Position numbers and translations under genes: made by a program
Shown: positions 1 to 64,000 of the stretch, one piece after another
Numbering within the stretch: the first letter of the stretch is position 1
How the letters are laid out: each line of letters begins with the position of its first letter
The notes under the pieces: generated by a model
What the model saw: only the letters and a program-made list of their open reading frames with translations
What the model was told of the DNA's origin: nothing
The model's database searches: none
Assembly (NCBI RefSeq): GCF_004364125.1
Contig: NZ_SNZV01000006.1
Location: 124,001-188,000, forward strand
Direction of reading: 5' to 3'
From: Sphingobacterium paludis
GTDB lineage: Bacteria > Bacteroidota > Bacteroidia > Sphingobacteriales > Sphingobacteriaceae
DNA length: 64,000 nucleotides

Positions 1-368
1 AGTACGTCTATGGCCGTTCGCCCATTGACCTGCTCGGTCACCGGATCCATCCCCACCATATTGAAATGTAATTGCCCTTGCGCAGGTACATTTGGCAGTT
101 CGTAGAAACCTTGCGCATCTGTTGTCGTAGCCAAAGCTGCGCCTACGACCGTTACGGTCACTCCGGGTACACCTTCACCATTTTCTTGGTTTCGTACCAC
201 GCCTTTTACCGTAATTTTTTCCTGCTGGAGATTGATCAGCGGAAGCGGTCGATCTTCCGAGGCATACAGCCGCTGATGCGGCAAGGAATAACCGAAGCAG
301 ATCAAAACTGACGTTCCCACATACAGAAACCGTCGAAAATCTTTCTTGTAGTTTTGTGTTGTTCGCAT
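1..368 (-). CDS. SusC/RagA-family TonB-dependent outer membrane receptor, N-terminal part (runs off the window)
   Basis: The minus-strand frame from an ATG at 368 is open to the window edge (122 residues). It starts with a basic segment and a hydrophobic signal sequence (around LYVGTSVLICFGYS), then a carboxypeptidase-regulatory-like domain with the signature VKGVVRNQENGEGVPGVTV followed by TTTDAQGFYELPNVP. This domain opens SusC/RagA receptors, which import glycans or other large nutrients together with a SusD lipoprotein. The plug and barrel lie outside the window, so the substrate cannot be inferred. No sigma/anti-sigma genes are visible upstream. Confidence 0.85.
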   Translation of the reverse strand, partial: MRTTQNYKKDFRRFLYVGTSVLICFGYSLPHQRLYASEDRPLPLINLQQEKITVKGVVRNQENGEGVPGVTVTVVGAALATTTDAQGFYELPNVPAQGQLHFNMVGMDPVTEQVNGRTAIDV

Positions 369-520
369 AAGTATAAGTTTATGATGATTAGAAAAATTTT
401 AGGAAAGTCGGTTACTTGAGGTTTCATTGTGGGCAGTGCGAACCATCGCTTTCTGTTCGAGGGCAAAAATTCTTCCACAGCACAGCCCGACAAGGTTGTT
501 AGCGGACCTTATCAGTCAAA

Positions 521-697
521 ATGAATATCAAGTATTTAACAGAAATGTGTTTGAATCGTACTCCGGTTAACGTTACCCTTAAGCAGCGAAATGAGTACCA
601 TCATCATTCACCATTTTCGATCACCGAATTAAAAAACTATTCGAAAGTAACAGAAGATGGGAGCGTAGATGATTTTTTGTGCGTCAGGAAAATTTGA
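521..697 (+). CDS. Small hypothetical protein, 58 aa
   Basis: ATG at 521 opens a 58-codon frame ending in TGA at 695-697, in the otherwise empty 470-bp gap before the acidic-protein gene. The product is hydrophilic with an HHH stretch near the middle and a C-terminal part containing YSKVTEDGSVDDFL, which has protein-like composition. I recognise no family. There is no signal peptide or membrane segment and no clear ribosome-binding site. It could be a chance frame; the rest of 369-840 shows no other gene. Confidence 0.3.
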   Translation: MNIKYLTEMCLNRTPVNVTLKQRNEYHHHSPFSITELKNYSKVTEDGSVDDFLCVRKI

Positions 698-784
698 AGG
701 GATAGGATGAAATAAGTCATAACAATAGTCAGTTTATTAAAAGTTGTTTATAGTAGTAGCTTTATAAAGCTAGGCATTAAAAAC

Positions 785-818
785 AAAAGGAGCGAAATTT
801 TTCCATATCGCTCCTTTT
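785..818 (-). terminator. Rho-independent terminator of the acidic-protein gene
   Basis: Perfect 11-bp inverted repeat AAAAGGAGCGA / TCGCTCCTTTT around a 12-nt loop, 23 bases beyond the stop of the minus-strand gene. A/T runs on both sides allow termination in either direction. Confidence 0.75.
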
Positions 819-840
819 AAAAAACTGATTATCAGCAATT

Positions 841-1224
841 TTAATTTTTCTTCGGATAACCTTCCTCATCCAAATCATCTCGAAAGTCTTCCATATCTTC
901 AGCAATCTTTTTATCGTAGGGACTGGTTTTTAACGCATCTTCCTCCACAATATGCATATTGGAGTTTTCTAAATTATCTTCTTTCAACTCGTCTTTTTCT
1001 GCATATTCATCACCCACGAAAGGATTTGCTTCGTCATAGGTGGAATCATCGTCTTCAGCTCCCTCACTCAAAGTTGGGTAATCTGCAGGATGTTGGTAGT
1101 CAGGGTTGTCTCCCGCTACATCGTATTCATATGATTCTTTTTCGGAATCGTAGATTAGATCGTCCGACGGTCTAGCAACCGCATCTTCTTCCTCTTCATT
1201 TCTTTTATTTGATTCTGGTATCAT
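841..1224 (-). CDS. Highly acidic hypothetical protein, 127 aa
   Basis: A 127-residue protein extremely rich in Asp and Glu, with Tyr scattered through it and few hydrophobic residues, so probably intrinsically disordered and cytoplasmic. There is no signal peptide, no cysteine and no domain I can name. A sequence resembling a ribosome-binding site (AGGAGG) lies just before the ATG, unusual for this genome. A terminator follows directly, so it is monocistronic. The composition resembles the small hydrophilic stress-type proteins common in Sphingobacteriaceae, but that comparison is loose. Confidence 0.7.
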   Translation of the reverse strand: MIPESNKRNEEEEDAVARPSDDLIYDSEKESYEYDVAGDNPDYQHPADYPTLSEGAEDDDSTYDEANPFVGDEYAEKDELKEDNLENSNMHIVEEDALKTSPYDKKIAEDMEDFRDDLDEEGYPKKN

Positions 1225-1355
1225 GTTTCCTCCTATTTCTTTTATCTATGGGTAGAACGCTCGTTAAGCACATCTGGTTTTTATAAAAAATTGTTTACGC
1301 TTTTAGAAATCTTTTCTTTTTGCTACCTTTAATCTAGATTATAAACTTCTTTATT

Positions 1356-1736
1356 ATGCACACGAAAACAGAATACCTGATATGGGATAAGATCGTCCAT
1401 AGTGCTAGAAGCAGAATTGACTTAGCGACATACGGCGAGAAAGCAGCGAAAATCCGCCCTGAAATTCTCGACAAACTGGTATTGCATATCATTGTAGCTT
1501 TTGCTTCCGGCGAGGATCACTGCAGCATATCGACCAACTTGCACAATGAACTACAGCATATTGGTATAGCGGTAAATGAAGACGTTATCGACAAAATTAT
1601 TGCGGATAAGCATGTGCTGTTCAGCGCTGAAATTTACGCCGCTTACCTTACTTTTTCTATGTTGGAAGACGGGCATACCGAACATGAGGTGTTGGGTTAT
1701 GTTTCGGATTTATTGGATAACCCGAAGGTCTATTAA
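1356..1736 (+). CDS. Hypothetical protein, 126 aa
   Basis: A 126-residue, probably all-helical cytoplasmic protein without signal peptide or membrane segment. I do not recognise a family. A TACCTTTA box (near TAnnTTTG) about 25-30 bases upstream of the ATG is a plausible -7 element. Its stop codon overlaps the last bases of ribD on the other strand by three bases, so the two genes converge end to end with no terminator between them. Confidence 0.7.
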   Translation: MHTKTEYLIWDKIVHSARSRIDLATYGEKAAKIRPEILDKLVLHIIVAFASGEDHCSISTNLHNELQHIGIAVNEDVIDKIIADKHVLFSAEIYAAYLTFSMLEDGHTEHEVLGYVSDLLDNPKVY

Positions 1737-2791
1737 CGATCGTCCTTGAAGTAGAACGATAACCTATCATTGCCAACTTTCATGGACGAAACCGGGTCTT
1801 TAGCTAACCTTGGAGACGCAATACCTGATTCCCAACGCACATCGGATCGAAACACGCGTGCCTCATCCCAAATGCCTGCATCAATAAAAAGCTGTAGCGT
1901 CTTTGCGCCGCCTTCTATGATGATGGATTGCACATCCATCAGGTAAAGCTGGTACATAATATTCTGCGGGAGATAAAGCGAAAAGTTTTCCAGCGCAATG
2001 TGCTTTCGCTTGGCTTGCCAATTGGTTTCCTTCGCATTGAAAACAATGGTCTCGGTAGCGTCATCAAACAAAGCTGCATCTGCAGGAACACGCAAATTCC
2101 GATCGATCAAAATCCTTTTCGGATTACGCCCCTTCCATAAACGCACCGTCAAAGCAGGGTTATCAACTAAAGCAGTAGTAGTTCCTACTAACACGGCATC
2201 CTCTTCAGCTCGCCACTTGTGTACCAACTGTTTACTTGCGGCATTACTAATCCACTGCTGGCCGGGCACCGAAGGAGCAAAAAAACCGTCCTTGGTCTCC
2301 GCCCATTTCAAAATAACGTAAGGACGTTGCTGCAAAATGCGCGTGAAGAAACGGCGATTGGTAAAAAGACATTCATCTTCAAGGACGCCAACACGTGTTT
2401 GAATTCCCGCATCTGCTATTTTTTTAAACCCCAAACCGTTTACTTTCGGAAATGGATCAAGACAACCTATGACGACGCGGGCAAATTGATAGCGCACCAA
2501 CATATCCGCGCAGGGCGGTGTTTTCCCTTGATGCGCGCAAGGTTCCAAGCTGACATATAATGTGGATGACCTGAACAGGGTTTGTGCACGCTCCTCGCCA
2601 TAGGTATCGATAACGCTGCGAACGGCATTAACTTCGGCGTGTGCCCCGCCATAAGGCGACGTATAGCCTTCCCCAATGATGCGATCTTCGTAAACGACAA
2701 CAGCGCCTACCATTGGATTTGGACTTACCGACCCCGCCCCTAAAACGGCTAAATCCAAACAGCGACGCATATACAATTCATCCTTTGTCAT
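1733..2791 (-). CDS. ribD: Riboflavin biosynthesis bifunctional deaminase/reductase RibD
   Basis: RibD deaminates 2,5-diamino-6-ribosylamino-4(3H)-pyrimidinone 5'-phosphate and then reduces the ribosyl side chain with NADPH. The N-terminal deaminase has the zinc site: HAE at residues 51-53 and the PCAHQGKTPPC motif at 84-94 (Cys85, Cys94). The C-terminal reductase starts near residue 150 and contains ILIDRNLRVP and IIEGGAKTLQ. I chose the ATG at 2791 (352 aa, normal length); an upstream in-frame start exists but runs through the promoter and into prmC. The -7 box ends four bases before the ATG. No other rib gene is in the window. Confidence 0.95.
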   Translation of the reverse strand: MTKDELYMRRCLDLAVLGAGSVSPNPMVGAVVVYEDRIIGEGYTSPYGGAHAEVNAVRSVIDTYGEERAQTLFRSSTLYVSLEPCAHQGKTPPCADMLVRYQFARVVIGCLDPFPKVNGLGFKKIADAGIQTRVGVLEDECLFTNRRFFTRILQQRPYVILKWAETKDGFFAPSVPGQQWISNAASKQLVHKWRAEEDAVLVGTTTALVDNPALTVRLWKGRNPKRILIDRNLRVPADAALFDDATETIVFNAKETNWQAKRKHIALENFSLYLPQNIMYQLYLMDVQSIIIEGGAKTLQLFIDAGIWDEARVFRSDVRWESGIASPRLAKDPVSSMKVGNDRLSFYFKDDR

Positions 2792-2795
2792 GATA

Positions 2796-2850
2796 CAAAC
2801 ATAGTATTTAGCAAAGAATATCAAAAGTGTTTTTAGCTTTTGTAAGTTTG
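2796..2850. promoter_or_regulatory. Divergent promoter pair for ribD and prmC, both apparently leaderless
   Basis: Minus strand: TATGTTTG (2803-2796) fits the -7 consensus TAnnTTTG, with TTG 18 bases upstream (2824-2822), and ends four bases before the ribD ATG. Plus strand: TAAGTTTG (2843-2850) ends four bases before the prmC ATG at 2855; a -33 TTG for it is not clear. Transcription would begin at or next to both start codons, so both mRNAs should lack a 5' leader. Confidence 0.65.
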
Positions 2851-2854
2851 TGTT

Positions 2855-3718
2855 ATGAAAGATTACAAAGCATTGGCGGAACGTTATGCGCAAAGCCTCT
2901 CTTCCCTTTACGATGCAGACGAAAGCAAGCAACTTTTTCTGATGGCCTATAGCTTTATCACACAAAGGAAGACGATCGATTATGCTTTGGAAAAAAGCAA
3001 AACGGTGGACAAAAACGTGTTGCCTAAATTTGAGTTGATTTTAAATGATTTGCTGACCGGCAAGCCTATTCAACATATTATTGGCGAAGCCGATTTTTTT
3101 GGTTTACGCTTCCAGGTTAACGAACATACGCTTATTCCACGTCCGGAAACCGAAGAGCTCGTTGATTGGATAATCAGACAGCATCAGCATGAAAAAAGCT
3201 TATCCATTCTAGACATTGGCACCGGCTCTGGCTGCATAGCGATAACTTTAGCGCAGCATCTAGAGTCGGCGAGGGTCGATGCCTTAGATATATCAAACGC
3301 CGCCATCGCTACAGCTCGCCAAAACGCGAACAGACTGCATGTCGACGTCAACTTTATCGAAGCGGATGTTTTGGAATGGGACGTCTTTATGGAGCAGTCC
3401 CAACAGTATGACATCATCGTGAGCAATCCCCCCTACATCACACCAAAGGAGCAAGAGCATATGCATACGAATGTCCTACGCTATGAACCGCATGCTGCGC
3501 TATTCGTTGAAGAGCATAATCCTTTACTTTTCTACGCAACGACTGCAGACTTGGCCAAGCAACATTTGAAAGACGGTGGAACCATGTATTTTGAGATCAA
3601 TCAATATTTGGCAGAACAAACAATGGATTTAATTCGTAAAAAAGGGTTTGCCGATATTGTCCTCCGAAAAGATTTGAATGCAGTGGAGCGTATGATCGCT
3701 GCTCGGATGGATTTTTAA
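2855..3718 (+). CDS. prmC: Peptide chain release factor N5-glutamine methyltransferase PrmC (HemK)
   Basis: PrmC methylates the GGQ glutamine of release factors RF1 and RF2 using S-adenosylmethionine, improving translation termination. The 287-aa protein has the helical N-terminal domain (1-75), the LIPRPETEELV segment near 93-103, the SAM-binding IGTGSG at 121-126 and the catalytic NPPY at 191-194. This combination is diagnostic for the family and length is normal. Divergent from ribD, which suggests a housekeeping promoter region. prfA is not in the window. The start at 2855 fits the -7 box directly before it. Confidence 0.95.
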   Translation: MKDYKALAERYAQSLSSLYDADESKQLFLMAYSFITQRKTIDYALEKSKTVDKNVLPKFELILNDLLTGKPIQHIIGEADFFGLRFQVNEHTLIPRPETEELVDWIIRQHQHEKSLSILDIGTGSGCIAITLAQHLESARVDALDISNAAIATARQNANRLHVDVNFIEADVLEWDVFMEQSQQYDIIVSNPPYITPKEQEHMHTNVLRYEPHAALFVEEHNPLLFYATTADLAKQHLKDGGTMYFEINQYLAEQTMDLIRKKGFADIVLRKDLNAVERMIAARMDF

Positions 3719-3804
3719 CGATTTTTTCAAACTGAAAAACAAGCATTTAATTCCTTTTGCAAAAAATAAAACTGCGTAGATTTGGCTTAAATGAACATTT
3801 TTTC

Positions 3805-3812
3805 TACCTTTG
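3805..3812 (+). promoter_or_regulatory. -7 box of the first tRNA-Lys gene
   Basis: TACCTTTG matches TAnnTTTG. The surrounding TTTTTTCTACCTTTGCATCA is repeated exactly at the second tRNA-Lys (box at 15042-15049), while sequence further upstream differs, pointing to conserved promoter function. The tRNA starts 48 bases downstream. Confidence 0.65.
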
Positions 3813-3860
3813 CATCACTTCAAACAAGGAAAGCAAGTTTGTTTTTTTAGTACGAAGAAC

Positions 3861-3933
3861 GATTCTGTAGCTCAGCTGGTAGAGCAATACACTTTTAATG
3901 TATGGGTCCTGGGTTCGAATCCCAGCGGGATCA
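3861..3933 (+). tRNA. tRNA-Lys (anticodon TTT)
   Basis: 73 nt folding as a full cloverleaf: acceptor stem GATTCTG with CGGGATC, D arm GCTC/GAGC, anticodon stem ATACA/TGTAT with loop CTTTTAA (anticodon TTT, reads AAA/AAG), T arm CTGGG/CCCAG with TTCGAAT loop, discriminator A. CCA is not encoded, so the 3' end must be trimmed and CCA added. Identical over its whole length to the gene at 15092. A tandem array of its own 3' tail follows immediately. Confidence 0.97.
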
Positions 3934-3934
3934 C

Positions 3935-4275
3935 GGAAGGCACAAGAAATTGTGCCTTTTTTGCTATTTAAGGGATTCGAACAGAAGGGTTGGGATGGGT
4001 TCGAACTCCCTCGTTCCGGACTTGTGTGCGGGGATGCGCGACGGAACATATCCCAGCGGGATCACGGAAGGCACAAGAAATTGTGCCTTTTTTGCTATTT
4101 AAGGGATTCGAACAGAAGGGTTGGGATGGGTTCGAACTCCCTCGTTCCGGACTTGTGTGCGGGGATGCGCGACGGAACATATCCCAGCGGGATCACGGAA
4201 GGCACAAGAAATTGTGCCTTTTTTGCTATTTAAGGGATTCGAACAAAGGGGTTGGGATGGGTTCGAACTCCCGGA
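3935..4275 (+). repeat. tRNA-tail tandem array, 131-bp unit, 2.6 copies
   Basis: Units start at 3935, 4066 and 4197 (exact 131-base period; the first two look identical, the third stops after GGGTTCGAACTCCC and reads GGATCA). Each full unit holds a terminator hairpin, a spacer, a core with GGGTTCGAACTCCC and the stem GTTCCG...CGGAAC, and ends in a copy of the tRNA 3' tail (TCCCAGCGGGATCAC). GTTGGGAT at the core start pairs with ATCCCAGC of the tail. Frames through the array are not proteins: the period is not a multiple of three. The core recurs at 15166-15415 and 17925-18052. Confidence 0.9.
3937..3964 (+). terminator. Rho-independent terminator of tRNA-Lys, duplicated in each array unit
   Basis: Stem AAGGCACAA / TTGTGCCTT with GAAA tetraloop and a T run, starting four bases past the tRNA. 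Copies recur 131 and 262 bases downstream, so read-through RNA meets up to three terminators. Confidence 0.85.
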
Positions 4276-4326
4276 TCATTTACAAAAGTTGTGGAGGAGA
4301 TAAAAAATAATTAGATCTTTGTTGCT

Positions 4327-4679
4327 TTATATTTTACCTAGATACACGATTCTTTTAAAGCCCTGCTCCCTATAACGGATCAAGCGGAATTTAACATCCC
4401 CCCTAGCCCTTGTTTGCAGTATTAAAGCTTCCTTTGGACTAAAAGTTGCAAGTAAGCCATTAGCTTTTAGATAAGCGGGTACAGCACGTTCCGGATCGAT
4501 ATTGACTACAACCTCCGCTTCAAAAAAAGCAGCTCTCGCATTTAGATATTCATCGGATCCCCGATATTCTTTTCCAACTTTTCAAATTCCAATGCCATTT
4601 CCAGATCACTTTTACAAAATTTATCGACATGCCGAAAACACGGCGCTGCTTTCTCATTGTTAGAGAGCTTCTTTAATTT
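4327..4679 (-). pseudogene. Decayed hypothetical gene with a frameshift
   Basis: On the minus strand, one frame from about 4679 down to about 4560 encodes residues such as LEMALEFEKLEKNIG, then hits a stop; the reading continues in another frame (DEYLNARAAFFEAEVVVNID ... FKRIVYLGKI) to TAA at 4327-4329. No start codon is visible because a TAG precedes the first frame. Together this looks like one protein broken by a frameshift and missing its beginning. I do not recognise the family. It sits next to the tail array, a place where insertions and deletions would be expected. Confidence 0.45.
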
Positions 4680-4685
4680 CTACTT

Positions 4686-4701
4686 TTTACCAAATGGCAA
4701 A
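4686..4701. promoter_or_regulatory. Crp/Fnr-type operator upstream of the regulator gene
   Basis: TTTACCAAATGGCAAA, an imperfect palindrome with half-sites TTTRCCA/TGGYAAA. It shares TnCAAATGGCAAA with the site at 5313. Its centre lies 29.5 bases before the TAACTTTA -7 box (4723-4730), i.e. near -41.5, the class II activator position. Confidence 0.6.
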
Positions 4702-4734
4702 TCGGCCGCAAAGAAAGATTATTAACTTTATGTG

Positions 4735-5304
4735 ATGGAAAAATTTATTGAATACATATTGCAGTTCGGCAATTTAAATAAACAACAAATTGAACTTATT
4801 ACAAGTAAAGGGACAGAACTGAAACTCGGCAAGGACGAGTATTACTGGGAAGCAGGAAAAATAGTAAAACAGATTGGCTTTCTTATCGAAGGCGTTATCC
4901 GCGTGTCTTATTACAACAATACCGGTGAAGAAATTACCCGTTACTTCATTGACGAAAATCATTTGATCCTATCAGGTAATAGCATTGATGAAGTATATAC
5001 GCCATCGGAATACCTGTCTGCTATCACAAGTTGTAAGCTTATCATTTTTTCCAAAAAAGATTGGAAGGAGATCAACGAAACAATCATTGGCTGGGAAACT
5101 ATTCTCCAGAAAATAACCACGAAATATCATAAGGAAAAAATAGCAAGAAGAGGCGAAATGGTTGCGCAAGATGCCACTACACGGTATCTTGATTTTATCG
5201 ACAAATTCCCGACCCTGATAAATCGTGTGCCACTATCCTTTATTGCTTCTTATTTAGGGATCACACAATCTTCATTAAGTAGAATACGAAAGAAAATCCG
5301 CTAA
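4735..5304 (+). CDS. Crp/Fnr-family transcriptional regulator
   Basis: 189-aa protein with an N-terminal cyclic-nucleotide-binding-like beta-roll (about 20-115, with WEAGKIVKQIGFLIEGVIRV) and a short C-terminal helix-turn-helix ending IASYLGITQSSLSRIRKK. There is no Fnr cysteine cluster, so it is probably not an iron-sulfur oxygen sensor; the effector is unknown. The ATG at 4735 is preferred over GTG at 4732 because the -7 box ends at 4730, so the mRNA would be leaderless. The same 16-bp operator precedes this gene and the following reductase, suggesting it activates both. Confidence 0.85.
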   Translation: MEKFIEYILQFGNLNKQQIELITSKGTELKLGKDEYYWEAGKIVKQIGFLIEGVIRVSYYNNTGEEITRYFIDENHLILSGNSIDEVYTPSEYLSAITSCKLIIFSKKDWKEINETIIGWETILQKITTKYHKEKIARRGEMVAQDATTRYLDFIDKFPTLINRVPLSFIASYLGITQSSLSRIRKKIR

Positions 5305-5312
5305 AATCATTT

Positions 5313-5328
5313 TTTGTCAAATGGCAAA
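5313..5328. promoter_or_regulatory. Crp/Fnr-type operator upstream of the aldo/keto reductase
   Basis: TTTGTCAAATGGCAAA, palindrome TTTGyCAwwTGrCAAA. The centre is 29.5 bases before the AATCTTTG box at 5350-5357, exactly the spacing seen at 4686-4701. Confidence 0.65.
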
Positions 5329-5372
5329 TGATTTTATTTTTTATTGGACAATCTTTGTAGTATAAATTTTAA

Positions 5373-6359
<987 letters not shown>

Positions 6360-6475
6360 AATAAAGATCCGAGACTTCAGTATTCCGCCTTTTCAACCGA
6401 CTTTAACCGCCCTATTTTAAATTACACAAAATGTACAATTTTTAGTATATTTTGATGTATTAAAAGTTGGTCTAT

Positions 6476-6592
6476 ATGAAGGTAAAGATACTCAAGTTAG
6501 ACGAGGATATTTTGGTAGATGCGGATATACTAGATCCAAAAGCGACAGGACATATACTACCTTCATCGACCGACGGATGTATTCTTTTTTAA
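6476..6592 (+). CDS. Possible small protein or gene remnant, 38 aa
   Basis: ATG at 6476 followed by 38 codons and TAA; the product (beginning MKVKILKLDEDILVDAD) has protein-like composition but no recognisable family. It lies in the 370-bp gap between the two aldo/keto reductases. It may be the start of a truncated gene. Nothing else is evident in 6360-6730. Confidence 0.22.
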   Translation: MKVKILKLDEDILVDADILDPKATGHILPSSTDGCILF

Positions 6593-6730
6593 AATTATCT
6601 CCCCCCAAGAATTCGGTATGATCCCTTTCTTTTGCTCTTCCTTGGTTTGCATACAACGTTCAGGGCTTTGCAAACATCCATTACGGTATCCTTTACGAAC
6701 TTTGATCTATCAACAAGGAATAGTTTAATC

Positions 6731-7729
6731 ATGAAAAAAGTAAATTTAGGAAGTCACGGGTTGGCGGTGCCCACTATAGGTTTGGGTTGTATGGGTATGA
6801 CCGGCTTTGAAGAAGGAAATATGTATGGCGAAGCGGATGAACAAGAAGCCATCGCCACCATTCATCGCTCGCTGGAATTAGGTGGCAATTTTTTAGATAC
6901 GGCAGACTTATATGGCCCATTTAAAAATGAGCAGTTGATTGCTAAGGCTATAGCTGGCAAAAGGAATCAATACATCATCGCGACAAAATTTGGCTGGGAA
7001 ATCGATGATAACAACAAGGTGACCTGGGCTATTAATGGTAAAAAAGAATATGTAAAGAAGGCGGTGGAACGTTCGCTGAAGAACCTTAACACAGACTATA
7101 TTGATCTGTACTACATGCACCGCCTGGACAAGACGACACCCATCGAAGAAACCGTTGAGGCCATGGGCGAGCTGGTAAAGGAAGGGAAAGTTGGCTACCT
7201 TGGACTATCCGAGGTATCTTCAGAAACCATCAGAAAAGCGCACGGCGTCCACCCGATTACGGCTGTACAAAGTGAATATTCACTATTCGAGCGTACAGCA
7301 GAAGAACGGGGCATACTGGCAACCTTGCAAGAACTCGGAATAGGCTTCGTTGCTTATTCGCCATTAGGCCGGGGCTTTCTGTCCGGACAAATCCGAACGA
7401 TAGACGATTTACCGGAGAATGATTTTCGCCGGGCCATCCCCCGCTTTCAGGAAGCTTATTTTTATAAAAACATAGAATTGGTTAAGGCGATCGAGACCAT
7501 GGCCGACGAAAAAGAGGTGACTTCATCACAATTGGCGCTGGCTTGGATTATTAACAAAGGCATCTTGCCTATTCCAGGCACCAAGCGAAGAAAATATCTA
7601 GAGGAGAATCTAGCAGCTTCCGGAGTTGAATTAACCGAAGCAGATCTTTCAAAACTCGAAAGCATTGTGCCCTTAGGAACTGATACCGGTAACCCTTACG
7701 ACGAATTTAGCATGGGGCTTATCGATTAA
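6731..7729 (+). CDS. Aldo/keto reductase (second copy)
   Basis: 332-aa AKR-superfamily enzyme counted from MKKVNLGSHG at 6731; the frame extends upstream but that part does not resemble the family. Tetrad residues Asp56, Tyr61, Lys86 and His130 are present, as is the cofactor loop LPIPGTKRRKYLEEN near the C terminus. It most resembles the YajO/PLP-like general aldehyde reductases (AKR13-type), an assignment by pattern only. The AraC regulator 68 bases downstream on the same strand is the probable partner. It lacks the 16-bp Crp/Fnr operator found before the first reductase. Confidence 0.92.
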   Translation: MKKVNLGSHGLAVPTIGLGCMGMTGFEEGNMYGEADEQEAIATIHRSLELGGNFLDTADLYGPFKNEQLIAKAIAGKRNQYIIATKFGWEIDDNNKVTWAINGKKEYVKKAVERSLKNLNTDYIDLYYMHRLDKTTPIEETVEAMGELVKEGKVGYLGLSEVSSETIRKAHGVHPITAVQSEYSLFERTAEERGILATLQELGIGFVAYSPLGRGFLSGQIRTIDDLPENDFRRAIPRFQEAYFYKNIELVKAIETMADEKEVTSSQLALAWIINKGILPIPGTKRRKYLEENLAASGVELTEADLSKLESIVPLGTDTGNPYDEFSMGLID

Positions 7730-7797
7730 CATGCGTGTACGGTTGCATGAAAAAATGCAACCGCTACGCTATCCATTAAAATGTTTACATTAGTAGT

Positions 7798-8697
7798 ATG
7801 AACGCTATCCGATCCGTATCAGAATTTCACCGCCTGCTCTCCTTACCCGAGCCACGCCACCCTTTGGTAAGTGTGATCAACCTTGCGGAGAGTATTTTTT
7901 TGGAAGATGATGTGTGGAAAGGATTTGTGAATAGCTTTTATTGTGTGGCCCTGAAGAGAGAGGCCAAAGGTAAAATACGATATGGCCAGCAACATTACGA
8001 TTATGATAAGGGAGTGCTGAGTTTTACAGCTCCAAATCAGGTTCAATATCTTGATCTGAATAGTGTTGAGTGCGGATCAGGCTATTTACTTATTTTCCAT
8101 CCTGACTTTTTACTCGCCCATCCCCTAGCAGCTAGCATTAACCGTTACACGTTCTTCTCTTACGCGGTTAGCGAAGCCCTTCATCTTTCTGCCGAAGAGG
8201 AAGATGATCTCCTTGCTATTTTGAATAAGATCGATAAAGAATGCTTGCATATTGATAAATATACGCAGGAAATTATTTTGGCACAGATCGAATTGTTGCT
8301 CCATTATTCCAATCGATTTTATGAGCGGCAATTTATCACCCGGAAAAACCACAACCATCAATTGCTCACCAAATTTGAACGCCTCGTAGACGAATATTTC
8401 CAAAGCGTTGAGACCTCGCAACCGCAACTCTTGACGGTACAACGCATAGCTGAAAAGATGAGCTTGTCTCCAAATTACCTAAGCGATCTACTCCGCATGC
8501 ATACCGGGCAAAGTACGCAGCAGCATATCCACCAGCGGCTGATCGAAAAAGCGAAAGAAAAACTTTCTACTACAAATTTGTCGGTGAGTGAAATTGCGTA
8601 TGGGCTTGGCTTTGAACATGCCCAGTCGTTCAGCACGCTATTTAAGAAGAAAACAAGTTTGTCGCCCCTCGAATTCCGCCAAGCATTTACTGCCTAA
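7798..8697 (+). CDS. AraC-family transcriptional regulator
   Basis: 299 aa: an N-terminal cupin-like sensing region (about 20-165) and a C-terminal double helix-turn-helix (about 205-297) with SLSPNYLSDLLRMHTGQS and VSEIAYGLGFEHAQSFSTLFKKKTSLSPLEFR, the AraC/XylS signature. This subfamily often sits beside aldo/keto or short-chain reductases in Bacteroidota and probably senses a small molecule. Same strand as the preceding reductase with a 68-base gap, so a shared transcript is possible. A hairpin (GATAGCAA at 8721 with TTGCTATC at 8760) follows the stop and may end the transcript. Confidence 0.9.
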   Translation: MNAIRSVSEFHRLLSLPEPRHPLVSVINLAESIFLEDDVWKGFVNSFYCVALKREAKGKIRYGQQHYDYDKGVLSFTAPNQVQYLDLNSVECGSGYLLIFHPDFLLAHPLAASINRYTFFSYAVSEALHLSAEEEDDLLAILNKIDKECLHIDKYTQEIILAQIELLLHYSNRFYERQFITRKNHNHQLLTKFERLVDEYFQSVETSQPQLLTVQRIAEKMSLSPNYLSDLLRMHTGQSTQQHIHQRLIEKAKEKLSTTNLSVSEIAYGLGFEHAQSFSTLFKKKTSLSPLEFRQAFTA

Positions 8698-8809
8698 TCG
8701 AGATATTCCTCCATGCGATCGATAGCAAGGCCTATTTGAAGCGCGCTACACTTCGAAATTTGCTATCCATCCGAATAGTCCGACTTATATCGATGGGAAC
8801 ATAACCATC

Positions 8810-9382
8810 TTATTTTAAGCGTTTATCCTGAATATGTTGGAGAATAAACTTCACCCGTTCCGTGGTATTGGATTTTGGAACCATGATGATGTTGTAGCCG
8901 AATTCAAGATACGTTGCTTTCATCATTTCGAACGTATGCTCAGCTTCATCCCAGTTTTGCTTTCGTTCAGCATCCGTCTCATAAATCTCTTTTCAAGGGG
9001 GAAGCATAAAAACATCGGTATCGTAAACATACTTTTTCGTCAGTTCGATTACTTCTTCTGAAATCGGCATTTGCTCCATTCTCATGTAGCAAATAGCATC
9101 TAACAATCCGCGATCAAAGAAAGTAGGATTTGATTCTCGACTAGCCACCACCGCCAGAAAACTTTCTATAGATGCTTGAAGCATAAGCGCCGCATACCGT
9201 TGTTTACTTTTCCAAGGTAACCCCTCGCCTTTTGCTTGCATTTCATTTTTTATGATTCGTCTTGCATCTTCGTCAACGATTCGAAATCCGCAATCATGCA
9301 GACTTTTGATTAGCGTTGTTTTGCCAACGCCGGGGCCGCCAGTTATTACATGGAAATGTTCTTTTATTGTTTTTATGCTCAT
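8810..9382 (-). pseudogene. AAA_28-type NTPase/kinase gene interrupted by an in-frame TGA
   Basis: Minus-strand frame from ATG 9382 encodes a P-loop protein with Walker A GGPGVGKT at residues 15-22 and the conserved FDRG motif near 90. It stops at TGA (8995-8993) right after FMLPP, but the same frame continues with KEIYETDAERKQNWDEAEH and a sensible C-terminal helix to TAA at 8810-8812. Relatives carry Trp there (PPWxEIY), so a TGG-to-TGA change is the simple explanation. Total reading length is 190 codons. Adjacent to the truncated ogt, so the segment seems to be decaying. A sequencing error cannot be excluded. Confidence 0.7.
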
Positions 9383-9455
9383 GGATGTTTAAAACTTGTG
9401 TTGCTGAAGGATATTTAGCTGTGCTGATCGAAACGCTGATCCCTATCCGGAGCAT

Positions 9456-9626
9456 TTGGGGCAATAGTAAAGGATGCTGATCATTCTTGACAGGATCAGA
9501 AAGCTTCGTTCGTTGAAGATCTTTCCCTTCCCACAAAATAGCGGCAAGCCCCGCGTCTGACGCAATCAGTCTTATTGTACCCAACGGCGAGGTCATATAT
9601 TTATACGCTAACTTCCGGGTTTCCAT
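9456..9626 (-). pseudogene. Truncated methylated-DNA-[protein]-cysteine S-methyltransferase (N-terminal remnant)
   Basis: The first ~57 codons from ATG 9626 match the start of Ogt/Ada-type alkyltransferases (YMTSPLGTIRLIASDAGLAAI, LWEG). After HPLLLPQ the frame no longer resembles the family, and the catalytic PCHR cysteine domain is absent. The open frame runs to 9294 but overlaps the NTPase start in another frame, so that tail is fortuitous. The gene is therefore a 3'-deleted remnant; a functional copy may exist elsewhere. Confidence 0.65.
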
Positions 9627-9644
9627 ATCAGCTTGGTCATAAAT

Positions 9645-10298
9645 TTAGTGCCCCCGTTTCGCCAATATTAAGATATCCTCCACCTCTAGAATTTGCGTTG
9701 GATAACCGCTCGCAACAGCGTGGATCATCGCCTTCCCAACATCCGAAAGTTTAAGCGTTTTGGCAGATAAAAAAGGCGCCAGCAGCGGCCCCATGATCTT
9801 GTATAACGTCTTCACGTTTTTCTGGCCTTTGAAACCTTTCATAATCGCCGGACGGAAGTTATACTGCCCTTTAAACGGTAACTTCATCAATGTATTTTCA
9901 GTGCGCCCCTTCACTCTAGCCCACATCACGCTGCCTTTCTCCGTGCTGTCTGTACGGTTTCCAGACACATAGATAAAGGTGAGTCCAGGATTGATTTTAG
10001 CAAGGGAAGCAGCAAATGGCACAACAAAATCAAACGTCTTTCTGGTAAAACTTTCCTCATTCTCGCCCAGCGAACTAACGCCAGCACAAAAAAAGCAACC
10101 GTCATATCGACTCAAGACATCCGAATGATCATTAATTTCAGAAAAGTCTTTCACGATGAGTTCCCTAAGTTTAGCATGCTGCATTCCGTAGCTTCTTCGA
10201 CCAATGATCAATACTTCAGATACCGCGGTATTGTCTAAACACTCAAATAAAACACCTTCGCCGACCATTCCCGTGGCGCCTGTTATGATTACCTTCAT
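9645..10298 (-). CDS. NAD(P)-binding SDR-family epimerase-like protein
   Basis: 217-aa atypical short-chain dehydrogenase with the Rossmann motif GATGMVG at residues 7-13 and a following acidic/basic cofactor region (IIGRRS). The family resembles YbjT/YwnB-like NAD(P)H-binding proteins; the canonical Tyr-x-x-x-Lys is not obvious. VSGNRTDSTEKG after the central strand is typical of this group. Cytoplasmic, no signal peptide. Function is probably redox sensing or a sugar/quinone reaction, but the substrate is unknown. Apparently monocistronic. Confidence 0.85.
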   Translation of the reverse strand: MKVIITGATGMVGEGVLFECLDNTAVSEVLIIGRRSYGMQHAKLRELIVKDFSEINDHSDVLSRYDGCFFCAGVSSLGENEESFTRKTFDFVVPFAASLAKINPGLTFIYVSGNRTDSTEKGSVMWARVKGRTENTLMKLPFKGQYNFRPAIMKGFKGQKNVKTLYKIMGPLLAPFLSAKTLKLSDVGKAMIHAVASGYPTQILEVEDILILAKRGH

Positions 10299-10369
10299 AT
10301 TTCAATAGATGAATAAGAACCTGTTTAAGTTATACATGCTGATATTTTTTTACAGTCTATCATGAGAAC

Positions 10370-10462
10370 GAACCGGGGAAAATTTTGCAGAGACAGCAGA
10401 TCGCTCCCTCGAAGAATTTAACCGAGCTGCAGCCAAAAGAAAGTCTCAAAAAAACGAGTAGA
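10370..10462 (+). other. Possible C-terminal gene remnant in the 10299-10567 gap
   Basis: A stop-bounded frame reads ERTGENFAETADRSLEEFN and ends ...KRKSQKNE before TAG. It looks like a hydrophilic protein tail but has no start codon, so it is either a fossil or chance. I see nothing else in this gap. Confidence 0.15.
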
Positions 10463-10567
10463 TAAATTTTAAACCGTCTCTCAATCAAATCTCGAAAATA
10501 AAAATGGTTTAGCCTTCGTTACAGAGGCAATATTTTTTATTTGACGATTACCTACTACATCTTATTT

Positions 10568-10695
10568 GGGCGTGTCCCTTTGCATGGTTTCCACACGCAA
10601 AGCCAACACGCGCCATGCAAGCGGGTCGGGCTATCCGCTATATCTTTTGTTCCGCCAAAGCGGCACAAAAGGATGCCGCTTCTATCCCTCACGCA
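10568..10695. repeat. Intergenic palindromic repeat of a type widespread in Bacteroidota
   Basis: Contains GGGTCGGGCTATCCGCTATA, a hairpin CTTTTGTTCCGC / GCGGCACAAAAG (10644-10671, loop CAAA, one mismatch) and the ending GATGCCGCTTCTATCCCTCA. I recognise this pattern as a recurring intergenic repeat in flavobacterial and sphingobacterial genomes, from memory only. The open frames across it are not proteins. It lies directly downstream of the minus-strand membrane-protein gene. Confidence 0.6.
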
Positions 10696-10719
10696 AAGCT
10701 TATCCAACCGAGCGGGTGT

Positions 10720-11079
10720 TTAAGTCCGCTGCTTCCAATGCAAAAAACCAAATAAAAGCAAAACAACCAGTTCGATCAGTAGCCACCACAACTGTTTTAT
10801 AAAAAATCCGTCGAGAACAAAGCCCGTTAACCTGGCTATGATAATCCCCAATGTCAACGTAGCAAGCAATGCTGTTGCAATAAGCCGCCATGATGTCCAG
10901 TCTGTTTGATATAAAACAAATATTCCCAAACCCATCAAAAGGCCCCATTTCACTCTTTTTTCGATGATCTCATAAGGGGTAATGGAGGCAGGAAACTTAT
11001 CCAGCAACTCCGGTTTTAATGTGAAGATGATTCCAAGAAGAAGAAACAGAAACCCTGCTATTTTTAAGATTATATGCAT
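10720..11079 (-). CDS. DUF4345-like membrane protein, 119 aa
   Basis: Counted from the ATG at 11079 (MHIILKIAGFLFLLLGI). Four predicted transmembrane segments: near residues 3-22, 40-58, 62-85 and 95-115. Four-helix proteins of this size in Bacteroidota commonly fall in the DUF4345 group; no catalytic residues can be named. An upstream in-frame ATG at 11112 would add a non-family extension. The gene ends against the palindromic repeat. Confidence 0.6.
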   Translation of the reverse strand: MHIILKIAGFLFLLLGIIFTLKPELLDKFPASITPYEIIEKRVKWGLLMGLGIFVLYQTDWTSWRLIATALLATLTLGIIIARLTGFVLDGFFIKQLWWLLIELVVLLLFGFLHWKQRT

Positions 11080-11170
11080 GACAATAGATTTAAAAGCATT
11101 TACTATGAGCAAGCTGTTGTTGCTATGTTATTTCGTAAAGTGATCAACCACTTACATCAAGCCCTACTTT

Positions 11171-11314
11171 TTACCAAAATTTCCACCATTTTTTTTCAGG
11201 CTTCGCGTCTATCGTTTGGCCGTTGCTTTTTGCGTAATAAACACAAATTTGATCCGTTAAAAAGTCATAAACGTCATCCTCCAAATAAGGGCGTTTAGCA
11301 TGCATCAATTTCAT
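11171..11314 (-). CDS. Small hypothetical protein, 47 aa
   Basis: ATG at 11314 to TAA at 11171-11173. The product has an acidic middle (YLEDDVYDFLTDQ) and a striking basic-aromatic C terminus, EKKWWKFW. The composition is clearly protein-like: 47 codons with balanced usage and a TAA stop. No signal peptide. It lies between the membrane protein and the acetyltransferase and is short enough to be missed by standard gene calling. The WWKFW end could act as a membrane or protein anchor (speculative). Confidence 0.5.
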   Translation of the reverse strand: MKLMHAKRPYLEDDVYDFLTDQICVYYAKSNGQTIDAKPEKKWWKFW

Positions 11315-11363
11315 CGTCGAGCTGAGGATGATATCTATTTAAATTTTAAACAATAGCCTGTAA

Positions 11364-11894
11364 TCAAGTATAGTTAATTAAACTCATTTTCATCATAATA
11401 TCCGTTTGTTCATCCTTCCCAAGTTTGAAAATGTGTTTGTCAAATTCCACGAATCCGTTTTTCTTGTAAAAACTAATCGCTCTTGGGTTTCCCTCCCAAA
11501 CGCCTAACCATACGTAAGTGGCATGTTGTTGTTTAGCGATGTCGATGGCCTTCTTATAAAGCATTTGTCCAACTTTCTTACCATGAAATTCGTTCAGCAC
11601 ATAAATTCGCTCAATTTCAAGTGCGTCGTTGTCTTGTATCTCTGTTTGTGACTGGCCAACGTTCAGTTTAAGGTAGCCGATGACTTTTTCGCCAAGTTTT
11701 GCGAAATAAAATGCAGAGCTTTCGTTATTGAGTTCAGCAGAAACTTTGTCAATTGAAAAGCCATTATCTAAGTATTCTCGCATATTCTCCTCGGTATTGC
11801 TGTCAGAGAATGTCTGATAGAACGTTTCCTTGGCGATAGTTTGTAATTGCAGAATTTCGCTTTCTACAACCTTCGTTATTTCAATATTTTCCAT
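11364..11894 (-). CDS. GNAT-family N-acetyltransferase (PaiA-like)
   Basis: 176 aa with the GNAT fold: ERIYVLNEFHGKKVGQMLYKKA (about 93-114) is the acetyl-CoA pyrophosphate-binding motif A, and WEGNPRAISFYKKNGF (about 133-148) is motif B. Arrangement resembles PaiA-type spermine/spermidine or small-molecule acetyltransferases, but the acceptor cannot be deduced. Cytoplasmic, monocistronic. Confidence 0.85.
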   Translation of the reverse strand: MENIEITKVVESEILQLQTIAKETFYQTFSDSNTEENMREYLDNGFSIDKVSAELNNESSAFYFAKLGEKVIGYLKLNVGQSQTEIQDNDALEIERIYVLNEFHGKKVGQMLYKKAIDIAKQQHATYVWLGVWEGNPRAISFYKKNGFVEFDKHIFKLGKDEQTDIMMKMSLINYT

Positions 11895-11993
11895 TCGTAA
11901 AAGGATTTATTGTATCCTAGAATTTTTATTGTTTATAGCCACTTTGAATACGTATTATGGAATGCTGACATGGCTGACATCATGTGGCAGCCA

Positions 11994-13025
11994 TCAGCAA
12001 TCCACTGCGGAATCAGTATATTTCTGCAGCATCTTATACGCTCTACGCTTAATCTGTTCCTTCAATCCTTTTGGAACTAGCACTTCTATGCATTCACCGA
12101 AGCCAAGTATTTCCCGTTCTAGTTCAAAGTTCAACACAACATCCAAACGTATCAAAATACTCCCGTCCTCGGCGGTTTTTAAAAGCTGCTGTGAGGCGTG
12201 TATAGGCTTGGTTAACACATAGGGTGCATTGTGCTTATCAACCTGTAAAATAACCCGCTGTCCCCGATCCTTCTCCGATTTGGTAACGCCGATGGTATCT
12301 GCATAGTAACGGTCGAAATCGACGCCGTTGTAATCGACAAAACCAAACTTACTCATTTCAGCGATATCTTCCATACGATCAAGAGCTAGTGTAGCCAACA
12401 TCTTCCCTTTCTTGGGTTTACAGATCAAGAACCACCTATTCCTGTATTCTTTTAATAAGTACGGGAAGTACACGCCATCTTGAGCTGACTTGGACTTGAA
12501 AGATCGATACGTGATCAATAGCGGCGTCTTTTCGCGTATCGCCTTATGCAAAGTCGTTATCCAGTTCAGCCCCTTTAGCAGCTTATTACTTTCCATTTGT
12601 ATGCAGGAAACTGTCTTATCCTCGCTTTTGGATAGATTATTTTCTAGCCTAGCGATCATATCGCTCATTTCATCGAAATAAGAAAATCCATTCAAATGCT
12701 TTAAAATATCCACCGCTTCTTTCATCTTGGACATATCGCTATCCGATAGCGGCGAATTACTGATGGAATACCCAGGATCTTCATACGTGTAAAATTTTCG
12801 CTTCAACACGGTGATGGGCGCATTGTATCCTAACTTATTACTACGCATGATTTGGATATCGCCCTGTATGGTTCGTTTCGAAACCCCATTATGGATACCC
12901 TCCAATTCATACAAACCGTCAGCAACCTTTCCGATAAGATCATCCAACGTCCATTTTCGGTGTGTTTGCCGAAGACAGTCGTCAATGATTTTGTACCGAA
13001 TTAGCGCAAGTTTATTGATAGACAT
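11994..13025 (-). CDS. WYL-domain transcriptional regulator, divergent from rtcB
   Basis: 343 aa. An N-terminal winged helix region (about 1-80, with SKRTIQGDIQIM as recognition helix) is followed by a WYL domain (about 150-225; RNRWFLICKPKKG contains the ligand-binding core) and a C-terminal WCX extension (about 250-335). WYL domains sense nucleic acid or nucleotide ligands in several regulators. The gene is divergent from rtcB across a region with two TACGCA palindromes; the left one overlaps the -33 (TTG in TTTGCGTA) of its own promoter (-7 box TACCTTTA at 13059-13052), suggesting autoregulation. Confidence 0.88.
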   Translation of the reverse strand: MSINKLALIRYKIIDDCLRQTHRKWTLDDLIGKVADGLYELEGIHNGVSKRTIQGDIQIMRSNKLGYNAPITVLKRKFYTYEDPGYSISNSPLSDSDMSKMKEAVDILKHLNGFSYFDEMSDMIARLENNLSKSEDKTVSCIQMESNKLLKGLNWITTLHKAIREKTPLLITYRSFKSKSAQDGVYFPYLLKEYRNRWFLICKPKKGKMLATLALDRMEDIAEMSKFGFVDYNGVDFDRYYADTIGVTKSEKDRGQRVILQVDKHNAPYVLTKPIHASQQLLKTAEDGSILIRLDVVLNFELEREILGFGECIEVLVPKGLKEQIKRRAYKMLQKYTDSAVDC

Positions 13026-13076
13026 ACCTTATTCTATTAAAAGTTGCACGCTAAAGGTAATCACTTTACGGCAAAC

Positions 13077-13095
13077 TACGCAAAGCATCTGCGTA
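13077..13095. promoter_or_regulatory. Palindromic operator 1 (TACGCA-N7-TGCGTA)
   Basis: Perfect 6-bp inverted repeat with 7-base spacer, overlapping the -33 position of the WYL gene promoter. A near copy lies 112 bases away on the rtcB side. Confidence 0.55.
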
Positions 13096-13153
13096 CTAAT
13101 ATTTAAATCCACTGATCTGTGCAAGATAATTAAATTTAAAAATCTTTATATCA

Positions 13154-13173
13154 GATGATTACAAGTAATCATC
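13154..13173. promoter_or_regulatory. Perfect palindrome between the two operators
   Basis: GATGATTAC-AA-GTAATCATC, 9-bp arms. It sits midway between the two TACGCA sites. Candidate for a second regulator or for DNA bending; function unknown. Confidence 0.4.
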
Positions 13174-13188
13174 CAAAATACATTCGAT

Positions 13189-13207
13189 TACGCAAAACAG
13201 CTGCGCA
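13189..13207. promoter_or_regulatory. Palindromic operator 2 (TACGCA-N7-TGCGCA)
   Basis: Same half-sites and spacer as operator 1 with one base changed, placed directly upstream of the presumed rtcB -7 box (CACCTTTG, 13218-13225). Position suits an activator. Confidence 0.55.
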
Positions 13208-13237
13208 GTAGAGATAGCACCTTTGTATTGTCGGGTA

Positions 13238-13301
13238 TGGGAATGCCCCACACCGTAAAGATGCCACTGGTTTTTTAAAGCAACCACGAGGTGTGGCGTT
13301 C
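13238..13301 (+). promoter_or_regulatory. Structured 5' leader of rtcB with two exclusive folds
   Basis: Fold A: GAATG+CCACACC (13241-13254, CC bulge) pairs with GGTGTGG+CGTTC (13290-13301), enclosing hairpin TGGTT/AACCA (13268-13286). Fold B: TGGG (13238-13241) pairs with CCCA (13247-13250) and blocks fold A. With transcription starting near 13232, the leader is about 155 nt, long for this genome. Confidence 0.4.
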
Positions 13302-13387
13302 GAATGCGTGATTTTAGATGACAACAGTGAAGATGCGCAAGGGACAACTTACACATATAAGAACGCAACTTTACAATACATAAAACA

Positions 13388-14809
13388 ATGGAAAATAAAA
13401 GAATCAACGGCAACGATTTGATGGCCTTGGGATATAAAGAGAATCATGCCATGGGTGTGGCACTCAAGATCAATAAAAAAAGACTGGGATTTAGCCGGGA
13501 CGAGATGTTAGCCAACTTCAAAAATGTGCTCGAAAATCCTGAAAGCTATGTCGCCGACAAGATATTCAGGCCATTGGCAGAGGTACTTTTGAACATAGAC
13601 AGCATGGCTCGGGAAACGATTGCTTTGAAAGAATCTCCGGTTTCTTACACCGTTTACGGCGAAGCGCAGATTGAAGAAGGTGCAAAAAAACAGATGGATA
13701 TCGCCATGACGCTTCCCATAACGGTAGCCGGCGCCTTGATGCCCGATGCGCACCAAGGTTACGGTTTGCCCATTGGCGGTGTACTAGCCACACAGAACGC
13801 CATTATACCATATGGTGTGGGTGTCGATATCGGCTGTCGGATGGCACTGTCCGTGTTCGACTTACCGGCCAGCTATTTGGAGGCCAACCACGATAAGTTG
13901 AAAGAGATCTTAATGAGCAACACGCGCTTCGGGGCCGGGAAAGGTTATCTAAAACAGGAGCGTATGGATCATGCAGTTTTAGATAATCCGCTATTCAAAA
14001 CCCATGCCTTAATTCGTTCATTAAAAGATAAAGCCTGGACGCAGTTAGGTTCGTCGGGCGGTGGAAATCACTTCGTGGAGTTTGGCATAATGGAATTTAC
14101 CGAGAAAGATGAATCCTTAGGCGTTGAGCGTGGCAGATATTTAGCGTTGCTATCACATTCTGGTTCTCGTGGCCTGGGGGCTACCATCGCCGACCATTAT
14201 ACCAAGCTAGCCAAAGCGATCTGCCGCCTCCCCTATCAGGCACAAAATCTGGCTTACTTGGATCTGCATACGGAAGAAGGCCAAGAATATTGGTTGGCGA
14301 TGAATTTGGCAGGCGATTATGCTTCTGCATGCCATGAGGTGATTCATGAGAAAATAAAGCGAGGCCTGGGTGCTGGGTTATTGGCGAAAATAGAGAACCA
14401 CCACAACTTTGCCTGGAAAGAGCAGTTTGAAGGCGAGGAGGTTATTGTTCACCGCAAGGGAGCGACGCCCGCTGGTAAAGATACGATGGGAATTATTCCA
14501 GGATCAATGGCCACACCGGGGTTTTTAGTTCGCGGAAAAGGAGAAGAGCTTGCGATAAACTCCGCCTCGCATGGCGCTGGCCGCTTGATGAGCCGCACGC
14601 AGGCCATCAAGACACTGGCTGATTCCGATTTAAAACAGATGCTTCGTGACCACGGCATTACCTTGCTTGGTGCGGGAATGGATGAGGCGCCGATGGCGTA
14701 TAAGGATATACATACGGTTATGGCAGCGCAGGTTGATTTAGTGGACGTCGTGGCCACATTCTCCCCAAAAATCGTCCGCATGGCCGATGATGGGTCCAGG
14801 GAAGATTGA
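13388..14809 (+). CDS. rtcB: RNA-splicing ligase RtcB
   Basis: RtcB joins RNA ends bearing 2',3'-cyclic phosphate or 3'-phosphate to 5'-OH, using GTP and Mn2+, through a guanylylated histidine. The 473-aa protein has all signatures: MPDAHQGYGLPIGG (118-131), GVDIGC with metal Cys150, GGGNHFVEFG (224-233), SHSGSRG (256-262), HRKGATPAGKD (355-365) and SHGAGR with the guanylylation His395. No archease is nearby. Expression is probably controlled by the divergent WYL protein instead of the RtcR sigma-54 activator used in proteobacteria. A strong terminator follows. Confidence 0.95.
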   Translation: MENKRINGNDLMALGYKENHAMGVALKINKKRLGFSRDEMLANFKNVLENPESYVADKIFRPLAEVLLNIDSMARETIALKESPVSYTVYGEAQIEEGAKKQMDIAMTLPITVAGALMPDAHQGYGLPIGGVLATQNAIIPYGVGVDIGCRMALSVFDLPASYLEANHDKLKEILMSNTRFGAGKGYLKQERMDHAVLDNPLFKTHALIRSLKDKAWTQLGSSGGGNHFVEFGIMEFTEKDESLGVERGRYLALLSHSGSRGLGATIADHYTKLAKAICRLPYQAQNLAYLDLHTEEGQEYWLAMNLAGDYASACHEVIHEKIKRGLGAGLLAKIENHHNFAWKEQFEGEEVIVHRKGATPAGKDTMGIIPGSMATPGFLVRGKGEELAINSASHGAGRLMSRTQAIKTLADSDLKQMLRDHGITLLGAGMDEAPMAYKDIHTVMAAQVDLVDVVATFSPKIVRMADDGSRED

Positions 14810-14852
14810 TTCAAGTACTATACAAAATCATTACTCAACAATGAACCATAAT

Positions 14853-14878
14853 AAGCCGCAATGACCGTTGCGGCTTTT
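14853..14878 (+). terminator. Rho-independent terminator after rtcB
   Basis: Stem AAGCCGCAA / TTGCGGCTT, loop TGACCG, followed by TTCT. It lies 43 bases after the stop. The remaining gap up to the tRNA contains only the tRNA promoter. Confidence 0.8.
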
Positions 14879-15091
14879 CTATGCCGCAAGTTTAACAAAA
14901 ATGGGGATACGTGGATAATGTATCTTTTTATCTATGCAATAAAGTTGGATCACGCACCATTTTATCCCGCTGATAATCAACAAATACATTATTAAACACA
15001 AAAATAAACTAGTTTTTATTTGTCATAAACCATATTTTTTCTACCTTTGCATCACTTTAAACAACGGAAGATTATTCTTCCAGATTTAACC

Positions 15092-15164
15092 GATTCTGTA
15101 GCTCAGCTGGTAGAGCAATACACTTTTAATGTATGGGTCCTGGGTTCGAATCCCAGCGGGATCA
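15092..15164 (+). tRNA. tRNA-Lys (anticodon TTT), second identical copy
   Basis: Identical in all 73 positions to the tRNA at 3861, with the same -7 region (TACCTTTG at 15042-15049). Loop CTTTTAA gives anticodon TTT. CCA not encoded. Followed at once by a different tail array whose terminator is unrelated in sequence to that of the first locus. Confidence 0.97.
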
Positions 15165-15165
15165 C

Positions 15166-15415
15166 AAAAAAAGCTCAATCGAAAGATTGGGCTTTTTTTG
15201 TGCGCTGGGATGAGAACCCAAGGGTTCGAACTCCCTCGTTCCGGACTTGTGTGCGGGGATGCGCGACGGAACATATCCCAGCGGGATCACAAAAAAAGCT
15301 CAATCGAAAGATTGGGCTTTTTTTGTGCGCTGGGATGAGAACCCAAGGGTTCGAACTCCCTCGTTCCGGACTTGTGTACGGGGATGCGCGACGGAACATA
15401 TCCCAGCGGGATCAA
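15166..15415 (+). repeat. tRNA-tail tandem array, 125-bp unit, two copies
   Basis: Units 15166-15290 and 15291-15415. Each consists of a terminator (AAGCTCAATC-GAAA-GATTGGGCTT), then CGCTGGGAT (15203-15211), core GGGTTCGAACTCCC plus GTTCCG...CGGAAC, and the tRNA tail; CGCTGGGAT pairs perfectly with ATCCCAGCG (15275-15283). The second unit differs by GTGTAC for GTGTGC and ends in A instead of C. The core is the same as at 3935-4275, but terminator and spacer are not, so the core arrived first and the local flank was then duplicated (inference). Confidence 0.9.
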
Positions 15416-15447
15416 TTTGAAGATTCTTATAGAAAAGAAGACCTAAG

Positions 15448-16026
15448 CTAGCGCAAGCTCTTTTTCCGAATCCTACTCAATGTTTCCCTTGATATTCCCA
15501 AATAGGAAGCGATCTGGTGCAGCGGAAAGCGTTGAATCATGTCCGGATGACGGTCGACGAAACTTTCGTAACGTTCCAGCGCACTGAGGCTTATCGAATC
15601 GTCAACCCGGCTTTGCAAAGCAATATGATTGTTTTCACTCATTTTCCAAAATGTTGCTTTCACGCTCGGAATCGCTAAGAAAGAATCAAGGTTATGTCTA
15701 GGAAAAACCAACAATTCTGTGTTCTCCCAAGCTTCGATATAATATTTTGACGGGGTTTGGTTGATAAAACTTTGCCGGTCAACGATCCACCAGTTTTCTG
15801 TAGCCAGTTGAAGAATGTATTCAATGCCATGACTATCTATACTAAACTGCCGGATAGCTCCCTTTAATATAAAGCCTGTATAGAGACAAACATTGCCCTC
15901 TTCCAGAAAATATTGTTTCTTTCTTAGTTTTTTAGGCACGAGCAGCGACTCGATCTGTTCTTTTTCTTCCGATGAAAGACTTGAATCGCTATAACGTTCG
16001 ATATAATCAAAAAGTGGTTTGTACAT
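15448..16026 (-). CDS. Crp/Fnr-family transcriptional regulator
   Basis: 192 aa counted from ATG 16026 (MYKPLFDYIERYSDSS); the longer frame to 16056 adds ten non-family residues. Beta-roll domain about 20-115 with LRKKQYFLEEGNVCLYTGFILKGAIR, and C-terminal helix-turn-helix ending QIASYLGISRETLSRIRKK. No iron-sulfur cysteines. Divergent from an isochorismatase-like hydrolase and a pirin, the probable targets. The closest candidate site is TTGACATTTATCAC at 16294-16307, an Fnr-like half-site pair. Confidence 0.85.
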   Translation of the reverse strand: MYKPLFDYIERYSDSSLSSEEKEQIESLLVPKKLRKKQYFLEEGNVCLYTGFILKGAIRQFSIDSHGIEYILQLATENWWIVDRQSFINQTPSKYYIEAWENTELLVFPRHNLDSFLAIPSVKATFWKMSENNHIALQSRVDDSISLSALERYESFVDRHPDMIQRFPLHQIASYLGISRETLSRIRKKSLR

Positions 16027-16116
16027 CTGTTTTTTGAAAGCTGTTAAGGCACGCAATCTATCAAATTTAAAATTTTTTCACTATTGAAGCTGAATATTTC
16101 TACGAGTAGATAGAGA

Positions 16117-16257
16117 CTGCTCGAAGCGCCCCGCAATGATGAACAGCTAAGCAGCCTATCGTTACCGGAAGGAAGGAATAGTGTCTACCATGAAAACCTG
16201 GCGATCTTGCACTACGTAAGTGGCCCGTATAAAAACAAACAATGGAGCATGAGATAA
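16117..16257 (+). other. Possible gene fossil in the regulator-hydrolase gap
   Basis: A stop-bounded frame without start codon reads LLEAPRNDEQLSSLSLPEG, then YHENLAILHYVSGPYKNKQW before TAA. The composition is protein-like, but no family is recognised. It may be the remnant of a gene deleted from its 5' end; chance remains possible. Confidence 0.2.
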
Positions 16258-16353
16258 ACGAGTAAGGCGATAAATGCAAATTAATTTCTACAATTGACAT
16301 TTATCACTGTTTTTTTGTGTCAAATATCAACGTCCAAGTAAAACCATTCCACG

Positions 16354-16361
16354 TAATTTTG
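16354..16361 (+). promoter_or_regulatory. -7 box for the isochorismatase-pirin transcript
   Basis: TAATTTTG matches TAnnTTTG; start of transcription would fall near 16367, giving a 65-base leader. An inverted repeat TTGACA (16294-16299) / TGTCAA (16318-16323) lies upstream and may bind the divergent Crp/Fnr protein. Confidence 0.4.
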
Positions 16362-16430
16362 TTTTACACATTAAGCAATCATCAAGCTGATGTACATAAA
16401 CAAAATAATATTAATTTAAAAACATTTATT

Positions 16431-17006
16431 ATGCACACAAAGGCATTCACCCCAGAAAACGCAGCCATGCTGCTTATTGATCATCAAGTAGGAACAATGG
16501 CTTGGACACATTCGCATGACATCAATTTAGTGAAGCAAAACACTATTAAACTGGCGAAAATTGCAAAAGCGCTCAATTTACCCGTGATTCTAACATCAAG
16601 CATGGAAGATCATGCGCAAGGACCGCTCATTGACGAGTTAAAGGAAATTTTACCCGAGGCTTATGAAGCACGTGTTAAAAGACCAGGAATCGTAAACGCG
16701 ATGCATCACCAAGGTTTCAATAATGCTGTAAAAGCCGTAGGTAGGAAAAAGCTATTTGTGGCTGGGATTACAACGGAGATCTGTGTTACGTTTCCCGTCT
16801 TACAAATGTTAGATGAAGGCTATGACGTTCAAGTTTCTGCCGATGCATCGGCGTCTTACACCCAGTACGGTGATAACTTGGCACTAGAAAGAATGAGACA
16901 AGCAGGAGCAGTGATCACAACGGTAGATCAGATTATCTCCGAGCTGGCAATCGACTGGACAAGTCCGAACGGACAAAAATTGATTGGAATTTTAAACTAT
17001 CAATAA
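16431..17006 (+). CDS. Isochorismatase-family cysteine hydrolase (YcaC-like)
   Basis: 191 aa from the ATG at 16431; upstream codons in frame are not family-like. Catalytic triad residues of the family are visible: Asp17 (LLIDHQ), Lys83 (RVKRPG) and Cys118 (TTEICV), with the non-proline cis-peptide region before the cysteine. Length and the GTMAW segment match YcaC-type hydrolases of unknown substrate, more than nicotinamidase. The pirin gene follows after 70 bases on the same strand, and a divergent Crp/Fnr gene lies upstream, so this is probably a regulated two-gene unit. Confidence 0.88.
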   Translation: MHTKAFTPENAAMLLIDHQVGTMAWTHSHDINLVKQNTIKLAKIAKALNLPVILTSSMEDHAQGPLIDELKEILPEAYEARVKRPGIVNAMHHQGFNNAVKAVGRKKLFVAGITTEICVTFPVLQMLDEGYDVQVSADASASYTQYGDNLALERMRQAGAVITTVDQIISELAIDWTSPNGQKLIGILNYQ

Positions 17007-17076
17007 AATAAGGTTGGAACATTACCCTCTCATTGTTTAACAACGCGCATCTTTTGCTTTAATTAAAAAACAGGTT

Positions 17077-17808
17077 ATGAAAATCATCAGAGCTTCAGAA
17101 AAGCACACCCATGGGAATCATCTTTTTCAGATAAGTATAGTATACCCGGGAACAAAATTGAATAATAAAGATACTGGCTTTTTGTCCATCGGGCGAATTG
17201 ACCACGCATCATTCAAGCCTCCTGGGCTAGTTCCCATGCATCCTCATCGGGATGATGAAATACTCTCTTATATGCGTTCGGGTAAGATGGTTCATCGAGA
17301 CAGCACAGGACAGGAAGAGCACCTTAACAATCGGTATATGATGCTCATGAATGCCGGCAGCGGCATTTCACACGAAGAACGTGCTGAAGAAGATGTAGAA
17401 ATGCTACAGATCTTTATGCGACCCTCTGAACGATATTTGCCGCCAATGGTTCAGTTCCATCAATTTGCCAATGTTTATAGTGAAAACGCTTGGAGACTTA
17501 TTGCAGGAAACCATCCCGATGCACCATTAACATTGCGGGTTGATACGAATATTTCTGATGTCAGATTACGTGAAAACACCTCCATTGAAATTCCGGATAA
17601 CAAGGATGATAGTGTTTACTTTCTTTATTGTTTTAACGGAAATATTGAGATCGGAAATGAATTACTTACAAAAGGTGACAGCGTATTTCTGGAAGATAAT
17701 GTATTTATCAAAGCAATATCCGACAGTGATCTGATCCTGTTCGAGATAAAAAAAGATGCACAGTACAGCGATGAAGGGATGTTTAGTGGAAACAAACTCG
17801 CTTTATAA
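17077..17808 (+). CDS. Pirin-family bicupin protein
   Basis: 243 aa. The N-terminal cupin carries the metal-binding set MHPHRDDEI (54-62) and GISHEER (96-102) typical of pirin/YhhW; the C-terminal cupin (about 150-240) lacks the motif, as is usual. Bacterial pirins of this type oxidise quercetin-like flavonoids or act as redox-sensing cofactors. Cytoplasmic. Downstream of the isochorismatase-like gene and likely co-transcribed; together they suggest handling of aromatic compounds or redox stress (inference). Confidence 0.88.
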   Translation: MKIIRASEKHTHGNHLFQISIVYPGTKLNNKDTGFLSIGRIDHASFKPPGLVPMHPHRDDEILSYMRSGKMVHRDSTGQEEHLNNRYMMLMNAGSGISHEERAEEDVEMLQIFMRPSERYLPPMVQFHQFANVYSENAWRLIAGNHPDAPLTLRVDTNISDVRLRENTSIEIPDNKDDSVYFLYCFNGNIEIGNELLTKGDSVFLEDNVFIKAISDSDLILFEIKKDAQYSDEGMFSGNKLAL

Positions 17809-17924
17809 GTTTTTTCCACCTGTTGAATCTTTAGCTATTTAAAACCACAAAGCATGTGCTGCTAAAACATGTAGAAGTTGGTCCCTACTAATTTTTTTGG
17901 ACAAGCTCAAAACGCAGCGTGCAC

Positions 17925-18052
17925 CACCATAAAAGCTCAATCGAAAGGTTGGGCTTTTATGGTGCGCTGGGATGAGACCCCAAGGGTTCGAACTCCCTCG
18001 TTCGGGACTTGTGTGCGGAGATGCGCGACGGAACATATCCCAGCGGGATCAC
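17925..18052 (+). repeat. Orphan tRNA-tail repeat unit without a tRNA
   Basis: One diverged unit of the array type: terminator hairpin AAGCTCAATC-GAAA-GGTTGGGCTT, CGCTGGGAT, core GGGTTCGAACTCCC, GTTCGG...CGGAAC and tail ATCCCAGCGGGATCAC. Here the terminator stem is extended by CACCATAAA/TTTATGGTG flanks. No tRNA precedes it. Its terminator and spacer match the 15166 array, 2.5 kb upstream, so it was probably copied from there. Confidence 0.8.
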
Positions 18053-18520
18053 AAAAAGCAATACCTTCGCGCAGCCTTAGCCCCTATACGTGAAGAATAA
18101 ATTGATCGGGCTCTATACAGTTTTATTAAAATCCTAGTGGCTGCTCTCCCTCGCTACGAACTGCATACATATAGGAATGAACAAAATCTCATTTTCTGTT
18201 CATAGGCTCCTGTAGGCAACTTGACTAGGGCAGCGAGAGGCTGCCCTTCGCAAATCTGCTTCACGCTGAGAGCACTACGTTTGGTATCAACGAAACAGTT
18301 GATGTTCCAATAAATAAACCTCATCATGCATAAATACAAAAATATTGCGTATGTTCACTGGTAAATTTTCAGCGCATATGCATATGGAAAACATAAACCT
18401 TTCCTCCGCTAATGCAAGGGGAAACAGCTAACAGGAGAACGTGAGGACTACAGCCGTTACCTCAAAAAACTGCATACAGCATGTCAGCGACTTGAAAGAT
18501 CTATTAGGAACAGGGAAATT
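18053..18520. other. Intergenic region with no convincing gene
   Basis: 470 bases between the orphan repeat and the serine hydrolase. Frames on both strands are short and lack starts or family resemblance. A frame open into the hydrolase start (from about 18412) has no ATG of its own. No terminator or -7 box stands out. Confidence 0.3.
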
Positions 18521-19672
18521 ATGCGATCAGTATTAAAATTTTTGGGCTGGACAGCAGGAGTCGTCCTCTTCATCATCGCCTTAACGTACGTCTTCAAGGT
18601 TGATTATATTTTAAAGGCCGTGCGCGTCACCTACTTCAATGGGCATACGACGGCATACTTATCAGATTATGTGTACTTCGATAACCATACCGTCGAAACT
18701 TCTGCTCCCCAGCCATGGGCAGAGAAAACGCAGAAAATACAGCTTCCAGATAGCGTAATCCAATTTCATAAACGGGAAAAGTCCGTCGCTTACGTCATCA
18801 TACACCGAGACAGTATTGTTTTGGAGCATTATTTTGACGGATATGGCCGTGACTCCAAATCGAATTCATTCTCTATGGCAAAAAGTGTGGTCTCAGCTAT
18901 ACTGGGAAAGGTCATAGCGGACGGAAAAATTAAAAGTCTGGATCAAAAGATCATCGACTTTGTTCCTGAACTGGCCGGAAAGTACGCTGCAACCGTTACG
19001 TTCCGCGATTTGGTAAGTATGAGCTCCGGCATGAAATGGAAAGAAAGCTACTACAGTCCGTTTTCCATCGTTACCCAACTCTATTTTGACAAAAATCTAA
19101 TAGCTGTGCTGCCTGAATTGCCAATCGATAATAAGCCAGGCCAGCGATTCAGCTACCAAAGTGGCGACACCCAATTATTGGGCATCGCTATACAGCGTGC
19201 AACTGGCCTATCGCTCAGCCAGCTTCTCTCCGAATATTTCTGGAAGCCCATGGGTGCCGAACAAAAGGCATTGTGGCAAGTGGACAGCGAAAAACATGGT
19301 ATTGAAAAAGCGTACTGTTGCCTCGCAAGCAATGCGCTCGACTTTGCTCGATTCGGCAAACTATATCTTCAAAAGGGAAACTGGAAGGGCACACAGCTGC
19401 TACCTAGCGCATATGTGGAGGAATCGCTAGAACCTAGGTTTGAAAACGGCGAAAACTACGGCTACAGCTGGTGGCTGGGCAATTTCAATGGAAAGCCCTA
19501 CTTCTATATGGATGGGCACTTGGGGCAGTTTGTCATTGTGGTCCCGGAAGACGAGCTGATTGTCGTACGGCTAGGTCACCAGTTTGATAAAAAACCAAAA
19601 AATCAACCTGGATCACCTTTTTATAAATTTATCGACCATGCCTATCAATTGTTGGGCAGCACAGTGCGCTAA
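18521..19672 (+). CDS. Serine hydrolase of the beta-lactamase/DD-peptidase (class C) family
   Basis: 383 aa. An N-terminal transmembrane anchor (residues about 8-25) puts the enzyme in the periplasm or envelope. The active-site SxxK is SMAK at 118-121, the second motif appears as YQSGD near 207-211, and GHLGQ near 337 serves as the third. This group (6-aminohexanoate-dimer hydrolase-like, EstB-like) includes esterases and peptidases more often than true beta-lactamases. A short GGGAAATT leader precedes the ATG. Followed by a metallo-hydrolase gene on the same strand 93 bases later. Confidence 0.88.
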   Translation: MRSVLKFLGWTAGVVLFIIALTYVFKVDYILKAVRVTYFNGHTTAYLSDYVYFDNHTVETSAPQPWAEKTQKIQLPDSVIQFHKREKSVAYVIIHRDSIVLEHYFDGYGRDSKSNSFSMAKSVVSAILGKVIADGKIKSLDQKIIDFVPELAGKYAATVTFRDLVSMSSGMKWKESYYSPFSIVTQLYFDKNLIAVLPELPIDNKPGQRFSYQSGDTQLLGIAIQRATGLSLSQLLSEYFWKPMGAEQKALWQVDSEKHGIEKAYCCLASNALDFARFGKLYLQKGNWKGTQLLPSAYVEESLEPRFENGENYGYSWWLGNFNGKPYFYMDGHLGQFVIVVPEDELIVVRLGHQFDKKPKNQPGSPFYKFIDHAYQLLGSTVR

Positions 19673-19765
19673 GTCGTCGAACGCTCGTCTGCGAAAAAGT
19701 ATGCTTATTTTTAAAGTAAAAGGCAAACATAGCCGTCTACCGTACCAATAAGACATTTGTATCGC

Positions 19766-20806
19766 ATGAAATTAAGTAAGATGTTTGGACAGTTTCCGGA
19801 TCAGAAACGAAAAGCCTATTTCAAAACACTCAAAAATTATAAAGACGGACAGTTCCAAAATCAAATACCCACACCGGCCCTATTGGAAGGCGAAAGTATG
19901 GGGAAGCTCCTTTTGGAATTTTTCGGGAAACACTTGGATACCACACCGCGCTCCCCGCTCCCCCATGTGAAAACAGATCTTTTCCGTTTACCACGAGACA
20001 AAGATACCTTGGTGTGGTTTGGCCACAGCTCCTATTTCATGCAACTTTCGGGCAAAACGTTCCTCGTCGATCCGGTTTTCAGCGGAAATGCTTCGCCCGT
20101 TTTCGGCTCGGTAAAGGCATTTGCTGGAGCCGACGAATTCAAAGCGGGCGACATGCCTGAAATCGATGTGCTGCTGATCAGTCACGATCATTGGGATCAT
20201 CTGGATTATGGAACGATTCGTTTACTAAAAGAAAAGGTCAAACTAGTCGTCTGTGGCTTGGGCGTGGCACAGCATTTTATCTATTGGGGCTGGCCGGCAG
20301 AGAAGATCGTTGAAAAAAATTGGTATGAAGAAGTGGATGTAGCACCCGGCATCAACATTACCCTTACGCCTGCCCGACATTTTTCGGGTCGGTTTCTTAC
20401 CAGAAATATTTCCTTATGGACATCGTTCGTCTTGCAAACGCCGGATAAAAAGTTGTTTCTGGGCGGCGACAGTGGCTACGGGCCGCATTTCAAAGCAATA
20501 GGCGAAAAATTTGGGCCTTTTGACCTCGCCATACTGGAGTGCGGGCAATACAATGAGCGCTGGCCCTACATACATTCTCTGCCTCCGGAAATAATTCAAG
20601 AGGTAAAAGATTTGGATGCGAAAACGTTTATGCCAGTACACCATTCCAAATTTAAACTGGCGCAGCACCCTTGGTACGAACCCTTAGAGCAGGTAAGCAC
20701 CTTAGCAGAAGCGGAATCGATCGCTATCGCGACACCGAAAATTGGTGAACAAGTAGATCTGTCGGATATCAAAACGCAATGGGACAAATGGTGGACACCG
20801 CATTAG
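19766..20806 (+). CDS. MBL-fold metallo-hydrolase (NAPE-PLD/UlaG-like)
   Basis: 346 aa from ATG 19766; a TTG nine bases upstream is less likely. The dinuclear zinc motif HxHxDH is SHDHWDH (His140, His142, Asp144, His145). Further conserved blocks are WFGHSS (84-89), PARHFSGR, GGDSGYG and PVHHSKF. This layout matches bacterial NAPE-phospholipase-D-like proteins. No signal peptide, hence cytoplasmic, unlike its membrane-anchored paralogue at 47809. The natural substrate is unknown; phosphodiesters or lactones are possibilities. Confidence 0.88.
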   Translation: MKLSKMFGQFPDQKRKAYFKTLKNYKDGQFQNQIPTPALLEGESMGKLLLEFFGKHLDTTPRSPLPHVKTDLFRLPRDKDTLVWFGHSSYFMQLSGKTFLVDPVFSGNASPVFGSVKAFAGADEFKAGDMPEIDVLLISHDHWDHLDYGTIRLLKEKVKLVVCGLGVAQHFIYWGWPAEKIVEKNWYEEVDVAPGINITLTPARHFSGRFLTRNISLWTSFVLQTPDKKLFLGGDSGYGPHFKAIGEKFGPFDLAILECGQYNERWPYIHSLPPEIIQEVKDLDAKTFMPVHHSKFKLAQHPWYEPLEQVSTLAEAESIAIATPKIGEQVDLSDIKTQWDKWWTPH

Positions 20807-20823
20807 AGATTACTTACAACGTG

Positions 20824-20866
20824 AAAAATCCGGGCTGTTGCACGATGCGCAACAACACGGATTTTT
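20824..20866. terminator. Bidirectional terminator between converging genes
   Basis: AAAAATCCG (20824-20832) pairs with CGGATTTTT (20858-20866), with inner stem TGTTGC/GCAACA. It serves the metallo-hydrolase on plus and the sugar isomerase on minus. Confidence 0.75.
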
Positions 20867-20908
20867 AAATTTACGCCATCGCTAAACGCTTATGGCAAGA
20901 AAAGCCTT

Positions 20909-21820
20909 TTACTTAGCATAGGTAGCTTTAACGAATGGCGCAGCCAATAAGTAGTCGATACTTTGCTTCAGCCCTGTTTCCAAATCGCCTGTAACTTCTT
21001 CGACTTCAACAAAGATGTGTCTTACACCAGCTACATCCGTGTTATTGAAAATCGCATCAAAGCCCACCATACCGCTTTGACCTATTTCCCGGTGGTCTTT
21101 AATGTGTAGAGCAGTAAAGCGTCCTGGATATTTTTTAAAGTAGTCTACCGGGCTTGCTTTGCCAATCACTGTCCAATACACATCCATTTCGAAAAACACA
21201 TTTTCCGGATCGGTATTTTCAAGCATATAGTCAAGCATTACGGCTTTATCTTCCACTTTCTGAAATTCGTGAGCATGATTGTGGTATCCATATTGGATGC
21301 CGTGCTTGCGGCAAAGCTTGCCTATTTCATTCAAATACCGACATTCCGTAGCAAGATCAGCCATGGTTTTGGGAACGTCCAACCAAGGTGTCACGATATA
21401 TTTCATCCCCGCAGCCTTGTGTGCTAAAATAGTAGTCTCCCACCAGGCCAAAGACTCGGAAAAATTTCCAGAGGCAAGCTCTTCTTTAGACAAAGGCTTC
21501 GCGGCATGCGAAGAGAGAACTTTCATACCCGCCTTTTCTACGTTCTTCTTGAAAACTTCGGGGGTAGTATTGTAAAATTTACCTTCGCGGTATCCTGCCG
21601 CTTCGATAGCCGTATACCCCATCTTAGCCAATTTCTCTAATACGGCCGAATAATTTGCGTTGTAGGCGTTTGGATCGGTATGACTCCCCATCATGCTGCG
21701 CACGGAATACAATTGTAATCCAATGTCTTTTTTTGCCTTTGCTGCTTGCGCAAAGCTGTCCTGCGCCATCAACCCCATGCCCACGAACAAAAGAGACGCT
21801 GCTAAAAATTTGATTTTCAT
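20909..21820 (-). CDS. Exported sugar phosphate isomerase/epimerase-family protein
   Basis: 303 aa with a clear signal peptide (MKIKFLAASLLFVGMGLMAQ, cleavage after SFA). The mature part is a xylose-isomerase-like TIM barrel: GLQLYSVRSMM at the first strand, ITPWLD-type strand, GYHNHAHEF with metal-binding histidines, FFEMDVYW and HIKDH. Such periplasmic proteins are common in Bacteroidota near glycoside catabolism genes; they may epimerise or dehydrate oxidised sugars. Monocistronic with a terminator. No sugar cluster is immediately adjacent. Confidence 0.88.
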   Translation of the reverse strand: MKIKFLAASLLFVGMGLMAQDSFAQAAKAKKDIGLQLYSVRSMMGSHTDPNAYNANYSAVLEKLAKMGYTAIEAAGYREGKFYNTTPEVFKKNVEKAGMKVLSSHAAKPLSKEELASGNFSESLAWWETTILAHKAAGMKYIVTPWLDVPKTMADLATECRYLNEIGKLCRKHGIQYGYHNHAHEFQKVEDKAVMLDYMLENTDPENVFFEMDVYWTVIGKASPVDYFKKYPGRFTALHIKDHREIGQSGMVGFDAIFNNTDVAGVRHIFVEVEEVTGDLETGLKQSIDYLLAAPFVKATYAK

Positions 21821-21868
21821 ATGTATTTGTTTTGTGTTTTTTTATTGTTTACTCTTTTACCGACGGAA

Positions 21869-22258
21869 TTACTGTGGCACTTTTTCCATCAGCACATCAT
21901 TTCCATTCACGTCATAATAGGTACATGTTAGCGCTTGTAAATCCATTATCCATTTATATACGCCGCTGTTCGCACAATCGGCACAAAACGTAGCATAATC
22001 GGTATCACCACGCTGATGTGCCTTCAGTGCGCTATGGAAAGCATTCGCCGTATAGCTATCCGATAAGGCGAGCCCCGCATACGTGGCTGGATCCAATTGG
22101 GTATAGTTTCCTGCGCCAACGTATATAGAATGTCCATCCACAACGAACGTTTCATAGGATAACACGCCTAAAGAAATCAAATCCTGCACATAGGTAGGGA
22201 AATCAGCTCCCGACTTAACTTTTGCATGGGCGGCCTTTATATCGCTTAATGTAAACAT
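21869..22258 (-). CDS. DUF1398-family protein (YbcV-like)
   Basis: 129 aa from the ATG at 22258 (MFTLSDIKAAHAKVKSGADF); a TTG 27 bases upstream would add nine residues. The pattern FPTYVQDLISLGVLSYETFV and the repeated short motif ending KWIMDLQALTCTYYD matches the DUF1398 family as I know it; function is not established. Small, soluble, no signal peptide. It follows the sugar isomerase promoter region on the same strand and could share regulation, but the gap shows its own start. Confidence 0.7.
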   Translation of the reverse strand: MFTLSDIKAAHAKVKSGADFPTYVQDLISLGVLSYETFVVDGHSIYVGAGNYTQLDPATYAGLALSDSYTANAFHSALKAHQRGDTDYATFCADCANSGVYKWIMDLQALTCTYYDVNGNDVLMEKVPQ

Positions 22259-22345
22259 ATCCCTATTTGTTATTTGTTGTGTCAATATAGAAAAAAGAAA
22301 TAGATTTTTTTTAAAAAAAATTTGGACTTAGTGTATAAAACACAC

Positions 22346-22353
22346 TATATTTG
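22346..22353 (+). promoter_or_regulatory. Promoter of small RNA copy 1
   Basis: TATATTTG fits the -7 consensus exactly; TTG at 22322-22324 is 21 bases upstream as -33 element. Transcription should start near 22360. Confidence 0.6.
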
Positions 22354-22359
22354 TATCAT

Positions 22360-22426
22360 CATAATTTAGGTTTATAATTGGTTAGCTAAAGGTTTTCATT
22401 CTCCCCGTTTGAAAACCTTTTTTTTT
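22360..22426 (+). ncRNA. Candidate small RNA, family member 1
   Basis: About 67 nt: 5' motif AGGTTTATAATTGGTTAGC (22368-22386), then an 11-bp terminator stem AAAGGTTTTCA / TGAAAACCTTT with loop TTCTCCCCGTT and a long T run. It has its own consensus promoter and is not followed by a gene within a plausible leader distance (next ATG at 22549 is beyond the terminator). Members 2 and 3 at 44142 and 61306 share motif and 11-nt loop but have different stems. Confidence 0.65.
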
Positions 22427-22548
22427 ACCCTAAATATCGACCTTCATCAGCAACAATAATAAATATCACTGCTTTCAGGGAAACAACAAGCTATATAAAA
22501 CTGTTAAATTTGTAAGCTACTTTTACTACAACATGATTTGACTATAAG

Positions 22549-23427
22549 ATGAAACACGCATTTATCTACCTCTTTTTGATTCTTCATCCCTTTTTTGGAA
22601 AAGGCCAAGAGCAGCCTGCCGCGTATGTGCTTGCTGAAGAACAAAGTATTTGGTGGCTATCTGCAGGGGATACGGCCTATATTTACGCAGACAATGCCTA
22701 CCTAAGAGATGAACCAAATCTAAAGGGAAGGATACTAGATTCCCTGCAATGCGGGACGATGATCACGATTTTAAGCCCAGCCTACGGCGGTAGCAAAGTC
22801 AGAGGTTTTTACGCCCCATGGCATGAAGTCGCCTACAAAAAAGACAATGTCGTTCAGAAGGGGTTCATATGGATTGGGTTACTGGCTTTGGGGAAAAAGA
22901 TGGATGGACAAGGGAATGCTTACCTCTATGGTTTTGACAGCTTTATCCCAGCCGATGACAAAAAACCAGATCGATATATGTGCTCTGTTAAACTGCTCGA
23001 CGAAAAAAACACGCTTCTGGGCAAGCACCAAATTGAAATGCCGTATACAGAGCAAAGTTTTATGGAGGCCAAACTTCTTCCACACATGGGCCTGAAGGGG
23101 CTAAAACATATTTTCCGTATTGCTTTCTCTGGAGAGGCTTGTGGTATTCCGACGAATTATTACTACGCCGGATGGAATGGGGCTCAATTTTTTGATTTGC
23201 CATCGCGGTACGTAGTGAGTGATGCGGGCGTCTATTATTACCAAGAGTCTATGCTCTTTCCTGCAGAGCACAAAAAGGAAGCCAACGTTATTTACAAAGT
23301 AATAGAAGAGGGTGAAGCGCAAGAAAATACCGACGAATTCGCCGCGATAAACTACAGCATCCGTAAAAAGGAAGAAAAATTTCTATGGGACGGAAAAGGT
23401 TTTACTAAATTAGCAGATGTTAAATAG
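22549..23427 (+). CDS. Secreted SH3-like domain protein, unknown function
   Basis: 292 aa with an N-terminal signal peptide (MKHAFIYLFLILHPFFGKGQ). Residues about 40-115 look like a bacterial SH3 domain: AYLRDEPNLKGRILDSLQCGTMITIL is the typical YLR..P...G..L..L..G..V pattern, which in other proteins binds peptidoglycan or ligands. The C-terminal part has no family I recognise and contains CG...Y-rich stretches. Same strand as the lipoprotein that follows after 64 bases, so they may be co-expressed at the cell surface. Confidence 0.75.
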   Translation: MKHAFIYLFLILHPFFGKGQEQPAAYVLAEEQSIWWLSAGDTAYIYADNAYLRDEPNLKGRILDSLQCGTMITILSPAYGGSKVRGFYAPWHEVAYKKDNVVQKGFIWIGLLALGKKMDGQGNAYLYGFDSFIPADDKKPDRYMCSVKLLDEKNTLLGKHQIEMPYTEQSFMEAKLLPHMGLKGLKHIFRIAFSGEACGIPTNYYYAGWNGAQFFDLPSRYVVSDAGVYYYQESMLFPAEHKKEANVIYKVIEEGEAQENTDEFAAINYSIRKKEEKFLWDGKGFTKLADVK

Positions 23428-23491
23428 CGATCTTGCACGTCACTACGATCGTTATCTGGCACGTGCATGATCGTACGCTATACAAAAATCC

Positions 23492-24007
23492 ATGAAAACA
23501 TCAACCTTTGCATTATTGGGATTAGCTATGACCTGTCTGTTCATGGCCAACTGTCAATCCACGAAAAAAACAAAAGACAATAATATCGCCATTGCCGATA
23601 GCACGGGTGGCGGAGCAGATACCACGCTTGTCGCTCGTATACAAGCAGACCCACATTATCCATTGCATGATAGTATCTCGGTTTTGTTTATCGTTTCGAA
23701 CCCAACCAACGACACGTTACGCTTTACGCAATACCATACACCCTTTGAGGGTTTTTTCAGTAATTTTTTAACGATTACGGATGCGAGCGGCCAAGAGGTG
23801 CCCTATATAGGTGCAATGACCCGCCGAATAATGCCCCCTCCAGCAGACACCTATCATACCCTAGCCCCCGGGACGGAAGACAGTGTCAGGTTTAACGTTA
23901 CAAAAGGTTATCGCTTTGAAAAAGCCGGCACCTATACGCTGTTATACAATAGTGGAGCAATCAGCGGAATTTTGCAGACCAAATCGATTTCGATCGTGCT
24001 AGACTAA
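23492..24007 (+). CDS. Lipoprotein with BsuPI-like domain
   Basis: 171 aa. Signal peptide with lipobox MANC (acylated Cys21), then a short polar linker and an immunoglobulin-like domain: HYPLHDSISVLFIVSNPTND and the SVRFNVTKGYRFEKAGTYTLLY-type ending resemble the BsuPI intracellular-proteinase-inhibitor fold, also found in envelope proteins. Function in this context unknown. Likely envelope-attached and possibly in one unit with the upstream SH3-like protein. Confidence 0.7.
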   Translation: MKTSTFALLGLAMTCLFMANCQSTKKTKDNNIAIADSTGGGADTTLVARIQADPHYPLHDSISVLFIVSNPTNDTLRFTQYHTPFEGFFSNFLTITDASGQEVPYIGAMTRRIMPPPADTYHTLAPGTEDSVRFNVTKGYRFEKAGTYTLLYNSGAISGILQTKSISIVLD

Positions 24008-24054
24008 AAAACCGCTATCGCCAAGCAATAAAGGGGATAAGACGGTCATAAAGA

Positions 24055-24483
24055 TTATTGTGCGGCTAGCCTGTGGCTAACTTCTACATGGACAATATCC
24101 TTTATCGAGCCGCTGTACTGTCGCTCATCGTAATAGGCAGTCGTATCTAACGTTCCCGTAATCGTAACAAGTGCATCGTCATGCTCTACTAAAAAATCAT
24201 GGAGTTCATCCTCATCAACTTGTAGCGAAACAGGTTTAAAATCTGATGGATCATTAAACGGATAAATTGCCACATCATCGTATTCGTAGACCAAACGGCC
24301 CTGTAATTTCACTTCATTGCCATGCAGCGAGGGCATCTTTTGTTCGATATTACCAAACCAAGTGCTTTGCATTATTGAATCTGATCGATGGCTTTGTTGC
24401 CAGCTGGCAGCGGATAGCTGATAACGGGGTTCCTCACACCCGAAACAACCTGTAGCCAAAAAAAATATACACGTTCTAATCAT
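24055..24483 (-). CDS. Putative lipoprotein, 142 aa
   Basis: A short hydrophobic N terminus ends in ATGCFGC, which offers two lipobox-like cysteines. The mature part is acidic, with the block EVKLQGRLVYEYDDVAIYPF and the ending ALVTITGTLDTTAYY..SGSIKDIVHVE; this beta pattern suggests an OB-like fold, but I cannot name a family. Converges on the BsuPI-like gene (48-base gap). Confidence 0.6.
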   Translation of the reverse strand: MIRTCIFFLATGCFGCEEPRYQLSAASWQQSHRSDSIMQSTWFGNIEQKMPSLHGNEVKLQGRLVYEYDDVAIYPFNDPSDFKPVSLQVDEDELHDFLVEHDDALVTITGTLDTTAYYDERQYSGSIKDIVHVEVSHRLAAQ

Positions 24484-24614
24484 AATCGGACAAAAGCATT
24501 ATTTTATAGTTAGATAAATAGCCCCACCAGCTATAGGACATATAGTGATAACGAAAAAATATCAAAACACGTATATCGAACAACATACTTTCGCGCAAAA
24601 TACATTCGAATAGC

Positions 24615-24830
24615 CTATAACGACTTGTGCAAGAGACGCTGAATAGCGCACCATTCCTGATATTCTGACTCGTTCCAAGTGGTGCGAAATTTATGAAGCA
24701 GTTCGTAGGATCTTTTCCGCAAACCATCTATATAATCTGCATGTGCCGGCTCCGTGGAACCATTTTCTGGATGAGACGCAGCAAACAAATGTAAAGGAGC
24801 TGCTTGTTTCGATACATGTAGCGTGGCCAT
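24615..24830 (-). CDS. Small hypothetical protein, 71 aa
   Basis: 71 aa with a C-terminal part (DYIDGLRKRSYELLHKFRTTW) that looks like an amphipathic helical segment and a moderate Trp content. No signal peptide. A -7-like region lies in the upstream gap. Function unknown; the overlapping longer frame in another phase is a shadow. Confidence 0.5.
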   Translation of the reverse strand: MATLHVSKQAAPLHLFAASHPENGSTEPAHADYIDGLRKRSYELLHKFRTTWNESEYQEWCAIQRLLHKSL

Positions 24831-25086
24831 AGTTTTTTGTATATTAACCTTTTCAAAGGTAATAAACGCGCAGAAAAGACGTGGTAAACAACAGATTAAT
24901 TTACCGTTAACATTTCTTTACGCCTACCATCGTTTTGCTAATTTCTGCCGCGTATCGCTGCATAAAAGTAGTAAGAGGTGTACGCCATGCAGCCAGCAGA
25001 TTGGAAAAAAATGATTTTTTGAAAAACGAATGGCTGATCTCAGACGTTTTTTCATAGTAATGCAACATTAATTTAACACAACACCT

Positions 25087-25470
25087 ATGAAAACAACAGT
25101 TAAAATCCTAGGCTTACTATTCGTTTCATTGTTTATCTTCTGCGCGTGCAGCAAAGATGACGATCCTGCAGACAATGACTTATTTGTAGGCACGTACAAT
25201 GGTACCATATCGTTCCGCAGCAGCAATGATGGAGAGGCTAATGTTACTTCCACGGAGGGATCCGTCCGAGTGGTCAAGGTTGGAAACAATTACAGCTTCA
25301 ACTTTTCCAATGACATCCGTACATTGGGCGATATTGAAATGCAGAAAAACGATAACAACACGATTTTTTTTAATGATGAGGCTATCGGATCTATTACGGT
25401 TTCGGAGTCTACGTTGCGTATTTTATACAACAGGGACGGTCGAACCTGGACGGCGAATTGCAGTCGTTAA
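25087..25470 (+). CDS. Small lipoprotein, 127 aa
   Basis: Signal peptide with lipobox CAC (acyl Cys at about residue 20, FIFCACSKDDD), followed by a Bacteroidota-type acidic lipoprotein export signal (SKDDD), which predicts surface exposure. The mature domain (GTYNGTISF...WTANC) resembles lipocalin-like or DUF4840-type beta-sandwiches, without firm assignment. Strong terminator directly after. Confidence 0.75.
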   Translation: MKTTVKILGLLFVSLFIFCACSKDDDPADNDLFVGTYNGTISFRSSNDGEANVTSTEGSVRVVKVGNNYSFNFSNDIRTLGDIEMQKNDNNTIFFNDEAIGSITVSESTLRILYNRDGRTWTANCSR

Positions 25471-25483
25471 AAACAAACAAATA

Positions 25484-25513
25484 AAAAATAGGGCTTCCGC
25501 CCTATTTTTTTTA
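25484..25513. terminator. Bidirectional terminator
   Basis: AAAAATAGGGC-TTCC-GCCCTATTTTT, perfect 11-bp stem with T runs both ways, between the lipoprotein and the converging glycoside hydrolase. Confidence 0.85.
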
Positions 25514-27391
25514 TTGCCCTAACGAGACCGTTAATTTACTATTCAGTCGTTCTGCTTGCGCAACTAACTTCCCGTCTACCCACACGCATAGCATGCTTTG
25601 GTCGCCGACTTTTGTTTCGTCCCAATCTTTCTTCCATACGATATCAATATCGTGATCGTGATAGCGCAGACGACCCAGGTAAAAATAATCCCATTCCTCT
25701 TCCGGTAAAAGTGCCTCTATGATAAATTGGTTATCGTGCAGAGCCTTAAAGCCTAAAAGATCTTCGATGATGATGTCCGGATAAGTGGAGTGGAAGTAAT
25801 CCTGCTCGCCCCCAAAAGTTTGACCATCACTTGGTATATACCATTCACCAATATTCGGCTCCGCTGGATTATGCAATTGGGTCAACTTCTCTATCTGGCG
25901 ATACAATAAGGAGCGATCCGCGTCCGTGATTTCCTTTTTGTAGTTGCGCAAGTAATTCGCGTATGCCTTGTAAACTACAGAATTTTGAAAGGGCCATCCT
26001 CTGCCATTCCAAGCGTATGCCTGCTCGTTGTAATAGGGATGTTGCCGCTCGGCGGTAGTCATTCCCTGCTTGTTGTTAAAACCTTTATCGGACGCAAACA
26101 TGCGCCAAGCTTGTTCATAGTGCCTCCCCTTGCCTGCCGGAATCATATTGAAATACCAAGGTGTATAACCTACAGATTCGCGTACACGCGCTTCAAAATC
26201 GCGCACACCATATGCATTGTCACCCGCACTATACGTATTGAAAAATTGGTCGTCACCATTCCAAAGTATATCCATTACCCTCCGTTGCAACGCCATAGCC
26301 CGCCGCGAGTATGCTTCGGATTTCGGAACCGCAAGCGCCGGTGCATATGTTTTTTCGTCCAATGTATAGAGATCGCTCAAAGCCTTGATATTTCCATAAG
26401 CATAACTGTTTACGGAAGGGCGAACAAGATAGAAATCAGGATACCCTTTTCGGTAGGCGCGAGGGTACTTAGCTGCTTGTACAGAGGCAGCGGCTTTAGC
26501 GGTTGTTTCCCAACCTAGATAATACGCTCGCCAGTTATCCGCCGTATACGTTGCGTAGGCGCCATCACTTTCAATGAGCCCCAGCACGGCGGAAAGACTA
26601 AACTCCATGCCATCATACAAGTCTAAAATTTTGTACAGTCCATCTGTCTTCGACCCTTTTTGCTGCACGGTAAATAAACTATCCCATACAGCTTGGTGCT
26701 GCTCCAGATGAGGAAGGATATCATGCAACCAAGCCGCATCGGGATGAACACGTTGAAACGCATCCACGCCATCAATCATCCAGCTGGAAAAATGATGGCT
26801 CTCCGGTCTACTCAAATAAGTTAAAAAATTGCCATTCTCCCTTTGATTTAACCGAGAGGCCGATCCTCGCATAAAATAATCGGCATATGATTTTAGAAAC
26901 TTCGGATCGCGAAGCCAGCGAACATCGTAAAACTGATGCCCTGCCGGGCAGGTTATCGCTCCGCTCAAAGATGCCCAAGGCTTTACGCCAAAAAATTCGG
27001 TCACCACCCAATATTTTTGCTGATCTTCCGGATCGGCGTATTCCTTCAAATGTTTGCTAACCATCCACCAGCGGTAGTTGTAGACTTTGTTTACCGCATC
27101 ATCTGAGCTGATAAATAGCGGGATATTTGCTTGCAAAAAAGCTTTATTGTTCCGCGCGTCAAACGATCCGTCAGATGCCGGACGCCCTGCATAGCTGTTA
27201 AATTCATCCACTTGGGTTGCCAACAGCGTATCGGATAAGGCCTGCAGCCGATCCCGTTCTTTGCTGAAAGCGAGTTCTCTGTTGCTGGAGCATGCTGTCG
27301 TTAGCCAGAGCGCCACGAACAGCATAACAACATAAGGCGTAGATGATGAACGGACGCATGAAGGTAAATACATGGATACGATGATGTTCAT
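25511..27391 (-). CDS. Glycoside hydrolase-like lipoprotein (MGH1-like alpha/alpha barrel)
   Basis: 626 aa; lipobox LTTAC near residue 34 after a long N-terminal signal. The mature part reads as an (alpha/alpha)6-barrel glycosidase of the mannosylglycerate-hydrolase/trehalase-like type (GH63/MGH1 clan): WVVTEFFG and the block YNEQAYAWNGRGWPFQNSVV around residues 470-490, then GEWYIPSDGQTFGGEQDYFHS with a probable catalytic acid. Likely cleaves an oligosaccharide at the cell surface or in the periplasm; substrate unknown. No SusCD pair is adjacent. Confidence 0.8.
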   Translation of the reverse strand: MNIIVSMYLPSCVRSSSTPYVVMLFVALWLTTACSSNRELAFSKERDRLQALSDTLLATQVDEFNSYAGRPASDGSFDARNNKAFLQANIPLFISSDDAVNKVYNYRWWMVSKHLKEYADPEDQQKYWVVTEFFGVKPWASLSGAITCPAGHQFYDVRWLRDPKFLKSYADYFMRGSASRLNQRENGNFLTYLSRPESHHFSSWMIDGVDAFQRVHPDAAWLHDILPHLEQHQAVWDSLFTVQQKGSKTDGLYKILDLYDGMEFSLSAVLGLIESDGAYATYTADNWRAYYLGWETTAKAAASVQAAKYPRAYRKGYPDFYLVRPSVNSYAYGNIKALSDLYTLDEKTYAPALAVPKSEAYSRRAMALQRRVMDILWNGDDQFFNTYSAGDNAYGVRDFEARVRESVGYTPWYFNMIPAGKGRHYEQAWRMFASDKGFNNKQGMTTAERQHPYYNEQAYAWNGRGWPFQNSVVYKAYANYLRNYKKEITDADRSLLYRQIEKLTQLHNPAEPNIGEWYIPSDGQTFGGEQDYFHSTYPDIIIEDLLGFKALHDNQFIIEALLPEEEWDYFYLGRLRYHDHDIDIVWKKDWDETKVGDQSMLCVWVDGKLVAQAERLNSKLTVSLGQ

Positions 27392-27514
27392 ACGTGGTTT
27401 ATAAAATTGTTGATTCTTAAAGATAGTGCATCACACCTAAAGAAGCAACAAATCGGATTAAACAGTTGCTAAAACCATTATCCAGCCCTAGCCAAGCAAC
27501 ACAGCTCCAAAGGC

Positions 27515-28102
27515 TCATTGCTGTCTTCTTCCCAACTTCTCCACCTTCAACAACCAGTCTTTCCGTTGTTTTTCCGTCGAACGCCGAATGATGCCTACAT
27601 AAGAAACTTTTACGGGGCGCACGCCACAAAATTCGAGTGTCGCCTTCTTCAGCTGATTCACGCTAGGCCGACCAAATAAAATGTGATAAATAAAGCTGGG
27701 CTGATCCAACGTCGTGATAATTCGTGCCGTACGCCCTAATAGCAACTTGTCCCAAAAGATGGAGTCTTTCTTGTACACGTAGGCCATTCCCGGTAGGAAC
27801 AATCGATCGATAAATCCTTTTAAAAGTGCAGGGAGTCCGCCCCACCACACGGGGTGTATCCATACGAGATGGTCCGCCCAAAGAATATCCTCCCAAGCTG
27901 ATAATAAATCGGGTTCCAAATGCATTCGTTTGTGGTAACCTTCCGCTAAATTTGGATTGAAATCAAGTTCAGCGACAGTGAGCATACGCACCTGCGCGCC
28001 AGTAGCTATCGCTCCCGCGCGGTAGGCTTCTGCCAGTGCTGTGTTAAACGATCCCCGACGAGGGTGCCCATTAATGATAATAATTTTTTTTGAAGCTTGC
28101 AT
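27515..28102 (-). CDS. NAD(P)H dehydrogenase (quinone), flavodoxin-2 fold
   Basis: 195 aa from ATG 28102 (MQASKKIIIINGHPRRGSFN); the longer frame overlaps the regulator. The GHPRRGSFN loop binds FMN/FAD phosphate, DHLVWIHPVWWGGLPALLKGFIDR is the flavin ring-binding signature, and the C-terminal FCGVRPVK is family-typical (MdaB/KefF-like two-electron quinone reductases). 46 bases behind a Crp/Fnr gene on the same strand and probably in one operon; role in quinone or electrophile detoxification (inference). Confidence 0.9.
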   Translation of the reverse strand: MQASKKIIIINGHPRRGSFNTALAEAYRAGAIATGAQVRMLTVAELDFNPNLAEGYHKRMHLEPDLLSAWEDILWADHLVWIHPVWWGGLPALLKGFIDRLFLPGMAYVYKKDSIFWDKLLLGRTARIITTLDQPSFIYHILFGRPSVNQLKKATLEFCGVRPVKVSYVGIIRRSTEKQRKDWLLKVEKLGRRQQ

Positions 28103-28148
28103 AGCTACAAAGCTATTGCTTTGCAAAGCCTGCAGATCGGACAAATGT

Positions 28149-28721
28149 CTAAAAAACAATTTCTCGCCGAACACGACTAAGATGCCTCGCACTAATGCCT
28201 AGATAAGAGGCGATATATTGCAAGGGAATATGCTGTATGTAATGAGGATGCTTATTAACTAGTTCTTGGTAACGCTCCTTCGCCGAAAGGCGCTGCAAAC
28301 CAAATACCCGATTTTCCAACTCTAAAAACTGCTGCTCGGCTATATACCGAAGAAAACGAGTACCGGCTAAAGTCGTTGCTAACGACTGCGCTATGTCTTG
28401 CTTTTTGATCAGTAATACCTCGGCTGCTGTAATGGCCTGTATGGATTCTATACTGGGACCGCCCGTAATAAACGAGGAGTACGCACCGACAAAGTCTAGT
28501 GGAAAACGAAAACAGTAGGTCATATCGATACCATCTGCATGCGTGTAAAACGATCGGAAAACACCTTTCTCCACAAAAGCGACAGCGGTGCAACGTTGCG
28601 ATTCGCGCACAAGAAATTCACCTTTGTTTACGTGTGTACGTTCGGTAAGCGAGACGATTTCTTCAAGCTGCGGTGTCGTAAAAAAATTAAGACCGCGCAA
28701 ATATGCTAAGAACTGATCCAT
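28149..28721 (-). CDS. Crp/Fnr-family transcriptional regulator
   Basis: 190 aa: beta-roll domain about 15-115 (KGEFLVRESQRCTAVAFVEKGVFRSFY) and C-terminal helix-turn-helix YIASYLGISARHLSRVRREI. No iron-sulfur cysteine cluster. It heads a two-gene unit with the quinone reductase, the third Crp/Fnr-plus-redox-enzyme set in the window. I found no copy of the TTTGyCAwwTGrCAAA operator upstream. Confidence 0.87.
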   Translation of the reverse strand: MDQFLAYLRGLNFFTTPQLEEIVSLTERTHVNKGEFLVRESQRCTAVAFVEKGVFRSFYTHADGIDMTYCFRFPLDFVGAYSSFITGGPSIESIQAITAAEVLLIKKQDIAQSLATTLAGTRFLRYIAEQQFLELENRVFGLQRLSAKERYQELVNKHPHYIQHIPLQYIASYLGISARHLSRVRREIVF

Positions 28722-28749
28722 AATACGCTTCTTTCACTTATCGATTCTT

Positions 28750-28788
28750 AAACAAGAAAAGATAGCGGGATGCTATCTTTTCTTGTTT
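28750..28788. terminator. Long hairpin between fucP and the Crp/Fnr gene
   Basis: 17-bp perfect stem AAACAAGAAAAGATAGC with loop GGGAT. Lies just past the stop of the permease gene; the T run on the minus strand is modest. Confidence 0.65.
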
Positions 28789-28795
28789 ACTTTTT

Positions 28796-30214
28796 TTAAT
28801 GCCCTGCCTTAGCGTTGGCGTCCATTTTTACTTGACTCAGCGTCCGCAGACAGTAGATACCGAATATTAAAATAACGGCATAGCATAGCGCTGGAATGAT
28901 AAACGAATCCTGTACACCGATCTTATCGGCTAAATAACCTTGTACAATAGGAACAATGGCTCCACCTAAAATCGCCATAACGACTAAGGATGAACCTTGG
29001 CTTGTATACTTTCCCAACCCTGCAATAGACAAGGTATATATATTTGAAAACATAATCGAATTAAAAATCCCTATGCCCAGCACGCTATACATCGCCCAAA
29101 TACCCGTATTTAATATGGTAGAGGCCAACAAGAAGACGTTTATCGTGGCAAATACCACCAACGTTCTTGCCGGAGCAGATTTACCGATCAAGAATGCGAT
29201 AAAATTCAGTGCAATAAAACCGAGGAAGAATGAAATTTCGGAGAAACTAAGACTTACTACACCATATATCACCAAGAATACGGCTAACGCGGTCAACAGC
29301 ATATAAATCGTTTTCTTGCTCTCCGCAATTTCTTGACTTAGCGATATGGCGCCAAGGAACCGGCCAATCATCGCGCCGCCCCAATACAAAGCAAGATAGT
29401 TTTTACTCACCGCCTCAGTAAATCCCATCACTTCTGGGAGCTCCAAGAAACTGATAATAAAGCTTCCCACAGCGACCTCGCCGCCCACGTAGCAAAACAT
29501 CGTACCTACGCCGTACATAAGATGTTTAAATTTTAACGCGCCCCAACCCTTCACAGGCTCCGAATCATCCGTTTGGAATGAAGGTAGTTTCACCCGCGAG
29601 ATCATTAAGGCTACAAGCAGTAAGATACCACCGAAGATGAGATAGGGTAAACGTGTTGCCACGGCGCTGAAACTGCCATCAGGCGAAGAAAATAGTTCGA
29701 AGATTAAATGTCCGCCCAAGACGGGCGCTATCGTTGTTCCGAAAGCATTGAATGCTTGCGTCATGTTTAAACGGCTAGACGCAGACTCTTCCGGTCCTAA
29801 AAGCGATACATAAGCGTTTGCCGTAATCTGCAGCACCGTAAAACCTAAGCCTAAAACGAAAAGTGCGCCTAAAAATAGTGGATACGATGAAAGACTGGCT
29901 GCTGGATAGAATAGCACACAGCCCGCCGCAGCGAGAAATATACCAAATAAAATTCCTTTTTTATAGCCTACTTTATTGATCGGGTCTTCTACCAACGTTG
30001 AATAGAAAAAATAGATTAGGGATCCAATAAAGTAAGCTCCGAAGAAGCAAAACTGCACCAACATGGACTCAAAGAACGTTAACGAAAAAAGCTGTTTGAG
30101 ATAAGGTATTAAAATATCGTTCATGCAGGTAATAAAGCCCCACATAAAAAATAATGCTGTGATGGTAATTAAAGGAACGAGGTAGTTCTGTTTAGTCGTT
30201 GTTGTCGTTTGCAT
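28796..30214 (-). CDS. fucP: FucP-family sugar:H+ symporter (MFS)
   Basis: 472 aa counted from MQTTTTTKQNY at 30214. Twelve transmembrane segments are evident. ITALFFMWGFITCMNDILIPYLK in helix 1 is the FucP signature, with the substrate-binding Asn-Asp pair; the LGFTVLQITANAYV-SLLG region in helix 4 and SRLNMTQAFNAFGT also match. FucP imports L-fucose, but close relatives in Bacteroidota carry glucose, galactose or mannose, so specificity is open. A lactonase gene follows upstream on the same strand, separated by a 380-base regulatory gap. Confidence 0.9.
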   Translation of the reverse strand: MQTTTTTKQNYLVPLITITALFFMWGFITCMNDILIPYLKQLFSLTFFESMLVQFCFFGAYFIGSLIYFFYSTLVEDPINKVGYKKGILFGIFLAAAGCVLFYPAASLSSYPLFLGALFVLGLGFTVLQITANAYVSLLGPEESASSRLNMTQAFNAFGTTIAPVLGGHLIFELFSSPDGSFSAVATRLPYLIFGGILLLVALMISRVKLPSFQTDDSEPVKGWGALKFKHLMYGVGTMFCYVGGEVAVGSFIISFLELPEVMGFTEAVSKNYLALYWGGAMIGRFLGAISLSQEIAESKKTIYMLLTALAVFLVIYGVVSLSFSEISFFLGFIALNFIAFLIGKSAPARTLVVFATINVFLLASTILNTGIWAMYSVLGIGIFNSIMFSNIYTLSIAGLGKYTSQGSSLVVMAILGGAIVPIVQGYLADKIGVQDSFIIPALCYAVILIFGIYCLRTLSQVKMDANAKAGH

Positions 30215-30598
30215 CTTTATTATATCAATTGTCAAAGGTTTTCAACAGCGTCCCGGCCCCTATTAAACAGTGTTTTGCGACACCAAATACCGTTTCCCTG
30301 CAAAAAACACACTGTTGTTTAGCAAAAGAATAGATCAATTGAAAGAAATCCATGGAAAACGTGCTCGCCCAATAAACATTTGCCCTATGCCTTTGCGCTA
30401 GCCTAAATTTAATTTGCAAAAAATTTCCCTCAATCGACACCTCTCTTGCGTCTTAAATGCGCTAAAACCATTTAATAACTCTAAAAGAGGCGATGCAATT
30501 GTACACTGAATTCGGCGAAATTCCAAATGCATAGCAAAAAACTTGTGATAAAAAGTAAGTGCCCACTTTCGAACCTAGAGAAAATGACAAGCCTCGGC
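30215..30598. other. Promoter region of fucP with an inverted repeat
   Basis: AACAGTGT (30266-30273) and ACACTGTT (30309-30316) form a perfect 8-bp inverted repeat 35 bases apart, a candidate operator or leader hairpin. No gene is seen in this 384-base gap. Confidence 0.35.
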
Positions 30599-31447
30599 CT
30601 ACCAATCTGGGTAAATTTTGAAAATCTTCTCGGACGCTGTAATGAACAGGTAAGCATGTTGCTTTCCGCCAAAACAGACATTTGCAGTCCACTCGGCCGG
30701 TACGTCGATGTGATGGATTTGCTGGCCATCTTTGTTGTAAATGAAAACTCCCTTTCCGGTAAGGTAAACATTTCCTCGATCATCGACAGTCATGCCGTCT
30801 GAGCCCTTTTCACAGAAAAGCCGTTTGTTGCTGAGCGTTCCGTCGCCGTTCACATCATACACGAAAGTCTTATCTGCGCCTATATCTGCAACGAACAAGT
30901 GTTTGCCATCGGGCGAACCGATGATCCCGTTAGGTTTATCGAGTGCAGCATCGATTTGAATTAATTTTCCCTGCTGCAGCATATACAAGGCCTGCGGAAG
31001 CTCGCTACTGTCACGCTGCCAATAGTCACGGTCGTAAAATGGGTCGGTAAAATACATAGTACCGCGATCAGACACCCATACGTCATTTGGTCCATTTAGC
31101 AGCTTATTTTGGTAGCCGGTGACGAGCACATCGACAGCTTTCGATACCGGGTCTATTCGCCAAAGTTCATTTTTTTCATCAGCACAGGAAACGATAAAAC
31201 CTTCCTTGTCCATAAACATTCCATTGGACCGTCCAGCTGGCTGCATAAACAAGGAAAGTAAACCATTGGTATCATATTTCCAGATGCTGTTATTCGGCTG
31301 GTCGGTAAAGTAAATATTGCCTTGCTCATCTGCTGTGGGGCCTTCTGTGAATGAAAACTGTGCGGAGATCTCAATTAGTTTACCTTTAAGCTGCGCCTTG
31401 CTATAAAGCGTGGTTAGTATCATTATCATAAAAAATACAGTTTTCAT
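30599..31447 (-). CDS. Secreted SMP-30/gluconolactonase-family protein
   Basis: 282 aa, signal peptide (MKTVFFMIMILTTLYSKAQ) then a six-bladed beta-propeller. FTEGPTADEQGNIYFTDQP carries the metal-binding Glu of the family, LLNGPNDVWVSDRGTMYFTDP the conserved Asn-Asp metal site, and KPNGIIGSPDGKHLFVAD the third block. Such enzymes open sugar lactones. The signal peptide places it in the periplasm. Located between fucP and a SusCD pair, and near an exported aldo/keto reductase. Confidence 0.88.
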   Translation of the reverse strand: MKTVFFMIMILTTLYSKAQLKGKLIEISAQFSFTEGPTADEQGNIYFTDQPNNSIWKYDTNGLLSLFMQPAGRSNGMFMDKEGFIVSCADEKNELWRIDPVSKAVDVLVTGYQNKLLNGPNDVWVSDRGTMYFTDPFYDRDYWQRDSSELPQALYMLQQGKLIQIDAALDKPNGIIGSPDGKHLFVADIGADKTFVYDVNGDGTLSNKRLFCEKGSDGMTVDDRGNVYLTGKGVFIYNKDGQQIHHIDVPAEWTANVCFGGKQHAYLFITASEKIFKIYPDW

Positions 31448-31563
31448 ATCCTGCTATTAACATATGATAAACGGGATCGTTCTGAAAAAAAATAAAATGT
31501 TACAAAACAAAAATGCCAGATATGAAGTTTACGAGTTGACAATTTCCTAAGCAACTAAAAAAT

Positions 31564-31587
31564 AACATGTTGTAACAACAACGTGTT
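31564..31587. promoter_or_regulatory. Inverted repeat upstream of susC
   Basis: AACATGTTGT / ACAACGTGTT (9 of 10 paired) around AACA, about 135 bases before the receptor gene. Candidate operator; no matching copy was seen near fucP. Confidence 0.3.
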
Positions 31588-31722
31588 TTGAAGTTGACTT
31601 TTAACATTTTTTTTTCAAATCATGTTAATAAATTGCGTGCCGTATCAAATCGTAAGAGTAGCGAACAAAATAACTTACATACACTTTAAATCAACACGTT
31701 AAGCATTGCTTATTCAATCTTT

Positions 31723-34700
31723 ATGAGACAAAAATCACTAGCACGATGTGCACGACTGTTCGGAACAGTTGTTGTGCTCACCACTATGCTCTTTGGCCAC
31801 GCTTTCGCTCAGCAGCGTACCCTTAGAGGTGTCGTCAAAGACGGCAGCACACTGGCCCCCATCGCCGGCGCCAGCGTTAGCGGTGCCGACCGCTCCAATA
31901 GTACCTTAACGGACGAACAAGGAGCATTTACCCTAGGTGTAGACGCATCGACGGCAAGCCTGCAGGTTACCTTTGTAGGTTATGAAGCCCAACAGGTGCC
32001 CGTTGCCGATCGCGATACCCTATCGATCTTTTTAGTCGCTGTAGACACCAAGCTGGAAGAGGTGGTCGTTACCGCGCTGGGGATCAGCCGCGAGCAAAAA
32101 TCGCTTACCTACTCCACACAGCAACTGAAGGGCGAGGAGCTGACGCGGGCAAAAGGCACAAACATGATTAATAACATCAATGGTAAAGTCGCGGGTGTTA
32201 ATATATCCTCTTCGTCGTCCGGTATTGGCGGCTCCGCGAAGGTTGTCCTGCGAGGAAATAAATCGGCTTCCGGAAGTAACCAAGTATTATATGTTATCGA
32301 CGGTGTGCCAATCAACAACAGCTCTTCGGGGGTACAGCCTGGCAATATCTTTGGTGGCGAGCGCGACCCGGGTGATCCTATCGCCCTGATCAATCCGGAT
32401 GATGTGGAAAGCATGTCGGTTTTGAAAGGTGCATCAGCGGCGGCGTTATATGGTAGCCAAGCGGCAAATGGCGTTATTTTGATCACGACAAAATCCGGAA
32501 AAAACGGGCGTACGACGATTGATTTCTCGAGTAGCGCACAAATTGAAACACCAGCCGTTTTGCCGAAGTTTCAAAACAATTACGCACGTGGTACTGATGG
32601 CGAAAACACCAATTCCCTAACCAGCTGGGGCGCAAACACTGCGGGCGGCGGTGGTGATCAAGTCGGGTCGTTTTTCCAAACCGGAACTAACTTTACGAAC
32701 TCTATCGGCCTTTCTCGCGGAAATGAGCATATGCAAACCTATATCTCCTACGCCAACACATCGGCCAAAGGGCTACTCCCCGAAAATAAACTGAATAGAC
32801 ATAACATTAACCTCAAGCAAACAGCCAACTTTTTTGATGACCGTTTGACCTTGCAAGGTGGTGCCAATTATATCCAACAAGATTTGCAAAACTCCCCGCT
32901 GACCGGGTTTTATTTCAATCCTATCGTGGGATTGTATCTCTTTCCAAGAAGTTTAAACCTGAACGACTACAAAACGTTCGAAACTTTCGATCCCGCGACT
33001 AATCAATATGTGCAAAACTGGCATTCCCTGGGTGATAGTGAGACTACGCAACAAAACCCGTGGTGGATTCAAAACCGAAACACGTCCACTTCAGACAAAT
33101 CACGGCTTATCCTAAACGGTAGCGCGAAATTTAATGTCAACAATTGGTTGAGTTTGCAAGCACGCGGTAGTATGGATCAAACGACAGATGTTTACGACAG
33201 GAAATTGTTCGCCGGTACACAGTCGATCATCGCGCAGCGCAACGGTGCCTACAACTACTCTAAAATTACCATTACGCAGAAATATGCGGACTTTATTGCC
33301 AACTTCAATGGCAATATCACAGACAAGCTAAAATTCAACGGGCTTGTTGGTACCAGCATTACCGATTGGAATACTGAAGGCATGTCCTTTAACACCGGAG
33401 CGACCGGTTTGCGCATAGCAAACGTATTCGCCATGCAGAATACGACAACGCCTATCACACTGACCGAACCCACTAATCGCAGACAATTGCAATCGGTATT
33501 TGCCAGCGCAAACTTCGATTATGATGGCTGGATGTTTTTAGATCTTTCCGCGAGAAACGACTGGTCGAGCACCTTAGCCTTCACGGATACACCTTCGTTT
33601 TTCTATCCTTCGGTAGGACTTAGCGCAAACATCCACGAAAAATTAGGTCTTCCAGATTTTATCAATTTTATGAAAATTAGGGGATCTTGGGCTGAGGTCG
33701 GAAATGATTTGCCGCCATACAAAACGAGACTTTTGAATACGTTAGGTAATTTTGGAAATATTAACATCAATACGGTCACGTCATTAGCAAAATTAAAACC
33801 CGAAATCACCCGCTCTATCGAGGCCGGTACGGAGTTAAAGATGTTCAATAACCGGTTAGGTATCGACTTTACGTATTATAAAACGAACACGAGAAACCAA
33901 TATTTTGAGATCGCCGCTAGCGAAGCCAGCTTGTTTGGTACCTATGCGATCAATGCAGGTAATATCCAAAATGAAGGTGTCGAGTTATTGGTAAATTACG
34001 ATGCTATACGTGGTGAAGATTTTAATTGGTCTACTGCGGTAAATTTCTCAACCAATAAAAACACCATCATCGCGCTAGACGACGCTATCCAGCAGTTTTC
34101 GATCACAGGCGAAAACCGCAGCAATTACGCGTCTCGGTTTGAGGTTGGCGGATCCTTCGGTGATATCTATGGTATTGACTTCGCGCGCGATGAGCAAGGC
34201 CGTATCCGTTTTAGTGAAGACGGCGTACCGTTAAAAGGCTCAGACTATGTTAAATTGGGCAATTCGAACCCACGTTGGCAAATGGGATGGAGCAATACCA
34301 TCAACTATAAAAACTTAGGTCTTTACTTCTTGATCGATGGCAAGTTTGATTATGACGTGCTTTCGATTACCGAGTCCGTCATGGATGGTTATGGTGTCTC
34401 TGCACGTACCGGTGCCGCACGTGATGCTGGTGGCGTTTCCGTAAACGGTGTATTACCATCTGGTGAGGCGGTAACGTCCGTGGCACCACAGACCTGGTAT
34501 ACTACGGTTGGCGGTATAGGTCCGGTTACAAGCAATTATATGTACAACGGATCAGCTATCCGCATGCGTGAAATAGCCCTGTCTTACAACTTTAAGATAG
34601 ATAGTAAATTTGTAAAAGGACTTCGTGTTGCCGCTACTGGGCGGAATCTGTTTTTCTTGTATAAAGATGCGCCTTTCGATCCAGAAACTTCGATGTCTAC

Positions 34701-34782
34701 CGGAAATGGCTTAAGCGGTATCGACATTTTTATGATGCCTTCGAGCCGCAGCTACGGACTATCTTTAAACGTTAACTTTTAA
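31723..34782 (+). CDS. SusC/RagA-family TonB-dependent outer membrane receptor
   Basis: 1019 aa. Signal peptide ends in FGHAFAQ (residue about 29). Carboxypeptidase-regulatory domain (about 33-110, GVVKDGSTLAPIAGASVSG), then the SusC motif LEEVVVTALGISREQKSL, then the plug with NNINGKVAGVNI, VLRGNKSASGSNQVLYVIDG and the ALYGSQAANGVILITTKSG block, and a C-terminal barrel ending in Phe (NVNF). It imports nutrients, powered by TonB, with the SusD protein encoded next; the stop codon overlaps the next start (TAATG). The substrate is probably a sugar, judging by neighbours. Confidence 0.95.
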   Translation: MRQKSLARCARLFGTVVVLTTMLFGHAFAQQRTLRGVVKDGSTLAPIAGASVSGADRSNSTLTDEQGAFTLGVDASTASLQVTFVGYEAQQVPVADRDTLSIFLVAVDTKLEEVVVTALGISREQKSLTYSTQQLKGEELTRAKGTNMINNINGKVAGVNISSSSSGIGGSAKVVLRGNKSASGSNQVLYVIDGVPINNSSSGVQPGNIFGGERDPGDPIALINPDDVESMSVLKGASAAALYGSQAANGVILITTKSGKNGRTTIDFSSSAQIETPAVLPKFQNNYARGTDGENTNSLTSWGANTAGGGGDQVGSFFQTGTNFTNSIGLSRGNEHMQTYISYANTSAKGLLPENKLNRHNINLKQTANFFDDRLTLQGGANYIQQDLQNSPLTGFYFNPIVGLYLFPRSLNLNDYKTFETFDPATNQYVQNWHSLGDSETTQQNPWWIQNRNTSTSDKSRLILNGSAKFNVNNWLSLQARGSMDQTTDVYDRKLFAGTQSIIAQRNGAYNYSKITITQKYADFIANFNGNITDKLKFNGLVGTSITDWNTEGMSFNTGATGLRIANVFAMQNTTTPITLTEPTNRRQLQSVFASANFDYDGWMFLDLSARNDWSSTLAFTDTPSFFYPSVGLSANIHEKLGLPDFINFMKIRGSWAEVGNDLPPYKTRLLNTLGNFGNININTVTSLAKLKPEITRSIEAGTELKMFNNRLGIDFTYYKTNTRNQYFEIAASEASLFGTYAINAGNIQNEGVELLVNYDAIRGEDFNWSTAVNFSTNKNTIIALDDAIQQFSITGENRSNYASRFEVGGSFGDIYGIDFARDEQGRIRFSEDGVPLKGSDYVKLGNSNPRWQMGWSNTINYKNLGLYFLIDGKFDYDVLSITESVMDGYGVSARTGAARDAGGVSVNGVLPSGEAVTSVAPQTWYTTVGGIGPVTSNYMYNGSAIRMREIALSYNFKIDSKFVKGLRVAATGRNLFFLYKDAPFDPETSMSTGNGLSGIDIFMMPSSRSYGLSLNVNF

Positions 34783-36473
34783 TGACCTACAACATGAAAA
34801 TTACATTCAATACGATATATACCCGCTATAAGCTCCCCCTGGCTGCACTTGCGATAGGTGCCACGCTAGGGCTTACGAGCTGTACAAAAAACTTCGAAGA
34901 CTTCAACACGAACAATACGGGGGTTACACCAGAAGATCTTTTGCCCAATGCCGAAAATCTTAAATTGTACTTCACCACTGCGCAGCGTGCCGTATTAAAT
35001 TTTTCCGGCGGAGGTGGGCCTAACTCCTACCAATTGCAGCAAAATTTGATGGGTGATGTTTACGGTGGATACTTGATGAGTGCTACGCCATTCAACAGTG
35101 GACAAAACAACACGAACTACGCGCTTGTGAACGGATGGAATACCGAGCCTTTCAAGGTACTGTATCTGAGTGTCCTCGGCCCAATCAAACGTTTGGAGGA
35201 AACGAATTTAAAAGAAACATATCCTGCGGTGTGGGGCTCTGTGCTTGCGATCAAGGTATTGGCAACAAGCCGCGTAACCGACATCTACGGCCCTATTCCG
35301 TATAGTATAGTCGGCAACAATACCACGACGAGTATTCCTTATGACTCGCAAGAAGAGGTGTATAACCAACTTTTCACGGAACTGGATGAGGCGCAGTCGC
35401 TTTTAGAAGCGTATGTGAACGGAACCAACCGGGAAGAGCTTCCGCCGAATTTGGATGAAATAGACCTGATTTATAGCGGAAACGAAAATACGGTACGATT
35501 TACGAAATGGTTAAAGCTGGTGCACTCGCTACGCTTGCGGCTAGCTATGCGCATCGTGAAGGTTAACCCTAGCCTCGCTCAACAGCAGGCGGAAAAATCA
35601 TTAAGCAGTGGCTATCTTTTCGAAAGCAATACAGATAATGCCAAAGTACGCATTGACGAAGAGGCGGGCTTCTTGAATCCCTTAGAATTTATCTCAAACA
35701 ACTGGAGTGATATCAACGTTAATGCATCGCTCGAATCTTACCTTGTCGGCTATCAAGACCCACGCACCGCAAAATACATAGATCGGGCAAGTGGTTCAGG
35801 AGTCGAGGGCTACAAAGGAATACGCACAGGCGCTATCGCTTTAGTGAAGGAAACGTATGCTCGATATTCTACGATCAACTTCAAAGATGGCGCTACACCA
35901 TCCTTCACGCCTACCACGCCAATGATGTTGATGACAGCAGCAGAAGTTTATTTCCTCCGCGCCGAGGCAGCGCTACGGGGCTGGGCTGGCAACGGTGGTA
36001 CGGCAAAAAGCCTATACGAGACGGGTATCCAAACATCGTTCGAACAGTGGGGAGCCACAGGCGCAGCTGCCTACATAGCAAATAGCAGCAACATGCCTAG
36101 TGCTTATGTAGACCCCTTAAACAGCAGAAATAATGCCGCGCAGCCTTCGACGATTACGATACAATGGAACGAAGGCAGCGCGCAAGAAGAGAAACTAGAA
36201 CGCATCATCACGCAAAAGTGGTTAGCCATGTTTCCTGAAGGCCAAGAGGCGTGGTCCGAATTTAGACGTACGGGGTATCCGAAACTCTTCCCTGTTGCAC
36301 AGAACAACAGTGGCGGACTGATCGATACGCAGGTGCAAATCAGAAGAATTCCGTTCAGTCAAAATGAATACAACACCAATGCCGCGGAGGTTCAAAAGGC
36401 GATCGGTCTTCTAGGTGGAAGCGACAACGGTGGGACAAGATTATGGTGGGACGTAAACCGAGCAAATTTCTAA
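34782..36473 (+). CDS. SusD/RagB-family nutrient-binding lipoprotein
   Basis: 563 aa (559 if ATG 34794 is used). Signal peptide with lipobox LTSC, followed by KNFEDFNTNNTGV, the SusD-like N terminus (SusD-2/RagB subfamily). The C-terminal block PMMLMTAAEVYFLRAEAALRGW is the conserved TPR-type helix of the family. It caps the SusC barrel and presents ligand. Start choice: ATG 34782 overlaps the SusC stop as TAATG, favouring translational coupling. A terminator follows. Confidence 0.93.
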   Translation: MTYNMKITFNTIYTRYKLPLAALAIGATLGLTSCTKNFEDFNTNNTGVTPEDLLPNAENLKLYFTTAQRAVLNFSGGGGPNSYQLQQNLMGDVYGGYLMSATPFNSGQNNTNYALVNGWNTEPFKVLYLSVLGPIKRLEETNLKETYPAVWGSVLAIKVLATSRVTDIYGPIPYSIVGNNTTTSIPYDSQEEVYNQLFTELDEAQSLLEAYVNGTNREELPPNLDEIDLIYSGNENTVRFTKWLKLVHSLRLRLAMRIVKVNPSLAQQQAEKSLSSGYLFESNTDNAKVRIDEEAGFLNPLEFISNNWSDINVNASLESYLVGYQDPRTAKYIDRASGSGVEGYKGIRTGAIALVKETYARYSTINFKDGATPSFTPTTPMMLMTAAEVYFLRAEAALRGWAGNGGTAKSLYETGIQTSFEQWGATGAAAYIANSSNMPSAYVDPLNSRNNAAQPSTITIQWNEGSAQEEKLERIITQKWLAMFPEGQEAWSEFRRTGYPKLFPVAQNNSGGLIDTQVQIRRIPFSQNEYNTNAAEVQKAIGLLGGSDNGGTRLWWDVNRANF

Positions 36474-36514
36474 GGTAAATTTCGCGCGAAAGCTTAGCGA
36501 TGCGTATCGCGCCA

Positions 36515-36564
36515 ATGCCATGGTCAGCAACCCTATTACAAGGTTAATGACCATGGCATCTTTT
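36515..36564 (+). terminator. Terminator after susD
   Basis: Perfect 12-bp stem ATGCCATGGTCA / TGACCATGGCAT with an inner AACC/GGTT pairing, followed by CTTTTGTT. Confidence 0.75.
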
Positions 36565-36685
36565 GTTAAAAGCGAGGTTAATAGCGGTAAATTTATAGGC
36601 TGTAAAACCGATGCACGTGTTCGGTTGTTGACTAAGGAAACAATAAGCATAACGTGCTAGCAGTAGCATATCGCATTATTATCTT

Positions 36686-37804
36686 ATGGAACGAAGAAAA
36701 TTTTTAACACAAGCCGCGTTGGCCTCTGCAAGCGTCGCACTGGCAGCAGCGCTACCGGCTACCTTATCAGCAAATCCTATGCATAATATAACAACATTAA
36801 CAGGCAGCTCTTCCAAACGCTTTCGTCCGCTCCACAAAGCGGGCCTTGGCGGCGTCGCTATAGGCAATGGGTTCCAACAGCATTCCGATGTAGCCAGTCT
36901 ACAGACTATGGAAGCCGCTTGGAATGCCGGCATTCGCTATTACGACACTTCACCATGGTATGGTTTGGGTATCAGTGAACGCCGCATGGGCATGTTTTTA
37001 AAGGATAAACCGAAAGAACAATTCACGATCTCCACGAAAATAGGCCGTATACTGGAACCGCATGAGAATTTCCAGGCAGACGGTTTACTTTGGGAGGGAA
37101 AAATGAATTTCAAACACCGGTATGACTACAGCGCAGCGGGGGCACGAAGGAGTGTGGAAGATAGCTTGCAGCGATTAGGTCTATCATCGATCGATATTGT
37201 TTTTATTCACGATTTATCTCCGGATAATGGCGATATGAAAGACAAGTGGACAACGTACTTTGCCGAGGCCGCCAATGGGGCGATGAAAGAACTCACAAAA
37301 ATGCGTGAAGAAGGTCTCATTAAAGGCTGGGGATTGGGCGTTAACACCATAGAACCTATATTGAAAACTTTGGAAGTGGCCGATCCGGACATCTTTTTGT
37401 CTGCCTGTCAATATTCCTTAATAGAGCATGAAGCTGATTTGGATAAGGTGTTTCCGAAAGTAGCGGAGAAGGATGTCTCGATCGTCGTAGGCGCGCCACT
37501 ATGCGCGGGCTTCTTGGCAGGAAAAGACCGTTACCTATACAGCGGTAAGTTTCCCGCTGGAGTTAAGGAGAAATTAAAGGCCCTGCAACAGGTCGCACAA
37601 AATCATGGGGTAGACTTGCGTACTGCTGCATTGCAGTTTGCTGCGGCACCCGATGTCGTTTCTGCGGTGATTCCTGGTGCCAGCAATGCACAGCAGGCCA
37701 TCGCAAACACCGAATCTTTCGAGGCCAAGATTCCGGCAGACTTCTGGAAAGAACTGAAGGCCGAAAAATTGATAGCGGCACACGCGCCAGTGCCGGCCGT
37801 TTAA
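36686..37804 (+). CDS. Tat-exported aldo/keto reductase (aldose 1-dehydrogenase-like)
   Basis: 372 aa. Twin-arginine signal ERRKFLTQAALASASVALAA (2-21) predicts export of a folded, cofactor-loaded enzyme. The AKR tetrad is Asp87, Tyr92, Lys118 and His175 (YYDTSPWYG, STKIG, IHD). The pattern resembles D-threo-aldose/L-fucose dehydrogenase and L-galactose dehydrogenase, which oxidise sugars to lactones. Position after SusCD and close to the lactonase suggests a periplasmic sugar-to-lactone-to-acid route, which remains an inference. Confidence 0.87.
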   Translation: MERRKFLTQAALASASVALAAALPATLSANPMHNITTLTGSSSKRFRPLHKAGLGGVAIGNGFQQHSDVASLQTMEAAWNAGIRYYDTSPWYGLGISERRMGMFLKDKPKEQFTISTKIGRILEPHENFQADGLLWEGKMNFKHRYDYSAAGARRSVEDSLQRLGLSSIDIVFIHDLSPDNGDMKDKWTTYFAEAANGAMKELTKMREEGLIKGWGLGVNTIEPILKTLEVADPDIFLSACQYSLIEHEADLDKVFPKVAEKDVSIVVGAPLCAGFLAGKDRYLYSGKFPAGVKEKLKALQQVAQNHGVDLRTAALQFAAAPDVVSAVIPGASNAQQAIANTESFEAKIPADFWKELKAEKLIAAHAPVPAV

Positions 37805-37834
37805 ACCGGCATCAGCGATACCAGCTACGCCGTG

Positions 37835-37870
37835 AAGCCATGAAAAATCGATAGCGTTTTTCATGGCTTT
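37835..37870 (+). terminator. Terminator after the Tat-exported reductase
   Basis: AAGCCATGAAAAA / TTTTTCATGGCTT with 9-nt loop, 31 bases past the stop; symmetrical, so able to act on both strands. Confidence 0.8.
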
Positions 37871-37908
37871 ATCAGTTAAAAACCTTTATTTAGGAAAAAA
37901 GAAGGATA

Positions 37909-38499
37909 ATGACCGAAAAGCTCCAATTGGCATTTGAACATTTTGATGCCTACAATAAACGCGATCCACAGACCTTTGCTTGGCAAGGGAAAAGCTACCC
38001 ACAGGAATATTTCTTGGCGATGAAACTATGGGAATGGGTAAATAAACTAGACCCACAAGCGAGCGAACCCTTGCAACTAGCTTCGCGCTGTCAGCATATC
38101 GGGCGATGGGAAAGCCCGCGCAACAATTATCCAATGGATAGAGCCGGCTACCTGTTGTGGCGTAAGGAACTTGCCGAACACCATGCCGCGGTAGCGCGCG
38201 CCATCGTAGAAAAGGTTGGCTTCAACGAAGGAATAATCGTCGATATGGAGCAGATCGTCATGAAAAAAAAGATTAAAGTAAATCCTGATGTGCAAACCAT
38301 GGAAAATGCGTTGTGTCTTGTTTTCCTGGAATTTCAGTACGAAGACTTCTTTCCGAAACATCCGGATAAAATTGTCACCATCCTGCAAAAGTCGCTGTTG
38401 AAGATGGATGCACATGGTCACAGCTTCGCCCTGCAACTGCCCTATTCTGAAGCTGGTTTAGCACATATACAAGCCGCTTTAGATCAGCTTGCCAAATAG
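37909..38499 (+). CDS. DUF4202-family protein
   Basis: 196-aa soluble protein. The segment LASRCQHIGRWESPRNNYPMDRAGYLLWRKELAEHH contains histidines and acidic residues spaced as in DUF4202, a family resembling HD-type metal hydrolases (His in RCQHIGRW, then Asp and His in the following helix). Catalytic role unproven. In other Bacteroidota it often lies beside metabolic genes. It has its own start after the terminator at 37835. Confidence 0.8.
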   Translation: MTEKLQLAFEHFDAYNKRDPQTFAWQGKSYPQEYFLAMKLWEWVNKLDPQASEPLQLASRCQHIGRWESPRNNYPMDRAGYLLWRKELAEHHAAVARAIVEKVGFNEGIIVDMEQIVMKKKIKVNPDVQTMENALCLVFLEFQYEDFFPKHPDKIVTILQKSLLKMDAHGHSFALQLPYSEAGLAHIQAALDQLAK

Positions 38500-38560
38500 G
38501 ACTAGATTAACAGATGCTGCCATGACTAAACGCGCGAGCGAGGTAAAGGGTCTGTTTGAA

Positions 38561-38603
38561 AGCTTACAGGTCGAGTTGGAAGCTTACAGGTCGAGTTGGA
38601 AGC
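38561..38603. repeat. Exact 20-bp tandem duplication
   Basis: AGCTTACAGGTCGAGTTGGA occurs twice back to back (38561-38580, 38581-38600), plus AGC of a third copy, in the gap between DUF4202 and the converging receptor. Recent slippage product; no function seen. Confidence 0.8.
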
Positions 38604-38708
38604 GACCGTTGTCAAATAAACGCCCTATTGATTGAAAAAAACGTTTGCTACCCTCCTGTGTACAGCAAGAGGGTAATTAAACGCCTTATAACACTGCTTT
38701 TTTAGTCC

Positions 38709-41093
38709 CTAAAACTTATAGCCAAAGGTTAGTCGGAAATTCCTGGGCAGCTCGGCTTGCCAAGAATAAACCGGTGTAGAAAAATAATCATCATAATACG
38801 ATCCGCCCGCTAGCAAGTAGCTGTCCGCCAAATTTTGCACGTTAAATATCACAGTAAAATTATCCTTGTGATAGCCCAACCCGGCATCAAAACGTAGATA
38901 GTCTGGCAAATTCCATTCCGGATGATCGTCGGAGTAAAAAGCCGTTGTACGATCTACGTTAGTCGTCATGCCAGCACGAAAGCTTAAACCGCTTAAGGCA
39001 CCTGCTTGCAGATGGTAATCCAACCAAACGTTAGCAATATGCCGATCCGCGCCAGATAGACGCTGCCCAGCATAGAAGCCTTCGACCTCGGCATTTACTT
39101 TCGTAATTTCAGCATCGGTGAACGCGTAGTTTGCTACGACATCAAATCCAGGCGCAATACGCCCCATGATGTCAACCTCTATGCCGCGAACACGTTTTTG
39201 GCCTATTTCAATATTTTCATTTGGACGAGGACCATAGGCTGTGACCTCATTGTTTTTCAAGATTTGGTATGCACTAACCGTAGTGCTTAAACGGTTATTA
39301 AACCATGCGCGTTTAAGCCCCAATTCCATAATATCGCCGGTTAAGGGCTTAACAGCCTCACCGGTATATAAAACACCGTTTTGAGGAATGAAAGATTGAT
39401 CGTAAAGCGCGTAGGCTGAGGTGTTCCTATCGATAGAATACGAAAGACCAACTCGTGGAGTTATCTTCTTGCTTTCAATGGGATCACCACCCCATGATGC
39501 TTGTGACATAGCCGTGTAGCGAGCAGCTAAGGTAAGGCGGAGTTGGTTATCAAAGAAGCCCAACTCATCCTGTAGGTAAGCGGAGGAATAATGCGTTTGT
39601 ATAATGCCGCCGCCAGCCGCCGCCCGAATTTTTAAAGGAGTTGACCGGTTGAATGGTGTATATGGAAAATCTAAGCCATATTGAGGATCTCTGGGGTTAA
39701 ATTCACCACCATTCAAAGAATCCAAAACGAACGATTGGCTCCAATCGGCATAATAGTCTTTTCTTCCGAAATCTAAGCCACCCAAGATGCGATGTTTAAC
39801 GGCACCGGTCTGCAAGTTGCCGTTAACAAAAACCTGGCCTAAGGCCATCGTGCTGGTGGCATCCCAAATGCCGGTCTGCCGAACCACATCACCGTTTGCC
39901 AGCACATCCTTCGGCCAACTGTTAGCACCAATCTGATCGTAGCTAAAATAGGCCCCCTGAGCCGTCAATTTCCACTGCTCGTTTAGGTTACGCTCTAAGG
40001 TTAAAAAGATGTTTTGATCATTCACTTTTATTGGCTCTAGCCCTGGCGACGAAAATGTGGTTTCTCGAGGAAGAGCTTTATAGCCGACAGGCGAAAAGAC
40101 GTATCCCGAACCTACATCAGTCATCTGTGCACGCTGGTAGGTATACTCTAATGTAGCTTTTGTCTTGTTATCCAATTGATAGGACAAAACCGGCGCAATC
40201 ACCAAACGCTTATTTTCCTCGAACGGCCGGAATGAGCCCTTAGTATCACCCGCAATATTCAAGCGATATAGCAACCGCTTATCTTTTGATAGCTTACCAT
40301 CCAAATCTACCGTAGATCGATAACTGGAGAAACTGCCCATTGAAAAGGTTACCTCCCCCCTCTCCACACCGGTCGGCTTTTTTGTAACGACATTATAAAT
40401 CCCGGCCGGATCACCGCTGGACATCATAAAACCCGCCGGTCCCTTGACTATTTCAACCCGCTCCACGACAGACATATCCTCAGACAATGGGCTCCAAAAC
40501 GAAGAGACGGCATTCATACCGTTTCGGAACGCTTGGATTTTTGAGCCGCGCATATTCAGGTTTACATACATATCGTTCCAATGCGACAAGCGGCTTACAC
40601 CGCTCACATTGCGCATCAAACCATCCGCCATGTTAAAGATCTGTTGCCTCGCCATCAAATCAGCGTTGACAATTTGTACACTTTGGGGCAGTTCGATTAA
40701 CGGTGTCTGCACGCGAAGTGTCGGCGACGTAATCGTTTCTACTAAAGAAGCCTGGCCTTCGACCACGACTTCCTGCAGCATATGCTTATCCACGGACAAC
40801 AACAAGTCGAAGCGTCTCTTTTCGGCATCGTGTAAGTGAATGGTATCCCGTTTGGTTTGAAGGCCGATATGGGTAGTGGAAAGCGCATATATCCCTGGTT
40901 TTAGGTTTCGGAAACCATATTCTCCAGCGCTATTTGCCTTTGTGCGTAAACTATCATTCAAAACGATAGTTAAATCGCTGGCAATTTCGTTATCGCTCGT
41001 CCGAACGACACCGCTAATGGCACCTGTTTGTGCGTAACTGCTTAGTGCAACACCCAGCGCGGGGATGAGCAGCATTTTACTTTTTGTTTTCAT
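38709..41093 (-). CDS. TonB-dependent siderophore receptor
   Basis: 794 aa. Signal peptide (MKTKSKMLLIPALGVALSSYA), carboxypeptidase-regulatory-like domain (about 25-105), then TonB box-like MLQEVVVEG and plug with LIELPQSVQIV, a motif typical of siderophore (FhuA/FoxA-type) receptors, VERVEIVKGPAGFM and GDPAGIYNVVTKKP. The C-terminal barrel ends RLTFGYKF with terminal Phe. Probably imports a hydroxamate-type iron chelate; exact ligand not deducible. No siderophore synthesis genes nearby and no visible Fur box. Confidence 0.92.
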   Translation of the reverse strand: MKTKSKMLLIPALGVALSSYAQTGAISGVVRTSDNEIASDLTIVLNDSLRTKANSAGEYGFRNLKPGIYALSTTHIGLQTKRDTIHLHDAEKRRFDLLLSVDKHMLQEVVVEGQASLVETITSPTLRVQTPLIELPQSVQIVNADLMARQQIFNMADGLMRNVSGVSRLSHWNDMYVNLNMRGSKIQAFRNGMNAVSSFWSPLSEDMSVVERVEIVKGPAGFMMSSGDPAGIYNVVTKKPTGVERGEVTFSMGSFSSYRSTVDLDGKLSKDKRLLYRLNIAGDTKGSFRPFEENKRLVIAPVLSYQLDNKTKATLEYTYQRAQMTDVGSGYVFSPVGYKALPRETTFSSPGLEPIKVNDQNIFLTLERNLNEQWKLTAQGAYFSYDQIGANSWPKDVLANGDVVRQTGIWDATSTMALGQVFVNGNLQTGAVKHRILGGLDFGRKDYYADWSQSFVLDSLNGGEFNPRDPQYGLDFPYTPFNRSTPLKIRAAAGGGIIQTHYSSAYLQDELGFFDNQLRLTLAARYTAMSQASWGGDPIESKKITPRVGLSYSIDRNTSAYALYDQSFIPQNGVLYTGEAVKPLTGDIMELGLKRAWFNNRLSTTVSAYQILKNNEVTAYGPRPNENIEIGQKRVRGIEVDIMGRIAPGFDVVANYAFTDAEITKVNAEVEGFYAGQRLSGADRHIANVWLDYHLQAGALSGLSFRAGMTTNVDRTTAFYSDDHPEWNLPDYLRFDAGLGYHKDNFTVIFNVQNLADSYLLAGGSYYDDYFSTPVYSWQAELPRNFRLTFGYKF

Positions 41094-41350
41094 TGAATCG
41101 CAAAACTATATCTATATTGTTATTTAGACCAAATATAAATAAAGAATGCAGTAAACAAAATTATTTAATAAAAAGATTTAAATGTGACGTGGTCCTATGC
41201 TGGATTAAAAGATAACGTACAAGAACTAACCTCTTAAGAAATACTGCGGCTACAGCCATGTAAAGAATTATTAATCCGTCAGCACTGGATCGCGCGGAGG
41301 GTACAAAAACAATGAGGATACGATCAGGTTCTTTAGGTCAGTGTCGACAA

Positions 41351-41386
41351 CAAAAAATCCGTTGGCTAGCAAGCTAACCAACGGAT
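41351..41386 (-). terminator. Terminator of the second TonB receptor
   Basis: ATCCGTTGGCTAGC-AA-GCTAACCAACGGAT with a TTTTTT run on the minus strand, 21 bases past the stop. The rest of 41094-41406 has no visible gene. Confidence 0.8.
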
Positions 41387-41406
41387 GGGGTGAGAGAATG
41401 TATATG

Positions 41407-43998
41407 TTATTTTAAGTTATAGCGCAATGTTACACCATAGGTTCTTGGATCGCCGATAACCCCGGCGTACTGCCCATAACTGCCCGGCGCAGCCAGTAGT
41501 TGTTCGTAATAATCGGTACCGGCGATGTTTCTTCCCCAAAGAATGACCGAAAGACCATTTGCAGCACGAAACCCAACACGGCCGTTAAGTAGGCCATACC
41601 CTTCAATATTCATGTAGGCCGATGGCGATGGACTAGACGAAAATGTGGAACGATAAAAAACATCTGCACCGACGAAGAAGCTTCCGGGAAGGCTAATCAG
41701 TTTTCCCTTTCGGCTATATTCTGCCCCAAATGAACCTGACCATTTTGAGATGCCCGGCAGCTGTCCACCAGAAACATCTTTAAAAGCCTCAGGTCCGCCG
41801 ACCTCTTCGAGTGGAACAGGGGCGTTTGTAAAGCGAACATACTTCCCATCGGTGTAGGCAAATGCTGTATTCAGCAAAAGGCTATTGAAGAGACGAACGC
41901 TTCCATCCACCTCGACGCCCTGCACGCGCACTTTTTCAGCATTGGCCAAATACCCCCGGTTGACGCCCGGGTCTGGTGTTTGCACCAAGGTTTGATAATC
42001 TTTTATATCCGTTTGATACACGGTAAAATTGAGAATGGCGTTGCGCATTGGAATGGTTTTCACACCCAACTCCTTGTGATGCACCGCTTCCGGCTTTACG
42101 CGAGCCAATTCAAGCAGCACTTCCCCATTCGCGGTCGGCAGTCCGCCCACGTTAATGCCGATTGGCTTATAGCTCACCGAGTACGTAGCAAACGTATTGA
42201 ATTGAGGGCTAAATTTATACTGTGCAGATAATTGTCCAGACCAATTCCCAGCCGACGCGTCTGTGTTAAACGACTGATCGGTATAGATGCCGTTTTTTAG
42301 CGCTTGCAGAGCCGGGTCTGATGTTTCCAAGCCGCCGTAGCGCTGCCGGTCATAGTTTGCTACCTTTTTATCATAGTTATAGCGTAAGCCAGGCAAAATG
42401 TGAAACTTCTCGGTCACGGCCCAATCAATTTGTGTGTAAGCCGCCAAGCTTGTCGATTTGATGCCGTACTTGGTACGGATGCCGTAATTATCAAACAAGC
42501 CGGGAGTTTCCCAAAGCTCGCTTGTAGAACTTTGCGCAAAGCGCCACAGCGCCGGCCCAGCTTCCTCCGTGTGCACCGGATCGGTTCGTAAATCTTGCCA
42601 CAAGCCATATAAACCAACCACACCACTCACCTTTTCACTGATCTTTCCGGAATATCTAAATTCCTGCGACCATTGATCATGCACCGAGTTTCCCGCCGAT
42701 ACGGTGAAAACAGGTAAACCCAAATAATCCCGATCATTCAATGGCACCCAATCCCAATAGCGCCATGCCGACGTTGATGTCAACGTCCCGTTACCGATTT
42801 TTATATCGGCATTGACCGATATCCCACCGAGTTCATTATCAGCTTTGGATTGTGTATCCAGATCTACTTTACGTTCAAATGCACTAGTATAGGGAACAGT
42901 ATAACCTAAATCGGCAATAATATTATTGAATTGTCGATAGTCGGCACGTTGCGTTTGCACCACGCCGGCGATTCCCCAGCCATAGCCATCTGGCTTCTGC
43001 TTAGAAACATCTCCGGCAACAACGATCTTGATATCCTCCGTAGGTGTATATAGCAACTGACCGCGAAAACCTAGGTTATTGATATTGTTTATATCCCTAT
43101 TCGTATGCACATTATACAATGTACCATTACGCTGGGTGCCGGAAAACGAAACGCGTGCCGCTAATTTTTTCGATATAGGGCCTGTCAACGACGTTTTCGC
43201 CTGGATAAAACCGTAATTACCATAGCTAAGTTCGAAATTTGCTTCCGGGCTAAATTGTGGCAGGCGCGTCGTAATGTTGAAGGCTCCCGCCGTCGTATTT
43301 TTTCCGAACAAGGTACCTTGTGGCCCACGCAAAACCTCGATTTGTTCAATATCAATAAAATCGAGCCAAGTGGCAGCTGGCCGTGCGATATACACACCAT
43401 CTAAATAGAAGCCTACGCCGGGGTCTATACCGTCATTCGTCAATCCGTATGTCGACCCCAGACCGCGAATATTCAAGGTCGTATTACGTGCGTTAGACGT
43501 ATACAGTTGCACCGTTGGAACCAATTCCTTAAGGCGATTTACATTGAACGCACCTGCATCTTCTATGGCTGCTCCGCGAATCAAGGATACTGGAATGGGA
43601 ACATCCTGCAATTGCTCTCGACGCCGACGCGATGTGACAACGACCTCACTTAAATTTTCCGTAATAGGCTTAAGTTCAATCACCGTGGGCGAAGTAGAAA
43701 CCACCACGGTTTTCTTTTCGTAGCCGACGTAAGATAAAACCAGTGTGAAGGGTAATTTCTGTCCTGTAACAAATTGAAATCCGCCATCCCGATTGGTACG
43801 AACGCTGTGCGTTACCGCTTCCAGCTGCACGGTTACACCCTCTATAGGTTCACGGGTATCGGCATCAATCACGGTTCCCTCTAGCGAAGCATTAATTATT
43901 GGTTTCGTTTCTACTTGTGCTTGCGCAGGCAAGCTGCATAGCGCGATAAAAAGTGTTAAGATGCTGTACGCATAAAGACGCACTTTTCTTCTTTCCAT
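41407..43998 (-). CDS. TonB-dependent outer membrane receptor (iron-complex type)
   Basis: 863 aa from MERRKVRLYAY at 43998; the longer frame runs back over the promoter. Signal peptide ends SLPAQAQ. Carboxypeptidase-regulatory domain (about 40-110, GTVIDADTREPIEGVTVQ), TonB box-like LSEVVVTSRRR, plug with LQDVPIPVSLI, LNIRGLGSTYG, GFYLDGVYIARPA and IEVLRGPQGTLFGKNTTAGAFNI, all typical of the pesticin/FyuA-like group widespread in alphaproteobacteria and Bacteroidota. Barrel ends LRYNLK. Ligand unknown. Confidence 0.92.
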   Translation of the reverse strand: MERRKVRLYAYSILTLFIALCSLPAQAQVETKPIINASLEGTVIDADTREPIEGVTVQLEAVTHSVRTNRDGGFQFVTGQKLPFTLVLSYVGYEKKTVVVSTSPTVIELKPITENLSEVVVTSRRRREQLQDVPIPVSLIRGAAIEDAGAFNVNRLKELVPTVQLYTSNARNTTLNIRGLGSTYGLTNDGIDPGVGFYLDGVYIARPAATWLDFIDIEQIEVLRGPQGTLFGKNTTAGAFNITTRLPQFSPEANFELSYGNYGFIQAKTSLTGPISKKLAARVSFSGTQRNGTLYNVHTNRDINNINNLGFRGQLLYTPTEDIKIVVAGDVSKQKPDGYGWGIAGVVQTQRADYRQFNNIIADLGYTVPYTSAFERKVDLDTQSKADNELGGISVNADIKIGNGTLTSTSAWRYWDWVPLNDRDYLGLPVFTVSAGNSVHDQWSQEFRYSGKISEKVSGVVGLYGLWQDLRTDPVHTEEAGPALWRFAQSSTSELWETPGLFDNYGIRTKYGIKSTSLAAYTQIDWAVTEKFHILPGLRYNYDKKVANYDRQRYGGLETSDPALQALKNGIYTDQSFNTDASAGNWSGQLSAQYKFSPQFNTFATYSVSYKPIGINVGGLPTANGEVLLELARVKPEAVHHKELGVKTIPMRNAILNFTVYQTDIKDYQTLVQTPDPGVNRGYLANAEKVRVQGVEVDGSVRLFNSLLLNTAFAYTDGKYVRFTNAPVPLEEVGGPEAFKDVSGGQLPGISKWSGSFGAEYSRKGKLISLPGSFFVGADVFYRSTFSSSPSPSAYMNIEGYGLLNGRVGFRAANGLSVILWGRNIAGTDYYEQLLAAPGSYGQYAGVIGDPRTYGVTLRYNLK

Positions 43999-44127
43999 AA
44001 ATGAATGTATTAATAGATATATGTTCGTTGACAACGCCAATTGCAACTTATGAAGGCAAATATAAAAATTGTTACAATAAAGTCTACTAATTTTGTAGAT
44101 TATTTTTGTGCTTTCATTTTTTATCCC

Positions 44128-44135
44128 TAGTTTTG
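44128..44135 (+). promoter_or_regulatory. Promoter of small RNA copy 2
   Basis: TAGTTTTG fits TAnnTTTG; TTG at 44106-44108 lies 19 bases upstream. Divergent from the receptor gene at 43998. Confidence 0.6.
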
Positions 44136-44141
44136 GTGTAT

Positions 44142-44209
44142 CATAAAGAACATAAGGTTTATAATTGGTTAGCAAAAGGTTCCATTCTCCCCGTCTGGAA
44201 CCTTTTTTT
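44142..44209 (+). ncRNA. Candidate small RNA, family member 2
   Basis: The 19-base 5' motif AGGTTTATAATTGGTTAGC is identical to member 1. The terminator stem here is AAAAGGTTCCA / TGGAACCTTTT, so TTTTCA/TGAAAA of member 1 has become TTCCA/TGGAA with both sides changed, and the loop is TTCTCCCCGTC. It has its own promoter and no coding frame. About 68 nt. Confidence 0.65.
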
Positions 44210-44433
44210 ATTGCACCTTAAAACCAACTTGAACGATTGCTAGCGCGAGGCACCACAAGGTAAGCGTAGACTGGACATGATAATAACTGCAGCGACATCG
44301 CTTATCAATGCGCAAGCCACGAAACGTATCACGATTAATCGATGAACAGATGGAAACGGCACACCTGCATGCCGACCGGCATCTGAAAATATAGTATGGC
44401 ACTGATTACGTTTTCCGTATCAAAAAAAGGACA

Positions 44434-45798
44434 TTATGAAGGATCGTCCTTAGGGCTAGGTTTTATCGCTCGAAATGTATCAAATACCGATTCCCTGTTC
44501 AGAAACCACATACCCAACTTCTCTGTGGCAACGCCGTCAATCAGCTTGTAAGTAAATCTCGCTCCCTGTTCCACATCAGCTAAGGTTTCGAGATGCTTTA
44601 AAGCTACATGTTTATTGTTTGCAATGCGCTCGCCGACATCGGTGATATGCGTAGAAATAAAGAAAAGGCTCCGCTCAATGCCGCTGATACTATTGATAAA
44701 GTTTAACGTTGCCTCGAAAGCATCTTGATAGTTTGTTCCCTTGAAGATTTCGTCCAACATGATAACCGAGGGACTATGTAACGCCATATGTTCACCCATC
44801 GCTTTCAGGCGCCTTACCTCTGCATAGAAATGACTGTATCCTGAACCGATATCATCGACAAGGTTGATGCTGGTCATTAGCCCGTTGTAAAATAGAATTT
44901 CCATAGATTCCGCAGGCACGGGGAAGCCCACGTGAGCAAGGTAAATGCAGATGCCGATACTCTTTAGCAGTGTAGATTTCCCAGTCATGTTTGCACCTGT
45001 CAAAAACCAGATATTTTTTCCCGTCGTAATGTGTAAATCATTTTTTATTGGTTTGTGCAGCGCCAAATTATAAAGCCCCACTATATCTAATAGCGAAGCG
45101 GGTGTCTCATCGGTATTCATTTTTGGAAAGCAAAGACTGTTTTCGTTCCACATCTTTGCCACAGCGACCAAAGCATCTATCGTGTAGAGCATGTCAAACA
45201 GTTCTCGTACCCGATTCTTATGCGGACCTCGGAAGAGATAATTATGCCGTAATGTAGAACGTCGCGATTTTTTTCCGCTTCCCATTCGGCGCAACTCTTC
45301 AGCATCAAAAAAAGACGCATTAGCTGAAAAAAAATCCGCATATTTTCGCAACAAACCAATCGCTTTACCCGATGACATGGCCGCATCAATTATTCCCTCT
45401 AAAGCTGTAAAGAGCATCGCAATCTCGCGGACGGATTGGTAAATGAACAGCCGCTCACGCTTCGCCGATAACGAGAAAAAAAGAAAAGATTCCCCCTTCG
45501 TAAGATCAGCTAACGGGTGACTTGCACGAGGCTCGATGGGTTTGCGCAGATAGCGCTCCAAATCGGCCATCATATGTTTATCAAACAGATCGGTAATATG
45601 CACCGTGCCCAGATAAGCTATCGCCTGTTGTCGCTCGATGATCGCATCGATGGATGCGAGGGGGTGCTTCAAATAGTTGTACAATTCATCTTGGCCACCC
45701 AACGTGAGGGTACGATCAAAATAACGCAATAGACTGGCGGAATTCCAGTCTAAGACATTTAAGTCAGTCAGCGTTTGTTTGTCGGTTTTTAACATCAT
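44434..45798 (-). CDS. MutS-family DNA mismatch repair-like ATPase
   Basis: 454 aa. The C-terminal half is the MutS ABC ATPase: Walker A GANMTGKS (268-275), the Q-loop/signature region (GSGYSHFYAEVRRL) and Walker B VIMLDEIF near 340, followed by STHITDVGERI. The N-terminal part corresponds to the MutS clamp/lever helices, but the mismatch-binding domain with Phe-x-Glu is missing. Members of this shortened group are common in Bacteroidota; the DNA target is unclear. A dimer would be expected. Start may be the second Met. Confidence 0.87.
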   Translation of the reverse strand: MMLKTDKQTLTDLNVLDWNSASLLRYFDRTLTLGGQDELYNYLKHPLASIDAIIERQQAIAYLGTVHITDLFDKHMMADLERYLRKPIEPRASHPLADLTKGESFLFFSLSAKRERLFIYQSVREIAMLFTALEGIIDAAMSSGKAIGLLRKYADFFSANASFFDAEELRRMGSGKKSRRSTLRHNYLFRGPHKNRVRELFDMLYTIDALVAVAKMWNENSLCFPKMNTDETPASLLDIVGLYNLALHKPIKNDLHITTGKNIWFLTGANMTGKSTLLKSIGICIYLAHVGFPVPAESMEILFYNGLMTSINLVDDIGSGYSHFYAEVRRLKAMGEHMALHSPSVIMLDEIFKGTNYQDAFEATLNFINSISGIERSLFFISTHITDVGERIANNKHVALKHLETLADVEQGARFTYKLIDGVATEKLGMWFLNRESVFDTFRAIKPSPKDDPS

Positions 45799-46050
45799 GC
45801 AGCATGCTAAATATAGAAAATGCCTCGTAAAATCTGGAAATTATTAACATACTTTAAGATAGCTGCACCTGCCATCTACCCTTACGCTGCGTACTGAAAG
45901 ATATGAAGTAACCGGTCGATTAGCTGCAAGGGATTCAGATGCCCAAAATAAGCCTGTAAAATCCAAAAAATTCACAGCTCTTTGATTAATACTCTTATCG
46001 TCGTGTAGCGATTTAACAATCCGCTCGTTTTATTGTGAAAGATCTATTTT

Positions 46051-46740
46051 ATGAAACCTACAAAACTTTACCTGACCTTACTTTTATTTTTTATGTTTTT
46101 CCTTCATTCGTGTAGCAAGGAGGGCTTATCGTATGAAGAGCTATCGCGACTCGCGGCGCTAAAAACAGAAGAGGCGGTGGCGCTGACCAAGGGCCACGCC
46201 TGTGGAAATCTCGCAGAATGGCGTATAGATACGCTCTACTACACCTATGTGCCAGTACACCCAAGCTTTGAAGAGGCGTATAGGAAACTTCAGGCAGAAG
46301 CGCAAGAATTGTATAGAAGGGCAAACGATGCTTATGAAGGGCCGACTCGCTACAACACGAGCCCCGTAACCTTGCCCCCAAATTTCGGAATTCGGTGTAT
46401 TAATGGCGAAGTAAAAGTAGCGTCCGCGATGGATCTGGAGCTAACGGAGATTAACATACGTTTAAGCCAGCTTTTTATCGATGTCACAACATTTTTTGAG
46501 GACAGGCCATGTACCGATCCCAGTAAATGGCAAACCGTTACCATTCGTAAAGATTGTGAGGCTATCGATGTCTTATATACGGATGCTCCAAGCTTTGCCA
46601 TATTTGGCAGAAAATTAGAAGAATTTATGCATTTAGAATACGCTAAAAGGAATCTCGAAGGCAATGCTGCCTGCTCAACGAGCCCTATGCCCAATAAAAG
46701 GATAGTTTGCGAAAATGGCAAGCCTAAAGTGACCTATTAG
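46051..46740 (+). CDS. Lipoprotein with two internal repeats, 229 aa
   Basis: Signal peptide with lipobox HSC (Cys about 21; LHSCSKEG). The mature protein contains two related halves (about 48-128 and 152-229), each with a Cys, a Trp shortly after, a PSF motif, a helix with KL/E residues, then TSP and a closing C-I/V-NG-x-x-KV (RCINGEVKV; VCENGKPKV). Paired cysteines suggest disulfides. I know no family. Monocistronic on the plus strand, distant from neighbours. Confidence 0.7.
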   Translation: MKPTKLYLTLLLFFMFFLHSCSKEGLSYEELSRLAALKTEEAVALTKGHACGNLAEWRIDTLYYTYVPVHPSFEEAYRKLQAEAQELYRRANDAYEGPTRYNTSPVTLPPNFGIRCINGEVKVASAMDLELTEINIRLSQLFIDVTTFFEDRPCTDPSKWQTVTIRKDCEAIDVLYTDAPSFAIFGRKLEEFMHLEYAKRNLEGNAACSTSPMPNKRIVCENGKPKVTY

Positions 46741-46858
46741 TTTTTTAGATATAAGATTTGTCATAGAATCCAGGAGCACAGGGTTATTCTTTTAAAGCAG
46801 GATCCCAAATGTTGCTCATTTCTTTCTCAAAAAAAAGCATCCATCACCTATTATCACG

Positions 46859-46989
46859 AAAAAAAGCCGCATTCCCGGAGGAATGCAGCCTCATTAATCT
46901 GATCTTTAATGCCGATCAGGCATTTAGCCATCCATTTTTACGTCTTTTCGCTGAAAAAGACATGAAAAACATCAAGCTGGTTTGTCTAT
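46859..46989 (-). ncRNA. Candidate small RNA with own promoter and terminator (minus strand)
   Basis: Promoter: TAAGTTTG (47003-46996) with TTG 20 bases upstream (47026-47024), a perfect -33/-7 pair. Terminator: hairpin GCTGCATTCC-TCCG-GGAATGCGGC (46889-46866, one mismatch) and seven T residues. The ~130-nt RNA holds an internal hairpin AATGCC/GGCATT. An 18-codon frame (MFFMSFSAKRRK...) lies inside, so a tiny peptide is also possible. Confidence 0.55.
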
Positions 46990-47190
46990 CTACATCAAAC
47001 TTAAGAATTCAGAAAAGCTAAATCAATATAGCCCGATAATTTTAGTAAATTTTGATTTTTTCCTCCTGTTAGGATAAAAAAGCGCAACAATTCGCAACCT
47101 TAGCCCCATAAATAAGAGATTCAAGGTTTATAAATTACAAAAAGAACAATGCCACTAAGGATGGTGAAAATAAAACAATGTCCTTATCGA

Positions 47191-47203
47191 ATAATTGGTT
47201 AGC
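47191..47203 (+). repeat. Isolated copy of the small-RNA 5' motif
   Basis: ATAATTGGTTAGC is identical to the motif in small RNA members 1 and 2, but no -7 box or terminator hairpin accompanies it. Possible degenerate member or chance. Nothing else is seen between 47027 and 47268. Confidence 0.35.
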
Positions 47204-47268
47204 TTATATATGAGGTGATTGCGATGCAACAAGCTATAAACGATAACACATGCTGTGTATTCAACCGG

Positions 47269-47616
47269 CTAGGAATGGCTACGCTCAAAGTATTCGATCC
47301 GATCGAGATTATGCGCACGAAAATCAAGACGCTCGGGTTGCAAGCCAGCTTCATCAGCAAATATGTAATATACATCGTTCGCTTGGAAAACCGCTAAAAC
47401 CTGCACGCTTTTAAACGGATGTTCTCGACCAACTGCATACACGATCTCATCATTGTTACTATCTATATAGCTTATCGAATACATCAATTTATCCTCTACA
47501 ACCTCACCGGCCCCCAAGCTTAGCTTCGATTGTAAAAACTGATACGTCGTTAGATGTTGCTCGGCAACATCATTCGGAAGATGCTGTGAATCTGGAATAA
47601 AAAATTGCTTTGCCAT
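47269..47616 (-). CDS. Hypothetical protein, 115 aa
   Basis: Soluble protein, no signal peptide. The pattern MYSISYIDSNNDEIVYAVGREHPFKSVQVLAVFQANDVYYIF suggests a beta-rich fold with alternating hydrophobic residues. I do not recognise the family. The ATG is preceded by AAGGAGACC, close to a ribosome-binding site, unusual here. Conserved-looking codon use supports a real gene. Confidence 0.6.
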   Translation of the reverse strand: MAKQFFIPDSQHLPNDVAEQHLTTYQFLQSKLSLGAGEVVEDKLMYSISYIDSNNDEIVYAVGREHPFKSVQVLAVFQANDVYYIFADEAGLQPERLDFRAHNLDRIEYFERSHS

Positions 47617-47808
47617 AGGTCTCCTTTCTGGTAACTGTATTTAACTAACGTCAAACCTTTGCAAAATAATATAAAAAAAACGAACGACAAAGCGTATTTT
47701 AGTCTTCCGACTTTTATTTTACAGTAATTTTATATTAACTTCATCTTGCAGCGGTCAGTATTGGTCGATCGTAACGTGCAACAAAAGTTATGCTCAATCC
47801 TCAGTTTC

Positions 47809-48939
47809 ATGAACTCGAAAACAAAACGAATAGTTAAATATACAGTCTATAGTATTGGTGCGCTAGCACTGCTTGGCACCTGTGCGCTGGCTCTCTTTTT
47901 AAATGGGCGGCAATTCGGAAAAATGCCTGAGGGCGCACGCTTGGAACGAATCAAAAAATCGCCAAATTACAAAGACGGTGAGTTTGCCAACCAAAGTCCC
48001 ACCACGCTGATGACCGGCGAAAAATCGCAGCTGCAGAATATTTGGGAGTTTATGGTAAACAAGGTGGCTGACCTCACACCTGTTCGAGCTATCCCTACAA
48101 AAAATACAGTGTTGACATCTCTTCCGCTAGAGGATGACCTGATCGTATGGCTTGGACACTCCTCCTTATTCCTTCAATTGGACGGAAAACGTATCGTCGT
48201 TGATCCCGTTCTCGTTTCCGCTTCGCCCGTATCCTTTGTCAATAAGCCTTTTCCGGGCGCTGATCGATATACCCCATCCGACATCCCCCCTATCGACCTG
48301 CTCCTGCTCACACACGATCATTGGGATCATCTCGATTACCAAACAATGTTGGATCTAAAAGATCGCATAAAATCGGTTGTTTGTCCGCTCGGCGTGGGCG
48401 CACATTTAGAGTACTGGGGCTTTGACCCTAAACTTATCCAAGAAGTGGATTGGAACGAAACACGACAGATCGATGCATCGATCAAGCTCACTGCCCTACC
48501 GGCGCGGCATTTTTCTGGACGTGGATTGACCTCCAACCAAACCTTGTGGACAGCTTATATGCTGCAAAGCTCCTTTGGCAACCTTTTCCTTTCCGGAGAT
48601 ACAGGCTACGATATCCATTTCAAGGCTATTAAAAAGCAATTTCCAACGATTGATTTTGCTGTAATGGAGAACGGGCAATATAATGAAGATTGGAACCTGA
48701 TTCATATGATGCCCGATGATCTGGTTAAGGCGGTCGACGAGCTTAGACCTACCAGATTTATGACGGTGCATAACAGCAAATATGCCCTTGCACGACACGC
48801 TTGGTACGATCCTATGCAGAAGATAGCGCAAGCAGCAGCAGAAAATAGCCTGCCGGTGCAAACACCACAGATCGGTGAAGTATTGTTGCTACAGGACAGT
48901 ACGCAGCCATTTAGCAACTGGTGGGAGGTTGCAGAATAA
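47809..48939 (+). CDS. Membrane-anchored MBL-fold metallo-hydrolase (NAPE-PLD-like)
   Basis: 376 aa from ATG 47809. An N-terminal transmembrane helix (about 10-30) anchors it, with the enzyme facing the periplasm if positive-inside holds. Zinc motif THDHWDH, plus WLGHSS, PARHFSGRG, SGDTGYD and TVHNSKYALARHAWYDP. It is clearly paralogous to the protein at 19766 (shared blocks PNYKDGEF/KNYKDGQF and GVGAHLEYWGF/GVAQHFIYWGW). Substrate unknown; possible envelope phospholipid phosphodiesterase. An alpha/beta-hydrolase gene follows 50 bases later. Confidence 0.88.
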   Translation: MNSKTKRIVKYTVYSIGALALLGTCALALFLNGRQFGKMPEGARLERIKKSPNYKDGEFANQSPTTLMTGEKSQLQNIWEFMVNKVADLTPVRAIPTKNTVLTSLPLEDDLIVWLGHSSLFLQLDGKRIVVDPVLVSASPVSFVNKPFPGADRYTPSDIPPIDLLLLTHDHWDHLDYQTMLDLKDRIKSVVCPLGVGAHLEYWGFDPKLIQEVDWNETRQIDASIKLTALPARHFSGRGLTSNQTLWTAYMLQSSFGNLFLSGDTGYDIHFKAIKKQFPTIDFAVMENGQYNEDWNLIHMMPDDLVKAVDELRPTRFMTVHNSKYALARHAWYDPMQKIAQAAAENSLPVQTPQIGEVLLLQDSTQPFSNWWEVAE

Positions 48940-48989
48940 TGACCTTCGCCAGGCATTTGCTGAAGCGCTTTTAAACAGATCACGCAACA

Positions 48990-49634
48990 ATGGATACGCA
49001 AAAAATATACATCTTTAGTGGCTTGGGGGCGGATGAGCGAGCGTTCCAAAATATAGACTTTTCGGGCCTGGATATTCAACATGTGAAATGGTTGACGCCA
49101 AATAATGAAGAATCTATTCGCGCGTATGCCAAGCGTCTTGCTACGCAGATAATTGAAAAAGAGCCTATCCTTATAGGTTTGTCCTTCGGGGGCATAATGG
49201 CTTTAGAAGTTGCGAAGCATATCGCTGTCAAACGTATTATCTTGCTATCATCTGCAAAGAAGAAAGACGAGATCCCTATTTATTTCCGATTAGCAGGAAA
49301 GATTCGGTTGCATTTTTTGCTACCCACAGCGCTACTTAAAAAAGCAAACTGTGTGAATTTTTGGCTATTTGGAACGAGCACATTGGCTGATAAGAAACTT
49401 CTGAAGGATATACTGAGCGATACAGATGTCACCTTTCTTCGCTGGGCGCTGCAACAGATTGTTCGGTGGGACAACGAATCAACACCTTGTCCTATAGCAC
49501 AACTCCACGGAACGAAAGATCGCATATTGCCGATTCGCTTTGTAAACGATGCTGACCTGATCGATGCTGGGGGGCACTTCATGGTTTTGAACCGAGCAAA
49601 GGAGGTCAGCGTTTTTATTCGAAAACACCTTTAG
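48990..49634 (+). CDS. Alpha/beta hydrolase
   Basis: 214 aa. Nucleophile elbow GLSFGG (Ser at about 63), acid Asp in HGTKDRILP (about 171) and His in DAGGHFMVL (about 192) complete the triad. The short N-terminal strand IYIFSGLGADERAF provides the oxyanion loop. No signal peptide. Probably co-transcribed with the metallo-hydrolase upstream (50-base gap); substrate unknown. Confidence 0.85.
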   Translation: MDTQKIYIFSGLGADERAFQNIDFSGLDIQHVKWLTPNNEESIRAYAKRLATQIIEKEPILIGLSFGGIMALEVAKHIAVKRIILLSSAKKKDEIPIYFRLAGKIRLHFLLPTALLKKANCVNFWLFGTSTLADKKLLKDILSDTDVTFLRWALQQIVRWDNESTPCPIAQLHGTKDRILPIRFVNDADLIDAGGHFMVLNRAKEVSVFIRKHL

Positions 49635-49721
49635 CGCAGGAATAACCGAAGAAAAGCAATCGCAAAAAGGCAAACCTCCTCATTGTTAACATAATCTTTA
49701 TACGATATATCTTAATTTATG

Positions 49722-49752
49722 TTGAACCGCTGAACTAGAATAACTACCTTTG
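49722..49752 (+). promoter_or_regulatory. Consensus promoter of the J-KTSC gene, leaderless
   Basis: TTG (49722-49724), 20-base spacer and TACCTTTG (49745-49752). Only five bases separate the box from the ATG at 49758, so the transcript should begin at or within the start codon. Confidence 0.65.
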
Positions 49753-49757
49753 CGCCG

Positions 49758-50201
49758 ATGAAAAAGATAGCAGACTACAGAAAACTTTTAGATTTGGACG
49801 CTAAAGCTGATCTCAGCGCATTGAAGTCGCGCTATAGACAGATCATGAAGGAATGCCATCCTGATAAGTTCGTGAATGATGAGGAAGGATTACGCGCAGC
49901 GGAAGAACGAAGTAAAGAAATGATCGAAGCCTACCATTTTTTGGTAAGCATTTGTCCGGAAACACTAGAAAACCAAAAGCCGATTTATAAAAATACAATC
50001 GAGACATCAAACATAAGCGATTTTGATTGGAAAGGACATATTTTGACTATATCGTTTTTAGATGGTAGCAAATACGAATATTTTAATGTACCCCGCAATG
50101 AATACATTAAACTGGTCAATGCAGATTCACCAGGTAGATTTGCCAAGCGACACATTTATCCAAAATATGGATACCGCAATGTATTGAAAACCGCAGAATA
50201 G
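49758..50201 (+). CDS. J-domain protein with C-terminal KTSC domain
   Basis: 147 aa. Residues 1-70 form a J domain with the diagnostic HPD at 34-36 (ECHPDKF), which stimulates Hsp70 (DnaK) ATPase. Residues about 80-145 match the KTSC domain: ISDFDWKGHILTISFLDGSKYEYFNVP and SPGRFAKRHIYPKYGY, a domain found beside lysyl-tRNA synthetase and RNA-related proteins. The fusion suggests recruiting DnaK to an RNA or RNP target (inference). Leaderless promoter directly before the start. Confidence 0.85.
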   Translation: MKKIADYRKLLDLDAKADLSALKSRYRQIMKECHPDKFVNDEEGLRAAEERSKEMIEAYHFLVSICPETLENQKPIYKNTIETSNISDFDWKGHILTISFLDGSKYEYFNVPRNEYIKLVNADSPGRFAKRHIYPKYGYRNVLKTAE

Positions 50202-50262
50202 CGACCATTTTCTCTTACACTCTAGGCCTGATGGGGATAGCATGGCTTACGCGCTCTCCTTA

Positions 50263-50331
50263 TCAGGCTTTCTTTTTGGCGGCATTTTTCCTACCGCGCA
50301 TCCTACGAGCTGGTAAAACCGGATTAGGCAC
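50263..50331 (-). CDS. Possible basic mini-protein downstream of symE, 22 aa
   Basis: GTG at 50331 preceded by AGAGGAGGAA, an unusually strong Shine-Dalgarno sequence here, followed by 22 codons and TGA. The product is very basic (RRMRGRKNAAKKKA). It lies in the same frame as symE after its TAG stop, so it could alternatively be the C-terminal tail of a longer protein reached by readthrough. Confidence 0.25.
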   Translation of the reverse strand: MPNPVLPARRMRGRKNAAKKKA

Positions 50332-50343
50332 TTCCTCCTCTTT

Positions 50344-50571
50344 CTAAAGATTCGCAGGCGACGTTTCTATTTCGATAATAATTTTTTTCTGGTATACTTT
50401 CAGCGTCAATGCATCCCCACGCTTAAAGCCACAATCCCCAAGCCATTTTCCGGTTAACGTAATGACAGGGTTGTAGCCGCCGTAAACCCCATCCCTCGCG
50501 GCCCATTTGCGAGATACCTTTAAGCGCCTTGTTACAAACTTATCGTTTGTTCTTTTGCACAGTCCTTTCAT
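50344..50571 (-). CDS. SymE-family toxin-like protein
   Basis: 75 aa. RRLKVSRKWAARDG...YNPVITLTGKWLGDCGFKRGDALTLKV is the SymE pattern (AbrB-like swapped-hairpin fold); in E. coli SymE is an SOS-induced RNA-associated toxin controlled by antisense RNA SymR. Here it is divergent from an XRE regulator, an arrangement frequent in Bacteroidota and suggestive of a different control mode. No LexA-type box identified. Confidence 0.8.
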   Translation of the reverse strand: MKGLCKRTNDKFVTRRLKVSRKWAARDGVYGGYNPVITLTGKWLGDCGFKRGDALTLKVYQKKIIIEIETSPANL

Positions 50572-50721
50572 AGCATTTCTCCTTTATTTGGACGAAGTAC
50601 GAGATGCCATGGCGTATATTCAATCCTTGTCGAGAATAATTTATCCCGTAAGAAGGATACTTCAGAAATATAATTTGTTTATATTTAAAGCATTCTATTT
50701 TTCGATAAAAACAAAACAGGT

Positions 50722-51141
50722 ATGATACACTCCGGCAACAAAAAAATACATCAAGGCAGAAATATAAAACGCTTCCGTGAAATGCTGGGTATCAAGCAGG
50801 AAGCGCTTGCATTTGAACTCGGCGAAGACTGGAATCAAAAGAAAATATCGCTCTTAGAGCAGAAAGACATTATAGAAGCCGACATATTAGCACAGGTAGC
50901 AGGAATCTTAAAGGTGCCTACCGCAGCCATCGAAAATTTTGACGAAGAACAAGCGATTAACATTATCGGTAACACGATTACCAACCATGATCATGCTTTT
51001 AATCTTGGAACATTAAATATTCATCCTATCGACAAACTCATTCAGCTGCACGAAGAAAAAATTGAACTTTACGAGCGCATGCTGAAAGAAAAGGATGATA
51101 TGATGGCAAGACTGGAAAACTTGATAAAAAGCAACTCCTGA
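50722..51141 (+). CDS. XRE-family helix-turn-helix regulator paired with SymE
   Basis: 139 aa. HTH_3 domain at about 12-68 (IKRFREMLGIKQEALAFELG ... ISLLEQKDIIEADILAQVAGIL), then a linker with NITGNTITNHDH-like residues and a C-terminal coiled coil (about 105-135, EEKIELYERMLKEKDDMMARLE). Candidate repressor/antitoxin for the divergent symE-like gene; the 150-base gap between them would hold its operator. Confidence 0.85.
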   Translation: MIHSGNKKIHQGRNIKRFREMLGIKQEALAFELGEDWNQKKISLLEQKDIIEADILAQVAGILKVPTAAIENFDEEQAINIIGNTITNHDHAFNLGTLNIHPIDKLIQLHEEKIELYERMLKEKDDMMARLENLIKSNS

Positions 51142-51195
51142 GAACCTTCAGGCAAGCACACAAGATAGTCGGTAAAATACGCGAGCCGCAGCAGA

Positions 51196-52689
51196 TTAAT
51201 AAGCGCCTTTAATAAGTTTCAGTGTAACCTCGTGAGAAGTATTTTTTTCCCAGCGCGCGATCAGCCATGCAATAAAGCTAAGCCTAAAAATATCGCTGTT
51301 CCCTGCTTCTCTTAGTTGAGCCAACACCGCTTCTTGATAAGATGGCTCAAAAGCTACCACCGGTTTTAACAGGTATTGCTCAACGAGTCGCAGGTAAGCC
51401 AGCACACGATCTTCTGACGTCGTTTGTAAATATTTTTTATAGCGGCGCCGAAAGCTCTGCAGTCGAGACAAGGCAAGTTCTACATTTTCAAATTGTGCCT
51501 GAACAATAATCTCCATCAGGTTTTTCCGAATGGTCCATAGCATGCCGAGTTTTTTTTCGTACCAGGCGTCTGTCCGCGTAAGTGCAGCCAGTTGGCGAAG
51601 GCTTTCACGATTGTTATGCTGTGCGTAAAACATGGCCAAGCAAATCCGCAAATCGGCAATATCTTCGGCTTTGGTTGTCGCCTTGACCTTCGCTAGTGCT
51701 CCTTGGAGTACGGAGACTGCGGCATCTCCGCTGCCATTAAAGTGAAGATTTAGCGCTATAAGTAACTGCTGTCGCGCAAAAAACAAATCCCCATAGCGTT
51801 TGTCGCCCGCCATGAGTTCGGCCATCTTTAACAGGTAAGATTCACTTTTGCTAAAATCTTTATTCCGTAAATGAAAATTAGCCAAAAAATACATGATCGA
51901 AATATGGTGGAACAGGTGAGTCGATTTTTTATCGGGCTGCGCACTAATAAAATTATTGATCCGCACCACATAACGTTCGATCAGCGAATAGTCTTGTTGT
52001 ATTGCCGCATATTCATTCGCTATAAACAGAATCTGGTAGATGGATTTAAACGTCATCAGGTCACGCAATGAAATTTTGTGTTTACGAATGCTGCTGATAA
52101 TGAGTGAGGTTAAATGAACAATTTTTCCTTTGAGGTTTACCTCTTCTAGCTCGCGCCGCAGGTAGGCGTAGGTAATGTTTAAATTTGATTCACGGAGCAT
52201 GGCGGTATGATTGGCGAGAAATCGGGCAGTCAGTTCATCCAGATTTTCCGCCCCTTCCAGATGCGCATACTGCAGCTTCAGCAACAAAAGCTCGTTCACC
52301 AAATTAAAATGCTCTATATCATGAGCGAGACGTTCTGCTTTATCCAACGATTTAAAGGCTACTTTCGAAACGCCATTCTCGAGCAGAAAACGCGCCACCA
52401 CGACAAGACGCGATGCCTCGTGGGCTTCGGAATGGTTGATTTCAAATGCCTTGTGCGACAGGAAGGAGAGCAAACTTCGTTGTAACCGCAGCCGCAAAGC
52501 GTGGTAAGCATCGTTGTTTTCCCGTTGTTTATACAATTTGCTTAGTGCATTTATATCGTCAGTTTCCAACAAATTGAACAACTGCAAATTCTTGACATCT
52601 GTACGTCTATTTTTTCGCTGTAAAAACCTTTTAAAATCTTTCTTATCGGTATTATCCAGCAAATTTATCAATTGAGAAAGCGTATCCAT
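51196..52689 (-). CDS. Helical-repeat (TPR-like) hypothetical protein, 497 aa
   Basis: Long all-helical protein without signal peptide. Repeated helix pairs such as AFKSLDKAERLAHDIEHFNLVNELLLL and KSESYLLKMAELMAGDKRYGDLFFARQQL have TPR character. No enzyme motif. Bacteroidota carry many such proteins of unknown role, presumably scaffolds. Monocistronic. Confidence 0.75.
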   Translation of the reverse strand: MDTLSQLINLLDNTDKKDFKRFLQRKNRRTDVKNLQLFNLLETDDINALSKLYKQRENNDAYHALRLRLQRSLLSFLSHKAFEINHSEAHEASRLVVVARFLLENGVSKVAFKSLDKAERLAHDIEHFNLVNELLLLKLQYAHLEGAENLDELTARFLANHTAMLRESNLNITYAYLRRELEEVNLKGKIVHLTSLIISSIRKHKISLRDLMTFKSIYQILFIANEYAAIQQDYSLIERYVVRINNFISAQPDKKSTHLFHHISIMYFLANFHLRNKDFSKSESYLLKMAELMAGDKRYGDLFFARQQLLIALNLHFNGSGDAAVSVLQGALAKVKATTKAEDIADLRICLAMFYAQHNNRESLRQLAALTRTDAWYEKKLGMLWTIRKNLMEIIVQAQFENVELALSRLQSFRRRYKKYLQTTSEDRVLAYLRLVEQYLLKPVVAFEPSYQEAVLAQLREAGNSDIFRLSFIAWLIARWEKNTSHEVTLKLIKGAY

Positions 52690-52820
52690 ACCACTACTAT
52701 TAGCAAACTAAAGGTACAATATTCAGCCATTAAATCGTCAGCATATATTGTTTTTTGACTTTTCTACCTGATGCTTGTACCCGACATTTGCTTTCATATT
52801 AATCATTAAAACAAATAAAT

Positions 52821-53291
52821 ATGGAACCGCTAAATCAAAAAACAGAAGAACACGGACCTATCGTAAAAAAACAAAACGATGATCCAAGAAACCCGTTCAA
52901 ACCGACTGCTGCATTTGTTGGCGCATCGTGGTTTGCCCTACTAACTGGAACAGTTGGCTATTGTATAGGCTTGTGGAATGCAAGTATGGAATTAAATGAA
53001 AAAGGCTATTATTTTACGATCCTATTATTCGGGCTATTTGCCGTAATTTCTGTCCAGAAAAGTGTTCGGGACCGAACCGAAGGATTGGTCGTTACCGATT
53101 TATACTATGGCCTAAGTTGGTTTGCTACCATTGCCGCATTGGTGCTGCTTACCGTGGGGCTTTGGAATGCAGATCTCGCGCTCAGTGAGAAAGGATTCTA
53201 TGCGATGGCATTCTCCCTCAGTATATTCTCGGCCATCGCCGTACAAAAAAATACCCGCGACGCTAAAATGTTTGAGGATAAAGATCTGTAA
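52821..53291 (+). CDS. YiaA/YiaB-like inner membrane protein
   Basis: 156 aa with two copies of the YiaAB two-helix domain: FVGASWFALLTGTVGYCIGLWNA with GYYFTILLFGLFAVISVQKSVRD, and YGLSWFATIAALVLLTVGLWNA with GFYAMAFSLSIFSAIAVQKNTRD. Four transmembrane helices. In E. coli YiaA/YiaB function is unknown. Hydrophilic N terminus of about 30 residues. Terminator follows. Confidence 0.88.
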   Translation: MEPLNQKTEEHGPIVKKQNDDPRNPFKPTAAFVGASWFALLTGTVGYCIGLWNASMELNEKGYYFTILLFGLFAVISVQKSVRDRTEGLVVTDLYYGLSWFATIAALVLLTVGLWNADLALSEKGFYAMAFSLSIFSAIAVQKNTRDAKMFEDKDL

Positions 53292-53305
53292 CGTAGCGGT
53301 TGCCT

Positions 53306-53344
53306 GCCCCGTAGCTCCTTGCCTAGCAAGGCTGCGGGGCTTAC
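53306..53344 (+). terminator. Terminator after the YiaA-like gene
   Basis: Stem GCCCCG / CGGGGC with inner CCTTGC / GCAAGG and loop CTA, 14 bases past the stop; T run weak. Confidence 0.6.
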
Positions 53345-53430
53345 CGCATTGGTCAATCTATTGCATATGCTTAACTGGTCTACAACAATACGATGTAGAC
53401 AGCTTACAGCGCACTTAAACTTAAGCTCTT

Positions 53431-54393
53431 ATGAACCATATTAAACGGGAAGATATACATAGGCTGGCTCCGCATAGCAGCCTTACAGCGGCGGACGCTA
53501 GCAGGGCACTGCGTACCTTCGTTTACCCCAACACCAAGGCTTGGCAGAAATTTCTTCGCATCTTCTTCCTCATCCTGGGGGTCGGATTTTCCATTTTGGG
53601 GGTCATTTTCTTTTTTGCCTACAACTGGGCCGATCTGCATAAATTTGCAAAAATAGGCATTATCGAAGCGCTTGTCTGCGGAATAACGCTACTCGCAATC
53701 AACCCTAAGTTTAGCACACAAACGAAAAACATACTCCTCACGGGCAGCTCCCTACTCGTTGGTGCTTTATTCTCGATTTTCGGACAGATTTATCAAACGG
53801 GAGCAAATGCCTATGACTTCTTCCTGGCATGGACGCTCTTTGTCACGATCTGGGTCATCATTGCTCGATTTGCTCCGCTTAGTTTATTCTACCTTGTGCT
53901 GGTAAACAGCACGTTGATTTTGTATGAACAGCAGGTGACTACAGGCTGGCCACCGAGCCTATTCTACACTATTCTGTTTTTACTAAATGGTAGCGTAGCC
54001 ATGGCAGCCATCTTCCTTCAACAAACGAAGCGGACGATGAATGTGCCTATCTATTTCACCAATACCGTGTCTTTGGCTGCCGTAGCGTTTGCAACTAGGG
54101 GCGCCATCGCTGGTATCTTTAGCAACGATTATATTTACCTGAGCCTAATAGGCGTCATTATCATTGTGCTCTACAGCACTGGAATGCTATACGCTATCAG
54201 GCGCAAAGATGGATTCTACGTTGCGATCTTATCTTTTAGCTTGGTCGTGATCGTATCGGCGCTTTGGGTGCATCTTATCGAGGATGTAGTGTTGTATTTG
54301 TTCGTCAGTGCCTTCATCATCATGAGTGTAACGTTTATTATCAACAACTTACTTAAATTTCAAAAAGCTAAACACCATGGAACAGAAGAATAA
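53431..54393 (+). CDS. DUF2157-family membrane protein
   Basis: 320 aa. Cytoplasmic N terminus (about 1-45) followed by about ten hydrophobic helices; FLILGVGFSILGVIFFFAYNWADLHKFAKIG is the DUF2157 signature. First gene of a three-gene operon; its end overlaps the next gene by 17 bases. In other bacteria this set has been described only as conserved membrane proteins. Confidence 0.85.
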   Translation: MNHIKREDIHRLAPHSSLTAADASRALRTFVYPNTKAWQKFLRIFFLILGVGFSILGVIFFFAYNWADLHKFAKIGIIEALVCGITLLAINPKFSTQTKNILLTGSSLLVGALFSIFGQIYQTGANAYDFFLAWTLFVTIWVIIARFAPLSLFYLVLVNSTLILYEQQVTTGWPPSLFYTILFLLNGSVAMAAIFLQQTKRTMNVPIYFTNTVSLAAVAFATRGAIAGIFSNDYIYLSLIGVIIIVLYSTGMLYAIRRKDGFYVAILSFSLVVIVSALWVHLIEDVVLYLFVSAFIIMSVTFIINNLLKFQKAKHHGTEE

Positions 54394-55450
54394 AGTAGAC
54401 CACATGCTGGCTTACTTCCAATCTACCTATAACGAAGATATGCAGTTTGACAGGGTCGCCATTGATCGTGCATACAGTGCCGAAGATACAAAACACCCAT
54501 TGATCATAAAAATCCTTTCCGTTTTTGGCGGCTTGCTAGCATCCATCGTCTTTTTTGGCTTTTTGTTTTTGACAGGCTTATACGAATCTAAAACGCTACT
54601 GTTAGCATTTAGCGCATTAGCGATCGCTGCTGGCCTACTCGTTAGCAGAAACGACAACGGCATTCTTTGGGACACGATGAGTGTAGCGTTATTGGCGATA
54701 GGCTTCATTATGCTTTCGTTTGGTCTTACAGCGTGGGATATGCCGTCTCAACAGATCCCCCTCGTTCTTATAGTTGTAGCCGCAGCCTGTTTGGCCCTCG
54801 CCGGCAATTACATGATCTGCTTCGTTTCGACATTAATCCTGCACGGAAGCATACTAGCCTATATCATAGGTAATCATTGGGATCAATTCACTCCCTTTTA
54901 CTTATGTGGGCTTGTCCTGTTGCTTAGTTATATATTTTTAGACGAAGCAGCACTCATCACCCGACCAAAATCTTTACTAAAGTGGTATAACCCAGTAAAA
55001 ACAGCGCTTATTTTCGCCTTTTTTTCGGGCCTTATTACCCTTCGGGTGGACTTTCCTTTGAATGTACCGGTACAGGCTGTCTTGTTTACATCGGGCACCT
55101 GCATTATCCTGATCCTGTTTAATGCCCGGGCTGTGCTCAATCGTTTCGCCATCACAAAAAGCAGTTACCTTATCCTTACCTACGCCTTGATCTTGCTAAG
55201 CTTGATACCAACGGCAGTTGCGCCGGGCATAGCAGGATCCCTCCTCATTCTTTTGCTTTGTTTCCAGACAAATTATAAAACAGGATTTATTATTGCGGCC
55301 ATTGCGCTGATCTACTTCATTGGCCAATGCTATTATGATTTACGATTTACACTCTTGACCAAATCGCTGTTGTTATTCGCTTCCGGCACATTCTTTATTA
55401 TTCTTTATCTTTTTATATCAAAACGACATGATCAACATAAAAAAATATAG
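54377..55450 (+). CDS. DUF4401-family membrane protein
   Basis: 357 aa, about nine transmembrane helices after a 40-residue cytoplasmic N terminus. The family DUF4401 regularly lies between DUF2157 and a GDYXXLXY gene, as here. Starts inside the previous gene and overlaps the next by 23 bases, so translation is coupled. Confidence 0.85.
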   Translation: MEQKNKVDHMLAYFQSTYNEDMQFDRVAIDRAYSAEDTKHPLIIKILSVFGGLLASIVFFGFLFLTGLYESKTLLLAFSALAIAAGLLVSRNDNGILWDTMSVALLAIGFIMLSFGLTAWDMPSQQIPLVLIVVAAACLALAGNYMICFVSTLILHGSILAYIIGNHWDQFTPFYLCGLVLLLSYIFLDEAALITRPKSLLKWYNPVKTALIFAFFSGLITLRVDFPLNVPVQAVLFTSGTCIILILFNARAVLNRFAITKSSYLILTYALILLSLIPTAVAPGIAGSLLILLLCFQTNYKTGFIIAAIALIYFIGQCYYDLRFTLLTKSLLLFASGTFFIILYLFISKRHDQHKKI

Positions 55451-55925
55451 AGGCCCCATCATTATCGTTAACCTCGTTTTGTTGTTGGCTTACTTTCAAT
55501 ACAGCGTTTTCAACAAAGAACAGCTATTGACCGATGGGCAATTGCTGCTGTTGCAGCTAGCGCCGGTCGATCCGCGTTCACTTATGCAGGGCGATTACAT
55601 GCAGCTTCGTTATGAAATAGCGCGAGGTGTACATCCCGATAGTGTCGGTCGTCGGGGTTACTGCGTTTTACAGGTGCTTCCTGATAACACCACGCAGCTA
55701 AAACGCTTTCAAGCAAACAAAGAACCGTTGGCAAAAGATGAACAGCTGCTGGCCTATACATCGCGCAACAAATGGCAAATCGCGCTCGGGGCAGAGTCGT
55801 TTTTCTTTCAAGAAGGACAGGCGAAAAAATTTGAAAACGCGAAATATGGCGGGCTTCGGGTTGATGCTTCAGGAAACAGTTTGTTGGTGGACCTGTATGA
55901 TGAAAACTTGAAGAAGATACGTTGA
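55428..55925 (+). CDS. GDYXXLXY-domain membrane-anchored protein
   Basis: 165 aa. One N-terminal transmembrane helix (about 9-27), then the periplasmic domain with GDYMQLRY at 55-62, the motif that names the family. The Asp and Tyr residues could form an active or binding site. Third gene of the DUF2157-DUF4401 operon; the three presumably form one membrane complex. Confidence 0.88.
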   Translation: MINIKKYRGPIIIVNLVLLLAYFQYSVFNKEQLLTDGQLLLLQLAPVDPRSLMQGDYMQLRYEIARGVHPDSVGRRGYCVLQVLPDNTTQLKRFQANKEPLAKDEQLLAYTSRNKWQIALGAESFFFQEGQAKKFENAKYGGLRVDASGNSLLVDLYDENLKKIR

Positions 55926-55962
55926 TTGCGGGAGCCACGATGGCAGGGTTATTGTCATCATA

Positions 55963-57024
55963 ATGGTTATGGAGACAAAAATTGCGTTAATCTACCAAGC
56001 TGCAGCAGCGCCCGAGACAGATGGGGTTATTAAACCGATGAAGGAAAGTGGCTATGCAGACAGCTGTGCAGATATCGCGTTTGCCTTAAAGCAACAAGAC
56101 ATCGACGTTATTACGCCCACAAATTCTCCGGATGTACATAATGACCTGGATTGGTGCTTTCCCGATACAGCCATTGGCATTCAACGGGCCATCGAACTGG
56201 GCGCTAACACCTTATGGCTTAACACGGTTTTGTATAAGGGACATCCTATACAACGGTTTATCGACGAGGGGCTAGCCATTATCGGCCAACTTCCTGAAAC
56301 GGTAGACCGCTTTGATGATAAGTGGGTAACCAATGGTTTGTTAAAAGCGAACCATCTGCCTATACCGAAATCTACGATCATCACACGGCAGAATTTACTA
56401 AGTGTTGTGCTGAATTTCCCGTTCCCCGTGGTTGCAAAGCCCATACGAGGCCGCGGCAGCCAGGGCGTTTACTTGGTCGAAGATGAACAATCGCTCCAAC
56501 ATCTTATGCAAGATATGATTACCGAACGTACTTATGGCGATGTGCTGTATGTAGAAGAGTACCTCGCCGGTGAAGAGATGACGATCACGGTAATGCCCCC
56601 CGGAAACTATGTTATCAAAGGGCAACGCGTCAGAAAATCGTCTTATTGGGCTCTTCCGCCGGTAAGACGATTTAACCATCAAAATGGCATCGCCCCGTAC
56701 AATGGTGTTGTCGCTGTTTCGGAAAACAGTGCCGTGCTCAATGATTTTGAACTGGAAATGGATGATGTAAAAAAGCTTTGCGCGCAGTGCGAAACCGCTG
56801 CCAATATGGTAAAAGCAAAAGCTCCCGTCCGTATCGACTGCCGAGCAGACGCCAATGGCAAATTTTACCTCTTTGACGTGAATATGAAGCCAAACATGAC
56901 AGGCCCTTCCAGACCTGGACGCCAAAATCAAGATAGCCTAACAGCACTTGCCGCTCAAAAAATAGGCTGGGATTATAACATGCTCGTTCGAAATATCGCA
57001 TCACTCTACTGGACAAAAGCCTAA
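55963..57024 (+). CDS. ATP-grasp ligase (D-alanine-D-alanine ligase-like)
   Basis: 353 aa. ATP-grasp fold with glycine-rich loop AKPIRGRGSQGVYLV (about 148-162), ADP/Mg region YVEEYLAGEEMTITVMPPG and metal-binding FDVNMKPNMTGPSRPGRQ near the C terminus. It resembles Ddl but is shorter at the active-site end and lacks the D-Ala-specific blocks, so it may ligate other amino acids or peptides. MVM start: either Met. Isolated from cell-wall genes. Confidence 0.83.
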   Translation: MVMETKIALIYQAAAAPETDGVIKPMKESGYADSCADIAFALKQQDIDVITPTNSPDVHNDLDWCFPDTAIGIQRAIELGANTLWLNTVLYKGHPIQRFIDEGLAIIGQLPETVDRFDDKWVTNGLLKANHLPIPKSTIITRQNLLSVVLNFPFPVVAKPIRGRGSQGVYLVEDEQSLQHLMQDMITERTYGDVLYVEEYLAGEEMTITVMPPGNYVIKGQRVRKSSYWALPPVRRFNHQNGIAPYNGVVAVSENSAVLNDFELEMDDVKKLCAQCETAANMVKAKAPVRIDCRADANGKFYLFDVNMKPNMTGPSRPGRQNQDSLTALAAQKIGWDYNMLVRNIASLYWTKA

Positions 57025-57134
57025 TAAAACCCTTTGGCCCATTGCCTCAAGGCTTATGATAATTCATAATTTTTTACCCCGGGGCAAACAAGTAGAAAGT
57101 ATTTCATTAACTTCGTCTTTATACGGAGCACACC

Positions 57135-58418
57135 ATGAAAAACAACACCAATATTACCAATGCTAGTATCGAATCGGCTGGATTGCCCAAAGATTATAAG
57201 CATGCTATTGCAGAGTATATTTGGAACGGTTTTGATGCGAAAGCAAGCCGAGTTGATATTCGTTATGTAAGCAACGAATTGGGGTATCTGCATAGCCTAA
57301 GCTTCGAAGACGACGGCGAAGGAATTAACCACAGCACCCTGCAGCAATCTTTTGGAAATTTTTTGGATTCCATGAAACGCAGCACCTTAAAGCGCAGCTC
57401 TTACATCCGTGGCCGAAAAGGAAAAGGCAGATTTTCCTTCTCCTTATTTGCCACACGTGCTACATGGAAAACGCGCTACCGAGCTGCTGATGGAAACCTG
57501 CGTGAATACGAAATCCTTATTGACCGAGATCAGAAAGAAACCTACGAAGATTCTTTTTTAGTTGATGCCCCTCCAACAGGCACGGGTACGTCGGTGCAAC
57601 TTGATGGTATCTTCGGCTTAACGGAACGAAATCTCGATGCTGCTGACTTTTTGGATTTCCTTGCTCAGGAATTTGGTTGGTTTTTATTTTTAAATAAGGA
57701 TCAAGGCTTCCAGATCACGTTAAATGGTGTCGCTCTGCACTACAATCATCTTATCGCAGAAAACGAGACTGTAGCCTGGACAATAACGGATGAATTTGAC
57801 CATCCCTATACTTTTCAGGTCAATTTCATTTATTGGAAAGAAAATATAGGCGACCGTTATTACTATTATTTTCTGAACAGCGAGAAAATCGAGGTAGCGA
57901 AAGAGCTGACGAGCTTCAACAACAACGCTATTCAATTTCACCACAGTGTTTATGTAGAATCATCTTTCTTTAACGCCTATGGTCAGGAATCAATGGCCAT
58001 GAGTAAAGACGAAAACCTGTTTTCCCCGTTGCAGCAGCATGTAGTGTTTAAAAAACTTATGCTTGAGCTGCGCAATCTCTTGGAGCGAAAGCAAAAAAAA
58101 TACGTCCGAGAGCATGTATCCGAAAATATATTACAGGGCATCAACAAAAAGAAAATTTTGCCCGATTTCGATAACTCCTCAGCTGATCAAAAACGTAAAA
58201 ACATCATATTAAATATTCTACGTGAGCTCTGTATTGCTGAACCAAAAGTCTTTACAACCATGAAAGATGACTATCTTAAAGCCTACATCGGTTTTATTGA
58301 CTTGTTGCTTCAAACCGATAAACGTCAATCGATTTTATCCGTTATCGAGCAGACGCTCCCACTCGGTGAGTTCGAGCGGGAGAATATAAGTCAAATCCTT
58401 CAGGACGAACCAAAGTAA
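57135..58418 (+). CDS. GHKL (HATPase) ATP-binding protein
   Basis: 427 aa. Bergerat fold: N box AEYIWNGFDAKA (Glu27, Asn31), G1 DDGEGI (59-64), G2 GRKGKGR (93-99) and G3 TGTGTS near 155-160. This order is like MORC/Hsp90/MutL-type ATPases. The middle and C-terminal regions (about 220-427) are helical and unassigned; no kinase receiver, TOPRIM or nuclease motif is visible. Related standalone proteins occur in phage-defence islands, but no partner gene is adjacent, so a defence role is speculative. Confidence 0.78.
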   Translation: MKNNTNITNASIESAGLPKDYKHAIAEYIWNGFDAKASRVDIRYVSNELGYLHSLSFEDDGEGINHSTLQQSFGNFLDSMKRSTLKRSSYIRGRKGKGRFSFSLFATRATWKTRYRAADGNLREYEILIDRDQKETYEDSFLVDAPPTGTGTSVQLDGIFGLTERNLDAADFLDFLAQEFGWFLFLNKDQGFQITLNGVALHYNHLIAENETVAWTITDEFDHPYTFQVNFIYWKENIGDRYYYYFLNSEKIEVAKELTSFNNNAIQFHHSVYVESSFFNAYGQESMAMSKDENLFSPLQQHVVFKKLMLELRNLLERKQKKYVREHVSENILQGINKKKILPDFDNSSADQKRKNIILNILRELCIAEPKVFTTMKDDYLKAYIGFIDLLLQTDKRQSILSVIEQTLPLGEFERENISQILQDEPK

Positions 58419-58462
58419 CATTCTGCAGCTCGTAGTATCACCCTGAATGGATGACGCGCCAT

Positions 58463-58921
58463 TTACTTATCCAACAAGCTTAAGTCAAGCCAGATATAGG
58501 GTCTATCCAAAACGGTATAGGGCAAAGCCTTGTTTTGGATTAGCTTCTCTTTGGTATCTTCATCTTGCAGTGGTAACTCCGCCGGAGGAACAACTAAAGC
58601 AGTAAATATTGCATCTTCCTCTTTGATCGATATATCACTCTGCAAGAGATTAACACCGTGACTTTCCAGTAGCGAGGCTGCCTCTGACTTGGTTAACTGC
58701 ACTAAATTTGCGAGCGAAGCGTCAAAAGACTGCATCGCTTCGGTATAATGGCTTGCAAATTTATTGTTTATATAGCCTTCATAAAGTGTTCGATCATTGT
58801 TGCGAAGCGCGTCATTGCGAATGATAATGCGTTCGGGATGCAATTCAAAACTAAAATCTGCGGAATCTTCCAAAAATCCATAATGTAAATTGTACCTATC
58901 CAATCGCTTGATGAGTTCCAT
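58463..58921 (-). CDS. Hypothetical protein, 152 aa
   Basis: Soluble protein with no signal peptide, rich in acidic residues. Pattern FSFELHPERIIIRNDALRNNDRTLYEGYI near the N terminus and ALVVPPAELPLQ in the C-terminal half. No recognised family. It converges with the GHKL ATPase gene (45-base gap). Confidence 0.6.
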   Translation of the reverse strand: MELIKRLDRYNLHYGFLEDSADFSFELHPERIIIRNDALRNNDRTLYEGYINNKFASHYTEAMQSFDASLANLVQLTKSEAASLLESHGVNLLQSDISIKEEDAIFTALVVPPAELPLQDEDTKEKLIQNKALPYTVLDRPYIWLDLSLLDK

Positions 58922-59123
58922 GTTTTGTTACTTTTTTGTCTGTATTTTTTAATAAGATGGTTAAACGCGCGAACGCTTCAGCGGCGTAAAAGCTATAGCT
59001 AAAATCCATATCTTACACGTTTATCCACTTGTTAATAGAACAGGCGAAACTACGTTTCGTTTACCCAGCGACGCCACGTGCTTGGCATGTCTTTTGCCCA
59101 CAACTAACTAAAACTACATCACC

Positions 59124-59660
59124 ATGTTAAACAGCCAAACAACACGATTACAGCGCACAATTTTCGGCCTGCTTCTTATTTTTTCGCTCAGCGCAGCGCA
59201 GAAAAGCTACGCTCAGATGGACGAGCAACGGTTCAAGATCGAACTCCGTATAGAGGCCGGCAACAAAACGGCGAAAACGCTATTGAACTCCTCCTCCATA
59301 AGTTTTTCCAGACAAGAAGCCTACGCTAGTTTAGACAGCACGAAAACGCAGAAAACCTCGGTCGGAACGAATACTGTTCCGCAGATTCCACGGGAAATTT
59401 ACTTGAGTGCAGATGCCGCTTCGGTTAGCAAAGAAGCGATGGAAATATTGGCTCAACATAAAGGGACGTTGAAAGGATCAATTATCGTTACCGATGCCTA
59501 CAACCAGTCACAAGTGAAAACGATACAATTCGCTGAAGCCCTCTTGAGTGGCTACTCCGATCAAGTGTCTTCATATGGGTACAATGGTAAACCCGGCAGC
59601 GTTGCTTTCTCATTTGTTTGCAAAGAACTTGTCGTTGACGGCGTAAAGCTAACACCATAA
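59124..59660 (+). CDS. Secreted hypothetical protein, 178 aa
   Basis: Signal peptide (TIFGLLLIFSLSAAQKSYAQ). The mature part has a linker and a C-terminal domain (LKGSIIVTDAYNQSQVKTIQF, VSSYGYNGKPGSVAFSFVCKEL) similar in style to type VI secretion Tss/Hcp-like beta-barrels, though I am not sure. Cys near the end. A terminator follows. Confidence 0.65.
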   Translation: MLNSQTTRLQRTIFGLLLIFSLSAAQKSYAQMDEQRFKIELRIEAGNKTAKTLLNSSSISFSRQEAYASLDSTKTQKTSVGTNTVPQIPREIYLSADAASVSKEAMEILAQHKGTLKGSIIVTDAYNQSQVKTIQFAEALLSGYSDQVSSYGYNGKPGSVAFSFVCKELVVDGVKLTP

Positions 59661-59666
59661 TCTTGC

Positions 59667-59691
59667 GCTGCCTAAATAGGCAGCTTTTTTT
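59667..59691 (+). terminator. Terminator after the secreted hypothetical gene
   Basis: GCTGCCT-AAAT-AGGCAGC followed by TTTTTTT. Confidence 0.9.
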
Positions 59692-59835
59692 GCTACGACT
59701 GAAAACGAATAAGCGCGTGGATTGTCCTCCTTATGCCGGATCAAGATGACAGAGATGTGTAGCGTGCGAAAGAAGAATTGTTACCGGAAATAATTTCAAC
59801 AATAACTACAGGATATACTTCTTTTTAACAATATT

Positions 59836-60093
59836 ATGGAATTCCAAACACTGGTAAATGACCCTTATCGCGGCTTGCGTTTTCGTATACATCTCGAAAA
59901 TGCGGACTTTATCGTGAGACTGCTTAAAACAGAAATTACGAAAGACACAAAAGAAATCAAAATCCTAATGGACGGTATGCCCAAGACGCTACGCAAAGAT
60001 GACTTTGGAAACTGGCAGGTCGACGGGATCGAAACAGAGCAACACTTCGCAAGAGCGGTATGGAACTGTATAAGTTTACGCTACCGGATATAA
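59836..60093 (+). CDS. Small hypothetical protein, 85 aa
   Basis: 85 aa, basic and acidic residues interleaved, with ITKDTKEIKILMDGMPKTLRK central and a C-terminal RAVWNCISLRYRI. No family recognised. A hairpin CCGGATATAA-GAAT-TTATATCCGG (60084-60107) overlaps its stop codon and may end transcription. Confidence 0.55.
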   Translation: MEFQTLVNDPYRGLRFRIHLENADFIVRLLKTEITKDTKEIKILMDGMPKTLRKDDFGNWQVDGIETEQHFARAVWNCISLRYRI

Positions 60094-60132
60094 GAATTTA
60101 TATCCGGCGATAGGTTTATCAACTGGTTAGGC

Positions 60133-61200
60133 CTAACCAACGTGTAGGCTATCCTGCTCACTTTTCTCTTTCCTATCCTGTTTTTTAATATAGAGATTAT
60201 CGACCATAACCATCACAATAACCAATATTGGCGTTGCGAGCACAACACCCCACCCTCCTAACCACACGCCCATAAATACTTGCGTGATAATGAGCAACGC
60301 CGGAGGTGTCTCAATTAGCTTTTGCTGTACCAGTGGCATAATAAAACTACTTTCCACAAGCTGCACTAAGCAATAAAGCAGTATCACCCAAAGGGCGGTT
60401 TCCGGCGACTGGGATAACGCAACTAGCGCCGCAGGAATGATCGCGATAACAGGGCCGAAATTGGGAATAAAGCTTAGTAGTCCAGCAATAATAGCTAATA
60501 TCAACCAGAGATTGACGCCAAGGCATACCAGTCCAATAGCTGTCAACACGAAAACAACCAACATCGAAAAAAGCATTCCCTTTAACCAGGCTTTTAAATT
60601 CCCGCTGATTAGCTCGATGATTTCGCTTCCTTCCCTCCTAGCGGCGGCCGGCAATAGCTTAACCATACCTTTCTTATACTGCACTGGACTTGCCGTAAAA
60701 AACACCCCAATAAATATAACGACGTAAATATCACCCAAAAATCCAAACGAGCTATTGAAAAATTTTGTCAGGTAGGGCGTCACTTTTTCCATCGTCTGTG
60801 TAGACTTCACTTCCTCAACGATCGACTTTATTTCTTTGTTTTGCTGTACATAAGCCGAAGCATCGTCTAGCAATTTCGGAAGCTGCTCCGCAAAGGATGT
60901 GGCCTCTTCTGCAATCCTTGCGCCTACCAAAAAGAACAGTCCTCCTAAAAATAGTACAGTGATCCCTACAGCCAACGACAGGGAAAATTTTTGGGGAACC
61001 GACAAGCGCCTTCTAAGCAATCCGGCCAATCCGTGAAAATAAACCGATAAAATTGCGCCTGCTAGGGTCAACAATAGCACGTTTACCGCCTTCCAAAGCA
61101 ATAAAAGCACAACGATGACGGATGCCGCGATGGCAACCGCGGTCCAAACTTTGGCCGTAAAACCATTTCTTGGAGATTCTGGGGTTTTGTCTATATTCAA
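60133..61200 (-). CDS. AI-2E family transporter (PerM/YhhT-like)
   Basis: 355 aa with about eight transmembrane helices: two near the N terminus, one near 60-80, a large periplasmic segment (FAEQLPKLLDDASAYVQQNKE), then the rest from about 150. The conserved NFGPVIAIIPAALVAL and GVWLGGWGVVLATPILVIVMVMVDNLY regions match the family. Members export diverse solutes, and AI-2 itself only in some. A perfect palindrome GGTTAGGCCTAACC (60125-60138) overlaps the stop codon. Confidence 0.9.
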   Translation of the reverse strand: MNIDKTPESPRNGFTAKVWTAVAIAASVIVVLLLLWKAVNVLLLTLAGAILSVYFHGLAGLLRRRLSVPQKFSLSLAVGITVLFLGGLFFLVGARIAEEATSFAEQLPKLLDDASAYVQQNKEIKSIVEEVKSTQTMEKVTPYLTKFFNSSFGFLGDIYVVIFIGVFFTASPVQYKKGMVKLLPAAARREGSEIIELISGNLKAWLKGMLFSMLVVFVLTAIGLVCLGVNLWLILAIIAGLLSFIPNFGPVIAIIPAALVALSQSPETALWVILLYCLVQLVESSFIMPLVQQKLIETPPALLIITQVFMGVWLGGWGVVLATPILVIVMVMVDNLYIKKQDRKEKSEQDSLHVG

Positions 61201-61305
61201 TTTAATTTGTATTAATTGAGCGTGTATCCTGTATCTACGGTGAACAATGATCCTTCAGAAAAGTTTATAAAGCAAAATTATCGCAAAAATGTCATTTTTG
61301 GCATA

Positions 61306-61387
61306 CAAATTGCCGTGATGTGGATAGGTTAATAATTGGTTTGGTAACCCTTCACGCCGCCCGGTTGTGGAGGGTTCCGTTTTTTTA
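61306..61387 (+). ncRNA. Candidate small RNA, family member 3
   Basis: Motif variant AGGTTAATAATTGGTTTGG, then stem GG-AACCCT-T-CAC / GTG-G-AGGGTT-CC with 11-nt loop GCCGCCCGGTT and a T run. Loop length and CCC-n-GTY core agree with members 1 and 2 while stem sequence differs, which supports conserved structure. The -7 box (CATTTTTG, 61293-61300) is weaker and no -33 TTG is evident. Confidence 0.55.
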
Positions 61388-61399
61388 TACCGTTTGGTG

Positions 61400-61961
61400 T
61401 TTCTTCAGTTGTCATTTCAAAGTTTTCCCTTTAAATTCAAACAAATCCAATTATATAACAGTCATCTTAATTACCGCAAGGGAATTATAACAGGAAGAAT
61501 AAAGGGTTCCAAAAATTTTAAAAAGGAGTGTTTCAAAGCCGCGACACTTTTTAAAAAGCAATACCCCACTTCAGCAGTTGAAGCAGGGATTATCTATCAT
61601 TTTAACTACAAGTCAACATTCCTGTAAAACACATCACTGGCTTTTTTGTAATTGACGCATCGATTTCCTCCGCAATCTTTTCGTTACGAATAGATAGAAC
61701 TGGATTACATTAATTCCTACAATAAGGCTATATAGTATATGCAAAACGATCATATCTCTAATTTTAATACAAAGTTAGTTTTGCCCACTCCACAAAAACA
61801 GTAGTGAGAATTTTTTTCACTATTTTTTTTGGAATGCTTGGGCATTTGTGAGGACTACCATGATCACATAAAGCCGAAAAACCTGAAAATAAAAAAAACG
61901 GAATCTTCCTATAAGTTGTTCAATAGATAGAAGTACTAATAACACATTAAAATTCAAGACT
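61400..61961. other. AT-rich intergenic region with one terminator-like hairpin
   Basis: No convincing gene. TAGTGA (61802-61807) pairs with TCACTA (61817-61822) before a T run, and a TAGTTTTG box lies about 20 bases upstream, which would give a transcript too short to interpret. An 86-codon frame at 61367 starts with GTG inside the small-RNA terminator and was not accepted. Confidence 0.35.
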
Positions 61962-62168
61962 ATGAACAATCAAGGAAAGAACATAGACGACAAAACCATC
62001 TATTCTGACAAAGAGAAGGACAAGTCTAACGAACAAAAGAAGGAAGATCAAAAGCATGATAAAGACGGAAAAGGAATTGACTACATTCCACCAACGCCAG
62101 AGCCTGCGTCAGATTCTTCAAGAAAACATGATGATCCTATTCGCGATCACAATCCGAGCGTACTATAA
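61962..62168 (+). CDS. Small hydrophilic hypothetical protein, 68 aa
   Basis: Lysine- and aspartate-rich, no hydrophobic core (KDKSNEQKKEDQKHDKDGKG), Pro-rich turn (YIPPTPEPASD) and C terminus DHNPSVL. Likely intrinsically disordered; comparable in style to stress-induced hydrophilic proteins. A strong terminator (62184-62220) follows, which supports a real transcript. Confidence 0.6.
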   Translation: MNNQGKNIDDKTIYSDKEKDKSNEQKKEDQKHDKDGKGIDYIPPTPEPASDSSRKHDDPIRDHNPSVL

Positions 62169-62183
62169 ACGGTCCGTTTAGAT

Positions 62184-62220
62184 AAAAAAGGCAGTGAAGC
62201 TTTCGCTTACTGCCTTTTTT
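62184..62220 (+). terminator. Terminator after the small hydrophilic gene
   Basis: AAAAAAGGCAGTGAAGC-TTTC-GCTTACTGCCTTTTTT, 15 of 16 bases paired. Confidence 0.9.
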
Positions 62221-62290
62221 ATCGTATCCAAATGACAACATACGTTCTTCAGCATCTAACCGACTGCTTTACTCCTGTAATTAGAAACAT

Positions 62291-63412
62291 ATGAACCCTT
62301 CAAGACGAAATTTCATCCAGAAGTTTGCCCTTTCGGCAACGGTACTACCTATGCTATCGAGCTTTTCTACGACGCAAGCTGCGGCGTATTTGGGGCAGAA
62401 AGATGGCCCTGTGCTTCGTGTAGCGTTAATGGGGCTCGGCGGCTATGCTCAGCGGGTTGCAGAAGCCATGCAATCTTGCAAACGCGCGAAGATTACGGGT
62501 CTGATTAGCGGCACGCCCGCTAAACTTAAGGAGTGGGGTAAAAAATATGATGTTCCCGAAAAGTCGCACTATAACTATGACACCTTCGATGCCATCAAAG
62601 ACAATCCAGAAATTGATGCCGTGTATGTGATCACGCCCAATGCCTTGCACCACGATCAAGTGATTCGGGTGGCGGCAGCCGGCAAACATGTCATCTGTGA
62701 GAAGCCGTTGGCCATATCGGCAAAAGAAGGTCAAGAAATGGTTGACGCCTGTGCGAAAGCCAACGTGAAGCTTTTGATCGGTTATCGGATGCGTTTTGAA
62801 CCCAACACGCTGGAAGTGGTTCGGCTACGAGAAAAAGGCGAGCTGGGGAAAATAAAGTTTTTCCAGGGGCAAACGGGCTTTGTCGCCGGCGATCCATCAC
62901 AGTGGCGACTGAACAAAGCGTTGGCTGGCGGTGGCTCGATGATGGACATCGGCATATACGCTATTAATGGTGCACGCTACATGGTGGGCGAAGAGCCGGT
63001 ATGGGTTTCTGCGCAGGAAACCAAAACAGATCCTGTTAAATTTAAAGAAGGTGTAGATGAAACGATTCAATTCAATATGGGCTTTCCTAGCGGAGCAGTA
63101 GCATCCTGCCTGTCATCCTACAACATCAGCCATTTGGATCGATTTTTCTTGAGCGGGGATAAAGGTTTTGCAGAGATGTGGCCCTCCACCGGATATGGGC
63201 CAATTAAAGGACGTACGAATAAAGGTGACATTGGGAAGCCGCACACGATTCATCAAACTACCCAAATGGATGCCATGGCATCGATCATCTTAGATGGTAC
63301 CGAGCCCCATCTGCCGGTAGACGGTATGGTTGGTGTGCAAGATTTAAAAATTATTGAAGCGATATACGAATCATGCCGCACGGGTAAACGCCAAACCTTA
63401 GATCTGGGTTAG
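62291..63412 (+). CDS. Exported Gfo/Idh/MocA-family oxidoreductase
   Basis: 373 aa. Twin-arginine-like leader SRRNFIQKFALSATVLPML. NAD(P) Rossmann motif LMGLGGYAQRV (47-57), the family signature VICEKPLAISAKEG (about 135-148) with the catalytic Lys, and GGGSMMDIGIYAINGARYM with the catalytic Asp/His region. Such periplasmic enzymes oxidise or reduce sugars using tightly bound NADP (as in glucose-fructose oxidoreductase). Substrate unknown; monocistronic. Confidence 0.9.
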   Translation: MNPSRRNFIQKFALSATVLPMLSSFSTTQAAAYLGQKDGPVLRVALMGLGGYAQRVAEAMQSCKRAKITGLISGTPAKLKEWGKKYDVPEKSHYNYDTFDAIKDNPEIDAVYVITPNALHHDQVIRVAAAGKHVICEKPLAISAKEGQEMVDACAKANVKLLIGYRMRFEPNTLEVVRLREKGELGKIKFFQGQTGFVAGDPSQWRLNKALAGGGSMMDIGIYAINGARYMVGEEPVWVSAQETKTDPVKFKEGVDETIQFNMGFPSGAVASCLSSYNISHLDRFFLSGDKGFAEMWPSTGYGPIKGRTNKGDIGKPHTIHQTTQMDAMASIILDGTEPHLPVDGMVGVQDLKIIEAIYESCRTGKRQTLDLG

Positions 63413-63454
63413 AAGGCGGCGCGTGTCCACTAACCATACGCAGGACAGTGTGCG

Positions 63455-64000
63455 CTATCGATAAAAAAAATGATCAATCAACGACATGAACGCTTCTTCA
63501 TCGCTTTCATAGCGACGTGTTAACGTGCGCCAAGTCTTTTCATTGAATTGCAACTCGTTACCAAAACTGTCGCTGTATAGGTATTTTTTAAAGATATCTT
63601 TCTTCAAGGAAGCTTTGTCGTTTCCGTACGTGTATTCCAGCGTACCGTTTAACGTTTTGTTAAAGCTGCTTTTGACACCATCGACCTCTTCAGCAATCTG
63701 ATCATGACCAAAGATGTCCTTTCCTTTTTCCAGCTTGTACCCTTTATTATCTTCGATAATCAGTTTATTAAATATATCAATGCTGTATTTCGCGACATAG
63801 CCTTCACTGCGTCGATTCTCCCGAATCAATTCATTAAAAAGCTCGCGCTTCATGTTTTCGTTCCCCAGTATCCCGGGATAGGTCGCGATTAAATACTTTT
63901 TTTCCAGCGTTACCTTGTTGTTTCTATTGTCGGTAAAGATAAGGTCATCAAAAACATTTTTTTTGAAGGTAGACTGGTAGTCGCCATCTCTTGATTGGTA
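63455..64000 (-). CDS. Hypothetical protein, C-terminal part (start lies beyond the window)
   Basis: The minus-strand frame is open from 64000 down to 63455, at least 181 codons; an internal Met at 63853 is not the start. The sequence has repeated segments of similar style (STFKKNVFDDLIFTDNRNNK, AKYSIDIFNKLIIEDNKGYK, ASLKKDIFKKYLYSDSFGNE), suggesting an array of short beta repeats. No family recognised. Confidence 0.7.
   Translation of the reverse strand, partial: YQSRDGDYQSTFKKNVFDDLIFTDNRNNKVTLEKKYLIATYPGILGNENMKRELFNELIRENRRSEGYVAKYSIDIFNKLIIEDNKGYKLEKGKDIFGHDQIAEEVDGVKSSFNKTLNGTLEYTYGNDKASLKKDIFKKYLYSDSFGNELQFNEKTWRTLTRRYESDEEAFMSLIDHFFYR

Follow-up and report, generated by a model that had tools for sequence, protein, structure and literature searches.

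Tandem units with tRNA tails behind RNA genes of Sphingobacteriaceae, candidate members of the tRNA-linked repeats

Escherichia coli K-12 carries 22 tRNA-linked repeats (TLRs) at ten loci, each ending in 18–19 bp of the RNA gene upstream of it; they were first described in 1978, and in 2021 still had no known function (PMC8144298). Two terminators flank the TLR of rrnB; read-through transcription reaches it, and in vitro it binds Hfq and CsrA (PMC8144298). For the repeat of tyrT, a published covariation analysis finds a helix framing a tandem GA (PMC8250186). In the literature searched, TLRs were described only in enterobacteria and their relatives.

The array considered here stands behind a tRNA-Lys gene in a window of 64,000 nucleotides from Sphingobacterium paludis, by which we mean the whole stretch of DNA that was analyzed. 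A preliminary description had likened it to the rtT repeats of E. coli tyrT (RF00391), and the comparison is right in kind, rtT being one of the TLRs. In both, tandem units lie downstream of a tRNA gene and end in that gene's own tail, and the order of parts is the same (antisense tail, GAACC:GGTTC helix, own tail). The rtT unit has antisense tail GGATGAGAA, followed by GGTTCGA and then by AATCC and the tail, so that its grammar can be written GGGGAAGGAT-GA-GAA...GGTTC-GA-middle-TAATCCTTCCCC tail; its predicted fold contains a P1 of 10 bp, and a long P1 is also predicted for the Bacteroidota units. The E. coli units differ in being ∼178 nt long, and no intrinsic terminator was seen in the E. 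coli unit that was read. RrA, RrB and RrF of E. coli share the succession of RNA gene, terminator, unit, tail copy and second terminator, but they stand behind 5S rRNA, whereas the Bacteroidota units stand behind tRNA or tmRNA (PMC8144298). Transcription and Hfq/CsrA binding are known for these E. coli TLRs. We read the array as TLRs of a kind typical for Sphingobacteriaceae, whose tails would be self-masking and would also provide spare attB sites, and give this reading about an even chance (probability roughly 0.5).

Anatomy of the arrays in the window

Two covariance models were used for units, R1 (without the tail) and R2 (broader). The features of the window are as follows.

3861–3934, + strand: tRNA-Lys(UUU), T-arm CTGGGTTCGAATCCCAG (ARAGORN, Rfam tRNA)
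3935–4065, + strand: unit 1 (R2 match 3972–4054, 97.8 bits)
3937–3962, + strand: unit 1 terminator (terminator-like hairpin 3937–3958)
3972–3982, + strand: unit 1 antisense T-arm, GGGATTCGAAC
3997–4006, + strand: unit 1 5′ half of the T-arm
4013–4018 with 4042–4047, + strand: unit 1 hairpin P3
4050–4065, + strand: unit 1 tail copy, ATCCCAGCGGGATCAC
4066–4196, + strand: unit 2, identical to unit 1 (R2 match 4103–4185, 97.8 bits)
4068–4089, + strand: unit 2 terminator-like hairpin
4181–4196, + strand: unit 2 tail copy, ATCCCAGCGGGATCAC
4197–4272, + strand: unit 3, truncated before P3 (weak R2 match 4234–4319)
15092–15165, + strand: second tRNA-Lys(UUU)
15166–15414, + strand: second array, two 125-nt units (R2 matches 15207–15279 and 15332–15404)
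15275–15290 and 15400–15414, + strand: tail copies of the second array
17918–18052, + strand: orphan unit without tRNA, with terminator, antisense T-arm, P3 and tail 18037–18052 (R2 match 17969–18041)

The tandem units reported behind the first tRNA-Lys were confirmed as two perfect 131-bp copies and a truncated third, as were their tail copies, each with a terminator-like hairpin before it. The repeats, with starts at 3919, 4050 and 4181, comprise two of 100% identity and then one that breaks near 4272, leaving unit 3 with a terminator (hairpin 4199–4220), the antisense T-arm and the 5′ half of the T-arm only. Every complete unit of this array ends in ATCCCAGCGGGATCAC, the last 16 nt of tRNA-Lys, which is slightly shorter than the 18–19 bp of the E. 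coli TLRs. An inverse tail copy had also been reported. It is present, but it is better placed at 3972–3982, as an antisense T-arm, than at GTTGGGAT. In Rfam scans of the array, only tRNA and tmRNA scored above cut-off.

In the second array the repeat, tRNA tail included, runs from 15150 to 15414 with a period of 125 bp. The cores of both tRNA-Lys arrays are identical over 69 nt and their terminators differ. Between the second array and the orphan unit (15415–17917), translations read by eye suggest a Crp/Fnr-like regulator, an isochorismatase-like hydrolase and a pirin-like protein; this segment is possibly the remnant of an island docked on a tail copy of the second array. Elsewhere in the window, a short tandem repeat with a 20-nt period occupies 38556–38603 (2.4 copies).

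Units are built in the order terminator, antisense T-arm, 5′ half of the T-arm, hairpin, and 3′ half with acceptor tail. The antisense T-arm is GGGATTCGAAC or GGGATGAGAAC; it is followed by GGGTTCGA (the T-arm 5′ half), a linker, P3, and AATCCC with the acceptor tail. Read from its sequence, the unit thus shows the 3′ end of an RNA gene twice, first inverted and then in sense orientation with a hairpin in the T-loop. In some species, as at L022, the inverted copy keeps part of the antisense acceptor strand (TTTTTTTGTGCCCGCCTGGGATTCGAA). The inverted copy may have arisen by foldback through the terminator palindrome.

Units carry the tail of their own RNA gene

The home genome (4.78 Mb, 27 contigs) gave 58 tRNA matches and one tmRNA. 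In a scan free of any model, the last 16 nt of each RNA gene were sought within ∼300 nt downstream, with tandem tRNA genes set aside. Copies with at least 13 of 16 matches were found at 7 of 57 RNA genes, namely tmRNA, tRNA-Ser (GGA, GCT and UGA), tRNA-Lys twice and tRNA-Pro(UGG); with reversed tails as the control, no gene of the home genome exceeded 11 of 16. A third tRNA-Lys, at C5:204383, has the left end of an island after it; Lys tails reappear in an array at C5:269177, ∼65 kb farther on, from which we infer that an island split the gene from its array. The ends of the intervening ∼65 kb (G000:C5:204445–269170) match an island family present in 34 of the 399 family genomes. The exact T-arm GGGTTCGAATCCC occurs at ten sites of the home genome, seven of which have units, the split Lys array counted; an eighth has the truncated left half of a unit. 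A low-scoring tRNA-like gene at G000:C7:89941–90020 (− strand), called as tRNA-Phe, has T-arm GGGGGTTCGAATCCCCC and is without a unit.

The preliminary description had proposed a search for the core beside tRNA genes of related genomes, and there it proved widespread: R2 found units in 122 of 399 Sphingobacteriaceae genomes (9 of 25 genera; 80 of 93 genus members), and R1 in 58 of the 93. Because the same architecture recurs in 122 of 399 genomes, including single-contig ones such as G098 with its eight units, the array is neither a chance arrangement nor the assembly artefact that had been named in advance as grounds for rejecting it. Within the genus, units stand behind tRNA-Lys, tRNA-Ser (GCT, GGA, UGA) and tmRNA, and in other genera also behind tRNA-Arg (CCG, UCU). 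As with the E. coli TLRs, they lie directly downstream of their genes (52 tRNA or tmRNA genes) and number one to several per locus, here 1 to 8. The 84 unit tails at these 52 genes have a mean identity, measured over 17–19 nt, of 94% to the tail of the neighboring gene versus 59% to the tails of other classes. Some tails have drifted from their tRNA, for example those of L127 and L064. Note that the tRNA-Ser(UGA) arrays of three species (L064, L127 and L136) share one drifted tail, ATCC(C/T)GAACGCTCCGCC, which matches no tRNA tail of the home genome.

When R2 was run across the class Bacteroidia, it gave only same-family matches at E ≤ 1e-5. The motif GGATGAGAAC...GGTTCGA, searched in 395 Bacteroidia genomes, matched in genus g20 of another family; within this genus there were 23 matches in 15 of 86 genomes versus one for the reversed control. 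Nearly all of the matches read there stand behind tRNA-Ser and end in its own tail, several of them without a terminator. A match in Rhodocyclaceae had no tRNA nearby and was set aside as chance.

The units were not filed as RF00391 because their scores lie below the curated cut-off of 45 bits (best 25.4 bits, at L043; best in the home genome 19.0 bits). The 4.78-Mb home genome has only three RF00391 matches at E ≤ 10, and all three fall on units of the tRNA-Ser(GGA) array. This placement is unlikely by chance, since units span only a few kb of the genome, and the three matches should be counted as one piece of evidence because they are near-copies of one another. The MicX and suhB families also give weak matches at unit loci. 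Most of the records labeled as plasmids that matched rtT were of doubtful plasmid status.

Covariation of P3 and the predicted fold

In 41 aligned units from Sphingobacteriaceae, 98.3% of P3 cells are paired, and five of the six pairs show two-sided changes. The covariation score of the whole structure was 0.289, versus 0.085 for shuffled alignments and at most 0.032 with the partners slid; the score is strong but carries no formal probability, as the shuffles leave relatedness in. P2 and P3 were recovered unaided by RNAalifold. Neither E. coli nor the second family scored better than shuffled sequence for P3 in a crude test of the stem, so the claim for P3 is restricted to Sphingobacteriaceae: the hairpin is established for these units and not for E. 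coli rtT. Integron attC sites are imperfect palindromes whose stems vary while pairing stays, and the likeness of the units to them is a loose analogy in just these respects. Two P3-like hairpins stand in tandem at L022 and L145 (∼17.1–17.8 kb) and at L135 (∼8.2–8.8 kb), with linkers such as AACTTTCTC.

P1 (GGGAT:ATCCC) is mostly invariant because the T-arm is invariant. At its outer positions the fit to the unit's own tail was 0.52, versus 0.39 for shuffled tails (maximum 0.456), a moderate difference only, and outside GGAT:ATCC the helix is weak. The predicted fold of the unit is internally paired, the antisense segment facing the tail copy and the T-arm half that the unit itself carries (GGAT:ATCC, GAAC:GTTC). 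Because such pairing is possible, the copied tail is probably hidden and not free to act as a decoy. In a single strand, whether read-through RNA or extruded DNA, the pairing of the antisense segment with the unit's own T-arm halves (P1 and P2) would be what hides the tail.

The strongest rival, which we consider unlikely, takes the unit to work as a read-through RNA in the manner of E. coli RrB. In its favor, the units share the layout of terminator, unit and terminator with E. coli rrB, for which read-through transcription and in vitro binding of Hfq and CsrA are known (PMC8144298). Opposite the fixed GA of GGTTCGA, 53 of 107 units have TC and 42 have GA (∼95 of 107 together), which gives Watson-Crick pairs or tandem G-A, and the published E. 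coli repeat is likewise reported to have a tandem GA (PMC8250186). The P3 loop, moreover, is conserved and strand-specific. The stems themselves lack one mark of RNA helices: the 33 distinct P3 stems contain 6 G-T and 8 A-C mismatches, so that G-T is not the commoner kind and this strand gives no sign of wobble tolerance of the RNA type; either DNA or RNA may be the selected form. Folded as RNA, the units give modest z-scores, from −0.3 to −2.4. The unit showed no promoter-like site when read by eye, and with a terminator standing before each unit, any unit RNA would require read-through.

Tail copies as integration sites

One island family, with left end TCTTGGGACAAG, was mapped across the 399 genomes and 30 of its junctions were read. 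Twenty-three lay on tRNA-Lys tails, of which a script scored 19 and reading by eye added four, in tRNA variants with GTTCGAGTCC or GTTCGAGCCC; five lay exactly on the copied tails of units and two on the ends of other islands. Tyrosine-integrase genes (Arm-DNA-bind_5, Phage_int_SAM_5) start ∼257–326 nt past unit tails in three genera. With junctions on unit tails and integrase genes close behind, unit tails therefore act as natural attB sites. No preference for them is shown, because 23 of 30 junctions are still on the tRNA itself. A literature search for Sphingobacterium tRNA-Lys islands found nothing. Behind tRNA-Pro(UGG) of the home genome, beside the gene for ribosomal protein L19 (L216, 12853–14640 on contig C8), the unit has behind it a tyrosine recombinase (PF00589), which is truncated, and a TIR-domain-like gene; this may be a defence island that sits on the unit tail.

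Tandem attB sites left by islands at tRNA genes likewise consist of directly repeated tRNA 3′ ends into which islands insert, but the units differ from them in having a conserved fold and a terminator and in being without integrase genes. P3 was considered as the right end of known islands and rejected, since the attR ends read are without it. An integrase dedicated to the units was also rejected; the integrases belong to islands that sit directly on tRNAs as well.

That the units are miniature mobile elements, spreading among T-arms of type GGTTCGAATCC by site-specific recombination with integrases supplied in trans, appears improbable. Direct tail repeats flank each unit on both sides, the units are specific for the T-arm, integrases lie nearby, and the 69-nt cores are identical at two loci despite different terminators. 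Transfer from one RNA gene to another would import the wrong tail, yet the tails match the host gene, and P3 is missing from the island attR ends. BLAST with the window unit found no match in plasmid and phage collections, and viral contigs gave no match or chance matches within coding sequence.

Still less probable is neutral debris, in which tandem duplications from integration and recombination would persist while serving no function. In its favor, loci hold anywhere from 1 to 8 copies, truncation or drift is frequent among units, and no match was obtained in 13 of 93 genus members; P3 stems that stay paired through many changes around a conserved loop, and a grammar that recurs in two Bacteroidia families and E. 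coli, speak against it. The proposal of the preliminary description, that unit transcripts act as free tail decoys competing for tRNA 3′-processing enzymes while the inverse tail disturbs the tRNA T-stem, is barely tenable, exact as the tail copies are (discriminator base and following C included), since within each unit the antisense segment complements the tail copy and pairs with it in the predicted fold, a terminator stands before every unit, and the change of TC to GA in so many units weakens antisense pairing with the tRNA.

Under the preferred reading of the units as self-masking TLRs, recombination between identical tails would let arrays grow, shrink and exchange cores, and would be the source of the identical cores at two loci. 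The main lasting effect would be at the DNA level, in spare attB sites downstream of the tRNA: an island that docks on a unit tail would leave the tRNA and its terminator untouched. The benefit is the weakest link of this reading, as most islands continue to use the tRNA tail and a fold would be superfluous at a plain landing site. Nor does a landing site by itself account for the conserved P3 loop or the three-stem layout. A further proposal, tentative and rather doubtful, is that TLRs are an old class spanning phyla and built to a fixed grammar, in which an antisense tail, a GA-flanked GAACC:GGTTC helix, a variable hairpin and the own tail follow in turn. A dedicated host factor, either a recombinase or an RNA-binding protein, would recognize the hairpin and so keep the units next to tRNA and tmRNA genes.

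The class itself is already known; new are the phylum, the breadth, the covarying hairpin, the logic of the antisense tail and the use of tails by islands. The TLR class gains a comparative data set, with scores of Sphingobacteriaceae species, a second family of Bacteroidia and several kinds of RNA gene, and it gains testable predictions: the own-tail rule, the masked tail, the spare attB and the read-through RNA.

Follow-up and report, generated by a model that had tools for sequence, protein, structure and literature searches.

What kind of sequence settles behind two copies of the same tRNA gene, keeping one core and exchanging its terminator? The question is raised by a 64,000-nt stretch of the Sphingobacterium paludis genome (C6:124001-188000 of 4.78 Mb; referred to as the window, from whose first letter all positions given without a contig are counted). 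Two sequence-identical tRNA-Lys(TTT) genes lie on its forward strand at 3861-3934 (locus A, found by ARAGORN) and 15092-15165 (locus B, found by ARAGORN and as Rfam RF00005; T-arm GGGTTCGAATCCC). A sequence-only reading had placed a tandem array behind each gene, and both arrays were borne out: array A (3919-4272, forward strand) comprises 2.7 copies of a 131-bp unit at 99% match, the third unit ending short before the core, and array B (15150-15414) comprises 2.1 copies of a 125-bp unit, likewise at 99% match. As that reading had also proposed, a comparison of the two arrays revealed a common core and tail, represented by GGGTTCGAACTCCC, GTTCCG...CGGAAC and the tail ATCCCAGCGGGATCA, together with terminators of different type, namely AAGGCACAAGAAATTGTGCCTT at 3937-3958, 4068-4089 and 4199-4220 in array A, and CACAAAAAAAGCTCAATC/GATTGGGCTTTTTTTGTG at 15163-15202 and 15288-15327 in array B.

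The anatomy of the unit can be followed along the forward strand of array B. The tail occurs three times, first as the T-stem 3' strand plus acceptor 3' strand of the tRNA (15150-15164), then at 15275-15289 and finally at the array end (15400-15414). In unit 1, the tail is followed by a terminator hairpin with an 18-bp stem, a GAAA loop and a U-run within the stem (15163-15202), an inverted copy of the T-arm and tail (15203-15220), a direct T-arm-like segment GGGTTCGAAC (15222-15231) and the core dyad GTTCCG-23 nt-CGGAAC (15238-15272), which the covariance model R1 matches at 15236-15279 with 55.4 bits and whose stem covaries (see below). The inverted copy, CGCTGGGATGAGAACCCA, is 89% complementary to TGGGTTCGAATCCCAGCG of the tRNA (15141-15158) and has its locus A equivalent in GGGATTCGAAC; it is the element that had been taken for a closing stem. 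Unit 2 repeats the layout with its terminator hairpin at 15288-15327, inverted copy at 15328-15345 and core at 15363-15397 (R1 15361-15404, 54.0 bits), and the array A cores lie at 4013-4047 and 4144-4178 on the same strand (R1 4011-4054 and 4142-4185). Read from the tRNA, the order is thus tail ATCCCAGCGGGATCAC, terminator hairpin, inverted copy, GGGTTCGAAC, a short spacer, core, AT and tail, so that the unit resembles a further T-arm plus acceptor 3' strand, interrupted by the core. More generally, units are about 125-145 bp long, contain no gene and are built from a terminator, an inverted T-arm copy, GGGTTCGA, the core dyad and the tail of the host gene. In a shuffle test, the 250-nt array folded with z = -8.3, with much of the signal coming from the terminators.

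The fifth core copy of the window (17998-18041, R1 43.3 bits) belongs to an isolated forward-strand unit at 17915-18053 that has a Lys-type tail and no upstream tRNA. An apparent ortholog of this unit, with similar upstream sequence, is present in the sister species G019 (L166). As side observations, the window also contains an unrelated Flavo-1 RNA on the reverse strand (Rfam, 10620-10704, 58.5 bits) and 2.4 copies of a 20-bp tandem repeat at 38556-38603 (TTGGAAGCTTACAGGTCGAG).

Across the S. paludis genome, model R1 recovered 23 core copies scoring 32-56 bits, with the next match at 14.6 bits; given this gap, the copies are not chance matches. Inspection of 57 tRNA and tmRNA genes answered the question whether other tRNA genes carry the core: in addition to two of the three Lys(ttt) genes, arrays with the core stand behind five further genes, Ser(gct), Ser(gga), Ser(tga), Pro(tgg) and tmRNA. 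The core stems differ between these genes, with GTTCCG/CGGAAC at Lys, TTTGCG/CGCAAA at tmRNA, GTTTAG/CTAAAC and GTTCAG/CTGAAC at Ser and GCTTCAG/CTGAAGC at Pro, and the pairing is kept throughout. All S. paludis host genes share the T-arm GGTTCGAATCC. Arrays occur behind 7 of the 20 genes with this T-arm and behind none of the 36 others (Fisher p = 3e-4, a value to be read with the gene copies being non-independent and the array pattern having missed degenerate remnants). A second tmRNA-type core with its tail cut off was also noted about 0.7 kb downstream of the tmRNA array (G000 C7:89146; L010 2147-2189).

The core was found in 76 of 93 sampled Sphingobacterium species genomes (E up to 1e-3), including S. 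chungjuense, S. micropteri, S. allocomposti and S. griseoflavum. With stricter filters, the matches among 395 genomes of the class were confined to Sphingobacterium and a single genome from a sister genus within the family. A named match outside Sphingobacterium, Pararcticibacter amylolyticus, has one unit behind tRNA-Ser(tga), in which the direct repeat extends a few bases past the tRNA. Among 80 core loci, a score-ranked and not a random sample, 58 lie directly behind a tRNA or tmRNA gene on the same strand (Ser(tga) 21, Lys 19, tmRNA 6, Ser(gga) 6, Ser(gct) 5, Pro 1), and the core is mostly 71-150 nt away from its host gene. The proposed link of the core to tRNA tails is thus supported, across six kinds of gene.

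Apart from the tRNAs, no Rfam family reached its gathering threshold in the S. paludis arrays. BTnc231 appeared once, at 34.9 of 80.4 bits, and was gone on repetition with slightly less flank; we took it as chance, as we did a single short match among plasmids (25% coverage). Searches of phages, viral contigs and 5,426 E. coli genomes gave no match to the array, and a literature search found no publication describing such arrays. The repeat family, which is not in Rfam, thus seems to be undescribed.

The sequence-only reading had further proposed that the core duplicates its local flanks, and for the tail this was supported. In 38 of 59 loci with a gene upstream, the tail of the first unit is identical to that of the gene over 14 nt. 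Within gene types, unit tails follow the variant of their own tRNA (738 matches; the permutation maximum was 731, and none of 2000 permutations was as good), as exemplified by Lys CCCAGCCGAATCAC in G062 and Ser CCCTCGC in G041 and G071. Because the tails follow species-specific variants of the adjacent tRNA, they are made locally or homogenised by conversion. Units also turn over. The locus B ortholog in G019, the only genome sharing the rtcB-tRNA-Lys neighbourhood, has a 93% identical upstream region and is occupied as well, so that no clean empty site could be reconstructed; there, the terminator of unit 1 is of the other type, and the cores read GTTCAG in unit 1 and GTTGCG in unit 2. That the units at orthologous loci differ between sister species is hence shown for this one locus pair. 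Identity within arrays is 99-100%. Nearest-neighbour core copies come from the same gene type in 64% of cases versus 24% at random, and near-identical cores are common to Lys and tmRNA as well as to Lys and Ser. The dominance of inheritance within gene types fits slow vertical descent as well as it does mobility. Taking specificity and turnover together, we give an even chance to the reading that the arrays are a non-coding repeat element, tethered to tRNA tails, that spreads and turns over by recombination.

Core copies away from tRNA tails had been named as the observation that would speak against attachment, and 22 of the 80 core loci indeed have no tRNA just upstream. In many of these unlinked arrays, the sequence opens abruptly with the final 15-25 nt of the tRNA that matches the array. 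Two complete genomes, G085 and G057, revealed the missing gene further upstream, in the same orientation as the array and separated from it by integrase genes, in five cases spanning 12-107 kb: tRNA-Pro 2629174 to array 2641154 in G085 (12 kb) and, in G057, tRNA-Pro 806028 to array 841857 (36 kb), tRNA-Pro 2962017 to array 2854442 (107 kb), tRNA-Ser(tga) 1959742 to array 1940243 (20 kb) and tmRNA 2121815 to array 2151614 (29 kb). Among the proteins encoded near the displaced arrays are an AAA_25 ATPase and integrases that have SAM-like and arm-binding domains. Since the missing tRNA lies upstream and integrases lie between, these five arrays are tRNA-linked by origin and were displaced by islands; the apparent exceptions were thus explained in every case that was checked, and the tRNA link stands for these. 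In S. paludis, tRNA-Pro C8:16489 adjoins an integrase and a Pro array lies on C10, which fits displacement across contig ends. At least eight free Lys-type arrays (L009, L155, L156, L179, L206, L028, L022, L041) start with a conserved non-tRNA sequence, GAGTTCGAGTTYYGTACCAGTGGGTTCAC, the reverse strand of which can be read as a conserved peptide, VNxLVxNSNxxLxDLRRLNQLK.

This traffic of islands bears on a reading that we regard as possible and somewhat unlikely, namely that each unit is a gene-less IME or ICE remnant or a minimal passenger, arranged as attL, att arm sequences and attR and mobilised in trans by tyrosine integrases. Islands and units share the same target, from the T-loop to the 3' end; the displaced arrays begin exactly with 15-25 nt of tRNA 3'-end sequence; and integrase genes lie within about 1.2 kb of four arrays. 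At a second S. paludis gene, tRNA-Pro C8:94683, what follows the tail of the unit aligns with the island end of G057 and G085 at 87% identity over 71 nt and 70% over 578 nt; in those two genomes, the island end follows the tail of the tRNA itself. From this alignment, the island may have entered the tail of the unit, or the unit may have arisen between tRNA and island. However, the island ends examined contain neither core nor inverted T-arm, the cores are not carried on islands, and a tail brought in on attP should match the variant of the local tRNA only if conversion intervened.

Is the core maintained as a structure? In a curated alignment of 29 sequences, anchored on the core and with copies falling into two length classes, the 6-bp core stem was paired in 96.6% and showed 34 double changes compared to 10.9 in shuffles. 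As some of these sequences came from a script that required the stem, the test was repeated with the structure-free model R2. Among 122 distinct copies, the stem was paired in 97.6%, with 74 double-changed cells compared to 12.0 in shuffles, and its covariation score was 0.335 against at most 0.073 for slid partners, some bias remaining in these values from seeding R2 with the same 29 sequences. The covariation that had been predicted for the closing stem, by contrast, was found in part. Anchored on GGGAT-like motifs upstream of the core and scored at four variable positions, it gave 183 matches to the tail of its own unit versus 145 ± 8 in 2000 permutations (maximum 167), and many units had no match. 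The closing stem therefore looks more like a decaying inverted T-arm copy than a maintained stem, to judge from these alignments. The strong conservation of the core stem, in turn, suggests some function beyond hitch-hiking.

Such a function might reside in an RNA, with units acting as processed tRNA 3' trailer repeats, comparable to E. coli rtT RNA, or as free-standing sRNAs with an active core hairpin. The compensatory changes are what this would predict, the units sit right behind highly expressed genes, and the tandem tail copies recall those at tyrT. We nevertheless consider it doubtful. Of the 80 loci, 68 have a terminator-like hairpin separating the gene from its first core, compared to 35 of 240 random windows; this makes an abundant transcript less likely, though read-through may occur. 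Moreover, the stem in tRNA sense has 4 G-U pairs and 8 A-C mismatches; these numbers are small, and with G-U not exceeding A-C they give no indication of folding as RNA in the tRNA sense. The lack of an Rfam family at threshold points the same way, and the RtT model matched the S. paludis arrays neither at its gathering score nor at E up to 10.

Very unlikely, in our view, is a role as decoy attachment sites kept by the host, with extra tails diverting integrases from the tRNA gene. It would account for tRNA-Pro C8:94683, where the island end stands behind the tail of the unit and the tRNA's own tail is untouched, but that locus can also be read the other way round, as a unit arising between tRNA and island, and the five islands described above used the tRNA's own tail despite the array being present. 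Least credible of all is plain tandem duplication by replication slippage at the quasi-palindromic tail-terminator region, with no mobility and with common ancestry behind the likeness of loci, since the large inverted repeat of tail, terminator and inverted tail and the near-identity within arrays would suit it, but one core stands behind unrelated genes (Lys, Ser, Pro and tmRNA), only those with GGTTCGAATCC, and units were replaced at an orthologous locus in sister species.

We therefore return to the repeat element tethered to tRNA tails, which in our model would operate as follows. One unit would insert or amplify right behind a tRNA or tmRNA gene with the T-arm GGTTCGAATCC, supplying terminator, inverted T-arm copy, GGGTTCGA and core dyad, and would end in the tail of the host gene. 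As the unit brings both a terminator and a tail copy, the tRNA would stay intact and transcription would still stop. Since all units end in the same tail, they could multiply, get lost and be exchanged by recombination between tail copies, and the core would occasionally move to another tRNA gene. The tail copies being the attB sequence of tyrosine-recombinase islands, arrays and islands would repeatedly disturb each other. We infer that insertion with tail duplication takes place and that it would be carried out by a putative recombinase acting in trans at the T-arm, together with homologous recombination. A bolder version, which we offer tentatively and think rather improbable, would make the units a new class of gene-less, site-tethered elements that settle behind whichever tRNA or tmRNA gene has the T-arm GGTTCGAATCC, rebuild their border from the local tail by means of a putative recombinase and provide tail copies as surrogate attachment sites for islands.

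With the families searched, no recombinase or autonomous partner gene was found. A RAYT/REP-type mobiliser was rejected, as Y1 transposase counts do not track core counts across the 93 genomes (rho -0.03) and Y1_Tnp is absent from 10 of the 14 genomes with at least 10 cores. GIY-YIG proteins were attractive candidates because Sphingobacterium also has tRNA-tail arrays built from GIY-YIG genes; they were likewise rejected, since the correlation with core counts was not significant (rho 0.33, p 0.11, n = 24) and none of the Lys, Ser, Pro or tmRNA units contains a GIY-YIG gene, the PF01541 loci examined being at Val, Met, Asn, Arg, Ala and Asp. Retron, integron attC and group II domain V readings, considered by stem shape alone, were set aside.

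The arrays are a genus-wide repeat family on a favourite integration site of bacterial islands, and they show that such a site can multiply behind a tRNA without harm to the gene. They also offer naturally occurring additional att copies, with which one can measure how often the tRNA tail is used relative to a copy, and a covarying core hairpin whose putative partner protein could be looked for.

Several known systems invite comparison. The tyrT locus of E. coli has tandem repeats behind a tRNA gene, each with a copy of the tRNA 3' end, and in this respect resembles the arrays described here. The Sphingobacterium units are unrelated to it in sequence, and they differ in sharing one covarying core across several tRNA genes and tmRNA and in carrying a terminator in every unit. 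rtT is an RNA released during tRNA processing from the tyrT transcript and from many other E. coli tRNA operons (PMC4986893, citing Bosl and Kersten 1991 for rtT and tyrT). With IMEs and ICEs that target tRNA genes, the units have in common the target from T-loop to 3' end and the tRNA 3'-end direct repeats, since tail copies bound every unit, and islands occur at these very loci. In contrast to such elements, the units are gene-less, 125-145 bp long and tandem, with a core dyad missing from the island ends seen; PF00589 integrase genes belong to the neighbouring islands and none lies inside a unit. REP/RAYT elements and MITEs are similar in being multi-copy, short, non-coding hairpin repeats, and the non-coding units show a tail duplication and an inverted tail copy, albeit a decaying one; unlike either, they are bound to tRNA tails and not scattered.

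A parallel architecture is found in GIY-YIG arrays, for which T4 SegB, a free-standing homing endonuclease, offers a comparison. In G041, tandem 360-bp units with a GIY-YIG nuclease ORF stand behind tRNA-Val(gac) (L129-L131); single GIY-YIG units stand behind Met, Asn and Ala (L133, L144, L139; L116), the Ala unit being from another genome of the class. The Val, Met, Asn and Ala units end in the 3' part of the tRNA, with a palindrome in place of the anticodon arm (e.g. TCCCGACTAGTCGGGA). At tRNA-Arg(cct), the layout is mirrored, with GIY-YIG units upstream of the tRNA (L136 in G033 and L114 in G099), and in front of each unit stands a duplicate of the tRNA 5' half fused to CCTGCCTGCCGGCAGGCAGG. 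A second GIY-YIG group lies away from tRNAs (L134, L135, L137, L138, L143, L145), several members being flanked by short CTCGCAATGACG-like repeats. After a tRNA-Met, a GIY-YIG gene with an in-frame stop lies right behind a T-arm copy (L075, G000 C2:441684 region), and at another tRNA-Met (L076, G000 C2:485481) several tail-plus-terminator units form a core-less array containing ATCCTCCAGCCGGCGGAT. The GIY-YIG arrays at Val, Met, Asn and Ala share with the core units the tandem succession of terminator, payload, hairpin and tRNA 3' part; they differ in that an ORF is present and the palindrome replaces the anticodon arm, whereas the core units have no ORF and the core breaks the T-arm. This parallel suggests that tandem units made of a tRNA part broken by a hairpin are a wider habit in these bacteria, with or without a gene.

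Follow-up and report, generated by a model that had tools for sequence, protein, structure and literature searches.

The window analysed here, a 64,000-nucleotide stretch of Sphingobacterium paludis DNA, contains three related short elements on its forward strand, which we refer to as members 1 to 3. Each was matched by a covariance model (CM) of the family, and the elements and their signals are laid out as follows.

22357-22424, + strand: member 1 (CM 87.5 bits, E 4e-17)
22321-22353, + strand: -33/-7 promoter of member 1, Bacteroidota type, read directly (TTTG at 22321-22324, TATATTTG at 22346-22353)
22330-22346, + strand: inverted repeat AGTGTATAAAACACACT of member 1, between the promoter boxes, found by exact-pattern search
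22357-22386, + strand: single-stranded 5′ block CATCATAATTTAGGTTTATAATTGGTTAGC of member 1, the predicted seed (CM match, AUC of SusC pairing)
22368-22386, + strand: motif AGGTTTATAATTGGTTAGC of member 1, read directly
22388-22426, + strand: terminator hairpin of member 1 with C-rich loop and T-run (fold z -2.47, covariation)
44144-44210, + strand: member 2 (CM 65.5 bits, E 2.5e-12)
44128-44135, + strand: -7 element TAGTTTTG of member 2, read directly
44155-44173, + strand: motif of member 2, with hairpin AAAAGGTTCCA/TGGAACCTTTT and loop TTCTCCCCGTC
61316-61381, + strand: member 3 (CM 41.1 bits, E 5.5e-7)
61299-61313, + strand: sigma-54-type -24/-12 element TGGCATACAAATTGC of member 3, from its sequence pattern
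61326-61344, + strand: motif of member 3, with a 10-11-bp hairpin and the variant loop CCGCCCGG

An earlier note on this DNA had described the promoter, motif, 11-bp stem, 11-nt loop and T-run of member 1, and all of these are letter-exact on re-reading: the stem is AAAGGTTTTCA/TGAAAACCTTT, the loop TTCTCCCCGTT lies at 22399-22409, and the T-run ends at 22426. Two further members, placed by the note near 44142 and 61306, also exist, with their motifs at 44155 and 61326 and with swapped stem bases that are compensatory in both cases. The statement that both keep the motif and the loop holds in part: member 2 retains the loop, but the loop of member 3 differs, and its motif keeps 16 of 19 letters. 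Allowing up to three mismatches, the 19-mer motif occurs three times in the window, compared to 0.04 expected. The sequence upstream of member 3 lacks a -33/-7 promoter and carries the sigma-54-type element instead. Member 2 is arranged head-to-head with an opposite-strand TonB-dependent receptor gene (41407-44175). Elsewhere in the window are a Flavo-1 sRNA (RF01705; 10620-10704, − strand, 58.5 bits, above its gathering score) and, at about 59081 on the + strand, a sigma-54-like site, TGGCATGTCTTTTGC, upstream of an exported 178-aa protein; the latter is among the few strict sigma-54 sites outside the sRNA family in the DNA examined.

The window has three members, but in the genome as a whole the model finds 33 copies at E<0.004, of which 30 score E≤0.0021 and three lie near 0.003. 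The 4.78-Mb genome has 40 occurrences of the 10-mer ATAATTGGTT, versus 13 of the reversed pattern. Reading of the flanks revealed the full architecture in 28 copies, 27 of them distinct in sequence, with TTCATAATTTAGGTTWATAATTGGTTWG followed in turn by a stem whose sequence varies, a C-rich loop and a T-run. The copies form two sub-types in one register: type A with the loop TTCTCCCCGTT, and type B with AATCCTGAAG-CTCCCCG-CTTCAGGATT. The 5′ block (consensus UUCAUAAUUUAGGUUWAUAAUUGGUUWG) is unstructured and near-invariant, and the terminator hairpin is variable yet base-paired. Within the genome, 88% of cells in the stem alignment are paired, 12 of 14 base pairs show two-sided changes, and none of 500 shuffles matches the score. 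For 61 copies from other species, whose alignment was fitted to the model and so leans towards the structure, 95% of cells are paired, 12 of 14 base pairs again show two-sided changes, and 139 cells carry such changes, versus 29 in shuffles. These covarying stems, at home and in foreign copies, bear out the trans-acting family envisaged in the earlier note, as does the lack of any tie to neighbouring genes: all 30 copies examined as loci are intergenic, with varied neighbours in all orientations, and the family has stand-alone promoters. A comparison with Rfam, also proposed in the note, found no family above its cut-off, the closest by function being FopS (RF04319), and the family is new to Rfam and to the literature within the extent searched. 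Judged from sequence, this is a real multicopy sRNA family of about 65-75 nt with about 30 paralogues per genome, and its behaviour at the RNA level is predicted.

A covariance-model search beyond this genome, which the note had suggested as a check, found further homologues across the order, in Sphingobacterium, Parapedobacter and other genera of the same family, and in copies from other species the stems covary. In an order-level search, 205 of 250 genomes contained matches, with 7 to at least 20 in every genome of the same genus and 0 to at least 20 in other genera. Named matches to the 28-mer block come from Sphingobacterium, Parapedobacter, one Rhinopithecimicrobium and bacterium A37T11. 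In relatives the hairpin and loop are changed and the 5′ block is kept. Farther out, the model gives weak matches in about 33 genomes elsewhere in the class (L416-L433), some with AGGTTAATAATTG-type 5′ ends plus a terminator; these may point to a broader superfamily in Bacteroidota that would take in FopS. Tandem pairs of family copies also occur.

About 45 viral contigs carry family copies, frequently just 3′ of tRNAs. Within phage tRNA arrays the tRNA 3′ end runs straight into the block, as in loci L345 and L325 (both tRNA-Asp), and a search of INPHARED phages and PLSDB plasmids for the family gave no credible match. The S. paludis genome has its own example at C3:230647 (L095), in a prophage tRNA array between the portal and major head genes. 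This prophage (G000:C3:224001-244000, L403) encodes a terminase, a portal and a major head protein along with a cluster of normal and degenerate tRNAs; the embedded member has no T-run, and its hairpin matches that in viral contigs L308, L318, L340 and L359. In several related genera the sRNA is preceded by a tRNA-like element of about 110 nt (seen at L283, L284, L285, L288, L297, L298 and L301), with the pattern TGTAGGGTGGTGAAATTGGCAGACACACCTCCTTGTCTCGGTGGCGGAGA ... GGGAAA ... TAACCACTCC ... TTCGA ... CCCTACAGC, a long variable arm and a covarying acceptor stem. ARAGORN detects this element only with introns allowed, Rfam does not report it, and an exact 30-letter pattern for it had no match in the viral contigs. 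Locus L285 has two such elements in tandem, each followed by an sRNA, and L283 has one without an sRNA.

One and the same 5′ block stands downstream of three kinds of signal: a -33/-7 promoter, a sigma-54 promoter, or the 3′ end of a tRNA or tRNA-like element. For the first kind, 11 of 25 own-genome copies have TAnnTTTG, or something close to it, ending 8-30 nt upstream of AGGTT. Four of these copies, all type A (L404-L407), have an AGTGTA-N5-TACACT-type repeat before the -7 box. In this promoter context the exact inverted repeat is present four times in the genome, only at family members, with 0 for the reversed-pattern control, and AGTGTATAAAACACACT is a likely operator for a regulator. For the second kind, 35 of 225 family copies carry the strict sigma-54 site TGGCAY-N5-TTG at a fixed distance, against an expectation of 0.0006 per window; the offsets run from -21 to -26, with 25 of the 35 at -23, and the genome encodes rpoN (189.5 bits). 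This spacing predicts a start at TATTCATAATT. The element of member 3 is closer in, giving a predicted +1 at about 61325, at AGGTT, so that the seed would form the extreme 5′ end. Overall, the RNA 5′ end is predicted near TATTCATAA, and at AGGTT for copies of the member 3 type. Because three unrelated upstream signals converge on one block, selection would seem to act on the RNA rather than on the DNA.

The genome has 56 SusC/RagA genes. We compared the RNA with translation start regions (-60 to +30) of 55 SusC genes and of 421 other genes from part of the genome, with start codons called mechanically and duplex energies computed without accessibility. The type-A 5′ end favours SusC starts (AUC 0.73, p=1e-8), and the 18-nt motif alone does so more strongly (AUC 0.763, p=1e-10). 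The 5′ ends of members 1, 2 and 3 give AUCs of 0.744, 0.711 and 0.651, respectively. Controls gave 0.58 for the reversed RNA, 0.38 for the complement and 0.35 for the reverse complement, and 60 shuffles of the full 5′ region, a null that covers this region and not the 18-nt motif, had a mean AUC of 0.435 and a maximum of 0.566. Moreover, the signal persists against dinucleotide-shuffled targets (p=3e-8). Duplexes of -16 kcal/mol or better form at 14 of 55 SusC starts versus 8 of 421 others (p=2e-9), and a perfect 8-mer complement is present in 15 of 55 versus 27 of 421. Predicted pairing is centred at -26 to -10, and the best site, GCUAACGACUAUAAAUCUUAAUGUAUGAUG (locus L259; -22.0 kcal/mol), covers the start codon. 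For most SusC genes the predicted pairing is modest, and the SusC within the window shows little (-9.9 kcal/mol). Just four SusC starts were available in the loci examined from other species (p 0.06 and 0.01). A genome search for the block's reverse complement, allowing up to three mismatches, gave only the antisense of the members themselves, so target pairing must be imperfect. These data support the 18-nt motif, and not the C-rich loop (AUC 0.398), as the part complementary to a coherent target class, the SusC start regions.

The closest precedent is FopS of Bacteroides thetaiotaomicron (BTncRNA_FopS), which represses susC translation by pairing with the start region and is opposed by RbpB (PMC11697453). 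Both families comprise multicopy paralogous sRNAs, FopS being about 65-70 nt, with phage copies and a conserved single-stranded 5′ region followed by one terminator; the 5′ core AGGUUAAUAA is common to FopS and the B-type copies here, and susC is the target class of FopS and the predicted one here. FopS differs in having 12-15 copies versus about 30, and the C-rich loop, sigma-54 copies and tRNA-linked copies belong to the family here. The FopS model (gathering score 56 bits) reaches at best 23.7 bits genome-wide and 14.7-16.1 bits on member 1. In the R1/R1′ seed, the Rfam consensus AAGGUUAAUAAAAGAUU and UAGGUUAAUAAUUGGUU have a 10-nt core in common and otherwise differ; the Rfam FopS 5′ end pairs weakly with SusC starts here (AUC 0.57), and none of 16 matches to an exact FopS 17-mer in phages is followed by the expected hairpin. 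The Bacteroides RNA GibS carries the R1 seed of FopS and base-pairs at translation starts (PMC7366714, PMC11697453), but it is a single-copy 145-nt RNA with extra hairpins and was not detected in the DNA examined here. LhrC- and ErsA-type sRNAs also have a C-rich unpaired segment and score 15-20 bits against Rfam cut-offs of 50-110; what they share is the loop, which lies outside the conserved core of this family. Taken together, the new family probably resembles FopS in how it works, with predicted repression and with an unusual repertoire of promoters and carriers.

With moderate confidence, we propose that these are FopS-like seed sRNAs that repress SusC/TonB transporters, part of them under sigma-54 control, without Hfq or an RRM protein. 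Since the shared 5′ bases fit SusC starts unusually well, porins are probably what is switched off. In this mechanism AGGUUWAUAAUUGGUUAG would mainly pair around -26 to -10 of SusC/RagA TonB-transporter starts, with AGGUUUAUAAUUGGUUAG as the segment of the shared block in the proposed susC pairing, and would block SusC translation the way FopS does in Bacteroides. The paralogues would differ chiefly in how they are switched on: by a housekeeping promoter, in four cases with the AGTGTA-N5-TACACT operator; by sigma-54, plausibly under envelope or surface stress; or, in phage tRNA arrays, by being freed from tRNA precursors.

Some RNAs act instead as a sponge or titration pool for a protein, as CsrB-type sRNAs do. 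If the 5′ block were mainly a site for an RNA-binding protein and the many copies formed such a pool, SusC complementarity would be secondary; we consider this unlikely, though it has points in its favour. About 28 nt are near-invariant in some 30 paralogues and in phages, which exceeds the usual seed length, and FopS itself binds a protein, RbpB (PMC11697453). Such constancy beyond the needs of a seed suggests that a protein may bind the block as well. However, the SusC-start complementarity is specific, with negative shuffled, reversed and loop controls, and no short motif is repeated within one RNA. No candidate chaperone turned up: Hfq was absent from the 21 genomes searched, and RRM_1 had no match in this genome (with a positive Bacteroides control), leaving no RRM protein for the role of RbpB.

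The earlier note pointed to C-rich loops of other bacterial sRNAs that pair with G-rich targets, a reading in which the loop would be the active part here too. CCC is indeed a feature of the loop in 24 of 27 distinct own-genome copies, compared to 5 of 89 other terminator hairpins. Relatives (with GCCCA or CTGGATGGA) and many phage copies nonetheless alter the loop while the 5′ motif stays unchanged, and SusC starts are not favoured by the loop (AUC 0.40). G-rich Shine-Dalgarno sites are rare in Bacteroidota messages, which further weakens the idea, and we now regard it as very improbable. We likewise give very little credence to a mobile DNA element, or a phage attachment or tRNA-array spacer, that spreads selfishly and has no RNA function. 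The viral and tRNA-adjacent copies, the prophage copy in the portal/head interval and the tandem pairs would suit such an element, but they are outweighed by covarying stems with a conserved single-stranded block, by fixed promoter spacing (sigma-54 included) and terminator T-runs, and by varied surrounding sequence and presence in all same-genus genomes. That the copies are ordinary terminators or attenuators of adjoining genes, as a hairpin plus T-run might suggest, is barely tenable given their own promoters, neighbours in all orientations, conserved 5′ block and a C-rich loop unlike that of other terminators.

For the proposed FopS-like repression of SusC there are precedents in other bacteria. 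In Salmonella, sigma-E sRNAs shut down OMP messages (PMC1804206), and in Flavobacterium psychrophilum sigma-54 drives chaperone, envelope-stress and surface-function genes (PMC9723704), so a route from sigma-54 through sRNA to SusC shut-off would parallel the sigma-E sRNAs. RybB and MicA of Salmonella and E. coli are likewise driven by an alternative sigma factor and shut down outer-membrane proteins; the analogy is one of logic only, as they are unrelated in sequence, few in copy number and dependent on Hfq, which is absent here. Among the Rfp sRNAs of F. psychrophilum, which are not known to form a paralogous family, Rfp36 is preceded by a sigma-54 (SM4) promoter (PMC9723704), the feature it has in common with the family here. 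A more far-reaching version is possible, if doubtful: sigma-54 would induce a battery of near-identical sRNAs that shut down dozens of SusC transporters at once, with neither Hfq nor an RRM protein, and phages would encode copies of their own within tRNA arrays. The family would then be the Bacteroidota equivalent of the outer-membrane response mediated by sigma-E and RybB, and tRNA processing would free the phage copies, lowering SusC proteins at the cell surface during infection or in lysogeny.

Regulation by sRNAs is almost uncharted in Bacteroidota beyond gut Bacteroides, in a phylum mostly without Hfq. With about 30 copies, testable predicted targets, three expression routes and carriage by phages, this family offers a concrete system, and it opens the questions of how SusC porins are balanced under stress and what a phage may gain from such an RNA.
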